This document shows, one piece after another, positions 1 to 64,000 of a DNA stretch of 64,000 nucleotides (position 1 is its first letter; every line of letters starts with the position of its first letter). The stretch is from the NCBI GenBank assembly GCA_029245245.1, contig JAQWPT010000004.1, forward strand, positions 1-64,000, in the 5' to 3' direction. The notes under the pieces are model-generated. The model ran no database searches and was not told the DNA's origin. It saw only the letters and a list, made by a program, of their open reading frames with translations. The stretch is from Phycisphaerales bacterium. Lineage in GTDB: Bacteria > Planctomycetota > Phycisphaerae > Phycisphaerales > SM1A02. A program made the position numbers and the translations under genes.

Positions 1-458
1 GCGGGCTCGGGCATGCCCCCGTCGACGGGGACGGACCAGAGTTCCCGTCCGTACAGCGGATGTGACCGACGGGATGCGAAATAGACGTGGGTGCCGTCGG
101 GAGACCAGCCGACCACGAGGTCGTCACCGGGATGAAACGTCAACTGCACCGGTGACCCACCCTCGGCAGGCATCACGTGCACGTCGGGACTTCCCCCGTA
201 CCCGCCGGTAAATGCGATCCACCTGCCGTCGGGAGACAGGTGCGGCCGCGATTCGCTGCCGGCGTGGGTCGTGAGGCGGTGCGCCGTGATCGGGTCGGTT
301 CCGCCGTGCACCTGGGCCGAGAAGAGATCACCCTCGCTGACGAAGACGATGTGATCTCCGTGGATCGTCGGCTGGGTCGACCAACCCGCGTCACCCGCGA
401 TGGCGGGCATCGACACCGTCAATGCAGTCAGGATGATGAACAGGCGGCGATCAAACAT
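1..458 (-). CDS. Tricorn protease-like secreted beta-propeller protein (N-terminal part only)
   Basis: The reading frame starts at 458 and runs off the left window edge, so only about 152 residues are visible. Residues 1-22 form a signal peptide ending in a small-residue site (MPAIAG). A six- or seven-bladed propeller of the PD40/TolB type then begins: repeated blocks with LSPDGRWIAF and WSPDGTHVYFASRR are the usual WD40-like Tricorn signatures, and the opening blade (IHGDHIVFVSEGDLFSA) closely resembles bacterial Tricorn homologues. Tricorn is a large self-compartmentalising serine protease that degrades peptides. The PDZ and serine protease domains would lie beyond the edge, so catalysis cannot be checked. 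The gene sits 52 bases downstream of a small membrane-protein gene on the same strand. TolB-like periplasmic propellers are the main alternative. Confidence 0.75.
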   Translation of the reverse strand, partial: MFDRRLFIILTALTVSMPAIAGDAGWSTQPTIHGDHIVFVSEGDLFSAQVHGGTDPITAHRLTTHAGSESRPHLSPDGRWIAFTGGYGGSPDVHVMPAEGGSPVQLTFHPGDDLVVGWSPDGTHVYFASRRSHPLYGRELWSVPVDGGMPEP

Positions 459-510
459 GGCGTCCTCCTCGTCCCCGACATGGGGAAGATGGAGTCTACC
501 TGCCCGATGA

Positions 511-795
511 TCAGGGGGAGCCCGACTCGTCCTCGCCCTCGTCCTCGTGCAGCAGGGCACGATTCACGGAGAGGATGTTCATGCAGACGAAGCACACCAG
601 CGACACGCTGAAGATCAGCAGTCCGACCCATGTCACCACGCCACCATCTCCCAGGGCGATCATGATGCACCCGCAGATGGACAGCAGCACCAGGAACATC
701 CAACTCAGTCGTGGCACGAAACTGCGGGTGTGTTTCGGATCCCATTTCGACTCCGGACGAAGCAGGCCGAGTTTCTGAAGATCTGACACGCTCAT
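511..795 (-). CDS. small two-helix membrane protein, translationally coupled to the upstream permease
   Basis: This 94-residue protein is of unknown function. It has a polar N-terminus (about 1-29), two hydrophobic helices (about 31-48 and 54-72), and an acidic tail rich in Asp/Glu. The ATG at 795 overlaps the stop of the permease gene in an ATGA arrangement, the usual sign of coupled translation, so the longer frame reading upstream was not used. Its position directly after an amino-acid permease suggests an accessory membrane subunit, but that is inference only. I do not recognise the family. Confidence 0.7.
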   Translation of the reverse strand: MSVSDLQKLGLLRPESKWDPKHTRSFVPRLSWMFLVLLSICGCIMIALGDGGVVTWVGLLIFSVSLVCFVCMNILSVNRALLHEDEGEDESGSP

Positions 796-3251
796 GCCTC
801 GGGCTCCCGTGAAAGGAAGAAGTCGATGACCTGCTGGGTGGCGAAGCGGGCGCGACCGCTGCGGAGTTTCACCAGCAGCAGTGGTCCGTCGTACCGCGAT
901 GCCACCGTAGTGTGCAGAGTGGAGAACGACCGTCGCCGCAACCACGTCTCCTTCGCCGCACCAAGAATCACAAGGTCGGCAAGGGACGCCGCCTCGACGA
1001 TCGAGGGGATCACGTGGGTGCTCACCTGCGTGCGCACCGACACCTCGATGCCACGGCGCTCGGTATAGACGCTGGGCAGGTCCGCCATGTCCTCACCGAA
1101 GATGCCGCCCATGAGCGCCTGCTGGGAGGCCTCGGCATCACGCTGGTGCCGGACAATGTGCAGCAGTTCGATCTTTGAACCAGGGCCGGCGACCGCCTCG
1201 GCGACCGCTACCGCGTAACGCGACTGCCGGGGATTGGCGGCGGGAATGATGATGTGCCGGGGTGCTTCGGGCAGTTCGCCACGCAGCACGATGGTGTTCG
1301 CATCTGCTCCACTGAGTACGTGATCAATCTCGGTTCCGATCATCAGGGACCGAACCGACCGTGCGCGTCGCGGTCCACCCCAGCCCATGACCAGAGTGGT
1401 GATGTCACGCTCACGGATGGTCTCCACGATCGACTGGCCGGGACTGCGACTGAGCCGGAGGAGTCCGGATGTCGCCAGGCCCTTGCTGCGAGCCTGCTCG
1501 ATGGCCTGGTCGACGACGCGCCGGCCGTCCTTGGTGAAGCGACCCGCCGAGGCGTAGGGCAACTGCTCGGGAATACCGACTACGTGCAGGGCGGTCACCT
1601 CGGTCTCGTCGATGGTGGCCAGCCGCGAGGCCAGGTCGATCAACGGCGCCGTGGTGGTGGGGTTGGCCACCGGCACCAGCAGTCGCTGGGGTGCGTTGGA
1701 TTGCGGGAGGCTTTCCTCGAACAGGACTGCCGAAGCGCGGTACTCGTGCTCCTGCCGCCGGGAATAGAGGTAGTAGATCAGAAGACCCAGCACCACCCAG
1801 CCACCGGTGATCGCCATGGAGAGTGGCTCGGCGAAGAAGAGGAAGACCGCGATGGCAAGTTGGCCGACAGCCGCGACGATCGGAACGAGCGGGAACAGGG
1901 GGACCACGTATCCGTAGCGAAGCTTGTCCCCGTACTTGCGGCGAATGGTGATCGATGCGATGTTCACCGCCGCGAAGACCAGGAGGAACATGACACAGGT
2001 CGCCGCAGCGACCTTCTCCACCGGCAGCGTCACGGCGACGACAGTGATGAGCACTCCACTGGCCAACAGGGCCATGACCGGGGTTCGGGTGCGGGGGGAA
2101 ATCGTCGCCATCGCCTCGGGCAGGTAGTGATCGCGGCCCATGGCGAAACTCACCCGCGTGGAACTGAATGTCGTAGCGTTCAATGCGCTCATCGTCGAGA
2201 GCACGGCGCCGATCACGAGCAGGATTGCGCCGGTTCCCCAGGGCATGAAGGTGTTCGCTGCGACGGCAACGCCTGTTTCGCCCAGGCCCGAGAGGTACCG
2301 CCACGTCTCCGCCGGCTCCCACAACGGGTTGAGGTCCAGGACCGCCTGGGGAATCGTCAACGCACCCAGCGAGACGATCGCCACGAGGATGTAGATCGGG
2401 ATCACGATCACCAGTGACAGGAAGATCGCCTTGGGGATGTTCCGCCTGGGATCCTCGACCTCTTCGCCGGCCTGCACGATGATCTCGTAGCCCTCGAACG
2501 CGATGAAGGTCAACCCCATCGCCACGAGCACCCCGGGGAACCCGTTGGGCATGAAGGGCATGAATCGCTCGCCGATGGTCGGGTCACTGGCTGTTTCCTG
2601 CGCGCCCCCCTGGAGCATGGCCACGAGCCCGGAGATGATGAAGATCGCGATCACGATGACCTTGGCCACGGTGATGACGTTGCCCACCTTGCCGGTCTCA
2701 CTGGATCCCCGGTAGTTGATGTAGACGAAGGCGAGGCAGATGAAGACGGTCAGGCCCTTGGCGAAGGGCCAGGCCTCCATGCCGAACAGCGTCCCGAGAT
2801 CGCCGTGCTCGGCGCCGGTGGGGGGGATCCCGAGGCCGAAGATCTGCTGCAAACCCCAGACGATGTACGCCCCGAAGATCACTGCATAAAGCGAACCGGC
2901 CACCGCGTGAGCCAACCAGTCCATCCAGCCGGCCAGGAAGGCGCAGGGACCCGGCAGGCCGAAGCGTGCCCAGAGGTACCCGCCACCGGCAGCGGGTATC
3001 GCGCTGCCGACCTCGGCATAGACCATCGCGGTGCCGAAGGTCAGCACTCCGTTGAGGCAGAACGCGAGAATGAGAGCCGGACCGGCGATGCCCGCGGCGA
3101 TTCCGGTGAGGGCGAAGATGCCGGCGCCGATCATCGCCCCGACACCCACCATCGTGATGTCGAAGAGTTTCATGTCCCGCGCAAGTTGTGTAACGGCCTG
3201 TGATGGGGCGGCCGGCGTCACGTTCGCTTCCTGCGTGGACATCGATTGCAT
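792..3251 (-). CDS. APC-superfamily amino acid permease with C-terminal tandem universal stress protein domains
   Basis: This 819-residue inner-membrane protein has two parts. Residues about 25-510 are a 12-helix amino acid/polyamine/organocation transporter; the conserved first helix contains GVGAMIGAGIFALTG, the glycine-rich substrate-binding break of APC permeases. Residues about 520-650 and 665-805 are two cytoplasmic UspA-like alpha/beta domains (RLLVPVANP and HIIIPAANP start their first strands). APC-Usp fusions are known in bacteria and archaea and are thought to let nucleotide or stress state act on transport. The substrate cannot be told from the sequence. A second ATG three codons in is an equally possible start. 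The gene lies 27 bases after the B12/GTPase fusion gene on the same strand and overlaps the next gene by 4 bases, so the three probably form one transcript. Confidence 0.9.
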   Translation of the reverse strand: MQSMSTQEANVTPAAPSQAVTQLARDMKLFDITMVGVGAMIGAGIFALTGIAAGIAGPALILAFCLNGVLTFGTAMVYAEVGSAIPAAGGGYLWARFGLPGPCAFLAGWMDWLAHAVAGSLYAVIFGAYIVWGLQQIFGLGIPPTGAEHGDLGTLFGMEAWPFAKGLTVFICLAFVYINYRGSSETGKVGNVITVAKVIVIAIFIISGLVAMLQGGAQETASDPTIGERFMPFMPNGFPGVLVAMGLTFIAFEGYEIIVQAGEEVEDPRRNIPKAIFLSLVIVIPIYILVAIVSLGALTIPQAVLDLNPLWEPAETWRYLSGLGETGVAVAANTFMPWGTGAILLVIGAVLSTMSALNATTFSSTRVSFAMGRDHYLPEAMATISPRTRTPVMALLASGVLITVVAVTLPVEKVAAATCVMFLLVFAAVNIASITIRRKYGDKLRYGYVVPLFPLVPIVAAVGQLAIAVFLFFAEPLSMAITGGWVVLGLLIYYLYSRRQEHEYRASAVLFEESLPQSNAPQRLLVPVANPTTTAPLIDLASRLATIDETEVTALHVVGIPEQLPYASAGRFTKDGRRVVDQAIEQARSKGLATSGLLRLSRSPGQSIVETIRERDITTLVMGWGGPRRARSVRSLMIGTEIDHVLSGADANTIVLRGELPEAPRHIIIPAANPRQSRYAVAVAEAVAGPGSKIELLHIVRHQRDAEASQQALMGGIFGEDMADLPSVYTERRGIEVSVRTQVSTHVIPSIVEAASLADLVILGAAKETWLRRRSFSTLHTTVASRYDGPLLLVKLRSGRARFATQQVIDFFLSREPEA

Positions 3252-3278
3252 GGTACCGGCTCCAACCGCGGACAGCGG

Positions 3279-4394
3279 TCAGAAGAGCAGGTCCACCAGT
3301 TCGGAAATACCCTGGCCCTTGGTGGCGATGGTTTCGCGGATCTCACGACCCTCGGACACGTCCAGCAGTTCCCGGACCAACTTGCTCTCACCGGCGAAAT
3401 CGGCCTTGTTGACGACGAAGACGTCGGCGATCTCGAGGATGCCGGCCTTGTCCATCTGGACCGCATCGCCCATGCCGGGAACCACGACGACCACGGTGGA
3501 ATCGACGAACTCCCGGATCTTGACGTCGCTCTGGCCCGAGCCGACCGTCTCGACGATCACGTCGTCGAAGCCGGCTCCGCCGATGAGTTCGAGAATGCCC
3601 GAGAGGGTTTCGTAGTCCTCGCCGATGACGGCGAGGCTCCGGTAGAAGACCGCCTCGTCGACCTGGTTGAAATCGACGCGAAGCCGATCACCAAGCAGGG
3701 CACCCGAGGAGATGGGGCTCATGGGATCGAAGGCGATGACCGCCAGCCGCCGACCACGCTGCACGAGTTCCGAGGCCATGCAGGCCACGAGTGTCGACTT
3801 GCCCGCTCCAGGTGAACCGGTGAGCCCGATGACACGACCCGGTCGACGGCGGGGGGCCTCCTGAACATCCCGACCCAGTTGCAGCAGGCTGATGTTCCTG
3901 GCCAGTTGCGCCGTGGTCCCGTCGGTGGGAATGTCCGCGAAAGGCAGGGTGCTGGTGCGGACGCAGTTGACGATGTCCTGCATGCTCGTGCCAGTGTGGA
4001 AGACCTGCTCCACACCCGCATCAAGCAGGTTCTGGACATCCTCCTGCGGAATGATGCCCCCCACGTGAATTCGCATGTCCGGACGACCGACCTTCCGACA
4101 TTCCTCGATGAGATTGGGAACAAGTACCAGGTGCGAGTTGCTCATCATCGATGATGCGATGCAATCGACGTCCTCATCGCGGGCACTGATGGCCAGGCTG
4201 CGCGGAGTCTGCCAGAGACCGGAATAGATCACGTGGATCCCACTGTCACGCATCGCCCGGGAAATGAGCTTCACACCTCGATCATGGCCATCAAGGCCCA
4301 TCTTCCCCAGCAGCACGCGAGGCCGGTGGTCCAGATCGCCGCAGCGATCGACCTTCTGGAGAACGGATGTTGGTTCAGTCGTGGGGTGTGCCAT
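3279..4394 (-). CDS. B12-binding domain fused to MeaB/ArgK-type GTPase
   Basis: This 371-residue protein has two domains. Residues about 24-155 are a cobalamin-binding Rossmann domain with the DxHxxG motif (Asp35, His37, Gly40) whose histidine coordinates cobalt. Residues about 185-371 are a G3E-family GTPase with Walker A GSPGAGKST (about 193-201), an ETVGSGQSD switch region and the NKAD guanine motif (329-332). MeaB proteins protect and reload adenosylcobalamin mutases. In IcmF the same two domains are fused to a mutase barrel, but here the barrel is absent and no mutase gene is in the window. The usual MeaB stretch with an RSM motif is diverged (FYRSLAVIGEDYETLSG). The ATG at 4394 was chosen because an earlier ATG at 4463 would run into the divergent argS. 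Likely role: chaperone or cofactor-loading protein for an unlinked mutase. Confidence 0.85.
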   Translation of the reverse strand: MAHPTTEPTSVLQKVDRCGDLDHRPRVLLGKMGLDGHDRGVKLISRAMRDSGIHVIYSGLWQTPRSLAISARDEDVDCIASSMMSNSHLVLVPNLIEECRKVGRPDMRIHVGGIIPQEDVQNLLDAGVEQVFHTGTSMQDIVNCVRTSTLPFADIPTDGTTAQLARNISLLQLGRDVQEAPRRRPGRVIGLTGSPGAGKSTLVACMASELVQRGRRLAVIAFDPMSPISSGALLGDRLRVDFNQVDEAVFYRSLAVIGEDYETLSGILELIGGAGFDDVIVETVGSGQSDVKIREFVDSTVVVVVPGMGDAVQMDKAGILEIADVFVVNKADFAGESKLVRELLDVSEGREIRETIATKGQGISELVDLLF

Positions 4395-4432
4395 GGGGTT
4401 TTTCGAAGAGACATGGTACCCCAATGCGGGGC

Positions 4433-4438
4433 TATACT
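4433..4438 (+). promoter_or_regulatory. -10 element (TATACT) abutting argS, possible leaderless start
   Basis: TATACT lies 7 bases before the argS ATG at 4446, so transcription would start at or within a base or two of the start codon. A weak -35 (GAGACA, 4408-4413) lies 19 bases upstream. No Shine-Dalgarno sequence is visible before the ATG. Confidence 0.4.
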
Positions 4439-4445
4439 CGCCACC

Positions 4446-6308
4446 ATGGCCTCCCCGATACATTCTTCCCTGCCTGCAGACCCCTCAGCCGCCCTTCATG
4501 AGCGGTTCTCGGACGCAATCGTCAGCGTTCTGGGCGAAGATTTCCGGGAGGCCGATCCCGTGATCCGAGCCACGACGAATCCCGAGTTCGGCGATTTCCA
4601 GGTCAATGCCGCGATGGGACTGGGAAAGCGGCTGAAACGGCCGCCTCGGGAAGTTGCCGAGGAACTCCTCGGCGCGGTCAACCTCGAGGGCCTCGCCGAG
4701 AAACCCGAAATCGCCGGACCAGGCTTCATCAACATTCGAATCCAACCCGCCGCGATGATCAGCGCCCTGGAAGCGATGGATGACGACGAACTGGGCATCA
4801 CGCCCTCGACCGACACCCACCCGGTGGTGATCGATCTCTGTGGCGTGAACGTGGCCAAGCAATTGCACGTGGGACACCTTCGATCGACGATCATCGGTGA
4901 TGCACTGGGACGGATGCTCGAACGGCGCGGTCGAACCGTGCTCCGGGAAAATCACCTCGGGGACTGGGGACTTCCCATCGCCATGGTGCTGCATCGACTG
5001 CGCATCGCCGGCGTCGATCTGGACACGCTGAAACTCGTCGACCTCGACTGCGCGTACCGGGACGGGCAACTCGTGACGAAGCGGGACGATCGGGGACTGG
5101 CCGTCGTCACCGAACGGAACATCGGCTCCCACCGGATCGCGGAACTCGAAGCACAGAACTCAGGAGCCCAGGAACAGCGTGACGCCGCGGCAGAGACCCT
5201 CGTGGCACTCCAGCAGGGTGATGAAGAGCTCGTCGCCGACTGGCACAAACTCATCGACTGCACCATGCGGGCGGTGGTGGACATCCTGCAAAAACTGAAC
5301 GTGGCCCTCGGTCCAGAGCACAATCGCGGCGAATCCTTCTACCGAACCCACCTGCCGGACATCGTGGACACCTTCATCGAACGCAACCTGGCCGAGGAAG
5401 ACGACGGGGCCCTGGTGGTCCGGTTCCCGAACCGGGACCGTCCCATGCTCATTCGGAAGTCCAACGGGGGATTCCTGTACGCCACCACCGACCTGGCTGC
5501 GATCCGGCACCGGGTCGTCGACGAGAACGCCGATCGGCTCATCTACGTGGTCGACGCCCGCCAACGTGATCACTTCAAGGACGTCTTCGATGCTTGCCGC
5601 ATGGCCGGATGGGGAACGACCCCGGACGGACACGACGTCGACATGGTGCACATACCCTTCGGCTCGGTCCTTGGTGTCGACAAGAAGCCGCTGAAGACGA
5701 GAAGTGGCGACAACGTCAGCCTCGCATCGCTCCTGGAGGAAGCCATCACCCGCGGACAAACTGAGGTGCACCGACGCGCCGCGGATGAGAACGCGCCGAC
5801 CCACGGCTTCTCGAAGGAACAGTTGGATCGCATTGGAGAAGACGTCGGCATCGGCGCGATCAAATACGCCGATCTCAGCAACGACCTGGTTCGCGACTAC
5901 GTGTTCGACATGGATCGAATGATCGCCTTCGAGGGCGATACCGGTCCCTACCTCCAGTACGCCCACGCGCGGATCTGCTCGATCATCGCCAAAGCGAACG
6001 AGAATCCCGCCGACGTGGCCGGAGCCGAACTGGTCCTGGATGAACCAGCGGAACGAGCCCTGGCCCTCCAGCTCCTGAGGTACGGACCGACCGTGGGTGG
6101 AGCCGCCAAGCACCTGGAGCCACACCGGATCTGCACCGAACTGCATGCGCTCGCCGAGACCTTCAACGGCTTCTACCAGCAGTGCCCGGTCCGAAAGGCG
6201 GCCTCCGATACCCTCCGCCGATCCCGGCTTCGGCTGTGCGATCTCTCACGGAGAGTCCTCGCAGATGGCCTGGGACTGCTGGGAATCGAAGCAATTCAGA
6301 CAATGTGA
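4446..6308 (+). CDS. argS: arginyl-tRNA synthetase
   Basis: This 620-residue class I aminoacyl-tRNA synthetase charges tRNA-Arg in the cytoplasm. Order of domains: an N-terminal Add1 domain (about 10-110), then the Rossmann core with a HIGH-type motif HVGHLRST in the segment KQLHVGHLRSTIIGDALG, a connective insertion rich in charged residues, the catalytic core strand containing KTRSGDNVSL, and a C-terminal DALR anticodon-binding domain ending near the EAIQTM terminus. It is somewhat longer than the roughly 570-590 residues usual for ArgS; the extra length lies in the segment around residues 190-250 after the HIGH motif. The ATG at 4446 was preferred to upstream in-frame codons because the Add1 domain starts here and the upstream stretch covers the divergent gene. 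Confidence 0.97.
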   Translation: MASPIHSSLPADPSAALHERFSDAIVSVLGEDFREADPVIRATTNPEFGDFQVNAAMGLGKRLKRPPREVAEELLGAVNLEGLAEKPEIAGPGFINIRIQPAAMISALEAMDDDELGITPSTDTHPVVIDLCGVNVAKQLHVGHLRSTIIGDALGRMLERRGRTVLRENHLGDWGLPIAMVLHRLRIAGVDLDTLKLVDLDCAYRDGQLVTKRDDRGLAVVTERNIGSHRIAELEAQNSGAQEQRDAAAETLVALQQGDEELVADWHKLIDCTMRAVVDILQKLNVALGPEHNRGESFYRTHLPDIVDTFIERNLAEEDDGALVVRFPNRDRPMLIRKSNGGFLYATTDLAAIRHRVVDENADRLIYVVDARQRDHFKDVFDACRMAGWGTTPDGHDVDMVHIPFGSVLGVDKKPLKTRSGDNVSLASLLEEAITRGQTEVHRRAADENAPTHGFSKEQLDRIGEDVGIGAIKYADLSNDLVRDYVFDMDRMIAFEGDTGPYLQYAHARICSIIAKANENPADVAGAELVLDEPAERALALQLLRYGPTVGGAAKHLEPHRICTELHALAETFNGFYQQCPVRKAASDTLRRSRLRLCDLSRRVLADGLGLLGIEAIQTM

Positions 6309-6325
6309 TGCCGCCCATGGGCGTA

Positions 6326-6331
6326 TACACT
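6326..6331 (+). promoter_or_regulatory. -10 element for the VKOR-DsbA gene
   Basis: TACACT (with an overlapping TATACA two bases earlier) sits 65 bases before the VKOR-DsbA start codon, in the 88-base gap after argS. No convincing -35 hexamer is visible at the expected distance. Confidence 0.35.
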
Positions 6332-6396
6332 TTGAGGCCCCGATCACGGGATACAGGTGTGGAACGCCGGTGCGCCGGCCCCAGGAGAGGTTGAAC

Positions 6397-8343
6397 ATGG
6401 CCAATTCCAAGAACGCTGCGAAGGAAATGAGTCCCGCCTCGGACAAGGGACCCAATGCGGTCCTCTGGCCACTGGGAATACTCCTGCTGGTGGTCGCTGT
6501 CGTCTTCTCCGGAGCGCTTGTCCTGACGAAACTGGGCCTGATCTCCAGCGGCCTTCCCGGCTGCGGAGCCGAAAGCGACTGCAGCAAGCTCGCCGACAGC
6601 GTCTGGGGAAGCATTCCCGGAATCAACTGGCCGGTGTCCTACGTCGGTTTCAGTTATTTCCTCGGCATGCTCGTCGCCTGGACGACGACGGCACGTGGCG
6701 GAGTATCAAATGCCCTGCGTTGGATCGCACGGCTGGGAGCGTTGATCTCCTTCGGATTCATCATCGTGATGATTTCGCTGGACTCCTTCTGCCTCTACTG
6801 CTTCATCGCCCACATCGCGAACTTCGCGTTCTGGATCACCCTGGAGATGATGCCCCGACCCGCCGGTGACCATTCCTTCAACGCATTCATGATCCTGGCC
6901 TTCTCCTTCCTCGCCATCAGCGCGATTGTCGCCCTGGGGCAGATTCAGAAGCGCGACATGGACGTGGCCACCGGAGAACAGTTGCAGGATGAACTGGCGG
7001 CGGCCATTGCCAAGCAGAGCCAGCCGAAGCAGGAGCCACCGGCACCAAAGCTGTCGCCTGCGACTGCACCGGAACCCGCCGTCACCACGGCGACCGAATC
7101 TCCCGAACCCGCACCAGCACCGGCACCGGCACCGGCGTTCACCGGTCGGTACCTCCTTGGGGACCCGAATGCCCCGGTCAAACTGGTGATCATTTCCGAT
7201 TACCAGTGCCCGGACTGCTACAAGTACGAAAAACAGGTGATGTCGATCCTCCAGAGTCGTGACGACGTGTCTCTGAGCGTCAAGCACTTCCCATTCAACT
7301 CCGACTGCAACCCCCACATCAACACCCGCAAGCACGGCAACGCCTGCTGGGCCGCACGTGCAGTCGAAACGGCCGGCATCCTCGGAGGCAACGAAGCCTT
7401 CTGGAAGATGCATGAATGGCTCTTCGAACAGAAGGGCAACTTCACCAACCAGGAGATCACCGACTTCGCCCGGTCCATCGGACTGGACACGATCGAATTC
7501 ACGAGGATGATCAGCAGTCCCGAGGTCGATGCCCTCGTGCGAGCGGATGTCGATGAAGCCTTCGGCTACGGCGTCCTCTTCACCCCGATGATCTTCATCA
7601 ACGGTGTCGAAGTGAAGTGGTACCACATTCCCCAGAACCTCAGTTCGACCATCAACAAGGTGGCGAGTGCCATTGCAACCGGACAGGCTTCTGCTGAAAC
7701 CAGGCTTCCTCCGACCGCCAGCGAGAAACTGATCCTTGACTGGAAGGATGGGCGGATGCGCAACATCTCCAAACCAGCACACGCCCTTGTCCAGGGTGTG
7801 AACGACGCGGATATCGATGTCGTCGTCTGGGGTGAGTACACCTCCGAGAACTACATGCAGAGGGTTCATGAGAACCTGATGCCGCTGCTGAAGAACTACC
7901 CCAACCATTCCTTCTCATACCGCGTCTTCCCCATGAGCTCGGATTGCAACAGCAAGGTCAACGAAAAGGTCACCGGGTTCCCCTACGCATGCATGACGGC
8001 ACGGGCGATCAAAGCCGCCACGCAGGTCGGCACACCCCAGCAGGCGTGGGCATTCCACGAGTGGCTCATTGAATACGGCCCGCAGATCGACGAACCCACC
8101 CTCATGGTCGGCGTCGCCCAGACCGGCATGGATACGGTTCGCTTCCAGGAAGCACTGAACAGTCCCGCCATCGCAAACATGGTCCAGGATGACGTACGCG
8201 ACGGGATTCAGGCGTCATTCCGCGGACCTCCTGCGATCTTCGTCAACGGACGCTACGTGCCACGGTGGTCGGAGGATGCCGGTGACCGTGTGCTGGAACG
8301 CGTTCTCGAAGAAGCAGCCCGGGAGCAGGAAGAAAAGAACTGA
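6397..8343 (+). CDS. VKOR - DsbA-like - degenerate DsbA-like fusion, disulfide-forming membrane protein
   Basis: This 648-residue inner-membrane protein couples disulfide generation to quinone reduction. Residues about 20-185 are a vitamin K epoxide reductase domain with four to five helices, a loop Cys pair (Cys56, Cys62) and the quinone-proximal CLYC (Cys132/Cys135). A Pro/Ala linker (about 208-248) leads to a thioredoxin-fold DsbA domain (about 250-430) with active site CPDC (Cys271/Cys274) and cis-proline in FTPMIFING. A second DsbA-like domain (about 468-640) keeps the fold, the FP.SSDCN motif and the cis-Pro loop GPPAIFVNG, but where the first has DYQCPDCYKY it reads EYTSENYM, with no cysteines. 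The ATG is preceded by AGGAGAGG. VKOR-thioredoxin fusions are known; the dead third domain is unusual and may bind substrate or the partner domain. A small ORF overlaps its stop codon. Confidence 0.92.
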   Translation: MANSKNAAKEMSPASDKGPNAVLWPLGILLLVVAVVFSGALVLTKLGLISSGLPGCGAESDCSKLADSVWGSIPGINWPVSYVGFSYFLGMLVAWTTTARGGVSNALRWIARLGALISFGFIIVMISLDSFCLYCFIAHIANFAFWITLEMMPRPAGDHSFNAFMILAFSFLAISAIVALGQIQKRDMDVATGEQLQDELAAAIAKQSQPKQEPPAPKLSPATAPEPAVTTATESPEPAPAPAPAPAFTGRYLLGDPNAPVKLVIISDYQCPDCYKYEKQVMSILQSRDDVSLSVKHFPFNSDCNPHINTRKHGNACWAARAVETAGILGGNEAFWKMHEWLFEQKGNFTNQEITDFARSIGLDTIEFTRMISSPEVDALVRADVDEAFGYGVLFTPMIFINGVEVKWYHIPQNLSSTINKVASAIATGQASAETRLPPTASEKLILDWKDGRMRNISKPAHALVQGVNDADIDVVVWGEYTSENYMQRVHENLMPLLKNYPNHSFSYRVFPMSSDCNSKVNEKVTGFPYACMTARAIKAATQVGTPQQAWAFHEWLIEYGPQIDEPTLMVGVAQTGMDTVRFQEALNSPAIANMVQDDVRDGIQASFRGPPAIFVNGRYVPRWSEDAGDRVLERVLEEAAREQEEKN

Positions 8344-8501
8344 TGCGGGCTCATGGTGGACGTCGTACAACACTGCATGCCGCCTGCATCTCCTTCCTGT
8401 TGATGCCCGGTGGCTGCCTCACCGCGGCACGAAGAGGCATCAGCACCACCGGGGCCCCTTGCCAGGGGCATGTCCGAGTGGATTCGATCCCTGTTTCCTG
8501 A
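8343..8501 (+). CDS. possible 52-residue exported peptide coupled to the VKOR-DsbA gene
   Basis: A short frame starts at an ATG overlapping the preceding stop (TGATG), with AGGAAG about ten bases upstream inside the upstream gene. The product begins with a basic stretch (RAHGGRRTTLH), a short hydrophobic run (AACISFLLMP) and GGC, which loosely resembles a lipoprotein signal, although proline at position -3 is atypical of a lipobox. It has three cysteines, interesting beside a disulfide-forming enzyme. It is short and could be a chance frame. Confidence 0.35.
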   Translation: MRAHGGRRTTLHAACISFLLMPGGCLTAARRGISTTGAPCQGHVRVDSIPVS

Positions 8502-8516
8502 TCCCAAAACAAGCGA

Positions 8517-8540
8517 CGCCCCGAGGTGCGGCCCGGGGCG
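8517..8540. terminator. GC-rich stem-loop between convergent genes
   Basis: Seven-base stem CGCCCCG/CGGGGCG with a ten-base loop lies between the convergent VKOR-DsbA and secreted-protein genes. Neither side has a clear T-run, so it is a weak intrinsic terminator candidate. Confidence 0.35.
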
Positions 8541-8570
8541 ACGGTGAGAAACGCGATCTCGACGGCTTGT

Positions 8571-9446
8571 TCAATCGAACACCATTGCAGCGGTGGGAAG
8601 CGTGGATGTCTTGACACCCACGACACGGATGCTCGCCTTGATGTCACCGCCGCCCCCGGGGTGCGTGGGCTTGCTGAAGCGGAACTTCCGGGCCTCGTTC
8701 ACCCCGAGATCGGACAGATCGACGCCCAGTGCCCGGATCTCGTAGTTGCCACAGAGGGGATCACCGTTGTTGGAGTACTTGCGGGTATACAGGCGATCGG
8801 GATAGACCTTCTTGTAGTTGCCGACGACGATCGGGGTACCGATGACGTTATTGTCCTCATCCATCGCCTCGATCTGCAACCAGCTGTTGCCGGACACCTC
8901 GAAGACGATCAGTTCGCCGATTTCGTCTTCCAGGGGGCTGTTGTCCCGGATCGTTTCCTCGTACTCCACCACGCATGAGAAATGATCCTTGGAACGGCGG
9001 TGGATGTAGGAGTTGATGTTCTCGTGGTTCCACGCGTTGAGAATCCGGTCTGCGAACAGTTCCTTGTCCGTTTCACTGATCGAGTTGCCGTCACCATCCT
9101 CGTCCTGGATGCTGAAGACGCCTGGGGTCCCCACGGCGCTTTCGTGGGCCGTGATGATCCGGAGCTTGTCAGCGGTCCCCTCGTACTCGACGTCCGAGAC
9201 GCCGGAGGCGAAGATGAACTGGTCGAACTCCGAGTCGTCATCCCAGACGACCGAACGGATGAGTACATCGCCGTCCCTGGCGTCGTATGGGCTCCCACAG
9301 CAGGGCGTCTCGACATGGATCTCGATCGTGTTGCCACCACCACATCCACCAGAACCAGTGGTCTGGCTGCAGAGAACGGCCGTGGTCACGGCGATCGCGG
9401 GAGTCAGGAACCCCTTGGTGGCCAGGCGATGTCTGGATTGGATCAT
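8571..9446 (-). CDS. secreted protein of unknown function
   Basis: This 291-residue protein has an N-terminal export signal (basic RHRLATK, hydrophobic FLTPAIAVTTAVLCSQ) followed by a glycine-rich stretch (GSGGCGGGN). The mature part is acidic, rich in Asp, Glu, Asn and Val/Ile, and predicted mostly beta; DEDGDGNSISETDKELFADRIL resembles a single calcium-binding DxDxDG loop. Seven or so cysteines, including CCGSP, suggest disulfides in an extracytoplasmic fold. GGAG lies seven bases before the ATG. I do not recognise the family. It stands alone, convergent to the VKOR-DsbA gene and separated by 105 bases from comEC. Confidence 0.75.
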   Translation of the reverse strand: MIQSRHRLATKGFLTPAIAVTTAVLCSQTTGSGGCGGGNTIEIHVETPCCGSPYDARDGDVLIRSVVWDDDSEFDQFIFASGVSDVEYEGTADKLRIITAHESAVGTPGVFSIQDEDGDGNSISETDKELFADRILNAWNHENINSYIHRRSKDHFSCVVEYEETIRDNSPLEDEIGELIVFEVSGNSWLQIEAMDEDNNVIGTPIVVGNYKKVYPDRLYTRKYSNNGDPLCGNYEIRALGVDLSDLGVNEARKFRFSKPTHPGGGGDIKASIRVVGVKTSTLPTAAMVFD

Positions 9447-9551
9447 GATTGAACTCCATACGTATTCAAGGCGGGGCGGAACACCCTCAACGTCGAATTC
9501 ACGGGGCGGTGGAGCAAGCCCCTATTCAGGAAAGGTGGCCGGGTGTGCTGT

Positions 9552-11159
9552 TCATGTGGGATATCGGGGTCCGAGCCTGCGAACGAGGATGTGTCGGAGT
9601 TTCCAGCACGACTCGCGCAACCCGAACCGAACCCACGCTGCAACCAGTGCCAGGCCGAAAAGCATGGCTGGTGCCGGGATTCTTCCCGGAGCCAGGGATG
9701 ACCCCGGGAGTGAATCTATGGCGGTCGCAACCCAGAGAACCAGTTCCAGAGGCAACTCAAGCAGTGGAGCTGGCATGGCCCATCCCAGTCCGACCAATGC
9801 GAGCCCGAGTCGCAGGAAAGCGGCGACCAGGACCAGGACCACCAGTGGAAGCAGGAGCAGGCTTGCAATGATGCCCAATGGAGCCACGGTACCGAACTGG
9901 TGCAGCACGATCGGTGCCGACGTCAACCACGCAAGCACCGCCACGGAAATGGCTGACCGGACTCCATCGATCGCAACGGATGACCACGACATGTTGAGGC
10001 GATTCGGAAGGCCGAACCATCGCCTGTGAATTGTTCCGAAGCCCAGGATCAAGAAGGCAACTACCGCAAAGCTCAATTGAAATCCCGGGAGAAACAGGTC
10101 GCCCGGATTGATCAGCAGAAGCACGATGGCTGCCAGGGCAAGAAGGCCCGTGGAACGCAACCTGCGCATCGTGCACAAACCCGTTGAAAAAAGGAGCACC
10201 ATCAAGCCCGCTCGCAGCACGGGTGCCCTCCATGTGACGATTGCCATGTACCCGAAAACAACCACGATCATGACCCATCCGGATCCACGACCGGGCCGAC
10301 CGAGGAATCGAATGAGCAACATGAAAAAACCGACCACGATTCCGAGATGAAGTCCGGAAATCGCCAGGAGATGAGCAACACCTATTCTTCGGAAGGGAGC
10401 GGCAATGCGATTCCAATCCGTGCCCTGCATGCCGAGTGTCAGGGCAAGCAACAACGAACGGGCCCGGTGGTCGTGTACGCCCGACGCGACGACTTCCGCG
10501 CAGTGGAACCGAACTGCTCCCCTCCATTCGTGAAAGCGGTCCATGAGCCCACGTGGTTTCAGACGGCGTACGAGGCTGTTCTCCGGAACAACAAGTCGAC
10601 CCCGATAGCCACCAAGACGGGCCAGCCTGGTCCAATCTGGATCACCAGGCACGGAAGCACCCCCTGACGTCCCCGGGGGATGCAACCATCCAAGCAACTC
10701 GAGGCGCTCTCCTTCACGATACCGGCCGATGGAATCAAGTCGTGACACCAGCCGGCCTCGCAGTGGCCGAACCCCTCCGGAAGGTTCCACCAGTCCACAC
10801 GCTTCCAGAACCACCCGGCCAGAAGTCCCTGGAAATGGATCAACGTGCTGAACCCGAGCCACCAGTTTGATCAGCGTGGGGGAAGAGTTGACCCCGCTCG
10901 AAAGCACCACGTCGTGAGGGTCGACGGACTGAAGACGGACTGTTGCCCACCCGGCTCCCAGAAGAAGGACACAGAACAGAAAGAGCGGAAAGGACCGTTT
11001 CGTGGCTACAACGATCAGTCCCGGAATCGCGCTTCCAATGGCGGCGGCAAACCACCACCACCAGGGAACGGAAAGAAGTTCCGCAGCGGTAATTCCCATC
11101 GCGAAACTGATCGCGACGTATGCCAGTCGTGGGCTGGTTGATTCACTCTCATCGATCAT
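9552..11159 (-). CDS. comEC: ComEC/Rec2-family DNA uptake channel lacking the metallo-beta-lactamase domain
   Basis: This protein of about 535 residues is an inner-membrane ComEC homologue. ComEC transports single-stranded DNA into the cytoplasm during natural transformation. Residues about 15-75 are N-terminal helices, about 95-220 an extracytoplasmic DUF4131/OB-like domain, and about 240-520 the competence domain with its hallmark GVAHLLAISGLHLGIV and a WRAPVLRAGLM segment. Full-length ComEC proteins (700-800 residues) end in a metallo-beta-lactamase-like nuclease domain, absent here because the gene stops soon after the last helix. Such short forms are common in several phyla. The start is uncertain: ATG at 11159 is used, but an in-frame TTG at 11207 gives 551 residues. 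Neither has a strong ribosome-binding site. Confidence 0.88.
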   Translation of the reverse strand: MIDESESTSPRLAYVAISFAMGITAAELLSVPWWWWFAAAIGSAIPGLIVVATKRSFPLFLFCVLLLGAGWATVRLQSVDPHDVVLSSGVNSSPTLIKLVARVQHVDPFPGTSGRVVLEACGLVEPSGGVRPLRGRLVSRLDSIGRYREGERLELLGWLHPPGTSGGASVPGDPDWTRLARLGGYRGRLVVPENSLVRRLKPRGLMDRFHEWRGAVRFHCAEVVASGVHDHRARSLLLALTLGMQGTDWNRIAAPFRRIGVAHLLAISGLHLGIVVGFFMLLIRFLGRPGRGSGWVMIVVVFGYMAIVTWRAPVLRAGLMVLLFSTGLCTMRRLRSTGLLALAAIVLLLINPGDLFLPGFQLSFAVVAFLILGFGTIHRRWFGLPNRLNMSWSSVAIDGVRSAISVAVLAWLTSAPIVLHQFGTVAPLGIIASLLLLPLVVLVLVAAFLRLGLALVGLGWAMPAPLLELPLELVLWVATAIDSLPGSSLAPGRIPAPAMLFGLALVAAWVRFGLRESCWKLRHILVRRLGPRYPT

Positions 11160-11263
11160 CGAAGCAGGATCGACGAGGATTCGTGTTTCGAGACGGACAA
11201 CCGACAAAGCGATGCAGGTGGCTCAATGGCGCGTGCACCGGGGATCATGTCAAATGAAACACC

Positions 11264-11288
11264 GGCGTCCCCCCGGGGGGGGGACGCC
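11264..11288 (-). terminator. intrinsic terminator after the beta-helix protein gene
   Basis: A stem of at least nine base pairs (GGCGTCCCC with GGGGACGCC) encloses a C/G-rich loop. Read on the minus strand it is followed by the T-rich GTGTTTCATTT. It lies 24 bases past the stop of the beta-helix gene. Confidence 0.65.
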
Positions 11289-11311
11289 GACGCGTTGGTT
11301 GTGAGAACGTT

Positions 11312-12637
11312 CTACTTGTCGCAGTCGCCGAGCGTGGAAAGTACCAGGATGAAATCGTTGTAATCCACGGACCCGTCTCCATTGAGATCGTACGGAGATC
11401 CCTCCTTGGCGGGACCGAAATGGCTGATCACCTCGATGAGGTCGGCCTTGTCCACGGAGCCATCTGCGTTGACATCCGCCATGCAGATCGGATCGCACTC
11501 GACGAAGATGTTTCCACCCCGATCCAGCCAGCTGCCGGAGACCTGGGTGACCGTGTTGCACTCGTAGTAATCGCCGCTGGCCTTGAGCAGGGCTGCACCT
11601 TCTCCATACACAGCACCACCACCATGGTCGGCGTGGTTCTGAATGAAAACATTGCCGACGGTGTACGCGGCCTCGTCGGCATCGGAGTTGGTGATGAACA
11701 CGGCGCCACCCATGCCCACATTCCACTTGCTGGACGTCGCTGACTCGGCTCGATTGCCGCGGAACATGTTGTTCCTGATTTTCACGAGATCCATGGACTC
11801 CGTATAGACGGCGCCGCCGCGTAGTTGATCTGGGCGGGTCGTGCCGACGAGATTGCCAACCGAGTTGGCCTGGAAGTGTGAATCCTGGATGAGCAGGCTG
11901 CCCTTTCTTGCGTAGACGGCCCCACCCAGTGCTGCCGTAGTCGCGGCCTGTGCACCGTTTCCATCCGTGGTGCGCACGTAGTTGCCCTGGAACGCAGAAC
12001 TGATGATCTCAAGATCACTGTCGAAGGACCGGATGGCGCCTCCCTGAATCGAGGACAGGTAGGTCTGCCTGGTATAGGTCACGCCATTACCTACGAAGTT
12101 GCAGTATTCAAAGCGTGCGTTGCAATTGTGGATTTTGATGGCACCCACACTGTCATGACCATGTGGACGCTGATTCTCGAAGTAGTGGCTGGTGATGTTT
12201 CGGAAGTCGCAGTTGCGGAAAGTGACTGTGCAATGGGAGATGGTGAGACCGTCCATGAACCGGCTTCCACTGGCATTGGCTTCAAACGTGAGGTTCTCGA
12301 TCGTGTACCGAACCGAGTCACGTCGATCTTCCCCGCACACTGAACCGGAAACAGGAAAGCGTCCGTTGTCGATCCGCTTGAGAACGGTCTGCGAGGGGTG
12401 CCCGGTTCCACGAAGAGTGAAGGAACGGCAGCCATCACTGCCCGTCATCCAGAAGTCCTCGACATGCACCCCGGGAAGTACCGTCACGACATCGCCATCC
12501 TCAGCCGAGGTCATGGCTGACCGAATAGTCGGGTACTGCTCGCTGGGAGCAACAAGTTCGGCCCCCATGGCACTGGATGCCGTCATGAATCCCGCTGCCA
12601 TGAGCACGGTGTATCGAACTGCCTGGTTGATCTTCAT
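11312..12637 (-). CDS. secreted right-handed beta-helix protein with dockerin-like C-terminus
   Basis: This 441-residue exported protein has a signal peptide (about 1-26, cleavage after SSAMGA), then a parallel beta-helix (about 30-365). The helix shows repeated short strands with N/G turns such as ISHCTVTFRNCDFRN, IHNCNARFEYCNFVGN and QDSHFQANSVGN, as in polymorphic-outer-membrane and pectate-lyase-type solenoids. The last 55 residues hold two EF-hand-like loops, DVNADGSVDKADL and DLNGDGSVDYNDF, the dockerin-type-I pattern often found at the ends of planctomycete secreted proteins. Such proteins often bind or act on polysaccharide or sit on the cell surface, but no catalytic residues are recognisable. 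The gene appears monocistronic: a terminator follows it and 105 bases separate it from the next gene. Confidence 0.87.
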   Translation of the reverse strand: MKINQAVRYTVLMAAGFMTASSAMGAELVAPSEQYPTIRSAMTSAEDGDVVTVLPGVHVEDFWMTGSDGCRSFTLRGTGHPSQTVLKRIDNGRFPVSGSVCGEDRRDSVRYTIENLTFEANASGSRFMDGLTISHCTVTFRNCDFRNITSHYFENQRPHGHDSVGAIKIHNCNARFEYCNFVGNGVTYTRQTYLSSIQGGAIRSFDSDLEIISSAFQGNYVRTTDGNGAQAATTAALGGAVYARKGSLLIQDSHFQANSVGNLVGTTRPDQLRGGAVYTESMDLVKIRNNMFRGNRAESATSSKWNVGMGGAVFITNSDADEAAYTVGNVFIQNHADHGGGAVYGEGAALLKASGDYYECNTVTQVSGSWLDRGGNIFVECDPICMADVNADGSVDKADLIEVISHFGPAKEGSPYDLNGDGSVDYNDFILVLSTLGDCDK

Positions 12638-12742
12638 GTCATTCCATCCTGTCTTGCAAAGGCACGTCTCTGGCGGACCTGCACCCGCCTGTCGTCACCA
12701 TTGCGACGGAATGATCCGTTTCTTACAGCAGAATCTTGTATT

Positions 12743-12964
12743 TCAGTGGGACCAGGGAATATCGTCTGAAAGCAGGGCGGTCGGCATCCGGGATCCCGCG
12801 AGGGACCCCCTGGGACACGTCTCCACGACCTGGGGCTTCACTGGATCCGGACTGGACTTCTGCGGCTCGATCGCGGCAAGGGATGTGGCAGCGGTAAGTC
12901 CCAGCAGACTGCAGATGACGATCCACCGGGACCAATCCGCACGGGGGGATGAAATAGGGTTCAT
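12743..12964 (-). CDS. small exported protein, hypothetical
   Basis: This 73-residue frame begins with a plausible signal peptide: basic SPRADWSRW, hydrophobic IVICSLLGLTAATS, then LAA as cleavage site. The short mature part is Pro/Ser-rich. No ribosome-binding site is obvious and no family is recognised. A longer frame continues upstream to 13525 but runs antisense through the polymerase subunit gene, so the ATG at 12964 was chosen. The signal-like N-terminus is the main support. Confidence 0.4.
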   Translation of the reverse strand: MNPISSPRADWSRWIVICSLLGLTAATSLAAIEPQKSSPDPVKPQVVETCPRGSLAGSRMPTALLSDDIPWSH

Positions 12965-13114
12965 GGGGGTGCGCTCAGCCGAATCCCATGCGCGTGGCCA
13001 TGGGCTGGCAGCAACTCCCCCTACACCCTTGGAGCGGGGATGTGTGCCCTGGAGAGCAATTTGAATGGGCCACCGCTTGACGCACACCCGGACCCGAGGT
13101 CGAATGGTCCGTTC

Positions 13115-14203
13115 ATGGGCATCATTCTCGGCCACGATCGACCACTGACTACCCTCCGCACCGCGATGGGGGGAGATCGCATGCATCACGCGTGGATCTT
13201 CTCCGGTCCCGTCGGGGTCGGAAAACGAACACTGGCGGAAGAAGTGGCCCGAATCGTGCTCGACCCCGCCCTCGGTGCCGGCAACCTCGGGGAACCGGAG
13301 CCCGTCCTGGCCACGGATGCCGGAACACTCCTCGCCGCCGGAACCCACCCGGATCTGCACCTGATCCGCAAGGAAGATTCGGTCTACTCCGACAACCGGC
13401 AGCTTCGAGAGCGAAAGCAGTTGAATATCCCCCTGGATCTGTTGCGAGAGCGCATGATCGGAGGGCGAACCTCCGATGGAAAGATCAAGGACGCTCCCGC
13501 CTACCGAACAGCATCCATGGGCCACGGCAAGGTGTTCATCATCGATGAGGCGGAACTGCTCGACCGCACCGCTCAGAATGTTCTGCTCAAGACCCTTGAG
13601 GAACCCCCTTCGGGCACGATCATCATTCTCGTGACCTCACGACCTGAACGATTGATCCCTACGATTCGGAGCCGGTGTCAACAGCTTCCCTTCGGAACTC
13701 TTGATGCTGAGGCAATGAAGCAGTGGATTGCCGAATCAAACCACGATGACAATGGCGCATCCCTGGACTGGCTGCTTTCGTGGTCCGAAGGATCACCGGG
13801 GCGATACGAAAATGCGCAGCGTCACGACCTTGTCCAATGGGTCGCCACACTCGAACCGATGCTCGCCAACAGTGATCGTGGCCAGTTTGCACCTGAACTT
13901 GGTGCGACCATGGTCGAACTCATCGAACAGTACGCCGAGGTGGAGCTGGCGGAGAACCCAAAGGCGAGCAAGGAGGCGGCGAACCGGGCTGGCGTCCGGT
14001 CGTTGATTCGACTGCTTGGACACCATCTCCGGCGACAACTTGCCGCCACTGATGATGATGCACTTCGAAATCGCTGCTGTACCACGATCGACCTGCTCGC
14101 ACAGGTCGAACAGGAAAGTGAAAGTCATATCAACATCAAGCAGTTGATGGAATCGCTGTCGGCGAGTTGGACGAACCCCGAGCCGGTCTACACGGCCACC
14201 TGA
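13115..14203 (+). CDS. holB: DNA polymerase III delta-prime subunit (clamp-loader AAA+ protein)
   Basis: This 362-residue cytoplasmic AAA+ protein of the replicative clamp loader helps open the sliding clamp at primer termini. Walker A is GPVGVGKRT (residues about 31-39), and the Walker-B region and sensor 1 appear as HGKVFIIDEAELLDRTAQNVLLKTLEEPP, the characteristic delta-prime/DnaX motif. The arginine-finger region SRPERLIPTIRSRCQQL follows. The zinc-finger cysteines of DnaX are absent, which with the length favours delta-prime over gamma/tau. An insertion around residues 75-130 (SVYSDNRQLRERKQ) is longer than in E. coli and is typical of planctomycete homologues. The ATG at 13115 starts the conserved domain immediately. 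It converges on lgt, with adjacent stop codons. Confidence 0.85.
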   Translation: MGIILGHDRPLTTLRTAMGGDRMHHAWIFSGPVGVGKRTLAEEVARIVLDPALGAGNLGEPEPVLATDAGTLLAAGTHPDLHLIRKEDSVYSDNRQLRERKQLNIPLDLLRERMIGGRTSDGKIKDAPAYRTASMGHGKVFIIDEAELLDRTAQNVLLKTLEEPPSGTIIILVTSRPERLIPTIRSRCQQLPFGTLDAEAMKQWIAESNHDDNGASLDWLLSWSEGSPGRYENAQRHDLVQWVATLEPMLANSDRGQFAPELGATMVELIEQYAEVELAENPKASKEAANRAGVRSLIRLLGHHLRRQLAATDDDALRNRCCTTIDLLAQVEQESESHINIKQLMESLSASWTNPEPVYTAT

Positions 14204-15226
14204 TCAAACGGTGGCGGGGGGTGGCGCCTGGTCTGAACGCCCGGGTCCTGCCAGGCCGCCCACTGGTGTTCCTCGCCCGATCGAACAGAGCAGGATCAGG
14301 AAGAGCCCGGCGAGGACCTGGATGATGCTCAACTGCTGACCGCGCGAGAGTCCCATGAACAGGGAGACGCCCTCGTCAGGCTGACGGAAGACCTCCGTGA
14401 AGATGCGCATTGCACCGTAGAAGGCCAGGAAGGACCCCGCGATGATCCCGGGTTTGCGAGGCTTGAGCCACACCAATGCCAGCAACAGCAGCAGGATGGG
14501 ACCATCGGTCATCGCCTGAAAGATCTGAGATGGAAGGTACGACGTGAGTTGGGGCTCCAGCACATCGATCACCTGCTGGTTGCCTGCATACGCTTCTTCT
14601 ACCACCCGATCGTAAAATGATGCATCACCACCAAGCGATGAACGCAACGGCGACAGATCGATCTCATCCGGGCGCAGGTAGATCTCGGTGGGATACTTGA
14701 CTGTCCACCATGGTGCTTCTCCCTCTCCGGACCATTGTTTGCCCCACAACTCGCCGTTGACGAAATTCGCAATACGACCGAGGAAGAGTCCCGGGGGCGC
14801 AATGAATGCCCCGATATCGACCGGGTGCAGCGGGGGGAACCGATGACGCATCCCGAAGATCAACAGGGCGATGATCACACCCAGCATTCCCCCGTGGCTC
14901 GCCATGCCCCCCTTGTAAATCGCCAGGAGATCCCAGAATGGGAATGAGCTGGAAAACCCGATGAACAGGTGAGGGTCGTAGAAGAGTGCGTACCCCAGGC
15001 GACCCCCTAACAGGACCCCGAGGATGATGTAGATCATCATGTCACTGACGGAGTGGGGCTCCACGAGGCAACGACGTGATCTGGCCATGGACCAGGTCAT
15101 CCACCAGGCGATGAGGAAACCAATCACGTACGCCAGGCCGTACCACCGCAGCCCAATACCACCACCGAAATCGACCGCGTACGGATCGAGCGAATGAAGG
15201 TAGGATTCCGCGAGAAGGCTGTGCAC
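14204..15226 (-). CDS. lgt: prolipoprotein diacylglyceryl transferase
   Basis: This inner-membrane enzyme of about 340 residues transfers diacylglycerol from phosphatidylglycerol to the lipobox cysteine of prolipoproteins. It has about seven helices, the signature GRIANFVNGELWG, a GGRLGYALFYDP segment and the GGMASHGGMLG region that carries an essential histidine. The middle holds an insertion of about 60 residues (EIDLSPLRSSL to VLEPQL) compared with E. coli Lgt. A GTG at 15226 preceded by AAGGA was chosen; the alternative ATG at 15301 would overlap the divergent trpD start and adds a non-conserved 25-residue leader. Several lipoproteins in this window would be its substrates. Confidence 0.93.
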   Translation of the reverse strand: MHSLLAESYLHSLDPYAVDFGGGIGLRWYGLAYVIGFLIAWWMTWSMARSRRCLVEPHSVSDMMIYIILGVLLGGRLGYALFYDPHLFIGFSSSFPFWDLLAIYKGGMASHGGMLGVIIALLIFGMRHRFPPLHPVDIGAFIAPPGLFLGRIANFVNGELWGKQWSGEGEAPWWTVKYPTEIYLRPDEIDLSPLRSSLGGDASFYDRVVEEAYAGNQQVIDVLEPQLTSYLPSQIFQAMTDGPILLLLLALVWLKPRKPGIIAGSFLAFYGAMRIFTEVFRQPDEGVSLFMGLSRGQQLSIIQVLAGLFLILLCSIGRGTPVGGLAGPGRSDQAPPPATV

Positions 15227-15299
15227 GCCATGGGTCCTTGTTGGATTCGATCCTGAAGCGGCGTCATCATACGGCAGCCCCGGAGAAAGCCGAACATCC

Positions 15300-16379
15300 A
15301 TGGCCAAAGAACCCGAGAACACCACACCTGCTCCCTCGGAGTTTCCCCGGACCGACCAGGATGCGGACCTGACGCCCTTCCTGCAGATCCTCCTGTCCAA
15401 TCGATCCCTCTCCGAGGAAGAATCTGCCGCCGCATTCGACGCGATGATGAGTGGGCGAGTGCACCATGGTGAAATGGGGGCATTCCTGGCCCTGTTGGCG
15501 ACACGGACACCGACCACTGATGAACTGGTTGGAGCCGCCCGGGTCATGCGCAGCAACGTGACAGGTATCAAGGCCCGGACGCCGGTTGCCGACATGCTCG
15601 ACACCGCCGGCACTGGTGGCGCGCCGAAGACCTTCAATGTCTCCACGGCGGCGGCCTTGATCGCAGCTGGGGCCGGAGTTGTCGTGGCCAAGCATGGAAA
15701 TCGTTCGCGGACCGGGCGGGGATCGGCCGAGGTTCTGCAGACACTGGGTGTGAATGTGGATGCCGATGCTTCCATCCAGGCTGCATGCCTTGATGAAGCT
15801 GGAATCTGCTTCTGCTTCGCCATCCATCACCACCCCGCGACCAGGCACGTGATGCCGGTACGCAAGGCACTTGGTGTACCGACGATCTTCAACCTCCTTG
15901 GCCCCCTGACGAACCCCGCGGGGGCGGGGCGGCAGTTGATGGGTGTCTACGATGGTCGGTTTCTGGATGTGATTGCGGAAACGCTCGATCGACTCGGGAC
16001 ACGGCGTGCCGCCGTGCTTCATTCAGAGGATGGCCTGGATGAATGCTCCATTTCCGCTCCGACGACGATCGTTCAGGTGCATGAAGGCGAAATCACGCGA
16101 ACCGTCCTGGCTCCAGAGGATGTGGGGCTCACCAGTGCTCCACGAAAATCAGTCACTGCTGGTGATCTTGATCACGCCACATCGATGATCCGTGGAATAG
16201 TGGATGGTTCACTCGGAGGTCCCCCGCGTGACATGGCCCTGCTCAATGCCGCGGTCGCTCTCATGACGTGCGACCGCTGTGATTCCATCCGGGATGGTGT
16301 GGCGCTGGCTGCGGAATCCATTGATTCCGGTCATGCCATGCAGACACTGGAGACCCTGGTTCGCTGCTCACGGGGGTGA
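15300..16379 (+). CDS. trpD: anthranilate phosphoribosyltransferase
   Basis: This 359-residue cytoplasmic enzyme of tryptophan synthesis joins anthranilate to PRPP. The helical N-terminal domain ends with GAFLALLATRTPT; the PRPP-binding GTGGAPKTFNVSTA loop, KHGNRS and the VGVYDGRF-type strand (LMGVYDGRFLDV) follow. The usual DE metal-binding pair is replaced by DGLDECS in the expected strand. No other trp genes lie nearby, so it is dispersed from the rest of the pathway. A short N-terminal extension (about 20 residues, Pro/Glu-rich) precedes the conserved domain. Its start lies back-to-back with lgt. Confidence 0.96.
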   Translation: MAKEPENTTPAPSEFPRTDQDADLTPFLQILLSNRSLSEEESAAAFDAMMSGRVHHGEMGAFLALLATRTPTTDELVGAARVMRSNVTGIKARTPVADMLDTAGTGGAPKTFNVSTAAALIAAGAGVVVAKHGNRSRTGRGSAEVLQTLGVNVDADASIQAACLDEAGICFCFAIHHHPATRHVMPVRKALGVPTIFNLLGPLTNPAGAGRQLMGVYDGRFLDVIAETLDRLGTRRAAVLHSEDGLDECSISAPTTIVQVHEGEITRTVLAPEDVGLTSAPRKSVTAGDLDHATSMIRGIVDGSLGGPPRDMALLNAAVALMTCDRCDSIRDGVALAAESIDSGHAMQTLETLVRCSRG

Positions 16380-16381
16380 AC

Positions 16382-17551
16382 TCAGTCCGGCAGCAACAGT
16401 GCATACTCGAACCGAAGGTGATCCTGAACCGGGCCATTGAACCCGGTGAGTATTTGAAGTTCGAGCGTGTCACCTTCGATTGGAATGTCAAGTTGTGACA
16501 CAGTGTGCCCGGCGTTGAACCGGGACTGGTGCACCTGGACACCATCGACAAGCAGAACAAGTTCGCAATCACCCCATTGCTCTGATGAGGCGGGCAAGCG
16601 CACCGTGGAGTGAAACCGATGTGGACCCGACGGAAGTGTGTACTTGATTGAGATCGGACCACGTAATTCCACTGGTGAAAGTCCAAGTGGTGCCGAACGA
16701 TCGGTTACCAGCGGCTTCGCTGCCGGGAGCCTGGTCGGCGGAGTCGATGTGGTGATCGGAACAAGGCTCGCCAGTGATGTGATGGTTGAACCTGACAACG
16801 ACATCGCATGCACACGACGAAGTCCCGGGCCCGACAACCTCGCGGCGTCCCCCTCGATTCGAAACTCATGGTCACCGATGCGGAGGTAGGAGTCCTCGGT
16901 GAGTTCCAATACCGAGAGCGTCGCCACGGTTCCATCCATTGTCCAGACTCTGGGATCCCGCATCGGCTCCGGCTCACCAAACAGGTCGATTTCCCGGATC
17001 CGATCCAGTGGAATCGAGGATTCAACAGTGTCCTGCTCCTGGTCGATCTCGATTACAACAGGATCAGAGATGCTGGTAACGAATCCCTCCACGACATCTC
17101 CATTGAGCAGCCGCACCACGTCCAGATCAGAGGGAGGTGGGGGGGGAGTCACACCGACAGAGGCTTGTTGCAGGCGCATCGTGATGCGATCAATGCGATC
17201 CATCGGTACACGAAGTGGCCCCAGCCAATCGTGCTCCCAAAGTACATGATCATCCTCCCACACCTTGACCAGTTGTCCGGGAAGAACCTGTCCATCGTGA
17301 AGGTGGAGCATCGGTTTCCTGGTGTTCACGGGTGTTGGTGTGGGCCGAAGAAAGGCAATGCATTCGTTTCGGGGAAGAACGGAAAATCCGGACTGTGAGT
17401 CCAGGATCTCGACTTCGCCCGGGCCAATCACCGTGAGTTGAACCGGGCTGACCACACCATCCTGATCGAGCAGCATGAATGTCTCCGCCCCTGCACCAGA
17501 GTCCATGGCGCATGACATCAACAATGACAGGATCAGAATGATTCGTTTCAT
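16382..17551 (-). CDS. exported NPCBM-like protein, last gene of the MoxR operon
   Basis: This 389-residue exported protein starts with a signal peptide (about 1-22, MKRIILILSLLMSCAM then GAGA). Residues about 25-250 contain repeated short beta units with HDGQVLPGQLVKVWEDD and LNGDVVEGFVTSISDP, which look like SH3/Sm-type strand repeats. Residues about 290-388 resemble an NPCBM galactose-binding-like beta sandwich (ISIKYTLPSGPHRFHSTV, CELVLLVDGVQVHQS, LELQILTGFNG). NPCBM domains commonly accompany carbohydrate-active proteins and bind glycans. The start overlaps the stop of the toroid protein gene by 4 bases (ATGA), so it belongs to the same transcript. Function within the operon is unknown. 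Confidence 0.8.
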   Translation of the reverse strand: MKRIILILSLLMSCAMDSGAGAETFMLLDQDGVVSPVQLTVIGPGEVEILDSQSGFSVLPRNECIAFLRPTPTPVNTRKPMLHLHDGQVLPGQLVKVWEDDHVLWEHDWLGPLRVPMDRIDRITMRLQQASVGVTPPPPPSDLDVVRLLNGDVVEGFVTSISDPVVIEIDQEQDTVESSIPLDRIREIDLFGEPEPMRDPRVWTMDGTVATLSVLELTEDSYLRIGDHEFRIEGDAARLSGPGLRRVHAMSLSGSTITSLASLVPITTSTPPTRLPAAKPLVTDRSAPLGLSPVELRGPISIKYTLPSGPHRFHSTVRLPASSEQWGDCELVLLVDGVQVHQSRFNAGHTVSQLDIPIEGDTLELQILTGFNGPVQDHLRFEYALLLPD

Positions 17552-18690
17552 CGTTGGAAGATGGGAAGGTATCGCTTGGGCATCTGGAGAACAATCAGGG
17601 CCATGGAAGAAGCATACGCACCACCGACATGGTGGTCGAGCCAGCCACCATTTGTGGATTGGCGATCAAGCAGATCCCTTCTGACACCGAGCCACCATCG
17701 CTCCCACCTGGATCCACCCGCCATGTACATCGCCTGCACTGCGTAGTACTGTCCGTAGTAGTAGTGGGATTGGCGGACACCTTTTCGACCGGGCATCGCC
17801 GTCTTTTCAAGGTAATCCAGGCCCTGCTCGATCGCAGTACCTCCGTGGATTCCAGAGTAGAACAGGCTGGCGAGACCCGCGGCGGTTCGTGGCCATGCCG
17901 AAGCCCCATCACGTGCCATGTAGCGGAACCCGCCATCTGCGTTCTGGCAATGCTTGACATATTCGATGGCGCGATTGATCGTCGATTCAGGCACCTTGAT
18001 GCCCGCGTTCCGCGCACTGCGCAGGGCCATGACCTCACAGATGGTCACTGAAATATCCGCATCGGATGGGACAGGCTGGTAGCGCCACCCACCCTCATCG
18101 TTCTGGGTCCGCACGATCAATTCCACTGCCTTCTCCAGGGCTGTACGCACACGGGCATCCCGGTCGGTCATGCCGTAGATCTCACCGAGAAACAGTGTTG
18201 CAAATCCATGTCCATACATGGGTCCGTGTGATGTTTCAGCGGCGATCAACCCTGTCTCCGTAGCGTGCTGGAGTATGAAGTCCAGGGCTCGTGTGACATG
18301 TTCACCGTAGGTGCCACGTCCAGGCAGGTGTCCATCGGACATGAAGGCGATGGCAGCAAGTGAAGTGATCCCGACGTGATCGGCAAACCGACCACGGCCA
18401 AACGAACCATTCTCGACCTGTTGGCTCGACAGGTATGCGAGGCCGAGTTTGATGGAGTTGTGAAGATGCTCCGTCATCTCACCGACCACCGGGGCATTCT
18501 CGGCGCCTTCCGGAGCCGGACCGGTTTCATCTGGTACCAACGCGGGATCTGGTTCGTCTGGAGACGGTGGAAGTTGAGGAGCGGGGGCTGGCTCCAACAA
18601 AGGTGTCGCGGGCGAGGGAGTGAGTTCCTGGGCCGACGACATACTGATCACCATGCAGCAGTACAGGAGAGCATGAGGAATGCTATTCAT
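17548..18690 (-). CDS. exported alpha/alpha-toroid (prenyltransferase/squalene oxidase repeat) protein
   Basis: This 380-residue protein has a signal peptide (about 1-20), a Pro-rich low-complexity stretch (about 22-65), and then a toroid of six helical hairpins with QW-like repeats (QQVENGSFGRG, QNDEGGWRYQP, QNADGGFRYMA, QSTNGGWLDHH). These repeats are typical of terpene cyclases and prenyltransferases, and of alpha-2-macroglobulin-like domains. The catalytic DxDD and prenyltransferase zinc ligands are not evident, so it may be a scaffold or binding protein rather than an enzyme. GGGAGG lies six bases before the ATG, inside the preceding coding region, which it overlaps by eight bases. Proteins of this type are regularly found beside BatA/VWA operons in planctomycetes. 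Confidence 0.85.
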   Translation of the reverse strand: MNSIPHALLYCCMVISMSSAQELTPSPATPLLEPAPAPQLPPSPDEPDPALVPDETGPAPEGAENAPVVGEMTEHLHNSIKLGLAYLSSQQVENGSFGRGRFADHVGITSLAAIAFMSDGHLPGRGTYGEHVTRALDFILQHATETGLIAAETSHGPMYGHGFATLFLGEIYGMTDRDARVRTALEKAVELIVRTQNDEGGWRYQPVPSDADISVTICEVMALRSARNAGIKVPESTINRAIEYVKHCQNADGGFRYMARDGASAWPRTAAGLASLFYSGIHGGTAIEQGLDYLEKTAMPGRKGVRQSHYYYGQYYAVQAMYMAGGSRWERWWLGVRRDLLDRQSTNGGWLDHHVGGAYASSMALIVLQMPKRYLPIFQR

Positions 18691-21600
18691 TTCCAGCCTC
18701 CCGCGCCAATCGGCGGTAGTACTCGATGGTCATGCGTTCATACAGTGAGGAGTATGCATCCTGTCGGCCCTGTTGGAGCATTTTGCGGACTCGATCAGGC
18801 AGCGTACCCCATTCGGCATCTGCTTCATCAATGACACCACCCAACATGGGATCCAATCCATCCATGGTGGGGGGTGTTTCTCCGGATTCTCCCTGTTGTT
18901 GTTGTGAACCCTGTTGATCCTGTTGGCCAGCCTGTGGTTCTGATCCAGGCTCAGGGCTGCTGCTGCTGCTGCTGCTGGAAGATTGTTGTTGTTGTTGCTG
19001 CTGTTGTTGTTGCGCCATTTCGATCAGTTGATCCAGGTGGTAGATCACGTCTTCCTGAAGACGTTGGGTCTGTACACCGGTTGAATCAATATCAAGTCGT
19101 CGGGCTGAAGCATGCATGCCCTCGATCGCCCGGGTCAGTGGCTCCAATCCCTCCACGGGATCTTCTGGAATATTCAGCACGGGATCCGTATCCGGCGCAG
19201 GATCCTCTTCGGAATCTAGGCCAAGCAGTTCATCAAGATCTGGCAGATCCTCGTTTTCCGTCTCCGTCCCAGTGCCTTGGTTGAGGGGCATTGCGGAGGG
19301 AGGAACACCTGGTTCAACGGGTGTCGTACTGGTTGGAACACCTGACTCGGCTGCATCCCGCTGCTCCTGCTGCTCCTGCAGGTCCTGAAGCATGTTCAGA
19401 CCCAACTCGGCAAGTGCTGATTGCTGGGTGGCAAGATCACTCATGACTCCTGAACGCAAGTCGCCGAATCGATCTCCTTCGATTTCCATCGCACGTGTTT
19501 CGCCAAGCAGTTCAACCTGCATGCTGCGAAGCAGTTTTATCTCCGCGATGGGGGGGACCAGGCCCTGTTGTTGAGAGGGTGATTCTTCAGATGAACCCCC
19601 TGATCCGGATGTGCCATCCGCAAACCGATCCTCATCTCCACCCTGCTCAAGGGATTCAGCCAGTGATGCAAAATGCTGGAGCATCATCTGCTGGCGATGT
19701 GTAGTCAGGTTGGTGATTCGGCCATCCTTCAGATCCGCGGAGATATCCCGTGACAGTGCATCAAGACGATTGTGAACATGGTGGAAAGTTGCCGACTCAA
19801 GAATTTCCTTGTTTGTTGATGTCAGCTCCAGAAGTGCGATACGAATTTCTTCCTGTGTTCTCGACAACCTGCGTGCCTCGAACCGGGCTCTTCGATCAAG
19901 ATCCTCCAACCCAAGAAGTTCCTCGGTCTGTCCCATGACAACTGATTCCCGCTCCGCAAGGGCCTTGTACAAGGAAGCCAGTTCGTTTCTCGCTCCGGAT
20001 TCCATGTCCTGCCTTGCTTGTTCGGCACGTGCACCGGTTTCTTCGAGAGCGGACTCGAGCAATTGCAATGATCGCTCCTCGTGTCCACGTACAAGATCAG
20101 CAATGATGGGATCAGTACGAAGTCCACTAATGGCTTCAACCTGTTCACCGGCAGCCTGGTCCAATATTCTTGAAATGGATCTGGTCTCTTCTCCGGTTTC
20201 TCGAGCCTGCTTCGAAACAGAAAGCGTATTGGTGCGAAGGCGGATCAACGGGGTGTCCCGACCGGTGAACACCTCATCCTTGATCGCCACATCGAGGCGA
20301 AGGAGTTCTCTCCGCTGAAACTCCACAAGTCGATTGATCGCCTGTTGCAGGGCTTCGAGTTTTCGAACCAGGTCCTTGACATCAACCTTTCGACTTTCAT
20401 CCAACATGCTCTGCATCTGTTGGAGTGTTTCAATTACCTGCTGCTGGGTGCGGGTTGCAGATTGCATGAGTCCGTCTGAAACATCTTCTGAAGCCTCCCG
20501 GATGCGCTCAACAACACGCTCCTCCCTGGCCTTCTCGGCCGCAGCACGCATAGCCTCGGACTGGGTGGGGTTCACATCACTCATTCCACGGGATCGTTCC
20601 ACAAGAGCTTCAAGGAGATCACGAGCCGAGCCAGTCAACTCCAGTTGTTCGCGGGAAACATCCTCGAGCGATTGCTGTTCTTCTTCTCCCATGTTCTCAC
20701 GGGTCAACCCAAGTGTTTCGCGGCCGAGACTGGAGGTCCGGTTCAGAAGATCCCGTTGTTGTTCGATCAACTGTTCGACTTGTCGAGAGACCAACCACGA
20801 TTCTTCATCCTCTCCGAGCATGGATACGAGCTCGCCCAGTTCAAAGCGAACCTCTTCCTGACCCTGCAACACCTGCTCGCGAGCCGGGGAACCGGATTGC
20901 ATCGATTCGACCGCCAGGCTGGATGCTGATGCGGCACGCTCCAGTGATTCAGATGAGAAGGAAAGCAGGGCCTCTATCTGCTGGTCCTGCGATCGGTTCA
21001 TCTCCATTTCGTCCCGGATGGAATCCAACTGCTTGCGTTGATCCTGCAGCGCCCGGCCTATTGCCGCCTGTTCACGCTGGTCACCGGTGGTCCATCCACC
21101 TGAACGGACGATTCGCTGCAACTGGGATTGTCGCTCATCAAGTTCTTTCGCTCGTTGTTGAAGAAGCTTGAAGCGGTTTCGGATCATTGAGAGGAATCGA
21201 GACTCATCAATGATCTGGATTCGCCGGGGCGCGGCATTGGTCACCCGATCTGAACCAAGCTCATCGCGATAGGTGTCCCACACCATTCCCTCGAGCAGCA
21301 ATGTGGTTCCTGGTTCAAGATCCCATGTGGAAAAGTCCAATGTCGCATCCATCGAGTGTCCGGTTGAGGCAGGCTCAAACTCGGATTTCCACTTGTTGGT
21401 TGAGGATATTCCTTCACCATCAACAGTGGTTCGTTCAATCTGAATCCGCATTCGCTCCAACTGGATGTCATCAGAGGCTGTGAGCCTTGTGTTGAGGGAT
21501 GCTCCTGGGAGCAGGGACAGGTCCCGAGTTGGTTCCTCGAAGGCGACTGTGGGCTCCTTGTCAGGGGTCGACTCGATGTACAGACTCCATGGATCCAGTG

Positions 21601-22798
21601 ATTGCAGGCCATCTCCGTCACGAAGTTGCACGACTTGCCTGACCGGGTCGGTGAGCACCCATGACAACTGGAAATGGTGAGGGTCATCGTGGTCTGGATG
21701 AAGTCTTGGTGAAGGAAGGTGTGTCGAGATGACCGTATCGGACAACCATTGTTCCTGGTCCACTGGTTCGATGGGGATTTGGAGTGGATTGTTGGATGTA
21801 ATATCCAGGGTTATCTCTGATCCCTTGAGGATGGTCTCCCCAATGCGGCCACGAAGTACACCACCTTCAAGCAGTGGTATTGAACGTGATTCATGGGTGC
21901 CTGATGTGTATGCGGGTGGTGATATGTGCAGTCTGGCGTCGGTAATTTTCGGGAGATCAACGACCCGGATTTCCTGTGTTGCTGTTGAAGCGTCATCCGT
22001 CCTGAATCTGAACTCGATCAGATCGCCACCTGGATCAAGTACGCGTTCATGAATCCCCGTTCCCTGGTGTGTCAACAACAACGAGTTCCAGCCATCACCA
22101 CCACCGTTTTCGTGAATCTGGTAATCGACCCAGACTGATCCTTCTGGAATCCCAGGTGTGTCATTTCGGGCTCTCATCAACAAAGTGGTACCACGGCCGT
22201 GCACCATGTTCGTTGATGATGGATCCATGAGTGATGAAACAGCGGTTCGTGCCGGCCAACTGGTGTCTGACAGTGGGAGAATGATTCTCGTCAACCCTGT
22301 TGAGGTGGTGCTGGGGATCAGGAATGCTGTCAAGCCAACAAGAGCAAGCAGGATGATTCCACACACGAACCAACTCGTGGCACCTCTTGGTCTGAAAATG
22401 TCACGGGTTGGTATCCGGCGAAGCGCCTCTTCGGCTTCGCTAATACTCGCTCCAGCCATGGGGTGGGGCTCTGCATCGGATTCCATGAATTGGCTTGCTG
22501 AAGCTATTTGGCCATCCGCGTGGTCGTGGTTGTGCTCGATTCGAAGTGCAATATCGGTTCTTGATGGGTTGAACCGGATGGCGGGAAGGAGAACGCGCAC
22601 CAGCAATATTGAAACCAGCAGGATGATCCCCAATAGAAGAAACAACCGGAACCATGGGTCGAAGCGGATGAACCAATCAAACAGCACCACCAGGGTGAGT
22701 GTGATGAGAAACAGGCATGTCAGAACACTTGATCCACGAACAAGCAGCAGCCGCCTGGCTGTTGTTCGAATTCCATCAAGTCGTCGATTCAGGTTCAT
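18683..22798 (-). CDS. giant membrane-anchored coiled-coil protein of the MoxR operon
   Basis: This protein has 1371 residues. Two helices lie near the N-terminus (about 20-65) and one near residues 125-150, followed by an Ig-like, beta-rich extracytoplasmic region (about 180-480). A very long coiled coil (about 500-1150) is rich in Glu, Gln, Arg and Leu, with heptad patterns such as LEALQQAINRLVEFQRRELLRL. A disordered Pro/Glu/Asp part and a Gln-then-Ser homopolymer run (about 1290-1320) follow, before a compact C-terminus (WGTLPDRVRKMLQQG, YYRRLARE) that recurs in planctomycete proteins of this kind. GAGGGTG precedes the chosen ATG at 22798; ATG 22843 is an alternative. The role is unknown; the architecture suggests a structural or tethering element of the envelope operated on by MoxR. 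Confidence 0.85.
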   Translation of the reverse strand: MNLNRRLDGIRTTARRLLLVRGSSVLTCLFLITLTLVVLFDWFIRFDPWFRLFLLLGIILLVSILLVRVLLPAIRFNPSRTDIALRIEHNHDHADGQIASASQFMESDAEPHPMAGASISEAEEALRRIPTRDIFRPRGATSWFVCGIILLALVGLTAFLIPSTTSTGLTRIILPLSDTSWPARTAVSSLMDPSSTNMVHGRGTTLLMRARNDTPGIPEGSVWVDYQIHENGGGDGWNSLLLTHQGTGIHERVLDPGGDLIEFRFRTDDASTATQEIRVVDLPKITDARLHISPPAYTSGTHESRSIPLLEGGVLRGRIGETILKGSEITLDITSNNPLQIPIEPVDQEQWLSDTVISTHLPSPRLHPDHDDPHHFQLSWVLTDPVRQVVQLRDGDGLQSLDPWSLYIESTPDKEPTVAFEEPTRDLSLLPGASLNTRLTASDDIQLERMRIQIERTTVDGEGISSTNKWKSEFEPASTGHSMDATLDFSTWDLEPGTTLLLEGMVWDTYRDELGSDRVTNAAPRRIQIIDESRFLSMIRNRFKLLQQRAKELDERQSQLQRIVRSGGWTTGDQREQAAIGRALQDQRKQLDSIRDEMEMNRSQDQQIEALLSFSSESLERAASASSLAVESMQSGSPAREQVLQGQEEVRFELGELVSMLGEDEESWLVSRQVEQLIEQQRDLLNRTSSLGRETLGLTRENMGEEEQQSLEDVSREQLELTGSARDLLEALVERSRGMSDVNPTQSEAMRAAAEKAREERVVERIREASEDVSDGLMQSATRTQQQVIETLQQMQSMLDESRKVDVKDLVRKLEALQQAINRLVEFQRRELLRLDVAIKDEVFTGRDTPLIRLRTNTLSVSKQARETGEETRSISRILDQAAGEQVEAISGLRTDPIIADLVRGHEERSLQLLESALEETGARAEQARQDMESGARNELASLYKALAERESVVMGQTEELLGLEDLDRRARFEARRLSRTQEEIRIALLELTSTNKEILESATFHHVHNRLDALSRDISADLKDGRITNLTTHRQQMMLQHFASLAESLEQGGDEDRFADGTSGSGGSSEESPSQQQGLVPPIAEIKLLRSMQVELLGETRAMEIEGDRFGDLRSGVMSDLATQQSALAELGLNMLQDLQEQQEQRDAAESGVPTSTTPVEPGVPPSAMPLNQGTGTETENEDLPDLDELLGLDSEEDPAPDTDPVLNIPEDPVEGLEPLTRAIEGMHASARRLDIDSTGVQTQRLQEDVIYHLDQLIEMAQQQQQQQQQQSSSSSSSSSPEPGSEPQAGQQDQQGSQQQQGESGETPPTMDGLDPMLGGVIDEADAEWGTLPDRVRKMLQQGRQDAYSSLYERMTIEYYRRLAREAGNE
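18956..19012. repeat. trinucleotide microsatellite coding for Ser and Gln runs
   Basis: An uninterrupted GCT-type run (18956-18978) is followed after five bases by a TTG/CTG-type run (18983-19012). On the coding (minus) strand they read as ten-odd Gln codons then about ten Ser codons. Copy number in such tracts changes by replication slippage. Confidence 0.8.
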
Positions 22799-22862
22799 TA
22801 CACCCTCATTGTCCATCACGGGAACCGGCTCGACCACCGTCATTCCGTGTTTTTCACCCAAG

Positions 22863-25121
22863 TCATGCCAGACGGAACACCCGACGACCCGACCATTCCA
22901 ACCCAAGCAGAGCTATTGGGACCAACAACAACCAGATGTTGTCCCAGATTGTTTGTTGTTGTGTGTGGATGGTGGTGATTGATCGATCTGGTATGAGGGT
23001 GGGCAGTGTGTCCAGATCACCGGGCTGGATGACCGCTCCACCTGTTTCAGCCGCCAACTCTCGCAGCAACTCGTGGTGTGTGGCGGGGTTTGCCATTTCA
23101 CCTGCGGGATCAATGATTGTCGACTCCCGTGCTGTTCCCTCGCCATGGGTCGGCAACAAGGGGTCCATGGTGAGGCGTCCGGCGGTCATGGGAATCCAGG
23201 TTGCCGACCATGTGTTGTTGTTCGACCCCTCTCGAAGCAGCTCGAGTTGATCAACACCTCCAAATGGGGTGGTCACCTCGACCTGGATGATGTCGCCTGC
23301 CGTGGAAAGAATGGATTCATCAAAGATGTCGACACGGATACGCTGGGGCTCACCAACCTCCACAAGGGGTGGGGATATATCGAGACGAACACCCGTATCA
23401 AGTTGATTCATCCCGTTTCTTGCCAGAGAACGAATAATCTGAATCCAGAACTGCTCATACAGTCGTTCTCCACGACCGTGGCGCCAACGCCAGATTTCGT
23501 CTGTCGCAACATAGATTGATCTACCTGCTCCATATCGCATCGCAAGCAGAATAGGGTGGTCGGAAGACGGGTTTGAATCGGATTCGACAACCGATGCAAG
23601 TACCTGGGCGGTTGGTTTCAGTGATTCAGGTTCGATTCGTTGCATCCAATGGAATGCCGACCACGGAACACCCTTGTTCGAAAGAACTTCTTCCCATGGG
23701 TCCTCTTCCTGATCACCGAATTGAAGAACACCAAGTCGAAGCGCCTCATCGGTCGGTTTCATGTGAACAGGTTGAGTGAATTGTTTTGGCTGGATTGATG
23801 CCTTGAAGGGAAGTGTGTTGGAAAGGGTTGTCGAGTCCCATTTCGCAGGAGTCCATTTTGATCCTCCAACCCAGGCGATTCCCAGTTCACCCTCAACCAC
23901 CAGATCATCGATGATCTCCTGTTGCTCACTTGATAGTGTCGATGCGGGAAGATCACCAATGATGATGACATCAAAATCAAGAAACTCCCTGCGTGTGGAT
24001 GGCAGCCGTGTGATCGGCCGGTTGCCCTCCTGGGCGTAATCCTTGTCGGCAGACAACAACATGATCGAGCTTTCAATCGACTGTTCCCTGATCAGAAGAT
24101 TCTTGAGATACCGGTATTCCCACCTCGGATGTCCCTCCACATAAAGCACCCGGAGGGGTTGATCGGTGAGTTCGATCTGAAGATCCCTGGTGTTGTTCAT
24201 TGAAACAAGGTCTTCTCCACTTGGAACGATTTCAACGATCCAATGTGCGTCTCCCTGGAATTGAGGTTCTCCGACAAGGGTGTATTCAGTTTGATCGATC
24301 TCAATCGGAACACGATCCATGTCCTCACCCGTATCGCGACTCCGGAGAATTATCTCACCACCCTGTTGTTGTGAAGGATCGAAGTTGTGCTCCAGCTCAA
24401 CAACGATCGGTACCTTGTCTCCAATGAACGCGAACCCTGGTGATCGTGTTGATTGGATACCCACATCCACACCACTTCCATCTGATCCAAGCAGTATTGA
24501 GTAGATCGGAATGCCTCTTGATCGAAGATTGGTCGTAAACCCACGCGGAACAGGTTGTGCGGATCGACCATCACTCAGAAGGATGATGGCTGAGGTGGGG
24601 TTCATCGAATTCACTTCGGTAATCTGATTGATGGACAGTGGAATATCCGTGGTTGTCCCACCTGGGGGTGGGAGTGGTTCACCAGACCCGACCTGGTCCT
24701 GGAGTGAAAACCCATATCCATGGAACCCGACCCAATCCACGATTCGGTCCCTGGACACTTCCTCCCATGTTTCACTCATGGCAAGAACATCGGCGAGTTG
24801 CTGGTCCCGTGATACAAGGGCTCCATCAAGTGTGGCGACATCAACAGTGTTCATGGAACTGCTTCGATCCAACAGGACGATGACCTGGTCTTCAACATGG
24901 TCTTTGTGTGATGTCTCGATCACTGGACCGGAAACATAGATAAGCAGAATCACGAGAATCATGAACCGAAATGATCCGAGAACCCACCGGGACCAGGTGG
25001 GAATGACGAGAGATCGATAGACCCACCAGGCCGCCAGAAGACAAAGTCCTATCAGGAACACCCAGACCCACAATGGCCATGGGTGCAGCCAACCCATTTC
25101 CTGTGCAAGTAGTGGAATCAC
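22863..25121 (-). CDS. membrane protein with von Willebrand A domain and glutamine-amidotransferase-like domain
   Basis: This 752-residue protein has two N-terminal helices (about 14-36 and 50-66), a VWA domain (about 78-240) with an intact MIDAS start DRSSS (85-89), and a beta-rich segment. A class-I-glutamine-amidotransferase-like fold (about 330-560) follows, with YVEGHPRWEYRYL and YGAGRSIYVATDE but no catalytic cysteine that I can see. A final helix (about 730-748) ends the protein. This is the usual arrangement of large planctomycete BatA/B-like proteins. The start is GTG: it overlaps the upstream stop (GTGA) and has GGGGAG six bases before it. It probably acts at the extracytoplasmic face with the neighbouring BatA-like protein. 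Confidence 0.88.
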   Translation of the reverse strand: MIPLLAQEMGWLHPWPLWVWVFLIGLCLLAAWWVYRSLVIPTWSRWVLGSFRFMILVILLIYVSGPVIETSHKDHVEDQVIVLLDRSSSMNTVDVATLDGALVSRDQQLADVLAMSETWEEVSRDRIVDWVGFHGYGFSLQDQVGSGEPLPPPGGTTTDIPLSINQITEVNSMNPTSAIILLSDGRSAQPVPRGFTTNLRSRGIPIYSILLGSDGSGVDVGIQSTRSPGFAFIGDKVPIVVELEHNFDPSQQQGGEIILRSRDTGEDMDRVPIEIDQTEYTLVGEPQFQGDAHWIVEIVPSGEDLVSMNNTRDLQIELTDQPLRVLYVEGHPRWEYRYLKNLLIREQSIESSIMLLSADKDYAQEGNRPITRLPSTRREFLDFDVIIIGDLPASTLSSEQQEIIDDLVVEGELGIAWVGGSKWTPAKWDSTTLSNTLPFKASIQPKQFTQPVHMKPTDEALRLGVLQFGDQEEDPWEEVLSNKGVPWSAFHWMQRIEPESLKPTAQVLASVVESDSNPSSDHPILLAMRYGAGRSIYVATDEIWRWRHGRGERLYEQFWIQIIRSLARNGMNQLDTGVRLDISPPLVEVGEPQRIRVDIFDESILSTAGDIIQVEVTTPFGGVDQLELLREGSNNNTWSATWIPMTAGRLTMDPLLPTHGEGTARESTIIDPAGEMANPATHHELLRELAAETGGAVIQPGDLDTLPTLIPDRSITTIHTQQQTIWDNIWLLLVPIALLGLEWSGRRVFRLA

Positions 25122-27280
25122 ATGTGACTCCCCGGGTTGGATTGTGTTGTGGTGTGTGTAAACAAGCGGGAAAGAATGGTTTCAGCGACGATCAGTGCCA
25201 ACAGGAAAAGAAGAAGTGCTCTTGTCAATGAACCCCCAGGTCCGGCGGTCTTCCTGTTTCCATATCCATCCTGAGCCAACTCGATCCAGTGCTCCGGTTC
25301 ACCAAGCAGTGTTGGTATTTCAGAAACATCCGTGACCCCTGTATTCGTAGATCCAGCCCTGATGTTGACTGAAACCGTACCAACCGACTCGCTCATCTTG
25401 TTTTCGATCACCCAATGTCCGGGATGTTGTGGAGTCGATACGGTCTCGTTGGTATCAATGTCAACAGGTATCCGATGACCATCCCCACCAACAAGAGTAG
25501 ACCCGGGAACCTCGAACACATCACCAACAAATCGTTGTCTGTTCATGCGTTGGTTTGAAAGACTGTTTCGGACCAACTCCTGAAACAACGGAACCATCAA
25601 TGGTTTGGTTGGAAGATCGGTCCAGGTTGGATCCATCGGGGTGGTTATGTGGATGACGGTTCCCGGGTTGTCATCACCATGTGCCGACACCACCAGTAAT
25701 GGTGAACCATCCCCAATGGTGAGGAGAATATCCGCACCCGTTGAGGGCACGAGCTCCATGGATTTTTGAACACGGATTGATTCCAGAAGGACGGGAAGAT
25801 CCCCGGCGATTGGTGCGAGGTATTGGCCTGCAACATCTGTTTCTTCAATACCAACGGGCTCGATGAATGTCCGGGTCTCTTTCCCCCAACTCCACGGCAG
25901 TCCAAGATTCCGCTGCAGCGAGGTGGTCCAGTGGTGAATTTCCCTGTCTGCGGGGGGAAGTAGAATTACAATTCCATTCTCTTCGAGAAATTCACCGACG
26001 AGTTCGATGCTCATTTCCTGAAGAAGATCCGGGCGGGTTATGACCAGTACATCCAACTGATCCAGGTCTGAATCGATTATTGCCATCGGGTCCATCACCC
26101 GGGTCTCAAGTGATTCCAAATCACCAGGGTTCAGAGCGAATTTGATCCACCGCGATTGATTTGAATCAATGGATTCATCACCAACGCGATCAAGAATCAA
26201 AAATCGAAGTTGTTCAACGGTATCCATGGTGAGGTACCAGGAGTTGTCGTTCATGTTGGCGTCGACATCGTCAATGGTCACTTTGATTGTTGCTGATTCG
26301 TCGCTGGCAGAATCGATTGGGAGCTGAAGTTCAACCTCGGCCCGTTCTTGTCCTGTCTTCCATTGATATGTTCTGTGGGTTGTCTTTCCGTTCAGTGATG
26401 TCGATATTGATGTCTGCTTCGAAGGAAGTTCCGCCCCATCCCGAACAAGAGATGCCATGGCGGTTCGACCGAGTGAACTCCGCCCGCTTTCTGTTTCGTT
26501 CTTGTCTCGGAGGATGAATCGTCTCAGTGGTTCAACAGATTCGAACCTGGTGTTCTCCAGGTTCGTGATGGTGGGCGTGGAAAACTGGAGTACTGATCCA
26601 GAAGGGGGCTCCAACTCGTATTCCTTCATTTTCCCAAGTGAACCTGAACGAAACGGGCTGAAGATGGTTACCTCATTACGCCCGCCACTGGTTCCATTGG
26701 AAATCACTCCAATGACCTTGTCGAGTGATTTTTTCAGGTCTGATTCGATGAAACGCGACCCCATTGATTCAACATGCAGGGCAGCCTGTTCAAGGTCACC
26801 TGTTGAACGTGGTGTTTTCAGGGGATTGGTTGATGAAACAATCGTGACCAGATCGCCGGGGTTTCCAGAGCGTATGAAATCGGAAGCCTGTTCCTTGAGT
26901 TGTTCGAAATCGGTTTGCCCGTTCGTGGATGTTGTTGTGGTTGAAACGCCATTGTCGATGATGATGTAATGGTGTGTTGAGCCCGAAAACCAGTTTCCGT
27001 CTGCCAGGAGTGGTTGGGCAAGAGCAAATCCGAGAACCAATGGCACAAGACACCGAAGTGTGAGCAGAATCCATTGTTCCATACGGACTCTTCTTCTTCG
27101 TGCCGCCCAGGCCTGGATGACGAACTGCATCGCTGCCCATTCGACAGGCCTTCGTCGTCTCCTGAACAACAGGTGAATAAGCAGGGGCACAAGGATGGCC
27201 AGTGCACCCGCAAAGGCCATCAATGGTGTCGAGATGATGAATCCAACACCAATCTGGTTTGATACCAGGTCAATGAGCAT
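25118..27280 (-). CDS. BatA-like membrane protein
   Basis: This 720-residue protein begins with the BatA N-terminal region: a first helix, then IHLLFRRRRRPVEWAAMQFV and a second helix (about 77-95), the hallmark of aerotolerance-type BatA proteins. The following domain resembles a VWA fold that starts HHYIIIDNGVST; the MIDAS serine motif is degenerate, so metal binding is doubtful. A long beta-rich extracytoplasmic region and a final helix (about 685-706) complete it. It overlaps the DUF58 gene by 11 bases at its start and the VWA gene by 4 bases at its end, and likely forms an envelope complex with both. Confidence 0.87.
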   Translation of the reverse strand: MLIDLVSNQIGVGFIISTPLMAFAGALAILVPLLIHLLFRRRRRPVEWAAMQFVIQAWAARRRRVRMEQWILLTLRCLVPLVLGFALAQPLLADGNWFSGSTHHYIIIDNGVSTTTTSTNGQTDFEQLKEQASDFIRSGNPGDLVTIVSSTNPLKTPRSTGDLEQAALHVESMGSRFIESDLKKSLDKVIGVISNGTSGGRNEVTIFSPFRSGSLGKMKEYELEPPSGSVLQFSTPTITNLENTRFESVEPLRRFILRDKNETESGRSSLGRTAMASLVRDGAELPSKQTSISTSLNGKTTHRTYQWKTGQERAEVELQLPIDSASDESATIKVTIDDVDANMNDNSWYLTMDTVEQLRFLILDRVGDESIDSNQSRWIKFALNPGDLESLETRVMDPMAIIDSDLDQLDVLVITRPDLLQEMSIELVGEFLEENGIVILLPPADREIHHWTTSLQRNLGLPWSWGKETRTFIEPVGIEETDVAGQYLAPIAGDLPVLLESIRVQKSMELVPSTGADILLTIGDGSPLLVVSAHGDDNPGTVIHITTPMDPTWTDLPTKPLMVPLFQELVRNSLSNQRMNRQRFVGDVFEVPGSTLVGGDGHRIPVDIDTNETVSTPQHPGHWVIENKMSESVGTVSVNIRAGSTNTGVTDVSEIPTLLGEPEHWIELAQDGYGNRKTAGPGGSLTRALLLFLLALIVAETILSRLFTHTTTQSNPGSHM

Positions 27281-28244
27281 GATGCTTTCTCAACCAGGCG
27301 GACCTCCTGGCGACGAGATACGCCAGGGCTGGACCAACTTGTTCGTGTGAATCCATGGTGTGGAAATCAAAACTGAAACCAGAGAGGATTCTGGAAATTT
27401 CATCCTGGTTCTTCTGAAATGCATCCAGGTACGCGTTTCGGATGGCTGGTGGATCTATTCGAATCCGTTCTTCATCTTCAATTCCAATGAACAGGGATGG
27501 ATCCTGGAGTTGGAATTCCATTTCTTCATGATCCAGAATGCGGAGACAAATTACATCGTGCTTCCGGTGGCGGAACCTGGCCATTGCCGAACGGATCTCA
27601 GTCGTGTCCTGAAGGAAATCTGAAATGACTATGAACAGGGATCGATTCGTAATGGTTGAAAGCACTTGATCGACGGTCTTCTCGATATTCGTGGCCTGAT
27701 CGACTGGTTGGTTGGACAGGATTGAAACAATCTGTTTCCACTGACCAATATTGCTGCTTCGTCCGATCTGCTCGATGATTCCATCAGCGAAGAGTGTCAA
27801 CCCTACTCTGTCTGATTGCTGCAGACACATCCAGGCAAGCGCTGTTGCTGTTGCTGTTGCGTGGTCGAATTTTGTCCATGAACCTGTTTCTTCGCTTGCA
27901 CGGGTACCACCCCATCCACCCTTCACCCCGAGGGTTCCAAATTTCATGGAAGCGGAGCAGTCGACAAGAAGTATTACATCAAGAGTCGTCTCTTGTTCAT
28001 ACTGCTTGATCGCAAGACGATCAGAACGGCCATACACCTTCCAATCCAGATGGCGAAGATCGTCACCTGGTACATAGGGTCGGTGTTGTTCAAATTCGAC
28101 GGACATCCCCCGCAGGGGTGAGGTATGGGAACCACTTCGAATTCCCTCGACGATCATCCTGGCCCGGAGGTCGAATGGTGCGAGTTGCGAGAGAGTCTCC
28201 GGGGAGAGATAAGACTCTGCCCGCATGGTTCCTCGCTCTGTCAT
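27270..28244 (-). CDS. DUF58-family protein
   Basis: This 324-residue protein is a DUF58 member, a VWA-like family regularly encoded next to MoxR ATPases. The conserved core HRPYVPGDDLRHLDWKVYGRSDRL is present at about residues 55-80, followed by a VWA domain with DCSASM as MIDAS start and a final strand region. No membrane segment is visible, so it is probably cytoplasmic and may bridge MoxR to the membrane proteins. Start choice: ATG at 28244 with GGAG ten bases upstream; a TTG at 28259 and an ATG at 28226 with AGGA are alternatives. It lies 37 bases after moxR. Confidence 0.93.
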   Translation of the reverse strand: MTERGTMRAESYLSPETLSQLAPFDLRARMIVEGIRSGSHTSPLRGMSVEFEQHRPYVPGDDLRHLDWKVYGRSDRLAIKQYEQETTLDVILLVDCSASMKFGTLGVKGGWGGTRASEETGSWTKFDHATATATALAWMCLQQSDRVGLTLFADGIIEQIGRSSNIGQWKQIVSILSNQPVDQATNIEKTVDQVLSTITNRSLFIVISDFLQDTTEIRSAMARFRHRKHDVICLRILDHEEMEFQLQDPSLFIGIEDEERIRIDPPAIRNAYLDAFQKNQDEISRILSGFSFDFHTMDSHEQVGPALAYLVARRSAWLRKHHAH

Positions 28245-28281
28245 CCCTGGATTCTCCAAGTACTCAAAGAGAGTGTGGTGA

Positions 28282-29331
28282 TCAACGCATCACCTGGTCC
28301 ATCTGCTTCCGGGTATCTGAATCCGTGTCATCAAGTGGCAACCATTCGAGTAGTTCATTGATGATCATTTCGGTGGTGATACCGTCCGACTCTGCATTGA
28401 AGTTCGTCAGAATCCTGTGCCGGAGCACAGGTAACGCAACATCCTTGATGTGTTCACATGTCACGTGTGATGAACCACTCAGTACCGCCTTTGCCTTGGC
28501 GGCAAGCGTGAGGTATTGGCTGGCCCGTGGACCAGCTCCCCAGTTGACGTACTCGCGAATGATGGATGGCAGTGGTGTGGAATCTTCCGCCTGGTCGACC
28601 CGGGTTGATCGAGCAAGACGAATGGCGTAGTTGATCACGTGATCCGCAATCGGCACCTGTCGAACGATTGATTGAATCTCCGACATCCTGGTTCCATCGA
28701 TCACCTGTTTGATTTCAGGTACTTCGGTTGATGTTGTTCTTCGAACAATTTCCTGTTCTTCAGCTGCCTGTGGATACGAAATCCTGATGTTGAACATGAA
28801 GCGGTCAAGTTGCGCTTCGGGAAGGGGGTAGGTTCCTTCCTGTTCGATTGGATTCTGGGTAGCGAGAACGAAAAAAGGGTTTGGAAGCTCGTAACGGGTA
28901 CCACCAGCGGTCACCTGGCGTTCCTGCATGGCTTCCAGAAGAGCTGCCTGTGTCTTTGGTGGTGTACGGTTGATCTCATCCGCAAGAATCAGATTCGAGA
29001 AGATTGGGCCCTTCACAAATCGAAGGGATCGTGCCCCGGTTGCCCGATCCTCTTCCATGACCTCGGTTCCGGTCATGTCGGATGGCATGAGATCCGGAGT
29101 GAATTGGATTCTTGAGAATCCTAGATTCATGGTTCTGGCAATGGTTGAAATAAGCAGGGTCTTGGCAAGGCCTGGAACCCCGACAAGAAGTGCGTGTCCA
29201 CCACAGAACATGCACAGGAGAAGTTCATCGATGACTGCGTCCTGGCCAACGACGACCTGGTGGATTTCATTTCGAATCCGCTCTGCGGCACCAGCCAGAT
29301 CACCGACACTGTTCAGTCCATCAGTTGACAT
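28282..29331 (-). CDS. moxR: MoxR-family AAA+ ATPase
   Basis: This 349-residue cytoplasmic AAA+ chaperone is of the MoxR type. Walker A is GVPGLAKT (the glycine-for-serine variant usual in MoxR), Walker B is LILADEINRTPPKTQAALLEAMQE, sensor 1 is VLATQNPIEQEGTYPLPEAQLDRF, and the C-terminal helical lid carries GASPRA-like GAGPRASQYL. MoxR proteins remodel or activate VWA-containing partners, several of which are encoded next. AAGGAG precedes the ATG at 29331 by nine bases, and a TATACT -10 element lies upstream. It is the first gene of a tightly packed seven-gene transcript running to 16382. Confidence 0.96.
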   Translation of the reverse strand: MSTDGLNSVGDLAGAAERIRNEIHQVVVGQDAVIDELLLCMFCGGHALLVGVPGLAKTLLISTIARTMNLGFSRIQFTPDLMPSDMTGTEVMEEDRATGARSLRFVKGPIFSNLILADEINRTPPKTQAALLEAMQERQVTAGGTRYELPNPFFVLATQNPIEQEGTYPLPEAQLDRFMFNIRISYPQAAEEQEIVRRTTSTEVPEIKQVIDGTRMSEIQSIVRQVPIADHVINYAIRLARSTRVDQAEDSTPLPSIIREYVNWGAGPRASQYLTLAAKAKAVLSGSSHVTCEHIKDVALPVLRHRILTNFNAESDGITTEMIINELLEWLPLDDTDSDTRKQMDQVMR

Positions 29332-29823
29332 TCGACCCACTCCTTGGAAATACCGACCAGTCACGAAAGTATACCCATGGGAATGGGTGGGACCACATCC
29401 CTACCCCTTGAACCACCCCTCTGATCACCTGGGTGCAAGGTTCGGTATCTGCTCGACAAGAGATCACCCCTGGAAGATAGGAAAATCCACCAGGGAGCAC
29501 ATGGTCGGTAATTGTTGATCCTGTCTGTTGATCGTCCGGATGATTCCGGAATTCCGGTATCAGTAATTTAAATTCATCATCATCTATCTAAGCCCTGTCG
29601 ACAGGTGGACAAGGTCTCGCCAGGGATGAAATTCAAACAGAAACAGGTGAAATACCGTTACCCACACCATGTGGAATTCCTGACACTTGACCTTCCTGTT
29701 CCTGACACCGACTTCCAGACCATATTCACGCCTGTCACAAGGACCAGGAGTGGCCCCGAAGCGGTGACAACAACATGGAATCCCGAGACAGGATTTCCAC
29801 ACCCCCGACACATTGGAAATTCA
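29332..29823. other. non-coding region after dnaA, candidate replication origin and MoxR operon promoter
   Basis: No convincing gene is seen here. An AT-rich patch (about 29558-29592) stands out from the GC-rich surroundings. DnaA-box-like sequences lie nearby: TTACCCACA at 29658 (one mismatch to TTATCCACA), ATTTCCACA at 29793, a minus-strand TTCCACATG around 29668-29676, and TTGTCCACC on the minus strand at 29604-29612. The region separates dnaA from moxR and must also contain the operon promoter (TATACT near 29368-29373). Confidence 0.45.
29368..29373 (-). promoter_or_regulatory. -10 element of the MoxR operon
   Basis: On the minus strand TATACT lies about 36 bases before the moxR ATG, giving a leader of about 30 bases with the AAGGAG ribosome-binding site. 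The -35 hexamer is not clear. Confidence 0.45.
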
Positions 29824-31209
29824 TCAGGAATAAGACCCGATTGGATCGATCGTGGAGCCCGTCAGCTCTTTTTCAAGGATCATCAGGTCCTTGTCGAGGA
29901 TGGCATCTTCACCTCGCCGGGAATCAATGGTCCGGACGGCGTGCATGACCGTGGTGTGATCACGACCACCAAAGTAACCACCAATCTCTTCAAGACTGAA
30001 ACGGGTGTGTTTCCTCGCAAGGTACATCCCGATCTGTCTTGGAAGTGAGATGGATTTATGCCTTCGTTTGGAAAGAAGGTCTGCGAGTTTCAGGTTGTAG
30101 TAGTTGGAAATCGTCTCAATGATTCCCTGGATCGTCATCTGTGTGGTGTTTACATTCGAGATGCGTTCACCAATAGCCTTCTTTGCAAGAGAGAGGTCTA
30201 TCTTTGCCTTGTTGATCACCGAGAGTCCCTGGATTTTCGTGATCGTCCCCTCGATCTCACGGATATTGGTATCGATCTTCGCGGCGATATAACTCACCAC
30301 GTCGTCCGGGAGCTCAATTCCCTTCAATCCAGCCTTGCTTCTGATGATTGCAACCCTGGTTTCATAACAGGGCCGATCGATGTTTGCGACCAAACCACAG
30401 TTGAATCGGCTGATGAGCCGTTCTTCAAGTTCTGGAATTTCATTTGGTGGAGCATCTGAACTCAAGACGATCTGTCGACCACCCTGGTAGAGAATATTAA
30501 AGGTGTGGAAGAACTCTTCCTGCGATGGACCACGCTTGGAGAGGTCATGGATGTCATCTATCACCAACAGGTCATAGGTTCTGAACCTGTGACGGAAAGT
30601 ACTCATTTGTCCCGCCTGGACAGCATCGAGGAACTGATTCATGAAACCATTACAGGATGTGTAATAGATCTTCATGGACGGATGGTTGCGCATCGCCTCC
30701 TGGCAGATTGCCTGGAGCAGGTGGGTCTTGCCAAGTCCCACACCCCCATAGATGAAGAATGGGTTGTATGCCTTGCCGGGCTTCTTTGCCACAGCTACCG
30801 CAGCCGCGTGGGCGAGACGGTTGTCTGGTCCAACAACGAATGAATCAAAGGTGTAGTCAGGGCTCAACAACATGTCTTCTTCAAACCCAGATTGGGTGAA
30901 TCCAGCATGGGCCCATTCCTGGTTCTCGCCATCCCCGGTATTTCGCGCCGTATCCATGGCTTGTTTCTCACTGATGAATTGAACTGCCACAGGGCGACCG
31001 GTTGCAAATTGTGCTGCTTCTGTGAAGTAGTCGGAACAACAGCGTTGGAGATATTTCAAACGAACCTGCTCGTCGACGACAACCCTCAGGACATCATCAA
31101 TGATGTCCAAGGCCTTTATTTCCTCAAACCAATGTCGACATATGCTGTTGTGGTGCTCGCGCAGGTGGTCGAGCATTGAATCCATGATCTTGGTTTCACA
31201 CTTCATCAT
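29824..31209 (-). CDS. dnaA: chromosomal replication initiator protein DnaA
   Basis: This initiator of about 461 residues binds DnaA boxes and melts the replication origin. Domain I is a helical N-terminus (about 10-90), followed by a linker. The AAA+ domain has the pre-Walker NPFFIYGGVGLGKTHLLQA, Walker B LLVIDDIHD, a sensor 1 region LSSDAPPNEIP, and the arginine-finger/box VII region LEERLISRFNCGL. Domain IV (about 360-440) carries the DNA-binding signature GGYFGGRDHTTVMHAVRTI. The start is uncertain: ATG at 31209 with GGGGAA nine bases upstream is used; ATG at 31185 would remove eight residues. It is flanked by non-coding stretches of 153 and 492 bases; dnaN is not adjacent, as is common in planctomycetes. 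Confidence 0.97.
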   Translation of the reverse strand: MMKCETKIMDSMLDHLREHHNSICRHWFEEIKALDIIDDVLRVVVDEQVRLKYLQRCCSDYFTEAAQFATGRPVAVQFISEKQAMDTARNTGDGENQEWAHAGFTQSGFEEDMLLSPDYTFDSFVVGPDNRLAHAAAVAVAKKPGKAYNPFFIYGGVGLGKTHLLQAICQEAMRNHPSMKIYYTSCNGFMNQFLDAVQAGQMSTFRHRFRTYDLLVIDDIHDLSKRGPSQEEFFHTFNILYQGGRQIVLSSDAPPNEIPELEERLISRFNCGLVANIDRPCYETRVAIIRSKAGLKGIELPDDVVSYIAAKIDTNIREIEGTITKIQGLSVINKAKIDLSLAKKAIGERISNVNTTQMTIQGIIETISNYYNLKLADLLSKRRHKSISLPRQIGMYLARKHTRFSLEEIGGYFGGRDHTTVMHAVRTIDSRRGEDAILDKDLMILEKELTGSTIDPIGSYS

Positions 31210-31303
31210 GCCAACGGATTCCCCAACCAATCAGGTTGGATTTGGAACCACGCCATCCCTGCTGTTGTTCGATTGGTCAACCCCTCCTGGGTGACCACCC
31301 CCC

Positions 31304-31334
31304 CATACTATCCCGGAATAAATCCCCTGAGCAA
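31304..31334 (-). promoter_or_regulatory. dnaA promoter candidate
   Basis: On the minus strand TTGCTC (31329-31334) is followed after 17 bases by GATAGT, or after 19 by TAGTAT. This would give a leader of about 90 bases for dnaA. Confidence 0.4.
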
Positions 31335-31362
31335 TCAACCTACCGAAACCCCAAGCAGGTCG

Positions 31363-32298
31363 TCAACCATTTCTTGGTGGTTCTGACCCTTCTTTTTCTC
31401 CCTCCAGGCTGGATTCCTGTTCATCGTATCTCAACTTGTTTCGGTGGTGATCCATCAAGAAACAGACACGTTGGGCCTCATCTCCCAGTACTTCTTCCAT
31501 TTTTCGTCGAGAAGCTTCCAAGTGTGTCCTGCGGGATGTGTGGATGATGACCACCATTTCAGCCCTCCAGGACTGCATCAACTCCTTGAGCTGGTTGATA
31601 TGGAGGTGTTTCCCGACCTTTGCACGATCTACATGTTCATCATCAAAGAATGTGCATTCTGTAATCACGATTCTGGCATCGTTAAATGGTGTGGAAACAA
31701 GGTTTTCATTCATTTCCGTGTCACCAGAATAGGCAACAAGTGGAACCTTGAGCACCTGGGTGATTTCCCGTCCTTCCTCACGGATCCTTCGAAGCTCCGA
31801 TTGAGGCATTCCAATGAATTCCTCCCTGAGTTTGCTCCGATTCTCAATGACCGCAAATGACAATGCGGGAACAGTATGCTTGGCCTCGATCGCCCTGAGT
31901 ACGATCGAGGGTTTGATCTGAATCTCATCACCCGGGGCCAATGCCGTGATGGTATGGGCTGTCTGCTGGTTTTCGACCCGGATCCAGCCCTGCATCATGG
32001 TGTTCAGTGGCCCAGCCAAATCCGGATGGCACACACATGTCCCGGGTGTCATCTTCATGAACACCCGTTGGCTGAAGTAGTAGGGAAGAGCGGCAACATG
32101 ATCCATGTGGCCATGGCTCAGGGCAACGAATGGGGCGGTAATGGCGATCCTTGGAGCCAGGCCGATATCGAAGTTCAACCCTAATTCCGGGACCTGGACG
32201 ATGGTCTGCTCACCACCAATACTGATCCCCTGGATCCGGTATGGCGGTGCATAGATGAATCCCACCCGGTGATCACGGGGGGGTCTTTTTGGCAACAT
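31363..32298 (-). CDS. metallo-beta-lactamase-fold hydrolase, RNase Z-like
   Basis: This 311-residue cytoplasmic protein has the metal-binding motif HGHMDH (62-67) in ALSHGHMDHVAALPYYF, an AKHTVPALSF segment, YSGDTEMN with the bridging aspartate, and a late histidine in IIHTSRRTH. The arrangement resembles tRNase Z-type phosphodiesterases, but the C-terminal HFSxR exosite pattern is not convincing, so the RNA substrate is not certain. GGAGG lies seven bases before the ATG at 32298, which settles the start against an in-frame extension to 32349. It is on the same strand as dnaA, 153 bases upstream. Confidence 0.87.
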   Translation of the reverse strand: MLPKRPPRDHRVGFIYAPPYRIQGISIGGEQTIVQVPELGLNFDIGLAPRIAITAPFVALSHGHMDHVAALPYYFSQRVFMKMTPGTCVCHPDLAGPLNTMMQGWIRVENQQTAHTITALAPGDEIQIKPSIVLRAIEAKHTVPALSFAVIENRSKLREEFIGMPQSELRRIREEGREITQVLKVPLVAYSGDTEMNENLVSTPFNDARIVITECTFFDDEHVDRAKVGKHLHINQLKELMQSWRAEMVVIIHTSRRTHLEASRRKMEEVLGDEAQRVCFLMDHHRNKLRYDEQESSLEGEKEGSEPPRNG

Positions 32299-32409
32299 CG
32301 TGAATCCTCCAACAACAACGTTTTCACGCAGCCGGGGACAAATTTCCAACCCACATGCTACCCCCCCTTTAAAAGTCTCTCAAGGCTCCCGAACATCAAT
32401 ACGGGGCCA

Positions 32410-32856
32410 ATGAAGGGTGGTGCCCCGGAGTGGGAGATTCATGGAATCAAGGTCCATCACCAGATTCAACCCAAGTCACCACCCGGAGCATCCGATCAGA
32501 TTGCCATGTCCAGAGGACGAGATCATGGAGAGAACCCCCGTCGCGGGATCGGTCGTCAGCGAAGCGAAGCCTTGATTCGCTCCATTGAGGAACTGTCACA
32601 TCGTCACGGCCGGCGTCTTTCCAGGTGGATGACAACCTGGGATGCAGTTGACTGCTCCCTGCTCAACCGGATGATTCTTCAGGCTGGTGAGACACGTTCG
32701 GCATCACGGATTATCCCGACGTCGATTCCATTGTTGAATCAGATTCAACAACAAAGTGAGCGTGATATTACATCTGCAATCGAGCGGGTTGAACATCTGA
32801 TCGTCATGTGCAACCAGGCCTCGCCCGACAACGGGCAGGAAGACCCGAATCAATAA
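32410..32856 (+). CDS. hypothetical protein
   Basis: This frame of about 148 residues has no recognised domain. The N-terminal 35 residues look unstructured; residues about 45-135 are helical and amphipathic (RSEALIRSIEELSHRHGRRL, SERDITSAIERVEHLIVM). ATG at 32506 would give 116 residues beginning just before the helical part. The end overlaps the convergent polyprenyl synthase gene by seven bases. Composition is protein-like, but no ribosome-binding site is strong. Confidence 0.45.
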   Translation: MKGGAPEWEIHGIKVHHQIQPKSPPGASDQIAMSRGRDHGENPRRGIGRQRSEALIRSIEELSHRHGRRLSRWMTTWDAVDCSLLNRMILQAGETRSASRIIPTSIPLLNQIQQQSERDITSAIERVEHLIVMCNQASPDNGQEDPNQ

Positions 32857-33836
32857 CGACGCTCAAGGATTCCATCCGCGAGCACTGCAAGCAGGTTTCG
32901 AGCAGGAGTTTCCGGAAGATCCTGCAATTCCGACTTGGCCTGTTCCACGAGCGACGCAGCCTTCTTCATTGCCTGGTCAATGGCCCCACTTTCATTCACA
33001 GCACAACGCAGCCCAACCAGGTCCCGTGACTGGATCATCTTGACAAGGTGTTCATGAAAATCAGCGTCAGCATCACCAAGGGCGTAAATGATGGGAAGTG
33101 TCAATTTCCCTTTTTCCAGATCCCGCCCAACTGATTTTCCAACAACATCCTCTTCACCAACAAGATCCAGAAGATCATCAGTGATCTGGAAGGCGATACC
33201 AGAAGCAACACCAAACCGCTCCAACCTGGAGGCGGTGTCCTCATCATCATTCGTAAGTGCGGCACCAAGTCGGCAAGAGGCCCCGATCAAAGAAGCCGTC
33301 TTCTTCTCCACGATCGTGAAATACGTGTCTTCCCCGATATTCAGGTTCTGCCGGTTGCCCAATTGGATCAGCTCCCCCTCACACAAGGTGTTCGTGGTGC
33401 TTCCAAGCAATAAATTCACTTCCGGCCGATTGATCGATGAACAGAGGTGGAAGGCGTTGGAAATAAGGTAGTCACCAAGCATGACCGCCATTTCATTTCC
33501 ATGAAGATCATTGACTGTTCGTCCACCACGCCTCGTGTCAGCTTCATCCAGAACATCATCATGGACCAGGGTGGCCATGTGGATCATCTCGACAACGGCC
33601 GCGATGATTCGGTGCGACGCGGACATTTCCTCCACCCCCGAAGCCAACGCAGACAGGAGTACGAGTGATGGGCGAAGCATCTTGCCCCGGTAGGATTCCA
33701 CGTGTCGGCAGATCTGGTTGATGATGTCGTGTTCACCCTCGAGTTGCGACTCGAAGATTCCACTGATCTCATCAAGCTCCTCCCCAAGGAACCTGGCCAG
33801 CCCATCATCGATTGAGATCATGTTGATCAACGACAC
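32850..33836 (-). CDS. polyprenyl diphosphate synthase (trans-isoprenyl chain elongation)
   Basis: This 328-residue enzyme of the trans-prenyltransferase fold condenses isopentenyl diphosphate onto allylic diphosphates. The first aspartate-rich motif is HDDVLDEADTRRG (DDVLD at 93-97) and the second is QITDDLLDLVG. Small-to-medium residues upstream of the first motif (EMIHMATL) suggest a long-chain product, such as octa- or nonaprenyl diphosphate for quinones, but chain length cannot be fixed by eye. The start is GTG at 33836, 20 bases after the upstream methyltransferase gene; a later ATG at 33821 is possible. Confidence 0.94.
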   Translation of the reverse strand: MSLINMISIDDGLARFLGEELDEISGIFESQLEGEHDIINQICRHVESYRGKMLRPSLVLLSALASGVEEMSASHRIIAAVVEMIHMATLVHDDVLDEADTRRGGRTVNDLHGNEMAVMLGDYLISNAFHLCSSINRPEVNLLLGSTTNTLCEGELIQLGNRQNLNIGEDTYFTIVEKKTASLIGASCRLGAALTNDDEDTASRLERFGVASGIAFQITDDLLDLVGEEDVVGKSVGRDLEKGKLTLPIIYALGDADADFHEHLVKMIQSRDLVGLRCAVNESGAIDQAMKKAASLVEQAKSELQDLPETPARNLLAVLADGILERRY

Positions 33837-33856
33837 GTGTTCAACTCACGGAGCGG

Positions 33857-34699
33857 TTATTTGATTCCAACAATGTAGGCGACCCAACCCTCACAGGCTT
33901 CGCCCCGCTCTGAAACAGCCCATTCACCATCACCCTCTCCAGTGTCTTCTTCGGTTCCTTCCCAGTAGACAACCGTGTTGGAAAATCCAGCCTCCAGAAG
34001 CAGTTCCCTGATTTCAGGAAGAGTCCAGAGCCGCCATTCATATGTGAAGGCCTTCTTGATCTTCGTTCCATCCGGGAACTTGAAGTGGATGTGGTTGGTG
34101 ACGTCACCAGTGATCGGATCATAGAAGTTCTGATCCCAGGTATAGGTGAATCCATCAAGATCACGGTCCTCGGTCATTTCCTTGAACGAGTCACTGCCGC
34201 CATAGGCATCCAGAATGAACAACCCATCATCAACCAATCCACTGAGCACCGTCTTGTAGTAATCACGGACCGCATCACGTGTCTTGAAGATGTAATAACT
34301 GAAGTTCGTCGCCAGGATCGTGTCACACTTCTTTGTCTCCGTTGAGAGCACATTCCCCTCGATCAAATCGATTCGTGACAACTGTCGGTCATCCAATCGA
34401 TCTCCAAGGCGGTTTCTGGTCCACTCCAGAGTCGGTACATCAAGGTCAACACCAATCGCCTCATTGGCCTCCCGGCGTTTGACCCATTCAATCGAGATGG
34501 CGGCGGTACCACAGAAATCCTCACGAAGCAGGGTGGCCTCCCGGCCCCTCTGTTCCGACCAGATCTGGTCGATGATGTCGATTTCACTTTCCGGTTCCTG
34601 CACTGACTGCTCATAGAGTTCAAGCAGATCCGCACCCTTGGCGGTCTTCCAACCCTTTTTCTTCGGCAACTTGCGCTTCTTTGCTGGTCGGCGTGACAT
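33857..34699 (-). CDS. SAM-dependent methyltransferase
   Basis: This 280-residue class I methyltransferase-fold protein has a Lys/Arg-rich N-terminus (RRPAKKRKLPKKKGWK), motif I as LREDFCGTAAISIEWVKRR, the acidic strand GVDLDVPTLEW, and the post-I core DTILATNFSYYIFKTRD. The substrate is unknown; the basic tail could bind nucleic acid or be incidental. A TACACT -10 element lies only about nine bases before the ATG, so a very short leader is likely. Same strand as, and 20 bases before, the polyprenyl synthase gene. Confidence 0.85.
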   Translation of the reverse strand: MSRRPAKKRKLPKKKGWKTAKGADLLELYEQSVQEPESEIDIIDQIWSEQRGREATLLREDFCGTAAISIEWVKRREANEAIGVDLDVPTLEWTRNRLGDRLDDRQLSRIDLIEGNVLSTETKKCDTILATNFSYYIFKTRDAVRDYYKTVLSGLVDDGLFILDAYGGSDSFKEMTEDRDLDGFTYTWDQNFYDPITGDVTNHIHFKFPDGTKIKKAFTYEWRLWTLPEIRELLLEAGFSNTVVYWEGTEEDTGEGDGEWAVSERGEACEGWVAYIVGIK

Positions 34700-34727
34700 G
34701 GGTCACCCAGTGTATCCGAGTCGTGGG

Positions 34728-35141
34728 TCAGTTGGTGTTTTCCACGGTTTCATCCACGATGTCATGAATCCGGATCCACTCGAATCGTGGCCTCCACTCC
34801 TCGACGAGCCCGATGTGGTCCGGGTGTTGGAGGTACTCCATGTACTGCTCCTTCGTGTCGAAGGAAACAAAGAACCCAACGTCATACACGTCATCAACAC
34901 CCGTCCGCCCGAAGTCACCATGCTGGCCGGTGAAGGCTCCCTGGACAGATGGGATGGTTTCAAGCCGACCCCTGCAGTCGTCCATCAGTGCTGGCGCCTG
35001 TGTTGGATCCTTGAGTTTCATGAGAACAACATGGTTGATACGCCCGGTACAACTCGGCTTTTGATCCCCAGCCCGACAAGAGGTGAGCCAGAGTAGGATG
35101 AGCAGGAGGACGGAAATTCCAGTGGTCTTGACCATGTTCAT
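34728..35141 (-). CDS. Dabb-domain lipoprotein
   Basis: This 137-residue protein has a lipoprotein signal peptide ending LTSC (cysteine 22), then a stress-responsive alpha/beta-barrel (Dabb) domain: NHVVLMKLKD, YDVGFFVSFDTKEQYMEYLQHPDH and the final WRPRFEWIRIHDI strand. Dabb proteins form dimeric ferredoxin-like barrels and some act in small-molecule breakdown. A lipid-anchored version is less usual. Diverges from rsmJ with 33 bases between. Confidence 0.88.
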   Translation of the reverse strand: MNMVKTTGISVLLLILLWLTSCRAGDQKPSCTGRINHVVLMKLKDPTQAPALMDDCRGRLETIPSVQGAFTGQHGDFGRTGVDDVYDVGFFVSFDTKEQYMEYLQHPDHIGLVEEWRPRFEWIRIHDIVDETVENTN

Positions 35142-35174
35142 GGCGCGAGTATACCCAGCCGATTTCCATTCCTG

Positions 35175-35981
35175 ATGAATGAAGAACCACCAAACCCGAC
35201 CACGCCAAGACCTGTCTCCGTGGAGTCCAGGAACGGGGCTCGAGAAGAGGAAGCCAGCTCGATTTCCAGGCGGCTCGGTATTCCAATGCGTGGCGGCAAG
35301 AAAATAGAACCAGGTGAAATCCGCCTGGTTCTTCTTGAGGATCGGATCGAGGTGTGGGATTCCACATCCAGGCGCAAAGGTGCCCGGGTTGATTTTTCCG
35401 GTATCGATGTCCGTACGGGGTCTGGAAACCTTTCACGGCAGCAGCCGTTGGCCAGGGCGATCAGTGGCCGATCAGATCGTCGACTCGGAACACCATTGTC
35501 GGTCATCGATGCCACAGCCGGCTTCGGACACGATGCCTTCATGCTTGCCTGCATGGGGCACGATGTCATCGCTGTTGAGCGAGAACCACTGGTTCACCTG
35601 CTCCTGGAAGATTCCCACACCAGGGCTGTTGCCGATCCAGAACTTGGTCCCGCACTTGGCGGTCGACTCCGGGTCGTGCACGGCGAATCAACAACGAAAT
35701 TGCTTGATCTGGATCCTGTCGATGTGATCTACCTCGACCCCATGTTCGATCTCTCGAAACGTTCCTCTGCACTACCCAAAAAGCGTGCGCAACTTCTTCG
35801 GGCACTGGTTTCCGAAGGATCCGGAGACCGGGAACTCTTTCATATTGCGCTTTCCCGGGCACGCAAACGAGTGGTGGTCAAGCGGGCATCCGGTGATCCT
35901 CCGCTCATGCCAACTCCCGATCTGCAGGTTCCCGGCAAGATCGCCCGCTATGACATCTACCTCCCCGGGAGTTCAATTTGA
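35175..35981 (+). CDS. rsmJ: 16S rRNA (guanine1516-N2)-methyltransferase
   Basis: This 268-residue homologue of RsmJ methylates G1516 of 16S rRNA in the small subunit. Motif I is VIDATAGFGHDAFMLACMGHDV, the second acidic strand is AVEREPLVHLLLED, and motif IV is VIYLDPMF with the downstream RSSALPKKRAQLLRALV region, which matches RsmJ more than generic N2-methyltransferases. A 60-residue N-terminal part precedes the Rossmann fold. The assignment rests on these motifs; activity on the exact base is inferred. Confidence 0.88.
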   Translation: MNEEPPNPTTPRPVSVESRNGAREEEASSISRRLGIPMRGGKKIEPGEIRLVLLEDRIEVWDSTSRRKGARVDFSGIDVRTGSGNLSRQQPLARAISGRSDRRLGTPLSVIDATAGFGHDAFMLACMGHDVIAVEREPLVHLLLEDSHTRAVADPELGPALGGRLRVVHGESTTKLLDLDPVDVIYLDPMFDLSKRSSALPKKRAQLLRALVSEGSGDRELFHIALSRARKRVVVKRASGDPPLMPTPDLQVPGKIARYDIYLPGSSI

Positions 35982-36036
35982 GGTCGCTGGAGCGAAGGGG
36001 ATCCTTTCGATACACTCTGGGGAAGAGGTACACACC

Positions 36037-36186
36037 ATGGATAAATCAACCAAGCGGGCCTGGACGATTCTCGGCGTCATTTTTGCCCTCTTCATGATCG
36101 GGTTGTTCATGGTTTCGATGTGGGGTGGCCCGTACCAGGCCGACAGTTCATGGCTGAAAGAGGAAACTCCCTCTTTCCCAAACTGA
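36037..36186 (+). CDS. 49-residue single-pass membrane protein
   Basis: A small frame: basic N-terminus (DKSTKRAW), one helix (about 8-30, TILGVIFALFMIGLFMVSMW) and a short polar tail. AGAGG precedes the ATG by nine bases and a TACACT -10 element lies at 36011. An inverted repeat follows the stop, so it has the parts of an independent gene. Family not recognised. Confidence 0.65.
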   Translation: MDKSTKRAWTILGVIFALFMIGLFMVSMWGGPYQADSSWLKEETPSFPN

Positions 36187-36209
36187 GTTGGAACACCGTT
36201 CCAACCCAG
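36183..36209 (+). terminator. stem-loop after the small membrane protein gene
   Basis: A twelve-base stem with one mismatch, GTTGGAAC paired with GTTCCAAC at its core, around a three-base loop. It lies just past the small gene and before the tRNA on the other strand. The T-tail is weak. Confidence 0.5.
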
Positions 36210-36225
36210 TTACCACATCGTTGAA

Positions 36226-36298
36226 TGGAGCATATCGGGCTCGAACCGATGACCTCCGCCTTGCAAAGGCGGCGCTCTCCCAATTGAGCTAATGCCCC
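36226..36298 (-). tRNA. tRNA-Ala (anticodon TGC)
   Basis: 73 bases on the minus strand fold as a cloverleaf: acceptor GGGGCAT with ATGCTCC and discriminator A, D-arm with AGCTCAATTGGGAGAGC, anticodon loop CTTTGCAAG carrying TGC, and T-arm GGTTCGAGCC. The 3' CCA is not encoded. It reads GCA-type alanine codons. Confidence 0.95.
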
Positions 36299-36311
36299 TT
36301 GACGTATCTGA

Positions 36312-37661
36312 TCAGTCTACCGGAACAAAGGCGGTATTCGAGGCCATAAGGTCGACTCGTGACATGCTGATGATATTCACCTGCAGAATCGGGTCGTATT
36401 CAAGGTGCCCCATGACTCCAATATGCTGTCCAATCATGTCCGCAAAGGCCAGATTTTCCGGTCGCATGTATGCGAGGGTCCGGCTGGTTTTGGAATCCTG
36501 GATCCGGTAGAGCATGGGTCGATCCGTGCCATTGAAGACCGCTGAGGTGCTCAACAGGCCTACAACCTCGTAATCCCCGGTGTTGGCGATGGCCACCTCA
36601 CGGTCGATGGCGTCTGTTCTGGACCGTTCAATCCGGGTGTGAAGAGCACTGATGACCTCATTCTGGTCTCGGAGGGTCGTGTAGACGTCGATCTGGTCGG
36701 CCCGCATCCTGGCGTAGCGGGCTCGAATCGGATCCTCCTCTTCCTCGCCGGCCATCAGGAAATCATCCCGAAGACAAGCCAGTTCTTCTTCATCAAGATC
36801 CGAGAGGTTCACACCTTCATATGCATTTTCAATCATCGTCAACAAGGTCTCCTGCTCGATGACGATTTCGACCGGTGTCTCATCAACCACATCTGCATCT
36901 GCAACTTCCGAGGATTCAACTTCGACCCATTGCGCGATGAGTGAGGGTCCAGTGGTTCCATTGAAGAGGATCTGGGCTTCAGTGGATTCAACGATCGTGC
37001 GGGAAGATTCATCCACCCCCAACACAAGTTCCTCGATGACGACGACGATCTCTTCCGGGGCTTCAACTTCAACAACTTCAACCACGGTTTCAGTTGCGAC
37101 TTCCGTCGAAGGATCAACTTCGGATGCCATGGCGGGTCGGAGGTCCGCCATGTTCACCCAACCCTCCGCATTCACCGGGAGTGCAACACGGTGCACCGTG
37201 TGCGGGACTGCGTGAAGGCCATCCTTCTCCGCTGTCCATGTTTCGATGACCTGCAGGTTCTTGCCTCGGGGGAGAATGCACAACTGCCTCCAGGAGTGGG
37301 CGAGGTCGTTGGTGTTGAGATTCGGAGCCAGAATCGGTGTCGCGCCGAGCGTCTGTCCCATCTGGCCATCTTCAGAGAGATTGAATCGCCCCTCCTCGGT
37401 CGCGGGGTATTTCACATATCCATATGCCTCGTCGAAGACGTTTCCAATGGTCTGGACACGGGCATAGTTGTACTTTTCACCCGTGACGGCGACAAGGTCA
37501 CCCTCCTGCGCAGTGGCAAAGGTGTAGTAGCTTGAATCAGCGCCACAACGAACCTGGACATCATTTTCCGTGACCACATACCACGTGGGTTCAGCTGCAG
37601 CCATCGCGGAGAAGGCGAGGCCGCCGATAAGGAAAATGGACGCATTGGATCGACGAACCAT
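36312..37661 (-). CDS. exported SH3-domain protein with acidic Val/Glu segment
   Basis: This 449-residue protein has a signal peptide (about 1-23, AFSAMAAA) and an SH3b domain (about 26-85, YVVTENDVQVRCGADSSYYTFATAQEGDLVAV) of the kind that binds peptidoglycan. A second beta unit (about 140-185, ILPRGKNLQVIETWTA) may be another SH3 copy. A long acidic stretch rich in Val and Glu (about 195-325) follows, then a helical stretch (SDLDEEELACLRDDF to HTRIERSRTDAI) and a C-terminal beta domain. AAGGAGG lies six bases before the ATG at 37661, which fixes the start. Function in the envelope is inferred. Confidence 0.8.
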   Translation of the reverse strand: MVRRSNASIFLIGGLAFSAMAAAEPTWYVVTENDVQVRCGADSSYYTFATAQEGDLVAVTGEKYNYARVQTIGNVFDEAYGYVKYPATEEGRFNLSEDGQMGQTLGATPILAPNLNTNDLAHSWRQLCILPRGKNLQVIETWTAEKDGLHAVPHTVHRVALPVNAEGWVNMADLRPAMASEVDPSTEVATETVVEVVEVEAPEEIVVVIEELVLGVDESSRTIVESTEAQILFNGTTGPSLIAQWVEVESSEVADADVVDETPVEIVIEQETLLTMIENAYEGVNLSDLDEEELACLRDDFLMAGEEEEDPIRARYARMRADQIDVYTTLRDQNEVISALHTRIERSRTDAIDREVAIANTGDYEVVGLLSTSAVFNGTDRPMLYRIQDSKTSRTLAYMRPENLAFADMIGQHIGVMGHLEYDPILQVNIISMSRVDLMASNTAFVPVD

Positions 37662-37892
37662 GGGAACCTCCTTGTGCCACAGGTCATGCAAACATCTGGA
37701 GTGGTTGTCAGACGCATCGTGCGAACCACTCGTCACCGAGCGTATCCGCAGAACCCGCCATGAGCAAGCATGAAACACCCCTCAATGGAGTTCAAGCGTC
37801 GTTTCCGGGGTTGACCCATCAAGTGCCGATACCAGGATCACGGACGATGGAAGCCCCCCTGTGGTAGGGTGTTGACCCTTCCTGGAGTGACC

Positions 37893-39692
37893 ATGCAGAA
37901 GTATTTTCCCCATCTCACCCTTGTGCTGTTTCTCGTTTCCGGGTGCAGTTCGCCACTGGACAGCCCCGACGCCGGCCCGGTTCTGGACAAGAACCTCAAT
38001 CAGGTCATCGAGCGGGAGATGCAGCAGGTCAATGGGTGGGAAACCGAGGTTGGAACCACGCCACCACCATCGGCAGTGGAGGAGGCGTTGTCCCACCGGA
38101 TGGAGGAACTGGACGCCATCGTGCCAGTTCCACCCGGTTCCGATCTTGATTTCGACCTGGGGATCAACCTCAATGGTGATCCACAGGGGCAGCGCCCCAT
38201 AGAACTGCAGGCCTGTGTTCGAATGGCGTTGATGAACAACCTGCTGCTTCAGAGCGCCCAGCTTCAGCCGGCGATCCAGCGGGAGCAGGTCATTCAGGCC
38301 GAGGCGATCTTCGACATCGTGCTTGGTGCCGGTTACTCGTACACCAGAAACCGAAGTCCGAACCAGATCGTCGACGTCGATGGCACCCTCTCAGACTTCA
38401 ACGTGGATCCGGGAACAACGAACATCCGGACAAACGATGCCGAGGTCAGTCTCAGCAAGAAATTGACCTCCGGTGGTTCAGCCAAGTTGTCCACCGACCT
38501 GGTTCGAAGCAATGTCCGTGGCAGCGACGACATCACCTATGCCCCGAATCCATATTGGCAACCATCGCTCACACTGGATTACTCACAGCCGATTCTCCGT
38601 GGCTTCGGGGAGAAGGTGAACCTCGCCCAGGTCTACATCGCCCGCAAGCTCGAGCAGGAGGCCATCGAGAGCCTTCGCCAATCCCTGATCAACACCGTGG
38701 CCAACACGGAGGTTGCCTACTGGCAACTTGCCTACGCCTGGCGTGCACTGGGAATCCAGTTGTGGCTGATTGATGCCGCGGAAGAACTGCGGGACCTCAT
38801 CGATCTTCGTCGCAATTACGATGCAAGTCTTGCCGACTGGGCCCAGGCGGTTTCCACTGTTGAGCAGCGCATCGCAGATGTAATCTCATTCCAACAGTCA
38901 GTGAAGGAGGCCTCGGACAACCTCAAGGTTCTTCTCAATGACCCCGGGTATCCACTGGCCGGAGAATCTGTTCTTGCCCCCGTCAATGAGATGGTGCACA
39001 CCCCGATCTCACTTGATCTTCGTTCAGCCCTGTTGACTGCGGTTTCAATGCGACCCGACATCCGCCAATCGATCTACCAGATCGACATCACTCGAATCGA
39101 GGAGGTCGTGGCCGACAACGCCCGTCTCCCCGAGCTGGATCTGCAGGCCCAGGTCAGCACCACCGGGATGGGTGCAGATGCCGACAAGGGATATGACGCG
39201 ATGGTCGGCGGAGATTTCATCTCCTATGTCCTTGGATTGACCTTTGAATACCCATTGGGCAACCGAGCCGCGGAAGCAGCGTGGCGGGAATCAAGGCTTG
39301 AACGGTCCTCGGCGATGGTCAACTACCGCACCGCGATTCAGACGGCCATCCTCGACGTCAAAACCACCATGCGGGAAGTGATTGACAACGCCCAGTACAT
39401 CAACGCGACCCGGGTGGCCCGACTGGCAACCGCTGAATACCTCCGGGCCCTTGAAGTCGAACGCGAAACCCTTGCCAGCCTCACTCCGACGTTCCTGAAT
39501 CTCATCTTCAGTGCCCAGGCGTCCCTGGCCACGGCCCGAAGCGACGAGTTTGAAGCCTTGTCCGCCTTCAACATCTCCGTAGTGAACCTTCACAGGGCGA
39601 TGGGCACCATTCTCGACATGCATCGCATCGGGCTTGAGCAGGTTGATGAGGATTCCTACTGGGGCCCGGTGGTCGATTCGCCGACCCAATGA
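37893..39692 (+). CDS. TolC-family outer-membrane efflux lipoprotein
   Basis: This 599-residue protein begins with a lipoprotein signal peptide (VSGCSS; Cys about 19). The rest has two outer-membrane-efflux (OEP) repeats, at about 100-330 and 370-590. Hairpin motifs include QPILRGFGEKVNLAQVYIARK and helical tracts with RQSLINTVANTEVAYWQLAYAW. TolC-like proteins form trimeric channels across the outer membrane for efflux pumps or type I secretion. No pump genes are adjacent. GGAG precedes the ATG. Its stop overlaps tsaC (ATGA), so the two are co-transcribed, which is unexpected functionally. Confidence 0.92.
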   Translation: MQKYFPHLTLVLFLVSGCSSPLDSPDAGPVLDKNLNQVIEREMQQVNGWETEVGTTPPPSAVEEALSHRMEELDAIVPVPPGSDLDFDLGINLNGDPQGQRPIELQACVRMALMNNLLLQSAQLQPAIQREQVIQAEAIFDIVLGAGYSYTRNRSPNQIVDVDGTLSDFNVDPGTTNIRTNDAEVSLSKKLTSGGSAKLSTDLVRSNVRGSDDITYAPNPYWQPSLTLDYSQPILRGFGEKVNLAQVYIARKLEQEAIESLRQSLINTVANTEVAYWQLAYAWRALGIQLWLIDAAEELRDLIDLRRNYDASLADWAQAVSTVEQRIADVISFQQSVKEASDNLKVLLNDPGYPLAGESVLAPVNEMVHTPISLDLRSALLTAVSMRPDIRQSIYQIDITRIEEVVADNARLPELDLQAQVSTTGMGADADKGYDAMVGGDFISYVLGLTFEYPLGNRAAEAAWRESRLERSSAMVNYRTAIQTAILDVKTTMREVIDNAQYINATRVARLATAEYLRALEVERETLASLTPTFLNLIFSAQASLATARSDEFEALSAFNISVVNLHRAMGTILDMHRIGLEQVDEDSYWGPVVDSPTQ

Positions 39693-40672
39693 AGACTCGG
39701 ATCGAAACCCCCTCCTCCAAGGTGATCACGGAAGCCGCTGAGCGACTCCGCCGTGGTGAACTTGTCGTGATGCCCACCGAAACAGTCTATGGACTCGCTG
39801 GTTCAACCCATGATCAAGGTGCGCTGAAGTCGATCTTCGAAATCAAGGGCCGACCATCTGACAACCCGCTGATTGCGCATGTGGAAGGCCCGGAAGGCGC
39901 CAAGAACATCGTCGCTGGCTGGGATGAACGATGTGACATGTTGTCGGCTGCATTCTGGCCCGGTCCCCTGACCATGGTGCTCCACCGGCACCACGATGTT
40001 CCTCCGGGAGCATCCGGCGGTCGCGATACATTGGCGGTTCGAAGTCCCGCCCACCCGGTAGCCCGATCACTGCTGGATGCATTCGGGGGTCCACTCTCGG
40101 CGCCGTCAGCGAATCGAAGTGGTTCTGTTTCCCCGACCACTGCGGAGCATGTTGCTTCGGATTTCTCCGAGTCCGACGCGGCAGGAACCCTCCTCATCAT
40201 CGATGGGGGACCATGCAGTGTCGGCATCGAGTCCACGGTGCTTGATCTCACCACGGATCCACCCCGGGTTCTTCGCCCGGGTTCGGTTTCAAACGAGTCG
40301 ATCATCGAGCTCATTGGAACGATCGAGATGTCGGTGGTGAGTGCCCAGGACGCGTCTCCGGGAACACGAAGCCGACACTATGCACCACTGACGCCACTGG
40401 CTCTCATCGAGGCGGAAGGCCTCGAGGCCGAGCTGGGTGATGACCCGTCACGCATCATCATCATCCGAGCCGGTGGTGAGCCTGGTGCGGATGGTCCACG
40501 GGAAATACAACTCCCCGGGGATCCCGCGGGGTTCGCCGAAGGACTCTATGACGCGCTGCGACGAGCGGATGGATCCGGCGCGTCGCGGATCCTGGTGGTG
40601 GTACCGGGTACCGGTTCACCATGGCGCGCCGTGCGTGACCGACTCGAACGGGCCGCAGCAACTGGTGGTTGA
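39689..40672 (+). CDS. tsaC: L-threonylcarbamoyladenylate synthase (Sua5/YrdC type)
   Basis: This 327-residue cytoplasmic enzyme makes threonylcarbamoyl-AMP for the t6A modification of ANN-decoding tRNAs. The catalytic YrdC domain (about 10-200) has PTETVYGLAG, KGRPSDNPLIAHV, the SAPSANRSGSVSPT region and the SVGIESTVLDLTTDPPRVLRPG strand. The C-terminal Sua5 domain (about 220-325) with GTRSRHYAPLTPLALIE marks the long Sua5 form. Start overlaps the preceding stop by four bases. Confidence 0.94.
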   Translation: MKTRIETPSSKVITEAAERLRRGELVVMPTETVYGLAGSTHDQGALKSIFEIKGRPSDNPLIAHVEGPEGAKNIVAGWDERCDMLSAAFWPGPLTMVLHRHHDVPPGASGGRDTLAVRSPAHPVARSLLDAFGGPLSAPSANRSGSVSPTTAEHVASDFSESDAAGTLLIIDGGPCSVGIESTVLDLTTDPPRVLRPGSVSNESIIELIGTIEMSVVSAQDASPGTRSRHYAPLTPLALIEAEGLEAELGDDPSRIIIIRAGGEPGADGPREIQLPGDPAGFAEGLYDALRRADGSGASRILVVVPGTGSPWRAVRDRLERAAATGG

Positions 40673-40683
40673 GGAGCAGACCG

Positions 40684-41418
40684 ATGCCCACTCGTGATGA
40701 TCTCCAGTTTCTTCTTCTGCAGGCCAGGGTTGAAGGCGATCCGATGCGGATCGAGGAACAACAGTCCTTTGCACGCCAACTCGCCGTCTCCGACGAACAG
40801 GTTCATGGATTGGACATCCTGGCCACACCTCCCGACGACTCGATGCTCCAGGATGTGCATGCGGTGCTGGTGGGAGGAGCGGGGGACTTCGGTGTCGTTC
40901 ACCCCAATGATGCGATCATCCAACTCATGGAATTTCTCGCCCGGACCGCATCCAGGGGATATCCGTTGTTCGCATCGTGCTTCGGATTTCAGGCCCTGGT
41001 CAAGGGGCTCGGTGGAACAGTCATCGAGGACCATGGGCGTGCCGAGGTAGGAACAGCGGAACTGTCATGCACCTCCGCCGCCGCCCGTGATTCTCTCTTT
41101 CGCAACCTGCCGGATCATTTCGATGCGCAGGTGGGCCACAAGGATCGGGCCGATCGACTCCCCGACGGAGCCATCAACCTCGTTGAAAGCGGACCGTGTC
41201 CACACCATGCAATCCACATCAAGGGAACCCTGGCCTGGGCGACCCAATTCCACCCCGAACTGACCGGGGAGGACAACCGACGTCGATTTGAGAACTACAT
41301 GGATGAGTACGGCATCCTGTTCGGCGCAGACGAGGCCCAGGCACGACTGAATGGATGCAGGCCGAGCCTGGAGTCCAACTCGTTGCTTCGGGATTTCGTT
41401 GAACTGCTCTCCGACTAG
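40684..41418 (+). CDS. class I glutamine amidotransferase-like protein
   Basis: This 244-residue single-domain protein resembles the amidotransferase part of GMP synthase and related stand-alone enzymes. The nucleophile elbow is FASCFGFQAL (Cys99) and the catalytic His/Glu pair is QFHPEL (His190, Glu192). The GGAGDFGV strand replaces the usual GGPxS. The acceptor reaction is unknown. GAGGAG lies seven bases before the ATG at 40684, 11 bases past tsaC, and the stop overlaps the convergent next gene. Confidence 0.88.
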   Translation: MPTRDDLQFLLLQARVEGDPMRIEEQQSFARQLAVSDEQVHGLDILATPPDDSMLQDVHAVLVGGAGDFGVVHPNDAIIQLMEFLARTASRGYPLFASCFGFQALVKGLGGTVIEDHGRAEVGTAELSCTSAAARDSLFRNLPDHFDAQVGHKDRADRLPDGAINLVESGPCPHHAIHIKGTLAWATQFHPELTGEDNRRRFENYMDEYGILFGADEAQARLNGCRPSLESNSLLRDFVELLSD

Positions 41419-42341
41419 TCGATCGGCGACTGCTCAATGACAAGGTCGGCACGAGGGCCCTCGGTGGCATCTTCATCAGGTGGTCCAAGGCTGATGACCA
41501 GAATCCGTGCTTCCGGTGCCAGGCGGCGAAGCATCTGGACTGTCCCGCCCTCATGATCACTGTGGAATCGACCCAGGAGCAGGATCGACGCTCCGCCATC
41601 ATGGGGCATGTTCCCGGCAACCGATGCCGCCATCGTGGCATCCCAGATCTGTTGAGCCCGGAAGAAGGCATCGGCGACCTCCGGGTCGATGTCCTCTTCG
41701 CCATGGGAAGACATGAGGTCCATGAACCGGCGGCGGTAGGCTCCTTCGATCTGTGGATCCGGCCAGTCGACCAAACCCCGCCGTTCGCCGGGGAGATCCT
41801 CGATCCGTTCGTACCCATCCTTTCGTGCCAACGTCACGTAACGACGTGGAGCGTTGGCTGCGATTACGCGGGCGCCATGCGCATGGGCGGTGTCGATGAT
41901 CGGAAGGTACCAGTCGTCCCAACTTCCTTCGCCGGACCAGGATTCGGAAAACGTCAACTTCGTGAACTCGTCGGAAGTGATAACGCCGTCACGGTAGTCG
42001 TCGACCACGAGTTGTTCGTCACGTTCGAGCATCTCCATGGCGAGCACCGTGCCGGGGCGGCGATCGGAGACATCCTGAACGACGGCACGTTGGACGAGGT
42101 GGGCCACGTGATCATCATGAAGTTCGCCAAGCACGATGACATCAGCCTCGTCGGTGCGAACGATCAGTTCGGTCCAGGACAGTGATTCGTCGGCTGAATC
42201 CCGGATGGTGACCGATGTCCGAACCTCTCCGAATTCCATCATTCGCTCGGCGGGAGCCTGGCAGCCCCCCAGGACAAGGAGGACGAAGGTGCCCCAGAGC
42301 CAGGCCACACGATGTCGGGTTGACGTGGCGTGTTTCATCAT
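41415..42341 (-). CDS. ChaN-like (DUF399) lipoprotein
   Basis: This 308-residue protein has a lipoprotein signal (VLGGC, Cys about 26). The remaining fold matches the ChaN/iron-regulated PhuW family: the opening motif VIVLGELHDDHVAH, MEMLERDEQ, IIDTAHAHGARVIAANAPR and the strand ILLLGRFHSDHEGG near the end. ChaN of Campylobacter binds stacked haem at the outer membrane; whether this one does is not known. Two adjacent ATGs (42341, 42338) are possible starts. Confidence 0.88.
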   Translation of the reverse strand: MMKHATSTRHRVAWLWGTFVLLVLGGCQAPAERMMEFGEVRTSVTIRDSADESLSWTELIVRTDEADVIVLGELHDDHVAHLVQRAVVQDVSDRRPGTVLAMEMLERDEQLVVDDYRDGVITSDEFTKLTFSESWSGEGSWDDWYLPIIDTAHAHGARVIAANAPRRYVTLARKDGYERIEDLPGERRGLVDWPDPQIEGAYRRRFMDLMSSHGEEDIDPEVADAFFRAQQIWDATMAASVAGNMPHDGGASILLLGRFHSDHEGGTVQMLRRLAPEARILVISLGPPDEDATEGPRADLVIEQSPID

Positions 42342-42396
42342 GACCGTCGATTCTACGTCTTCAATGCCCGTGGAGTGGGTCCAGGTGCCCCCTGGA

Positions 42397-42425
42397 TTGA
42401 GTGATGAGGAGGCCCCCGGTACACT
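42397..42425 (+). promoter_or_regulatory. promoter of the TPR/alpha-CTD gene
   Basis: TTGAGT (42397-42402) and TACACT (42420-42425) are separated by exactly 17 bases, a good housekeeping-type promoter. It predicts a leader of about 38 bases before the GTG at 42470. Confidence 0.6.
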
Positions 42426-42469
42426 GCATGGCTCGAAACAGGGTCCAGAACCCAGACAGGAGATTCTTC

Positions 42470-43408
42470 GTGGTGGCAAATGCAGGTGACGTTCTTGACA
42501 CGATGATCGGTGGCGACGCTCCCAGTGGAAACACGGAGGAAGCAACCAGGATTCTCGAACAGGCATCCACGATGGATTCCGAGGGCGACCGCGACGGCGC
42601 GATCCAGATGCTTCGAAAGGCGGCCATGACCAATGGCCGACCGGAAGTCGTATTTCGCCTCGCCTACCTGCTGGATCTCGGCGGAGAAGAGGATGAATCG
42701 GTCGGCTACTACACACAGTTGACTCAGCTCGATCGCCCCCACATCAATGCCCTGCTGAACCTTGCGATCATCTTCGAGGATCAGGGAAACATCTCCCGGG
42801 CCGAGAAGTGCATTCGACAGGTGCTCGACACCTGCCCGTCCCACGAGCGAGCCCTCCTTTTCATGAAGGACATCCAGGCGTCTCGTGACATGTATTACGA
42901 CGAGGAGCAGGCTCGAGACGTGGCCAAGCGAAACGCCATGCTCGATACGCCTGTCACCGACTTCGAACTTTCGGTTCGTGCCCGGAACTGCCTGAAGAAG
43001 ATGCAGATTCGAACCCTCGGAGATCTTCTGAAGGTGTCCGAGGCGGAACTTCTGAGCTACAAGAACTTCGGCGAAACCTCGCTGGTCGAGATCAAGAAGA
43101 TGCTCTCGATGAAGGGCCTTCGGCTCGGCCAGAACATCGAGCACCAGTACAGCCGAGTTCGCGAGGAAATCCTCGATCAACTCAAGGGTGTGGCGTCCGA
43201 GAGTGTTCTCAACAAGTCCATCACGCAGTTGGACCTGTCGGTCCGTGCCCGCAAGGCACTGCAACTGCTGGGAGTCCAGACGGTCGGCGATCTCGCCACC
43301 AGGACCGAAGCGGAACTGATGGGCGTGAAGAACTTCGGTGCCACGAGCCTCGATGAAGTCAAGGACAAGCTTGCGTCGTTCGGGCTCACCCTTCGCATGC
43401 TCGACTGA
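42470..43408 (+). CDS. TPR protein with two RNA polymerase alpha-CTD-like domains
   Basis: This protein has about 312 residues. Residues about 20-140 are TPR-like helical repeats (AIQMLRKAAMTNGRPEVVFRLAYLL, HINALLNLAIIFEDQGNISRAEKCI). Residues about 161-221 and 251-312 each resemble the C-terminal domain of RNA polymerase alpha. Compared with E. coli alpha-CTD, the first copy keeps the DNA-contact set VRARNCLKK (Arg265, Asn268, Cys269, Lys271 equivalents) and NFGETS. The second (VRARKALQL, NFGATS) keeps the arginine but replaces Asn, Cys and Lys. The GTG at 42470 is preceded by AGGAG at seven bases; an upstream ATG at 42428 lies within three bases of the -10 element and is unlikely. A DNA-binding or polymerase-interacting regulator is inferred. 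Confidence 0.85.
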   Translation: MVANAGDVLDTMIGGDAPSGNTEEATRILEQASTMDSEGDRDGAIQMLRKAAMTNGRPEVVFRLAYLLDLGGEEDESVGYYTQLTQLDRPHINALLNLAIIFEDQGNISRAEKCIRQVLDTCPSHERALLFMKDIQASRDMYYDEEQARDVAKRNAMLDTPVTDFELSVRARNCLKKMQIRTLGDLLKVSEAELLSYKNFGETSLVEIKKMLSMKGLRLGQNIEHQYSRVREEILDQLKGVASESVLNKSITQLDLSVRARKALQLLGVQTVGDLATRTEAELMGVKNFGATSLDEVKDKLASFGLTLRMLD

Positions 43409-43409
43409 G

Positions 43410-44753
43410 TTGCCAACGTATTCCATTGCATCCCGGCTCCCCTGTGTTTCCAGGGCGGTCGCTGTGGTTGCATGCGTGGCGATTGTTTCCTGCGAGGGTG
43501 GAGACCCCGGGGATCACTCCAGCACCAGGCCCGCGCAGCAGCAGGCAGAACAGGCATCAGGCCCTCGACTGCACCTGCCTGCGATCGAGCCCGTGGTTCG
43601 TGTTCGGCTGGAAGCCGTACGTGGGCGCGGTGAGCAGATTCACGTGGGTCAGAACGGGGCGCAGATCCACATCCACGTCGGTGGTGAGCAATGGGATCCG
43701 GTTGACGGGCCGGTTCGAGTGGAACGATCCGACGGACACTGGGTCGTGCGCCACGGGAATGATGAAACCAGATCCCACGAATCGAATACCGCGCTGGTGA
43801 TCTCGGCATCGGTCCCCCTGGTCGTGGGATCGAGCAAGAGTGATGCGCATCGGTTCAACGGGGATCTGCACTGCATGCCGAACGAAGATGACTCCGGGCA
43901 CGGGTGGAATCTCATCGAGCATGTTTCCATGGAGGACTACATTCCAGGTGTGCTCATGGGCGAGTTGTATGCGGGCTGGACGTTCTCCTGTTTCGCGGCC
44001 CAGGCTGTTGCGGCCCGGAGTTTCGCCTGCATGGAGGTTCAGATGCGTTCACACCGGGACTGGGACGTGGTCGCCTCCCCAAGTTCGCAGGCCTACATCG
44101 GTGTGACCGATGACCGTACCGCTCATGAGGCGCAGGAGATGACGCGGGGCATGGTGCTGGCCTGGGGCGACCAACTCGTACCCGGGTACTTCAGCAGTTG
44201 CTGTGGTGGGCTGGCGGCAACCGCAATCGGCCGGATCAGTACATCGGCGGTCAACGATGTCCCTCCCCTGATGGGCCATGATGGCCGGGACTACTGCACC
44301 AACTCTCCGCTGTATGACTGGACCATCGATCGGTCGGCGCGGACACTCCATCGACGTGTGAATGCATGGGCTGATCACACGGGACACCGGGCGCTTGGAA
44401 GCCTCACCTCGTTGAAGTCGATCACCGTGCATGAATCGAACCGTCATGGACGGCCGACCATTCTTCGCATTACAGATCGCTCCAACCGCACCGCGGATGT
44501 GGATCTCCAGGACTTTCTCTCGGCCGCGAACTTCGATGGATCCGGTTCCCCGCCGATGCGTTCAAAACCGCTCTGGTCGGGCTGGTCCGAGGGGTCGGTC
44601 GATCGAGGTCGAGTCACACTGTCAGGCCATGGGTTCGGCCATGGGGTGGGGCTCTGCCAGTACGGGGCCCAGGAATTGGGAAGCCGTGGAAAGTCCTTCA
44701 GGGAAATTCTTTCCTGGTACTACCCCGGGGCGATGATCCACGCGGCTTGGTGA
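43410..44753 (+). CDS. SpoIID/LytB-family exported protein
   Basis: This protein of about 447 residues has a hydrophobic export segment (AVAVVACVAIVSC) that may be a lipoprotein signal with cysteine at the end. The SpoIID domain (about 190-445) has EDYIPGVLMGEL, AAQAVAARSFACM, SQAYIGVTD and the final GHGFGHGVGLCQYGAQ and REILSWYYPGA, all hallmark motifs. SpoIID enzymes are lytic transglycosylases acting on denuded peptidoglycan. Outside spores the family is widespread with unknown roles. TTG at 43410 was chosen because the preceding frame lies within the TPR/alpha-CTD gene. Confidence 0.87.
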   Translation: MPTYSIASRLPCVSRAVAVVACVAIVSCEGGDPGDHSSTRPAQQQAEQASGPRLHLPAIEPVVRVRLEAVRGRGEQIHVGQNGAQIHIHVGGEQWDPVDGPVRVERSDGHWVVRHGNDETRSHESNTALVISASVPLVVGSSKSDAHRFNGDLHCMPNEDDSGHGWNLIEHVSMEDYIPGVLMGELYAGWTFSCFAAQAVAARSFACMEVQMRSHRDWDVVASPSSQAYIGVTDDRTAHEAQEMTRGMVLAWGDQLVPGYFSSCCGGLAATAIGRISTSAVNDVPPLMGHDGRDYCTNSPLYDWTIDRSARTLHRRVNAWADHTGHRALGSLTSLKSITVHESNRHGRPTILRITDRSNRTADVDLQDFLSAANFDGSGSPPMRSKPLWSGWSEGSVDRGRVTLSGHGFGHGVGLCQYGAQELGSRGKSFREILSWYYPGAMIHAAW

Positions 44754-44802
44754 TGTTCTGCCGGTTCAAGGCGGGCTCCTCGACTAGAATGGGTGGTGAG
44801 AC

Positions 44803-45678
44803 ATGTCTGAACACCCGGGAACACGATTGAGATCCTTGATGCGGGAAGGCACGGTGATGTGCCCCGGCGCCTTCAATGCGCTGGTGGGCAGGGCTGTGGC
44901 CGCCGCCGGGTTCAAGGCCGCCTACATCTCAGGAGGAGCGACCGCCAACAGCGCCGGTGTTCCGGATGTCGGAATGCTGACACTGACCGAAGTCTGCCGG
45001 ACGATCCGTGAAGTGGTCGAGGCCAGTGGTCTGCCCATCGTGGCCGATGCAGATACCGGCTACGGGGAAGAGGAGATGATCATCCGATCCGTCCACGAGT
45101 ACCAGCGGGCTGGCGCCGCGGGGATGCATCTGGAAGATCAGGTGTTCCCGAAGCGTTGCGGCCACCTCGATGGAAAGACGCTCGTGACCACGGACCGGAT
45201 GGTGGAGAACATCCATGCTGCGGTGACAGGGAAGGGGCACGAGGACTTTCTCCTGATCGCCCGGACCGATGCCCGCTCGGTCAACGGACTGGATGATGCC
45301 GTCGAGCGAGGCCTTGCCTACCGGGAAGCCGGTGCGGACATGATCTTCCCCGAGGGACTGGCCAACGCCGAAGAGTTCGCCGAGTTTGCACGGCGATGCC
45401 CCGGCCTGCTGCTTGCAAACATGACCGAGTTCGGAAAGACACCGGTTCTTCACGTGGATCGGTTCTCGGAAATGGGTTACGACCTGGTGATCTATCCCGT
45501 GACCATGCAGCGTGTAGCGATGGGTGCCATCACTCGCGCACTCGCGACGTTGCGTGAAGATGGTGATGTGCAGGGAATCGTCGATTCCATGCAGACAAGG
45601 CAGGACCTGTATGACCTGCTCGGGTATGTGCCCGGTGAACCCTGGACGCATCCGAGTTCAACGGCGTCCAAGGCCTGA
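44803..45678 (+). CDS. prpB: 2-methylisocitrate lyase
   Basis: This 291-residue (beta/alpha)8 enzyme of the methylcitrate cycle splits 2-methylisocitrate into pyruvate and succinate. The catalytic motif KRCGH is at 117-121, in EDQVFPKRCGHLDGK. DADTGYG (82-88) binds magnesium. The family also contains oxaloacetate decarboxylases and carboxyvinyl-carboxyphosphonate mutase, but the KRCGH motif and the adjacent methylcitrate synthase gene support PrpB. prpD or an AcnD equivalent is not in the window. Confidence 0.93.
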   Translation: MSEHPGTRLRSLMREGTVMCPGAFNALVGRAVAAAGFKAAYISGGATANSAGVPDVGMLTLTEVCRTIREVVEASGLPIVADADTGYGEEEMIIRSVHEYQRAGAAGMHLEDQVFPKRCGHLDGKTLVTTDRMVENIHAAVTGKGHEDFLLIARTDARSVNGLDDAVERGLAYREAGADMIFPEGLANAEEFAEFARRCPGLLLANMTEFGKTPVLHVDRFSEMGYDLVIYPVTMQRVAMGAITRALATLREDGDVQGIVDSMQTRQDLYDLLGYVPGEPWTHPSSTASKA

Positions 45679-45710
45679 GGTCCAGCCCGACGCCAGGGTC
45701 TCTGATCCAC

Positions 45711-45716
45711 TACAAT
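45711..45716 (+). promoter_or_regulatory. -10 element upstream of prpC
   Basis: TACAAT lies in the 113-base gap between prpB and prpC, 75 bases before the prpC start. A separate promoter for prpC is therefore likely. The -35 hexamer is weak. Confidence 0.35.
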
Positions 45717-45791
45717 CACGAGGCTCGAAACATCCACCGAACCACGGTGAGTGCTTTCCGAAGACCCCCTACGAAGATTGGATGCATATTC

Positions 45792-46940
45792 ATGACGGCA
45801 ACGACCAAGCAACCAGACACCCGCGGGCTCGCCGGCCAGACCATCGGCGACACACAGATCTGCTCGGTCGGGCAGTCGCACCTGATCTATCGAGGCTACG
45901 AGATCGCCGATCTTGCCGCCCATGCGACCTTTGAGGAAGTCGCGTTCCTGTTGATTGAAGGACGCAAGCCTTCCAGCGAGGAACTCGAAGCGTTCCGGGT
46001 TGAACTCAGCGAGTATGCCAATCCGGATCCCAGCATCATCGAACTCGTCCAGCAGATCGCACGCACATCTCCCAAAGCCCATCCAATGTGCGCTCTGCGC
46101 ACCGCCGTATCAGCCGCTTCGCATCTGGATCCCGACTGCGAGGACAACTCGCCGGCAGCCGAACTTCGAAAGGCCAAACGGCTGGTCGCGTCAATTCCGA
46201 CCATCATCGGGGCCCACCAGCGGGCTCTCGAGGGGAAGGATGCGGTCAAGCCGGATCCCTCCCTGTCCCACGCTGCAAATCTCCTGATGTGCATCACCGG
46301 CGAACGACCCGGTGAGATCGCGGCCAGGGTCATGGATGTTTCACTGATTCTCTATGCCGAGCATGATTTCAACGCGTCGACATTCACGTGCCGGGTCATC
46401 GCTTCAACCATGTCAGACATGCATTCCGCCGTCTGTGGCGGCATTGGTGCGTTGAAGGGTCCGTTGCACGGAGGTGCCAACGAGGCGGCGATGGAGATGT
46501 TGGCTGAGATCATGAAGTCGGTCGAGGGTGGAACCACGCCCGAGGCCTGGCTTGCTGATGCATTCGTCACCAAGCGGAAACTCATGGGTTTCGGCCACCG
46601 CGTCTACAAGAACGGCGACCACCGTGCCGGCATTCTTCGCGACTGGGGGATCAAGTACGCCGTGCAGGAGAACGCCGGCGCCAAGAAGTGGTTTGATCTC
46701 GGCGACGAGGTGCAGGCCATCATGCTTCGCGAGAAGAACATCCACCCCAACGTCGACTACCCATGCGGCATGACCTACTACGCCATGGGCATCCCGGTCC
46801 CGCAGTACACCCCGATCTTCGTGGCCAGCCGAGTGACCGGCTGGTGCGCCCACATCATGGAGCAGCACCAGAACAACCGGATCATCCGGCCTCTGGCCGA
46901 ATACACCGGCCCTGAACTGAAGTCCTGGGAAGGCAACTGA
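45792..46940 (+). CDS. prpC: 2-methylcitrate synthase / citrate synthase
   Basis: This 382-residue enzyme belongs to the short citrate synthase family. It condenses propionyl-CoA (or acetyl-CoA) with oxaloacetate. Conserved residues appear in GGIGALKGPLHGGANE (catalytic His), MGFGHRVYKNGDHRA (His and Arg) and IHPNVDYPCGMTYY (Asp). The N-terminal TRGLAGQTIGDTQIC segment is as in short bacterial synthases. The neighbouring prpB supports methylcitrate rather than citrate formation. The short form can be bifunctional, so substrate preference is inferred. Confidence 0.9.
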   Translation: MTATTKQPDTRGLAGQTIGDTQICSVGQSHLIYRGYEIADLAAHATFEEVAFLLIEGRKPSSEELEAFRVELSEYANPDPSIIELVQQIARTSPKAHPMCALRTAVSAASHLDPDCEDNSPAAELRKAKRLVASIPTIIGAHQRALEGKDAVKPDPSLSHAANLLMCITGERPGEIAARVMDVSLILYAEHDFNASTFTCRVIASTMSDMHSAVCGGIGALKGPLHGGANEAAMEMLAEIMKSVEGGTTPEAWLADAFVTKRKLMGFGHRVYKNGDHRAGILRDWGIKYAVQENAGAKKWFDLGDEVQAIMLREKNIHPNVDYPCGMTYYAMGIPVPQYTPIFVASRVTGWCAHIMEQHQNNRIIRPLAEYTGPELKSWEGN

Positions 46941-46963
46941 CCGGAACCCGGCGGAGTCACCAC

Positions 46964-47821
46964 ATGTCAGACGTAAGCAAATTGGCGGTCATCGGTGCAG
47001 GTACGATGGGAAGCGGCATTGCGCTTGTCGGCGCATCCAAGGGCATCAAGGTTTCCCTCATCGACGTGTCCGAAGAGCAACTGAGCGTTGCTGCGGCCTA
47101 CCACGCCAAAACGATGGATCGCAACGTTCAGAAGGAACGCATGACCCGTGATGAGGCGGACGCGGCTCTTGGACGCATAACGGGCCTGTCGAACATGGCC
47201 GACGCTTCGGATGCCGACTGGGTTGTCGAGGCCGCAACCGAGAACGCCGATCTCAAGAAGAAGATCTTCACACAGATGCACGATGTCTTCGGTGAGGACG
47301 TGGTGCTCGCGACGAACACATCTTCGATTTCGATCACTGAGCTGGCTGAAGCTGTTCCCACCGCTGCCGATCGCGTCATCGGGATGCACTTCTTCAACCC
47401 GGTTCCGATCATGAAACTGGTCGAGGTCATCAAGGGCCGGGAGACCAGCGAGCGGACTACGCAGCGAACAATCGAGTTGTCTGAGGCGATGGGAAAGATC
47501 CCCGTACCTGCCAACGATCACGCCGGGTTCGTGAGCAACCGGGTTCTCATGCCGATGATCAACGAGGCGTTTCACGCCTGGGCCGACGGGGTCGCGGAGC
47601 CGGAAAATATCGACTCGATCATGACCCTGGGGTGTGCCTTCCCGATGGGCCCCCTGCGACTGGCCGACCACATCGGCCTCGATGTCTGTCGGGACATCAT
47701 GCTCGTGATGCACCGGGGGCTGGGCGATGACAAGTACCTGCCGGCCCCGAAGCTCGTTGAATTGGTCGAACAGGGCCGCTTGGGCAACAAGACCGGCCAT
47801 GGTGTCTACGATCACGGATGA
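46964..47821 (+). CDS. hbd: 3-hydroxyacyl-CoA dehydrogenase (3-hydroxybutyryl-CoA dehydrogenase type)
   Basis: This 285-residue NAD(P)-dependent dehydrogenase has the dinucleotide fold GAGTMGSG (11-18), the catalytic His in HFFNPVPIMKLVEVI, and the C-terminal domain with NRVLMPMINEA and GCAFPMGPLRLADHIGLD. It oxidises 3-hydroxyacyl-CoA, as in fatty acid or butyrate metabolism. It lies 23 bases after prpC, so it may serve a joint acyl-CoA pathway, though its exact substrate is not set by the sequence. Confidence 0.93.
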   Translation: MSDVSKLAVIGAGTMGSGIALVGASKGIKVSLIDVSEEQLSVAAAYHAKTMDRNVQKERMTRDEADAALGRITGLSNMADASDADWVVEAATENADLKKKIFTQMHDVFGEDVVLATNTSSISITELAEAVPTAADRVIGMHFFNPVPIMKLVEVIKGRETSERTTQRTIELSEAMGKIPVPANDHAGFVSNRVLMPMINEAFHAWADGVAEPENIDSIMTLGCAFPMGPLRLADHIGLDVCRDIMLVMHRGLGDDKYLPAPKLVELVEQGRLGNKTGHGVYDHG

Positions 47822-47872
47822 GTCCCGGGTCGTTCCGCGGGTACGCTGACTGAATATCCACCCATCCAGCCC

Positions 47873-50257
47873 ATGAATCCACTCAAGCTCATCTTCGCCT
47901 TCTTCTGCAGTGTTCGCGTTGGCATCACCTTCATGGTGCTGCTGTTCATCTACAGCGGCATCGGGTCGGCGGGCATCCCCATCCACTGGGAGTTGTGGGA
48001 ACCAACCACGTGGTACGCCCTGCGCGAGGCGCGTGGACTGGAGATGACGGAGTTCGAGTGGTTCCATTGGTGGCCCTTCTACACGCTGATGGCTTTTTTC
48101 TCCGTGACGTTGATCGTCACCACCCTGAGACGCATCCGCTTCAATGCGATCAACCTCGGCGTCTGGATGATCCACACCGGCATCATCACACTGGTGATCG
48201 GCAGCGTCATCTACTTCGCGACCAAGATCGAGGGCGATGTACCCATCGCCCGAGCCCGGATGAACATCGAAGTGCCCGGCCAGGAGCCGGTGTCGATGCT
48301 GGTCATGCCCGGATCGACGGTCACCATTGGAGAGGGTTTGGAGGCCTGGTCCTTCCTGGTGACCGGGATCGACCCGGAGTGGGAACTGCTTTCGGGCGAC
48401 GATGCGGGTGTTCGCGCCTATTCCGCATCCATATCGGTGCAGTCTCCTGAGCGGCAGTTCATCCGGCAGGTCATTCTCGGGTATCCGCAGTACACCGAGG
48501 ATCTTGTTGCCAGTGGCGACCCGAATCAACCATTTGCTCGTGCGATCAAGGTCGTGGGAACTCCGGTTGTCGACGAATCGCTGTCGATCTCCCTGGTACC
48601 CGATGTCCGCGATCGGTTCCACGTCATGGGATCCTCCGCCATCTACCTCAGGGAGGTGGTCGAGCAGCCCGACGGTTCCATGGTGGGCGTGACGCCCTGG
48701 GTTGAGCGACCGGTGGAAGGGCTTCCGAGGTTCAACAACTACCTCTCCAGGTGGGGTACGACCTGGCCGGCCACGAAGGAGTTCCTTCGTACCCGCGTCG
48801 ATCCCCTGGACATCCAGGTGGCATCAGTGCAGAAGGGCGATCCACTGGCTGACTCTCCGATCCGGGTGACCGACTACCTGCGTGCGGCCATGTTGGAGAC
48901 GAGAACCGAGCCCGGAGGAGACACGTTGGCTCCGGCGGCCAAGGTCGATTTCGAAACCAGCGAGGGACGGACGCAACGCTACGAACTCTTCGCCATGGAT
49001 CCTTCGTCATCGAACGCGGATCCCTCGCTCATGCAGTTCATGTGGATCGACGACGACGATCGGTTCGACTCGCTCATGAATCCGATCGGCCCACGCGTGG
49101 TCATCGAGGTGCCGGGTGGTGCACCGGGCACCTGGACGATTCCCATCGAGTCCCTGTCCGAGCTTGACCCGGATCTCCCCATGCAGCAGGTGGAGGGCAC
49201 GGCCTACAGCTGGCGACCGGTGCGGTACGACGAACACATCTCGATCGAGGGACGGGACATTTCGATGCTCCGCGTCGAGATCGAGAAGGATGGTGATCGC
49301 TGGATGCGATGGGTCTTCGACGACCCGTCACTCAACGGAGATCTCCCCCTGCCTGTTCCTGGAGAAAAAGTTTCCGACCACACCGTTGAGCGACGGGACC
49401 TCGATGCGGGCATTGAGATGCGATTTGAACCCTCGACCCGTCCTGCGGCCCCGGTACTTCTGATCGCCGGCCCCGACGCGTCCCGTCTTCGACTGGTGAC
49501 GAGTTTCAAGCCCGGCGAACCATCGGTGGCTCGCGACGTGATCGTTGGCGAAGCGATGGAACTCGTACCCGGCATCACCATGACGGTGCCGACCTATTCG
49601 GCCAATACCACGACAAGCACTCGACCGGCGATCGTGCCCCGGCGCCAATTGGATCCGGCCATCGGCAACCAGTACTCCATGATCCGAACCGAGGTGCCCG
49701 GTTCCGGCGGGCGGGAGGCGTGGCTCGCCTACCACCACTGGCCCTTCGAGTCCCGGGGCGAGGTCCTGCGACGGTTCCCCTGGCGACCTACGACGGTGCA
49801 GCTTGAAGACGGGCGCACGATCCAGTTGATGCTGTCCCGCCGCAGCGAGGCGCTTCCCGCTGCGGTGTCGTTGATCGGATTCGATACACAGGACCACATC
49901 GGTGGTTTCACTGGAAGTACTTCCAGTGTTCTGAACTGGACAAGCCTGGTTCGTTTCGACGATGCGACTGGATCGCACGAGGTCGATATCAGCGTGAACG
50001 ATCCAGCCGAGCAGGACGGGTACTGGTTCTTCCAGTCGCAGTGGGATCCACCCGACCCGGCACGATTTTCCGGTGACATTCCGTCGTTGGGATTGAACTA
50101 CACCGTGCTTGGTGTCGGCAATCGGCGCGGCGTGTGGGTCCAGTTGGCCGGGAGCATTCTCATGGTCATCGGGCTCATGTATGCCTTCTACATCAAGCCG
50201 GTGCTTGTGCGCAGGCGACAGGAAGCAGCCATTGCCACGGCGGGAGGTACGGCATGA
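47873..50257 (+). CDS. resB: ResB-like cytochrome c biogenesis protein
   Basis: This 794-residue membrane protein has three N-terminal helices (about 8-30, 66-85, 98-118), a very large extracytoplasmic beta-rich region (about 130-750) and a C-terminal helix (about 760-780). The paired helices with FFSVTLIVTTLRRI and VWMIHTGIITLVIGSVIYF, the C-terminal DGYWFFQSQWDP and the direct coupling to ccsA indicate a ResB-type partner of System II cytochrome c assembly, which exports and attaches haem. The central region is much longer than in typical ResB. Confidence 0.82.
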   Translation: MNPLKLIFAFFCSVRVGITFMVLLFIYSGIGSAGIPIHWELWEPTTWYALREARGLEMTEFEWFHWWPFYTLMAFFSVTLIVTTLRRIRFNAINLGVWMIHTGIITLVIGSVIYFATKIEGDVPIARARMNIEVPGQEPVSMLVMPGSTVTIGEGLEAWSFLVTGIDPEWELLSGDDAGVRAYSASISVQSPERQFIRQVILGYPQYTEDLVASGDPNQPFARAIKVVGTPVVDESLSISLVPDVRDRFHVMGSSAIYLREVVEQPDGSMVGVTPWVERPVEGLPRFNNYLSRWGTTWPATKEFLRTRVDPLDIQVASVQKGDPLADSPIRVTDYLRAAMLETRTEPGGDTLAPAAKVDFETSEGRTQRYELFAMDPSSSNADPSLMQFMWIDDDDRFDSLMNPIGPRVVIEVPGGAPGTWTIPIESLSELDPDLPMQQVEGTAYSWRPVRYDEHISIEGRDISMLRVEIEKDGDRWMRWVFDDPSLNGDLPLPVPGEKVSDHTVERRDLDAGIEMRFEPSTRPAAPVLLIAGPDASRLRLVTSFKPGEPSVARDVIVGEAMELVPGITMTVPTYSANTTTSTRPAIVPRRQLDPAIGNQYSMIRTEVPGSGGREAWLAYHHWPFESRGEVLRRFPWRPTTVQLEDGRTIQLMLSRRSEALPAAVSLIGFDTQDHIGGFTGSTSSVLNWTSLVRFDDATGSHEVDISVNDPAEQDGYWFFQSQWDPPDPARFSGDIPSLGLNYTVLGVGNRRGVWVQLAGSILMVIGLMYAFYIKPVLVRRRQEAAIATAGGTA

Positions 50258-51972
50258 TTCGATGTCTCCTGCTGCTGATCACGTTGTTCACAGTGTCGCC
50301 CGCTCGTGCGCAGGACGCCGAGCCGCCGGCCGAGTCCAGGCCGTTTCCCCATGGTGTGGACATTGCGCCCCTGGACGTGGTCGCCGTCTGGCAGGATGGT
50401 CGCGTCAAGTCCTACGACTCGTTCGCCCGTTCGATCATGCATTCGATCACCGGTCCAAGGGAGATCGATGGTCAATCACCGCCACTGACCTACCTGGACC
50501 TCATGCTGCGTCCGCAGGCCTACCAGGGCGTGCCACTCTACTACGTCAAGAAGAAGCCGTTCCGGGCGCTGCTGGTGGATGCGGCCCTGGAATCATCGAG
50601 CCCGCCGGATCGCGACGAACTTGAGGCGTTCATGAAGAGCGGACTTGCCAGTGACAGGCTGCTGGAACTGCCTGCGGTCCAGCAACTCTTCTCGCGCCTT
50701 CGCTCTGACGTGCTTCGCTTCACCAAGCCGGTGGAAGCGGTGGAGTCATCAATGCGGCTTGCGGACCCGATGGTTCTGCGCCGCCTGCTGGTCCTGATGC
50801 CGCCATTGAGCGGGAAGTACTCGGATCCGTGGATGACGCTCGATGAGTACCAGGTGTCCTTCGCCCGGATTGATCCCAATGCGGCGTCCATGGACCCCAT
50901 GGTCCAGGCCTGGCTTGCCATGGTTGCGGCCTGGCAGAAGGAAGACACTGTCGCGGTCAATGCTGCCGTTGCGCAACTTGGACAACTGCTTCCTGCCGCC
51001 GGCCGATCCGTACTGGCCGAGTATCCGTCCGAGCAGCGCCTGCATCTGGAGAGTTCCTACTTCAAGTGGAAGGGATTCACCTGGGTGTGGATGGTCTACC
51101 TGGTTTCGATCATCTTCCTGCTGATGGCGATCGTCTATGGGTGGTCGGGCGCACGGTGGGGAGGCATTGCCTTCTTCATCGCCGCCTTCGGCCTGCAGAC
51201 GCTGGCCTTGATTCTCCGTTGGTACGTTTCGGGGCGATGGCCCAACACCAACATGTTCGAGGCGGTCACCACCTCGACGTGGTTCGGGGGATGCTTTGCG
51301 GTCATCATGGAGGTGTTCCTCGGGCGCACGCGGGTCAAGAACCTCTTCTTCCTCAGCAGCGCGACGGCGTCGATGTTCGCGTTGATGGCGGCGAGTTTCA
51401 ACCCGCTTCAACTGTCGCCACACTTCAGTAACCGCATGCCGGTGCTGCATGATGTCTGGCTCTACATCCACACGAACGTGATCATCTTCTCCTATGTCCT
51501 CATCTTTCTCGCTTCGGTCTCGGCGGGCCTCTACATCCTGTACCGGCTCTTCCGCCTGTGCCGTGGCGAGCGAGGAGTGCAGGAGCATGTCGGATCCGGT
51601 GGCGTCGGTTCGCTGATCATCCGTCGTCGCGGCGGTGAGGCCGCGCTGCTGGACTCCGGAACGAGTTTCGGCGCAGTCCTCGACGGCACCACGATGATCC
51701 TGGTTGAACTGTCCTTCATTCTGCTCTGGGCCGGACTGGTCATGGGCGCGATCTGGGCCGACCACTCCTGGGGCCGGCCGTGGGGCTGGGATCCCAAGGA
51801 AGTCTTCGCGCTCAATACCTTCCTGATCTACGCGATTCTCATCCACGTGCGCATGAAATCGAGAGACAAGGGGTTGTGGACGGCGATCCTGGCCGTGATC
51901 GGGTGCGCGGTGATGCTCTTCAACTGGATCGTCATCAACTTCACGATTTCGGGCCTGCATTCGTACGCGTAA
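50254..51972 (+). CDS. ccsA: CcsA-like cytochrome c assembly protein with long N-terminal domain
   Basis: This 572-residue protein has a signal-like N-terminus (MIRCLLLLITLFTVSPARAQ), an extracytoplasmic helical domain (about 25-290), then about eight helices. The haem-handling WWD-type motif appears as WADHSWGRPWGWDPKEVFAL (about 520-540), and conserved histidines occur in LHDVWLYIHTNV and later. It delivers haem to apocytochromes with ResB. The start overlaps the resB stop (ATGA) and CGGGAGG precedes it. The N-terminal domain of more than 250 residues is an extension relative to standard CcsA. Confidence 0.92.
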   Translation: MIRCLLLLITLFTVSPARAQDAEPPAESRPFPHGVDIAPLDVVAVWQDGRVKSYDSFARSIMHSITGPREIDGQSPPLTYLDLMLRPQAYQGVPLYYVKKKPFRALLVDAALESSSPPDRDELEAFMKSGLASDRLLELPAVQQLFSRLRSDVLRFTKPVEAVESSMRLADPMVLRRLLVLMPPLSGKYSDPWMTLDEYQVSFARIDPNAASMDPMVQAWLAMVAAWQKEDTVAVNAAVAQLGQLLPAAGRSVLAEYPSEQRLHLESSYFKWKGFTWVWMVYLVSIIFLLMAIVYGWSGARWGGIAFFIAAFGLQTLALILRWYVSGRWPNTNMFEAVTTSTWFGGCFAVIMEVFLGRTRVKNLFFLSSATASMFALMAASFNPLQLSPHFSNRMPVLHDVWLYIHTNVIIFSYVLIFLASVSAGLYILYRLFRLCRGERGVQEHVGSGGVGSLIIRRRGGEAALLDSGTSFGAVLDGTTMILVELSFILLWAGLVMGAIWADHSWGRPWGWDPKEVFALNTFLIYAILIHVRMKSRDKGLWTAILAVIGCAVMLFNWIVINFTISGLHSYA

Positions 51973-51985
51973 GGCTGGACATCCC

Positions 51986-52621
51986 ATGAGCGAATCGAAT
52001 CGAAGCACCCGGACCCGGCAACTGCTCGACGAGTGCGGAGCACTCATCACCGATGGGCACTTCGTCTACGCGTCCGGAGAGCATGGACCGGGCTGGATCG
52101 CCAAGGACATCATCAACACGAACCCGTCCCGGCCGCGTGAACTCGGGGCCATGCTCGCCGAGGCGGTTCGCGATGCCGGCATCGAAGCAGACGTGGTCTG
52201 TGGTCCGGCCATCGGCGGTGTCATCTGCGCCCAGTACACCGCGCTGGCCATGGGAACAGAGTGCGTCTTCGCGGAGCGTCACCATGAGTCGGGCAATGAG
52301 ATCTTCGTCCTGAAACGACGGTACGACGAGGCGGTCATCGACCGTCGCGTGCTCGTCGTCGATGATGTGATCAACACCGGCCACTCGACGGGCCTGGTGC
52401 TCGACGCGGTCCGCGCCGCCGGGGGCGAGGTTGTCGGTGTCGCGACCTGGATCAATCGTGGCAACGTCGGTGCGCGGGAACTCGGGGTGGAACGATTCGT
52501 CTTTCTCGACGAAGTGCATCTGCCCTCGACTCCTGCCGTGGACTGCGAACTGTGTGCAAGGTCGGTGGTGGTGAACACGGACTATGCACATGGTGCCGAG
52601 TACATGGCCTCCAAAAAATGA
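51986..52621 (+). CDS. pyrE: orotate phosphoribosyltransferase
   Basis: This 211-residue cytoplasmic enzyme makes orotidine 5'-phosphate from orotate and PRPP in pyrimidine synthesis. The PRPP-binding loop is VLVVDDVINTGHS (about 120-132), preceded by GPAIGGVICA. The YASGEHGPGWIAKDI region at about 30-42 matches the PyrE pattern. It follows ccsA by 13 bases and ends at a strong terminator, so it shares that transcript. Confidence 0.95.
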   Translation: MSESNRSTRTRQLLDECGALITDGHFVYASGEHGPGWIAKDIINTNPSRPRELGAMLAEAVRDAGIEADVVCGPAIGGVICAQYTALAMGTECVFAERHHESGNEIFVLKRRYDEAVIDRRVLVVDDVINTGHSTGLVLDAVRAAGGEVVGVATWINRGNVGARELGVERFVFLDEVHLPSTPAVDCELCARSVVVNTDYAHGAEYMASKK

Positions 52622-52624
52622 ACA

Positions 52625-52659
52625 CGGGAGCCGCCTGGTGGCGACTCCCGCGTCGTTTT
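52625..52659 (+). terminator. intrinsic terminator after pyrE
   Basis: An eleven-base stem with one mismatch (CGGGAGCCGCC / GGCGACTCCCG), a four-base loop, then a GTTTT tail. It lies four bases past the pyrE stop and ends the resB-ccsA-pyrE transcript. Confidence 0.85.
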
Positions 52660-52680
52660 CCCCAATGATGAGGCGTCTGC

Positions 52681-54720
52681 TCAGCGGCATGAACCCCAGG
52701 TCTCGAAGATGGCCAGGAGATCCAGGACATCGACGGTACCGTCGTGGGCGATGTCGGCAGGGCTGTGCTCCTTGCCCCACTCGGCGATGACCATCAGCAT
52801 GTCGCTGACGTCGACGTTCTGGTCACGGTTGATGTCCGCATCACAGTCGACGACCTCGTTGGCCGATTGGCTGCTCTCGTACTGGACACCGGCGTTGTCA
52901 TACTCCTTTGCCGGCAGTTCCGAGGGCAGGTTGTTGCTGCTGCGAAGCATGCGGAAGCGACTCATGCTCGGATCAGTTCCGGGCGTGTCGCCGGCGATGT
53001 GGTCGTACATCGAGACATTGTTGAAGAGGTGATCAGCTGAGGGCACCCACTGACCCTGCTCGGTTCGAGTGAAGGCCTGGAGGGTCCCCTCGATTGCGAC
53101 CAGCAGGTCGCCCTGATCGTCGAACTGGAAGCCGTGGATGGGCTGGTCCTCGTCGCCATGGATTTCAGACACCTCGAATACACCCTCTTCATCGAGTGCA
53201 AGACTCCAGATCTTGTTGGGGATTCCTTCGGACCAGAAGGCCAGGTTGCCGGTCTTGGGATCGATGTCCATCTTGCATTCACCCTGGAATGCAATCTGCT
53301 GCGGCAGGCTGGCAGTCCCCACCAATTCGATCTGGGAGTCCGGGCCGGCCGCGGAGTACCACCGCACGACACGTTCCGTCGGAGAGAAGGCGCAGATACC
53401 ACCATCCCTGTCGGCGATCATGGTGGCGGGAGGACTCTGGAGATCCATGGACGCGAGCGCACGGAAACCCAGGTCGCCGATTTCGCTTGCACCTGTCGGG
53501 AAATCAATGAGATGCAGTCGGGTCTGCTGCCCGGGTGCGCCATCAACAAGCCACACGCGATCATGGGCATCGGGAGTGAATCGCATCGGACTGTCCGCGA
53601 TGTTTGAAAGGGTCATTGGTTCAAGCGTGTTGGTGTCGAGGTTGATCTCAGCCATCCTGGTCTGTCCCTTTGGCGATTTCATCAGCGCCCAGCCACCGAG
53701 GCCGGTTGGACGGGGATGGAACTCGGCGATCTTCCAGTTATCGAAGACCGAAGAAGCCGCGACGGGTCCTGCTTCAAGGTTGGTGAAGATCCAGTCATTG
53801 GGAGCGTACAGCTGGAGTCCGTTGTCATGAGGACCCCAGGAGTAGAACCGGTTGGGAATGATCGAAATGTACCCGTCGAGGTATCGGCGGGAATCGCCGT
53901 AGTCGTTGTCTGTGCTGTCGGGTTCCCACAGGTAGCACTGGACGCGGTTGTCTCCATCTACACGGACATTGCGTTCTTCGACGTGCCAGGAGCGGCTTGA
54001 AAAATCACTCTGGTCGTGACACTCGTCGCTTGACCCGCCGGTTGCCGGGTCGCGCACGGTCAGGATCTCGGTGCCTTCCCAGCCCCAGCCCTGGCTGAAC
54101 GTGGTCAGGTGACCGCCCTCGCGGTCAACCTTGTACCGGCCGCCGCTGGTCTGGCCTTCATCTTCGTAGTAGCCGTAGCGAACGAGCACCAGGTGACCGT
54201 TGATGGCGGATCGGCAGAGTCCCTTGAAGTTCGGGGAATACTCTTCGTCGGCAATGTACAACTTGACGACGAACTCACAGGAGAGTCGACTCCTGATCTC
54301 GTTGTAGTAGTCGTTGTAGTTCGTGCCACCCGTATCAGGCTCCCAGCCCGGATCGGTATCCATGTCATTGCCAAGTTCCTCGATGAACTCGCTGAAGTAG
54401 TTGTAATGGGCGTTCGATTCGGGGTTGTAGACGACTCCCGGTGCGATATGCGGGAACCCATGGCTGGCGATGTAGGAAAGGACGTTCGCCGTTGCGGTCG
54501 GTGCGCAGTGGTTGCGGCCGTCATTAGGCAGACCCTCGACGGATGGTTCCATGTCTTCGCACCGTTTCTGGTCGAAGTCGGGCATGTGGTTGATGTAGTA
54601 GTAGAAGTGTTCGTCGTCGGTCCAGTCGGCCAGCATCACATCGGCCATCGATGACGTGGCGGTGCCGATGAGCGTACCGAGGGCGCAGGCTGCAAGCGTA
54701 CGGAAAGGTGAGCGGTTCAT
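52681..54720 (-). CDS. exported C39-like cysteine peptidase domain with beta-propeller and dockerin-like C-terminus
   Basis: This 679-residue exported protein has a signal peptide (about 1-26, SSMA). A papain/C39-like domain (about 60-230) contains GRNHCAPTATANVLSYIA (Cys72), GGHLTTFSQGWG (His204) and TVRDP (Asp224), a plausible catalytic triad. A propeller-like repeat region with TGNLAFW and DDQGDLLVAIEGT follows (about 330-600). The last 60 residues have two EF-hand-like loops (DINRDQNVDVSD, DIAHDGTVDVLD), as in the beta-helix protein at 11312. AAGGA lies eight bases before the ATG. Whether it is an active peptidase is not shown. Its 5' region carries a separate terminator. Confidence 0.8.
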   Translation of the reverse strand: MNRSPFRTLAACALGTLIGTATSSMADVMLADWTDDEHFYYYINHMPDFDQKRCEDMEPSVEGLPNDGRNHCAPTATANVLSYIASHGFPHIAPGVVYNPESNAHYNYFSEFIEELGNDMDTDPGWEPDTGGTNYNDYYNEIRSRLSCEFVVKLYIADEEYSPNFKGLCRSAINGHLVLVRYGYYEDEGQTSGGRYKVDREGGHLTTFSQGWGWEGTEILTVRDPATGGSSDECHDQSDFSSRSWHVEERNVRVDGDNRVQCYLWEPDSTDNDYGDSRRYLDGYISIIPNRFYSWGPHDNGLQLYAPNDWIFTNLEAGPVAASSVFDNWKIAEFHPRPTGLGGWALMKSPKGQTRMAEINLDTNTLEPMTLSNIADSPMRFTPDAHDRVWLVDGAPGQQTRLHLIDFPTGASEIGDLGFRALASMDLQSPPATMIADRDGGICAFSPTERVVRWYSAAGPDSQIELVGTASLPQQIAFQGECKMDIDPKTGNLAFWSEGIPNKIWSLALDEEGVFEVSEIHGDEDQPIHGFQFDDQGDLLVAIEGTLQAFTRTEQGQWVPSADHLFNNVSMYDHIAGDTPGTDPSMSRFRMLRSSNNLPSELPAKEYDNAGVQYESSQSANEVVDCDADINRDQNVDVSDMLMVIAEWGKEHSPADIAHDGTVDVLDLLAIFETWGSCR

Positions 54721-54822
54721 GGGTTGGTTCCTTGTGGTGAGGTGATGCGAAGGTGCCGGGAAATGAGGGTCCCAGCACCTTGAGTGCGTCCAGGTGGGGG
54801 TCGTTCTCACACTTCAAGAACC

Positions 54823-54863
54823 AAAAATGACAAGCCCGACGGAGCTTGCTGCTCCGTCGGGCT
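54823..54863 (-). terminator. strong minus-strand intrinsic terminator upstream of the C39-like gene
   Basis: A perfect 13-base stem (AGCCCGACGGAGC, 54833-54845 with 54851-54863) with a five-base loop; on the minus strand it is followed by TTGTCATTTTT. It stands about 100 bases before the C39-like start codon, with no protein gene ending in front of it. Confidence 0.85.
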
Positions 54864-55068
54864 GCGAGGAGAGGTGAGATGGGTTATTTCAGGAGCCTGC
54901 TCTCGCCAGCAGTTTTTCCCGAACCCCTCCAGTGCGTATCAGGGACCGATCTGTTCGTTGCAGGGGTCTGCTTCGTGCAAATCGATGAGACGTCCCTGTG
55001 TCTCGTTGTCAGTGAAACGGCCTTATGGGTCCGGTATTGCGTGAATCATGCTTCTATTGGTAAATCGA
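54823..55068 (-). ncRNA. putative small RNA or attenuated leader
   Basis: On the minus strand TTGCGT (55097-55102) and TATAAG (55075-55080) with a 16-base spacer form a promoter. The predicted transcript of about 246 bases ends at the perfect terminator. It contains several short inverted repeats, such as GAGAC/GTCTC and GCAG/CTGC. No match to 6S, SRP, tmRNA or RNase P RNA is evident. It may be a free small RNA, or the leader of the C39-like gene with transcription read-through controlled by a terminator. Confidence 0.4.
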
Positions 55069-55158
55069 CCTAACCTTATATAGGGCAGTAATTTGCACGC
55101 AAAAAACACCGTCAGATGGCCAAAAAAACAGCATTGGACCCGCATACCATGCCCTTCC

Positions 55159-57437
<2,279 letters not shown>

Positions 57438-58307
57438 TCACATTGACGGGCGGAGCAGTGAATCAAAAAATTGATCGATCGCTTCCTGCCGTCGCCTTGC
57501 TTCATCGGGTGTGAAGAGCACGTTGTGGTCTCCTTCAAACTCGAGGTACTCGCCATCGAGTGCAAGTTCCTGCAGGCGCCGACCGTGATCAAGGGGAATG
57601 ATGTGATCCTGGGCGTTGGAGCAGATGAGAATTGGAACATCCAGTTGCTGAACGGCCAGGTCGGTTCGGAAGGGGTGGCGCATCATGAACGAAGGAGCGC
57701 CGAATCGCCACAGGAACGAATCGATTCTCGCCGGCGGCACAAGCATGACGATTCCCAGCGGCGGCTGTTCCAGGGCGACCTGAGCCAGCACCGCGGTACC
57801 GATGGACATGCCCAGGTACCCGGTCCGTTGTCCGTCCACGCCGTCCTTGGCGGATGCCATCTCGATGAATCTTTTCGTGTCCGAAACCAGGCTCTTCTGG
57901 GTTGGTGAACCGTCCGAGCGCCCGTACCCGCGGTACTCGGCCAGAAGCACCGCGTACCCGCGATTCCGCTGCCGCCTCGCGAAGTCGATCCAGGAATCAA
58001 CGCGTTCGGCGTTTCCATGGGCAATCACCAGCAGCGGCGCGGGGCTGCCGGTGTCCGGGGTGAGCAACCACGACTCGACATGACCACCATCATCCAGCGG
58101 CAGCAGCATGGCTTCCACATCGTCGGGAACCTGTTCCGCCACGTCCCGGTTGGCGATGAACCGGGGAAAGATGAACGTCTCCTGGAAGGCCCAGATCAAC
58201 CCCAACCAGATGAGCCAGGCCACGACGACAGCGGGGATGATCATCACGAACATTCGGCGGATCCGGTTGCTTCTTTGCACCATGCGTGAGGTATCGGTGG
58301 TCTTCAT
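57438..58307 (-). CDS. membrane-anchored alpha/beta hydrolase
   Basis: This 289-residue protein has an N-terminal helix (about 19-42) and an alpha/beta hydrolase domain: oxyanion-hole AHGNAERVD, nucleophile elbow GMSIG (Ser168), EYRGYGRSDGSP, Asp in CSNAQDHIIPLDHG and His in EGDHNVLF. It belongs to the serine aminopeptidase/BAAT-like group; the substrate is unknown. The start overlaps the OppB-type gene by 4 bases (ATGA), so it is part of the peptide transporter transcript. It ends directly at the convergent eno stop. Confidence 0.9.
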   Translation of the reverse strand: MKTTDTSRMVQRSNRIRRMFVMIIPAVVVAWLIWLGLIWAFQETFIFPRFIANRDVAEQVPDDVEAMLLPLDDGGHVESWLLTPDTGSPAPLLVIAHGNAERVDSWIDFARRQRNRGYAVLLAEYRGYGRSDGSPTQKSLVSDTKRFIEMASAKDGVDGQRTGYLGMSIGTAVLAQVALEQPPLGIVMLVPPARIDSFLWRFGAPSFMMRHPFRTDLAVQQLDVPILICSNAQDHIIPLDHGRRLQELALDGEYLEFEGDHNVLFTPDEARRRQEAIDQFFDSLLRPSM

Positions 58308-59287
58308 CCGAGTTTGATTCGTGGATCAGCCCACTGATAGAGCACGTCGACGACCAGGTTCAACAGGACCAGCAGAGCGGAGTAGACGAGAACGACACCG
58401 GTGATCAGGGTGAGATCCTTGCCCAGCACCGCATCGACGAAATGGGTTCCGATGCCCGGGACGGCGAAGACCTTCTCGACGACGAAGGAGCCGGTCATTG
58501 CGGCGGCCGTCGCCGGCCCCAGGTAGGACAGGACCGGGAGGAAGGCATTCTTCAATGCATGCTTGAAGATCACGACACGCTCCGGCAGTCCCTTGGCCCG
58601 GGCGGTCCGGACATGGTCCGACTGGAGTTCCTCAAGCATGCCGGTTCGCACGAGCCGGGCGATGTAGGCGGCGAAGGGCAGGCTCAGGGCGATCGCCGGC
58701 AGCAGGATGTGGGAGAACCCGCCCCATCCGCCGACAGGGACCAGGTCCAGGGATACGGCGAAAATGACCAGCAGCACCGTGCCGGTGACGAAGGCCGGCA
58801 GGCTGATTCCAACCAGGGCGATCAGCAGTGTCACCAGATCGATCCAGGAACCGGGCCGCAACGAGCCCAGAACTCCCGCGAGGATGCCGATGACACAGGC
58901 CAGCATGATCGCCGAGAGCCCCAGGACGATGGAGACCGGCAGCTGGGAGACGAGGATTTCGTTGACGGTCCAGTTTTCATGACGCAGACTCGGGCCGAAG
59001 TCGATCACCGGCCCCTGCGCGCCATTGGCGATCCAGTGGGCGCCGGTGATGCCGCCGAGGTACTCGAAGTAGAAGGTCATGGGATTGTCAAAGTCGTATC
59101 GGGACTCCATGGCCTGCACGATTTCGGCCGGTGGACGGCGACCCTCCGGTTTCTCCAGCGGATTGCCCGGGATCAACCACGCAAGCATGAACGTGATGGT
59201 GTAGATCACCAGCAGGATCAGCGGAAGCTGCAGAAGCCGCCACCCGATGAGACGAAGCATGGATTGTCGTCTCGACATGCGTGTCAT
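58304..59287 (-). CDS. peptide ABC transporter permease (DppB/OppB type)
   Basis: This 327-residue inner-membrane permease has six helices, an N-terminal RLIGWRLLQLPLILLVIYTITF segment typical of the B-subunit, and the EAA-loop motif ARAKGLPERVVIFKHALKNAFLPVL that contacts the ATPase. The C-subunit and ATPases do not follow in this operon. It overlaps both neighbours by 4 bases. Peptide (or nickel) transport is inferred from family. Confidence 0.94.
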   Translation of the reverse strand: MTRMSRRQSMLRLIGWRLLQLPLILLVIYTITFMLAWLIPGNPLEKPEGRRPPAEIVQAMESRYDFDNPMTFYFEYLGGITGAHWIANGAQGPVIDFGPSLRHENWTVNEILVSQLPVSIVLGLSAIMLACVIGILAGVLGSLRPGSWIDLVTLLIALVGISLPAFVTGTVLLVIFAVSLDLVPVGGWGGFSHILLPAIALSLPFAAYIARLVRTGMLEELQSDHVRTARAKGLPERVVIFKHALKNAFLPVLSYLGPATAAAMTGSFVVEKVFAVPGIGTHFVDAVLGKDLTLITGVVLVYSALLVLLNLVVDVLYQWADPRIKLG

Positions 59288-61161
59288 GGTGCAGCGATCC
59301 GTTCAGTACCAGATGGAGCCTCGACCGCAATGTGCCACAGGTGCTGAATCTGCCGCGGGTGCGCCGAGAGTCCGGACACGCGATGGGGGTCGTACATGTG
59401 TACATCCACGACCTGGCAGATCGGAATCAACGGCAGGTCTTCGGTGAAGAGGCGCTGTTCCACGTCAGCAAGCATCTTGAATCGCCGCTCCGGATCAGTT
59501 TCCACCGCTGCGGCATTCAGGGCGGCGTCCACTTCTGGTTCCGAGAATCCCCGGTCGTTGTTTCCGTCTCCGGTTCGACACAGGTCCAGGAAGGTGGTGG
59601 GGTCGCCGTAATCGCCGTACCAGGTTCCGCGGGCGATCATGAAGTCACCCTCGCGGAGGTCGTTTCGATAGAACTTCGAACCCTTGCCGACGAGTTCGAT
59701 GCGGATTCCGAGGGCCGATTCCCATTGCTCGCGCAGGGCGATCGACATTCGCTTGAACCGCGGGGTGTTCGTCGTGTACAGGAGGGTGGTTACGGGGAAC
59801 AGTTCACCCTGTTCGTTTTCAATGAGTCCGTCGCCATTTCGATCCGACCATCCGGCCGATGCGAGTTCTTCGCGGGCTCGCTCCGGATCCAGACCAAGTC
59901 CTCGCGGTGATTCGTATCCATCAATCGATCCACGGGGCACGAGCGTGGTGGCAACGGGTTCGTTCATCCGGGTGACATGCTTGACGATTGCATCCCGGTC
60001 CACGGCCAAGGTGAATGCACGGCGCACGGCCGCATCGGCGAACGGGTTGAACCGATCTCCGGGCAGGGTGGGTCTGCAGTTGAAGGAGAAGAAGTCGGTG
60101 GCAAAGGCCGGTACGACGTGGATGTCACGCCGTTGACCATCCTGCTGCTGCCGGATCATGTCCACCCGGTAATCGACGTTGACCCCGTTGAGCCAGTCGA
60201 GGGCTCCCGATTCGAAGGCAAGGACCGCGGTGTTGGGATCCTCGATCGTCCGCTTGGTGATCGATCGGCAGGCGATGGAATCCCGATCTCGCCAGGTCGG
60301 GGAGACCGTGAGTCGCAGATCCCGCTTGTACCGCCATGTTTCAAGGATGTAGGGTCCGTTGCCGATCAGTCGTCCCGGTCGAGCCCAACGATGGTCTTGA
60401 AAGAGGCGGCCGGTTTCCGGATCCAGCTCGACCAGCTCGCGTTCATTCCACGTGGGCATGTCCCGCTGGTGCCAGGGAATCGCCGTGTCGGTTTTCGGCC
60501 ATCCTTCGACGGCGGGTCGGTAGACGGGAGAAGCCGGAGCAAAGGCAAGCAGGTCCAGCAGCCACGGAACAGGGCGGTCCAATTGGATTTGAAGGGTGTG
60601 ATCGTCGACCACCTTGATCCCGACGTCGTTGGCGAACTGCTGTTCGTATTCGGACCAGAGCCGCTGGGCTTCAGCCTCCCGTGCCTCCTCTGAATCGAAG
60701 TCGGTGTTCTTGAACTGTTCGAGTTGTCGAGTGCGTGCCTTCCAGCAATCCTCGGCGCCATGGATCGAGAAGAAGAGGCCCGAGTAGTCGGCGGCGGTAT
60801 CCGGGGTCAGCAGTCGCATCCAGGACCACGCGAAGTCGTTGGCCGTCACGGGCATCCCATCACTCCACAGGCCGTCGGGTCTCAGGTGGAAGGTCCAGGT
60901 CAGTCCATCGGGGCTCGTGTTCCAGGATGCCGCCGCAGCCGGGTTGAACGTACCGTGCTCCGAATCGAATCGGACCAGTCCCTCGTAGAGCGAGGATCCG
61001 ATGCGCATGTCGGTGATGTAGCTCATCCGCTGCGGGTCGAGCGTGAAGACGTCGTTGCTGGTGCTCCAGGTGAAATCCGCCGGCGGAGCCGGTTCGTCGA
61101 GCCAGACGACCAGCACCAGCAGGGCGGGGAGCAGCAGTATCAATGGAAGTTGGCGGATCAT
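59284..61161 (-). CDS. peptide ABC transporter substrate-binding protein (OppA type)
   Basis: This 625-residue exported protein has an N-terminal hydrophobic segment (about 5-24) followed by the SBP_bac_5 fold: TSNDVFTLDPQRMSYITDMRIGSSLYEGLV, WTFHLRPDGLWSDGMPVTANDF, GNGPYILETWR and the late GDYGDPTTFLDLCRTG. No lipobox cysteine follows the helix, so it may be held by the helix or released. AAGGA lies eight bases before the ATG at 61161; the upstream ATG at 61203 is an alternative. First gene of the three-gene transport transcript. Confidence 0.94.
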   Translation of the reverse strand: MIRQLPLILLLPALLVLVVWLDEPAPPADFTWSTSNDVFTLDPQRMSYITDMRIGSSLYEGLVRFDSEHGTFNPAAAASWNTSPDGLTWTFHLRPDGLWSDGMPVTANDFAWSWMRLLTPDTAADYSGLFFSIHGAEDCWKARTRQLEQFKNTDFDSEEAREAEAQRLWSEYEQQFANDVGIKVVDDHTLQIQLDRPVPWLLDLLAFAPASPVYRPAVEGWPKTDTAIPWHQRDMPTWNERELVELDPETGRLFQDHRWARPGRLIGNGPYILETWRYKRDLRLTVSPTWRDRDSIACRSITKRTIEDPNTAVLAFESGALDWLNGVNVDYRVDMIRQQQDGQRRDIHVVPAFATDFFSFNCRPTLPGDRFNPFADAAVRRAFTLAVDRDAIVKHVTRMNEPVATTLVPRGSIDGYESPRGLGLDPERAREELASAGWSDRNGDGLIENEQGELFPVTTLLYTTNTPRFKRMSIALREQWESALGIRIELVGKGSKFYRNDLREGDFMIARGTWYGDYGDPTTFLDLCRTGDGNNDRGFSEPEVDAALNAAAVETDPERRFKMLADVEQRLFTEDLPLIPICQVVDVHMYDPHRVSGLSAHPRQIQHLWHIAVEAPSGTERIAAP

Positions 61162-61251
61162 CGCACCGTCCTTGGAACGAACGTACTCATGGTACGTCGA
61201 CATTTCATGCCGGTGCAGTCAAGGGTCATCTTGAATGACGAAGTGGTGGAA

Positions 61252-62328
61252 TCAGCGGCCCGAGTACGGGGGATTGTCGAGCACTGTGTTCCAGGCAGCC
61301 TGATTCTGCTCGATCGCCTCTCGCTGGCCCTGCTCCCAGGCTCCGAGGGAACTGGTGGTGGGTGTCCCACCACTGCGGATATCCGAGTCGATGAGCTTGA
61401 GGGTTTCCTCGCTGATCCGCAGCGTCAGCCCCGAGGCTTCCATCAGATCATCATTGGAACGCAGCGAATCGTAGTTGATGAGGATGATCTCGTAGATACG
61501 CCCCAGTTGCGGAGCGGTTCCGAGCCCGATCTCCCGACGGTGCTCGATCATCTTTGGATCCAGGTACTGCTGTCGGAACTCGAGAATGCTCGGACGCAGG
61601 GCGTGGATGAGAATCACGTTCTCGCCATTGCCTCCGGTCATCCTGTCGATGGTGGTCTTGATGGTTTCCAACTGGAGCTCTCGTCCCAGTTCCCGGATGT
61701 CGTCTCCACCCTGGTCCCTGGGGATGTCGGATTGGGAGGCTGCGGCGAGGGTTTCCATTTCCCGCATCAGAACTCGCCAGTCCCGCTCCTGGCTGGCGGA
61801 GCGGGCCACGCTTCGGACGGTTGAACTCACCTTCCTGGGGGACAGCTCGCCGCTGCGAAGCGCTTCGCGGATGGCGATGGTGGCCCAGAGTCGTTTCTCC
61901 ACGCTGGGCTCCATGTCGGAGTCCCCGGTATCCACCAGCAGCCGCATGGCCCGGTCCGAACCAAGGAAGCCGGCGATCTGGAGCGCGTTGACGGCTCGGA
62001 AGAGGTCGTCACCCTTCACGATCTTCTTGAGCGAGGGAACCACGTCGCCGGAATAGGTCGAGCGGAACAGGGCACTGGATTTCCCGAGCATGCTTCGAAC
62101 CGGCTCGATGAGCTTGTTTCTCGCCCGCATCGCTTCTTCCGGCGTACCGGTTTCGAGGCGGCTGAGCCAGTACTGTGCGTATTCACCGACCCGCTGCTTC
62201 TGCTCATCATCGAGCGTGGGCTGCGCGGCGATGGACGTCAATGAACTCGGCGGCATCGCAACGACATCGCTGGAGATGAAGAGAAGTCCAGTCAGGCAGA
62301 GCAGGAATGAAGCACGGCGTTGAAGCAT
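61252..62328 (-). CDS. exported helical-repeat protein of unknown function
   Basis: This 358-residue exported protein has a signal peptide (about 1-24, LLFISSDVVA) and a mostly helical mature part with HEAT-like helix pairs (DDLFRAVNALQIAGFLGSDRAMRLLVDTGD, ATIAIREALRSG). It ends with QREAIEQNQAAWNTVLDN. No catalytic motif is seen. It may bind other proteins in the periplasm. Divergent from the TPR gene across 251 non-coding bases. Confidence 0.7.
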   Translation of the reverse strand: MLQRRASFLLCLTGLLFISSDVVAMPPSSLTSIAAQPTLDDEQKQRVGEYAQYWLSRLETGTPEEAMRARNKLIEPVRSMLGKSSALFRSTYSGDVVPSLKKIVKGDDLFRAVNALQIAGFLGSDRAMRLLVDTGDSDMEPSVEKRLWATIAIREALRSGELSPRKVSSTVRSVARSASQERDWRVLMREMETLAAASQSDIPRDQGGDDIRELGRELQLETIKTTIDRMTGGNGENVILIHALRPSILEFRQQYLDPKMIEHRREIGLGTAPQLGRIYEIILINYDSLRSNDDLMEASGLTLRISEETLKLIDSDIRSGGTPTTSSLGAWEQGQREAIEQNQAAWNTVLDNPPYSGR

Positions 62329-62579
62329 GGATGAGAATCAGGTCCGGAATCTGGCCCCTGGGTACAGAACCCCCGAAAGGGGCTTCCCAAGGTGCCTTGA
62401 GGATTGGAAACGATAGCACCCGGGCCCTGAGGGTGTCAATGAAATCAAGAAAGCAGGGCCTTGGATATGGCCTAGCGGGGTGGTTGGAGCAGGGGACCGG
62501 TTGGCAGGAGGTTGAGAGGGGCCTACCATTTCCACGTCCGGCGTACGCTTCCATCGATCGCGGCCTTGCGGGGTACCAG

Positions 62580-64000
62580 ATGTTCCGATTTCTCCTGCCA
62601 ATCGCCCTTCTGTTCCTGCCAGCACCCCTTGTACCGATGTCCCTCGCTGCCGACAGCGAGGCTCTTTCCAGCGAGCCATCCAGCAATCAGGTATCGACAC
62701 ATCGGCTCGCCATCGAACTGCTCCGGTACGGCAACGACATCATGCTGATCAACCCGGTGACGGTGGAATCCATCGAGTTGGCCAAGTACTTCTTCCAGGA
62801 AGCCGCCCGTCTGCATCCGAGAGATCCACAGGTCACGGTTCGCCTGATGGAAATGGCGATCCTGGCCGAAGACCAGAAACTGATCGAGTCGGCAACCAAG
62901 GCGGCGCTGACGGCTTCGCCGGAGAACCAGGTCGTTCAACTCCGTCGATTGCTGCAGGCGGTTGATCGTTACCAGTACGCGGAAGAACGTGTGTCCGCCT
63001 ACGAACTTCTGTTGAGTGATGCGAATCAGAAGATGCTTGGCGATCCGATGAGTTCACGGATCGCCCTCAAACTGGCCATGCTGTACCGACGCATGGGAGA
63101 TCTTGACCAGTTCAGCAACTGGCTTGGTCGCTCGATCATCATGGACCCCTCGTATTCCGAGGCGGTCGCGATGGGGGCCGGCTATTTCCAGACCAAGGTC
63201 AATGACCGACTCGCCAGCGTCGAACTGCTTGTCAGCCTGCTGTTGGCGGATCCGACCGACAGCACGACGCCGGCGGTCCTGGCCCACCTCCTCATGGAGG
63301 AAGGGGCCTACACGGCAGCACGTCGCATGTATCACCTCGCGATCAACGACGTGATAGCCAGTGGCATCGGAGCGCAGGGTGACCTCCTGGCTGATCTGGC
63401 GATCGCTGAGTGGGCATGTGGTGATCGGGAGGCCGCTCTGGGCGTCATCCAGTCCAGGCAGCAGGATGCAAACGAGATCTACCGGGCCCTGTCCAGGCGG
63501 GACTCTCCGGATCTTTCACCAATCGATCTGGCTCGCATGGAAGCGCCGTTGACTCCGACACTGGCCACGGTCCGTGCCGTCATTGAGAACGAGGCTGGAG
63601 GCGATGTTGCCGCAGATGCCCTTTCCTCGCTCATTGAAACCTACCAGAGCGGCATGTCCATCCTTGCCAGTCAGAAGGGGACCGAGAAGGAGCAGGCCTG
63701 GTCATTGATTGAGCTCTCCTGGCTCGTCCTCTGGCTCGATGGCGACGTCGAGGATGTCGCGAAGTGGCTGGATCAGGCACAGAAACTTGCAGACATCGAT
63801 GCAGAGGCGATCAAGCGGTTCGATGGATGGATCAGTTTCCGTCGTGGGTTCGATGAAGATGCCGCATTGATTCTCGAGCCCCTGTCCGAAGAAGATTCGG
63901 CTGCCCGGCTCGGGATGGCCTTGATCCGTGAACACCAGGGGCGAAAGCAGGACGCGGCCCGCCTTCTGCTGTCGTTGACTCGATCGGAGGCAGGTTCGAT
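62580..64000 (+). CDS. exported TPR-like protein, runs off the window end
   Basis: The reading frame starts at 62580 and remains open to the right edge, giving at least 473 residues. A signal peptide (about 1-24, FRFLLPIALLFLPAPLVPMSLAA) is followed by repeated helix pairs typical of TPR solenoids (AKYFFQEAARLHPRDPQVTVRLMEMAI, RIALKLAMLYRRMGDLDQFSNWLGRSI). A CTACCATT element about 50 bases upstream may be the -10. The function is unknown; many planctomycete envelope proteins have such solenoids. The C-terminus is outside the window. Confidence 0.8.
   Translation, partial: MFRFLLPIALLFLPAPLVPMSLAADSEALSSEPSSNQVSTHRLAIELLRYGNDIMLINPVTVESIELAKYFFQEAARLHPRDPQVTVRLMEMAILAEDQKLIESATKAALTASPENQVVQLRRLLQAVDRYQYAEERVSAYELLLSDANQKMLGDPMSSRIALKLAMLYRRMGDLDQFSNWLGRSIIMDPSYSEAVAMGAGYFQTKVNDRLASVELLVSLLLADPTDSTTPAVLAHLLMEEGAYTAARRMYHLAINDVIASGIGAQGDLLADLAIAEWACGDREAALGVIQSRQQDANEIYRALSRRDSPDLSPIDLARMEAPLTPTLATVRAVIENEAGGDVAADALSSLIETYQSGMSILASQKGTEKEQAWSLIELSWLVLWLDGDVEDVAKWLDQAQKLADIDAEAIKRFDGWISFRRGFDEDAALILEPLSEEDSAARLGMALIREHQGRKQDAARLLLSLTRSEAGS

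Follow-up and report, generated by a model that had tools for sequence, protein, structure and literature searches.

The window (the whole stretch of 64,000 nucleotides that was analysed, from a Phycisphaerales bacterium) carries a gene for a protein in which a TPR region is followed by two RNA polymerase alpha-CTDs, termed here CTD1 and CTD2 (Table 1). The mechanically called open reading frame opens at an earlier GTG (position 42401); we chose the GTG at 42470 as the start. A sigma-70 promoter scan gave no match. Pfam assigned two RNA_pol_A_CTD domains (PF03118) to the protein with 144.3 bits (E value, 8.9e-43) against a gathering score of 23.8, and TPR_19, TPR_14, TPR_7, TPR_8, and other TPR families exceeded their cut-offs. 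PF03118 occurs just three times in the host genome (2.69 Mb), twice in the TPR-CTD protein and once in RpoA (contig C6); since the sole other alpha-CTD of the genome sits in a separate rpoA, the TPR-CTD product is a free protein. A preliminary description of this DNA had proposed a TPR scaffold with two alpha-CTDs in a free protein, and Pfam, the predicted fold, and the separate RpoA agree on this architecture. A second or broken RpoA was ruled out by the lack of an alpha N-terminal domain and by the intact rpoA elsewhere, and the RpoA equivalogs of NCBIfam match mainly the CTD part, far under cut-off (for example, 140.6 versus 302). Plain helix-hairpin-helix domains were ruled out by the HHH_5 score (21.9 bits versus a cut-off of 27) together with the superposition on alpha-CTDs. 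The profile score and superposition likewise exclude chance similarity, and because the orthologues span the whole phylum, the similarity goes far beyond chance.

Table 1. Coordinates of the TPR-CTD gene, its domains, and the adjacent gene in the window
Feature	Position	Strand	Remarks
CDS, TPR protein with two alpha-CTDs	42470..43408	+	312 aa, GTG start
Shine-Dalgarno-like AGGAG	42458..42462	+	7 nt ahead of GTG 42470; read from sequence
TPR region, residues 22-140	42533..42889	+	About 3.5 repeats; Pfam, AlphaFold2 helices, structural match
TPR-CTD1 junction, residues 123-160	42836..42949	+	Contains RALLFMKDIQASRDMYYDEEQ; conserved in orthologue alignment
CTD1, residues 155-221	42932..43132	+	Pfam, fold; R265, N268, C269, G296, S299, E302, D259, and E261 kept; T298, E297
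CTD1-CTD2 linker, residues 222-241	43133..43192	+	Variable; conservation 0.30 in alignment; low pLDDT at 223-227
CTD2, residues 242-312	43193..43405	+	R265, G296, S299, and E302 kept; K268, A269
SpoIID-domain lipoprotein gene	43410..44753	+	Inferred TTG start; Pfam SpoIID E value, 2.3e-15

The TTG of the SpoIID-domain gene falls 1 nt past the TPR-CTD stop codon, a spacing that suggests translational coupling, and spoIID lies directly behind the TPR-CTD gene in the window and in most Phycisphaerales loci; the SpoIID-domain gene is a probable operon partner. Further downstream, genes of the PEP mutase/isocitrate lyase family, citrate synthase, and 3-hydroxyacyl-CoA dehydrogenase stand in a row (44803-47818, plus strand), and the PEP mutase-family and citrate synthase genes resemble a methylcitrate cycle cluster. 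A tRNA-SeC called there by ARAGORN (44838-44930, plus strand) is probably a false positive, as it falls within the PEP-mutase-family CDS and Rfam gives no match for it.

An AlphaFold2 model built with 65 orthologues (mean pLDDT, 83.9) consists of TPR helices at residues 22 to 140 followed by two alpha-CTD folds; the single domains are confident, though the pTM value of 0.44 means that their relative placement is not. In structural comparison, the TPR part matched TPR domains, including that of OGT, with Z scores of up to 15. Superposition on the E. coli alpha-CTD had been named in the preliminary description as a check, and CTD1 fits E. coli alpha residues 250 to 316 with a Z score of 13.4 and an RMSD of 0.8 Å over 67 residues (48% identity). 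CTD2, modelled alone with a pLDDT of 93.7, fits the B. subtilis alpha-CTD (1z3e_B) with a Z score of 13.7 and an RMSD of 1.0 Å over 67 residues (49% identity), and the Caulobacter alpha-CTD bound to AT-rich DNA (9zum) with 1.8 Å. Both domains are true alpha-CTDs by sequence and predicted fold. In the orthologue alignment, the junction between the TPR region and CTD1 has a mean column identity of 0.60, and its residues P123, R127, A128, D134, S138, M141, D144, and E145 are invariant or near-invariant.

The positions of the alpha-CTD that contact DNA and sigma are established for E. coli, and residues were therefore counted in E. coli alpha numbering across 179 orthologues for CTD1 and CTD2 and across 41 planctomycete RpoAs. 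In CTD1, R265, G296, and E302 are present in all 179 sequences, followed by S299 (177), C269 (174), and N268 (152), and the sigma-face residues D259 and E261 are kept in 174 and 167, respectively. Position 298 is Thr or Ser in most of them and Thr in the window protein; of the Arg/Asn/Cys/Lys set with which CTD1 had been credited, R265, N268, and C269 are thus kept, but the Lys is not. Thr298 also occurs in the host's own RpoA, as in CTD1 and CTD2 of the window, and in 40 of the 41 planctomycete RpoAs; given that K298 is missing from the host RpoA too, its absence is normal in the phylum. Position 297, in contrast, is acidic in every CTD1 (E in 166, D in 13) and Lys in 32 of 41 RpoAs, so that DNA binding by CTD1 may differ from that of RpoA; the acidic residue could weaken the binding predicted for CTD1. 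In some members of the host's order, CTD1 carries T268/A269.

CTD2 retains R265 in all 179 orthologues, E302 in 178, G296 in 175, and S299 in 174, whereas positions 268/269, mostly N/C in CTD1, are mostly K or R at the former and A at the latter. The window CTD2 has R265, K268, A269, G296, T298, S299, and E302, and against the set R265/N268/C269/G296/K298/S299/E302 it matches four of seven positions, compared with six for CTD1, the mismatch at 298 being shared by the host RpoA. CTD2 had been described as having lost all but the Arg, which is correct for N268 and C269 and overlooks the retained G296, S299, and E302. The division into one competent and one degenerate copy is likewise too simple, because neither domain has Lys298, and in CTD2 R265 is invariant (179/179) and G296, S299, and E302 are near-invariant. 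Judged by these residues, CTD2 looks modified, not defunct. Across Planctomycetota it makes up an orthologous class of its own instead of a decaying copy, although one genus has lost it.

The phylogenetic spread of the protein, also named as a check, was followed in 199 genomes sampled evenly across Planctomycetota (about 80 families), and 187 of them contain a full-length match (E value below 1e-42); exactly three PF03118 domains per genome were counted in 158 of 199. By hand count, the gene is present in all but two (G070 and G178) of the 114 genomes with completeness of 90% or more and contamination of 5% or less. Ten of the 12 genomes without a full-length match are less than 90% complete; G178 has truncated pieces of the gene at a contig end, and in G128 the gene is split over two contigs. 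No gene pieces were found in G045, G070, G105, and G158; G070, at 90% completeness, stands alone among the near-complete genomes in showing no trace of the gene. Real loss in the 12 genomes is mostly unsupported in view of incompleteness, the contig-edge pieces, and the split gene. In the sample of relatives, the gene is present in 37 of 41 genomes. Four genomes of the family without the gene also lack the adjacent spoIID, which would fit a missing stretch as well as a joint loss. Among the best 80 of 587 matches in a scan of a genome collection, Phycisphaerales bacterium UBA854 is the nearest relative that has a name (protein 89% identical); the scan does not establish a restriction to Planctomycetota, and its loci titled Limnohabitans, Cyanobacteria, and Vicinamibacteraceae are probably mislabelled. 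For G231, the one oddly titled genome that was checked, the sample drawn seems identical to that of the phylum.

In FastTree phylogenies of the CTDs from 40 genomes (about 31 families), CTD1, CTD2, and RpoA-CTD form three separate clades, with supports of 0.96, 0.85, and 0.84 in the tree that includes what we take to be the B. subtilis outgroup CTD. In that tree, a single RpoA sequence is placed apart from the RpoA clade, and in the other tree none is. The three clades indicate that both duplications and the TPR fusion are older than the radiation of the phylum. Mean pairwise identity across the 40 genomes is 71% for CTD1, 60% for RpoA-CTD, and 50% for CTD2, and CTD1 identity exceeds RpoA-CTD identity in 85% of genome pairs. 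Outside Phycisphaerales, the open reading frames are longer, often 430 to 530 aa, with extra TPR sequence. One genus (two genomes, 99 to 100% complete; loci L274 and L275) has kept TPR-CTD1 and lost CTD2, which marks CTD1 as the core. The near-universal presence of the protein and the stricter conservation of CTD1 than of RpoA-CTD suggest that a core transcription factor of the entire phylum has been overlooked.

No full-length relative of the TPR-CTD protein was found in the viral contigs, phages, and plasmids searched, and a mobile or phage gene was rejected on this ground. Short stand-alone CTDs occur in phage contigs of 205, 44, and 37 kb (L142:4773-5201, L139 at about 4914-5306, and L143 at about 4995-5219). 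In the trees, these CTDs, from three kinds of contig, group inside the planctomycete CTD2 clade, and two of their genes sit no more than one or two kilobases from a terminase large subunit gene; mimicry of the host factor's CTD2 by phages is possible. Other alpha-CTD proteins were also seen, namely, a 701-aa planctomycete protein (L295:1538-3640) with alpha-CTD-like domains and, by eye, an apparent sigma-70 region 4, and proteins of 730 to 860 aa with three CTDs in other genomes.

Across 60 loci from the whole phylum, the TPR-CTD gene is directly followed on its own strand by ruvA in 41, spoIID in three, tgt in two, and a kinase-like gene (read by eye) in two. The whole series TPR-CTD, ruvA, ruvB, queH, spoIID, tgt, yajC, and secDF, in which queH and secDF were recognised by eye in the sequence, is found in three loci, and from this gene order the TPR-CTD gene is placed at the head of an ancestral ruvA-ruvB-queH-spoIID-tgt-yajC-secDF cluster. 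In the genome with the cluster at L172:2221-17001, which runs from TPR-CTD to secDF, gyrB and a dksA-like gene lie upstream. Among the loci compared, no conserved upstream gene was found save a divergent murA-like gene (by eye) in six.

As a family of ideas, the proposed decoy or adaptor with polymerase or promoters as its target is reasonable. Within it, the reading we favor, at a probability of about 0.5, is that the protein would serve as a housekeeping transcription factor across Planctomycetota and supply alpha-CTDs in trans at promoters. CTD1 is under stricter constraint than RpoA-CTD and keeps both its DNA and its sigma faces, which argues for a promoter role paralleling that of the alpha-CTD in trans; from the strict constraint we infer contacts with conserved partners, be they DNA, sigma, or polymerase. 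CTD1 would dock through the R265/N268/C269 surface in the minor groove, immediately upstream of the -35 element, and its D259/E261 surface would touch sigma region 4, as the polymerase's own alpha-CTD does. CTD2, on its 20-residue linker, may grip DNA or a regulator at a neighbouring site. Through the TPR superhelix and the junction, the protein would bind polymerase, sigma, or another regulator as its partner and so determine where alpha-CTD-type contacts form. Against such a trans-acting factor stand the acidic residue 297, the T268/A269 variants, and the loss of CTD2 in one genus, and the nearest conserved neighbour, ruvA, is a recombination gene rather than a transcription gene.

The last point would be accounted for if the protein were a repair or recombination accessory acting with RuvA/RuvB, its CTDs being DNA-binding modules unrelated to polymerase; ruvA follows immediately in most loci, and the longer ruvAB-queH-spoIID-tgt-yajC-secDF order in three. 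However, this cluster brings together genes for recombination, tRNA modification, and secretion, and ruvCAB-queA-tgt-yajC-secDF is a common housekeeping neighbourhood. In addition, Phycisphaerales retain the TPR-CTD gene without ruvA alongside, and the domains are alpha-CTDs proper with conserved sigma-face residues, so that we regard a repair role as improbable. Somewhat less improbable, though still unlikely, is a competitor or decoy, the anti-activator of the preliminary description, whose paired CTDs would sit on UP elements or on the faces of activators that bind the alpha-CTD and thereby cut or re-route alpha-CTD-dependent activation. Free alpha-CTDs with most determinants retained would suit it, and the stand-alone CTD2-like domains of phages, two near terminase genes, look like a takeover of the same contact; near-universal presence and conservation beyond that of RpoA-CTD would be unusual for a pure inhibitor, and the conservation of the TPR junction speaks for a positive partner. 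The alpha-CTD also contacts NusA, and a TPR scaffold suits bridging, as would befit an elongation or coupling factor whose CTDs bind NusA or another alpha-CTD partner off promoters and whose TPR region bridges to the ribosome or repair. Conservation of the DNA-face residues would then lack an explanation, and we consider such a role very unlikely. The trans-acting transcription factor could, in a stronger and doubtful form, be a general and possibly essential one that adds alpha-CTDs to most housekeeping promoters and whose CTD2 phages mimic; if so, a dedicated TPR protein would share alpha-CTD function with the polymerase in this phylum.

Few regulatory surfaces in bacterial transcription have been studied as closely as the alpha-CTD, which is usually regarded as part of the polymerase. 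A near-universal separate protein with two alpha-CTDs, one under tighter constraint than that of the polymerase, would imply an undescribed layer of promoter control. A literature search, with subscription papers and supplements outside its reach, found no paper describing the TPR-CTD protein; the domain annotations are automatic, and public databases presumably hold them already. The protein places a known domain in an architecture that spans the phylum and has, as far as that search shows, no published description. Planctopirus limnophila is a genetically tractable planctomycete with a transposon essentiality data set (PMC10632474).

Compared with RpoA, the CTDs share the PF03118 alpha-CTD fold (0.8 to 1.0 Å to the best matches), about 40 to 50% identity to solved alpha-CTDs, and R265/G296/S299/E302, whereas the TPR-CTD protein has no alpha N-terminal domain, carries two CTDs behind a TPR region, and forms clades of its own, with acidic 297 in CTD1 and K/A at 268/269 in CTD2. 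The non-RpoA NCBIfam models of BREX PglW (NF033442) and of a beta'/alpha-CTD fusion (PRK14906) also align to the CTD part (44.3 bits versus 990 for the former and 26.5 bits, far below cut-off, for the latter), but these have kinase or polymerase beta' scaffolds and not a TPR-CTD-CTD order. PRK07758 (NF005841; 48.6 bits versus a cut-off of 115) is likewise an alpha-CTD without a polymerase subunit, but it is about 95 aa long and has no TPR. AfsR/SARP activators contact the alpha-CTD. AfsR/SARP of Streptomyces is a TPR-containing transcription factor acting on RNA polymerase (PMC10936776). Unlike the TPR-CTD protein, it lacks an alpha-CTD and works as an activator through its SARP domain. In the Spx/alpha-CTD complex (1z3e), the alpha-CTD similarly serves as a regulatory contact hub; Spx itself is not an alpha-CTD, whereas the TPR-CTD protein carries its own.
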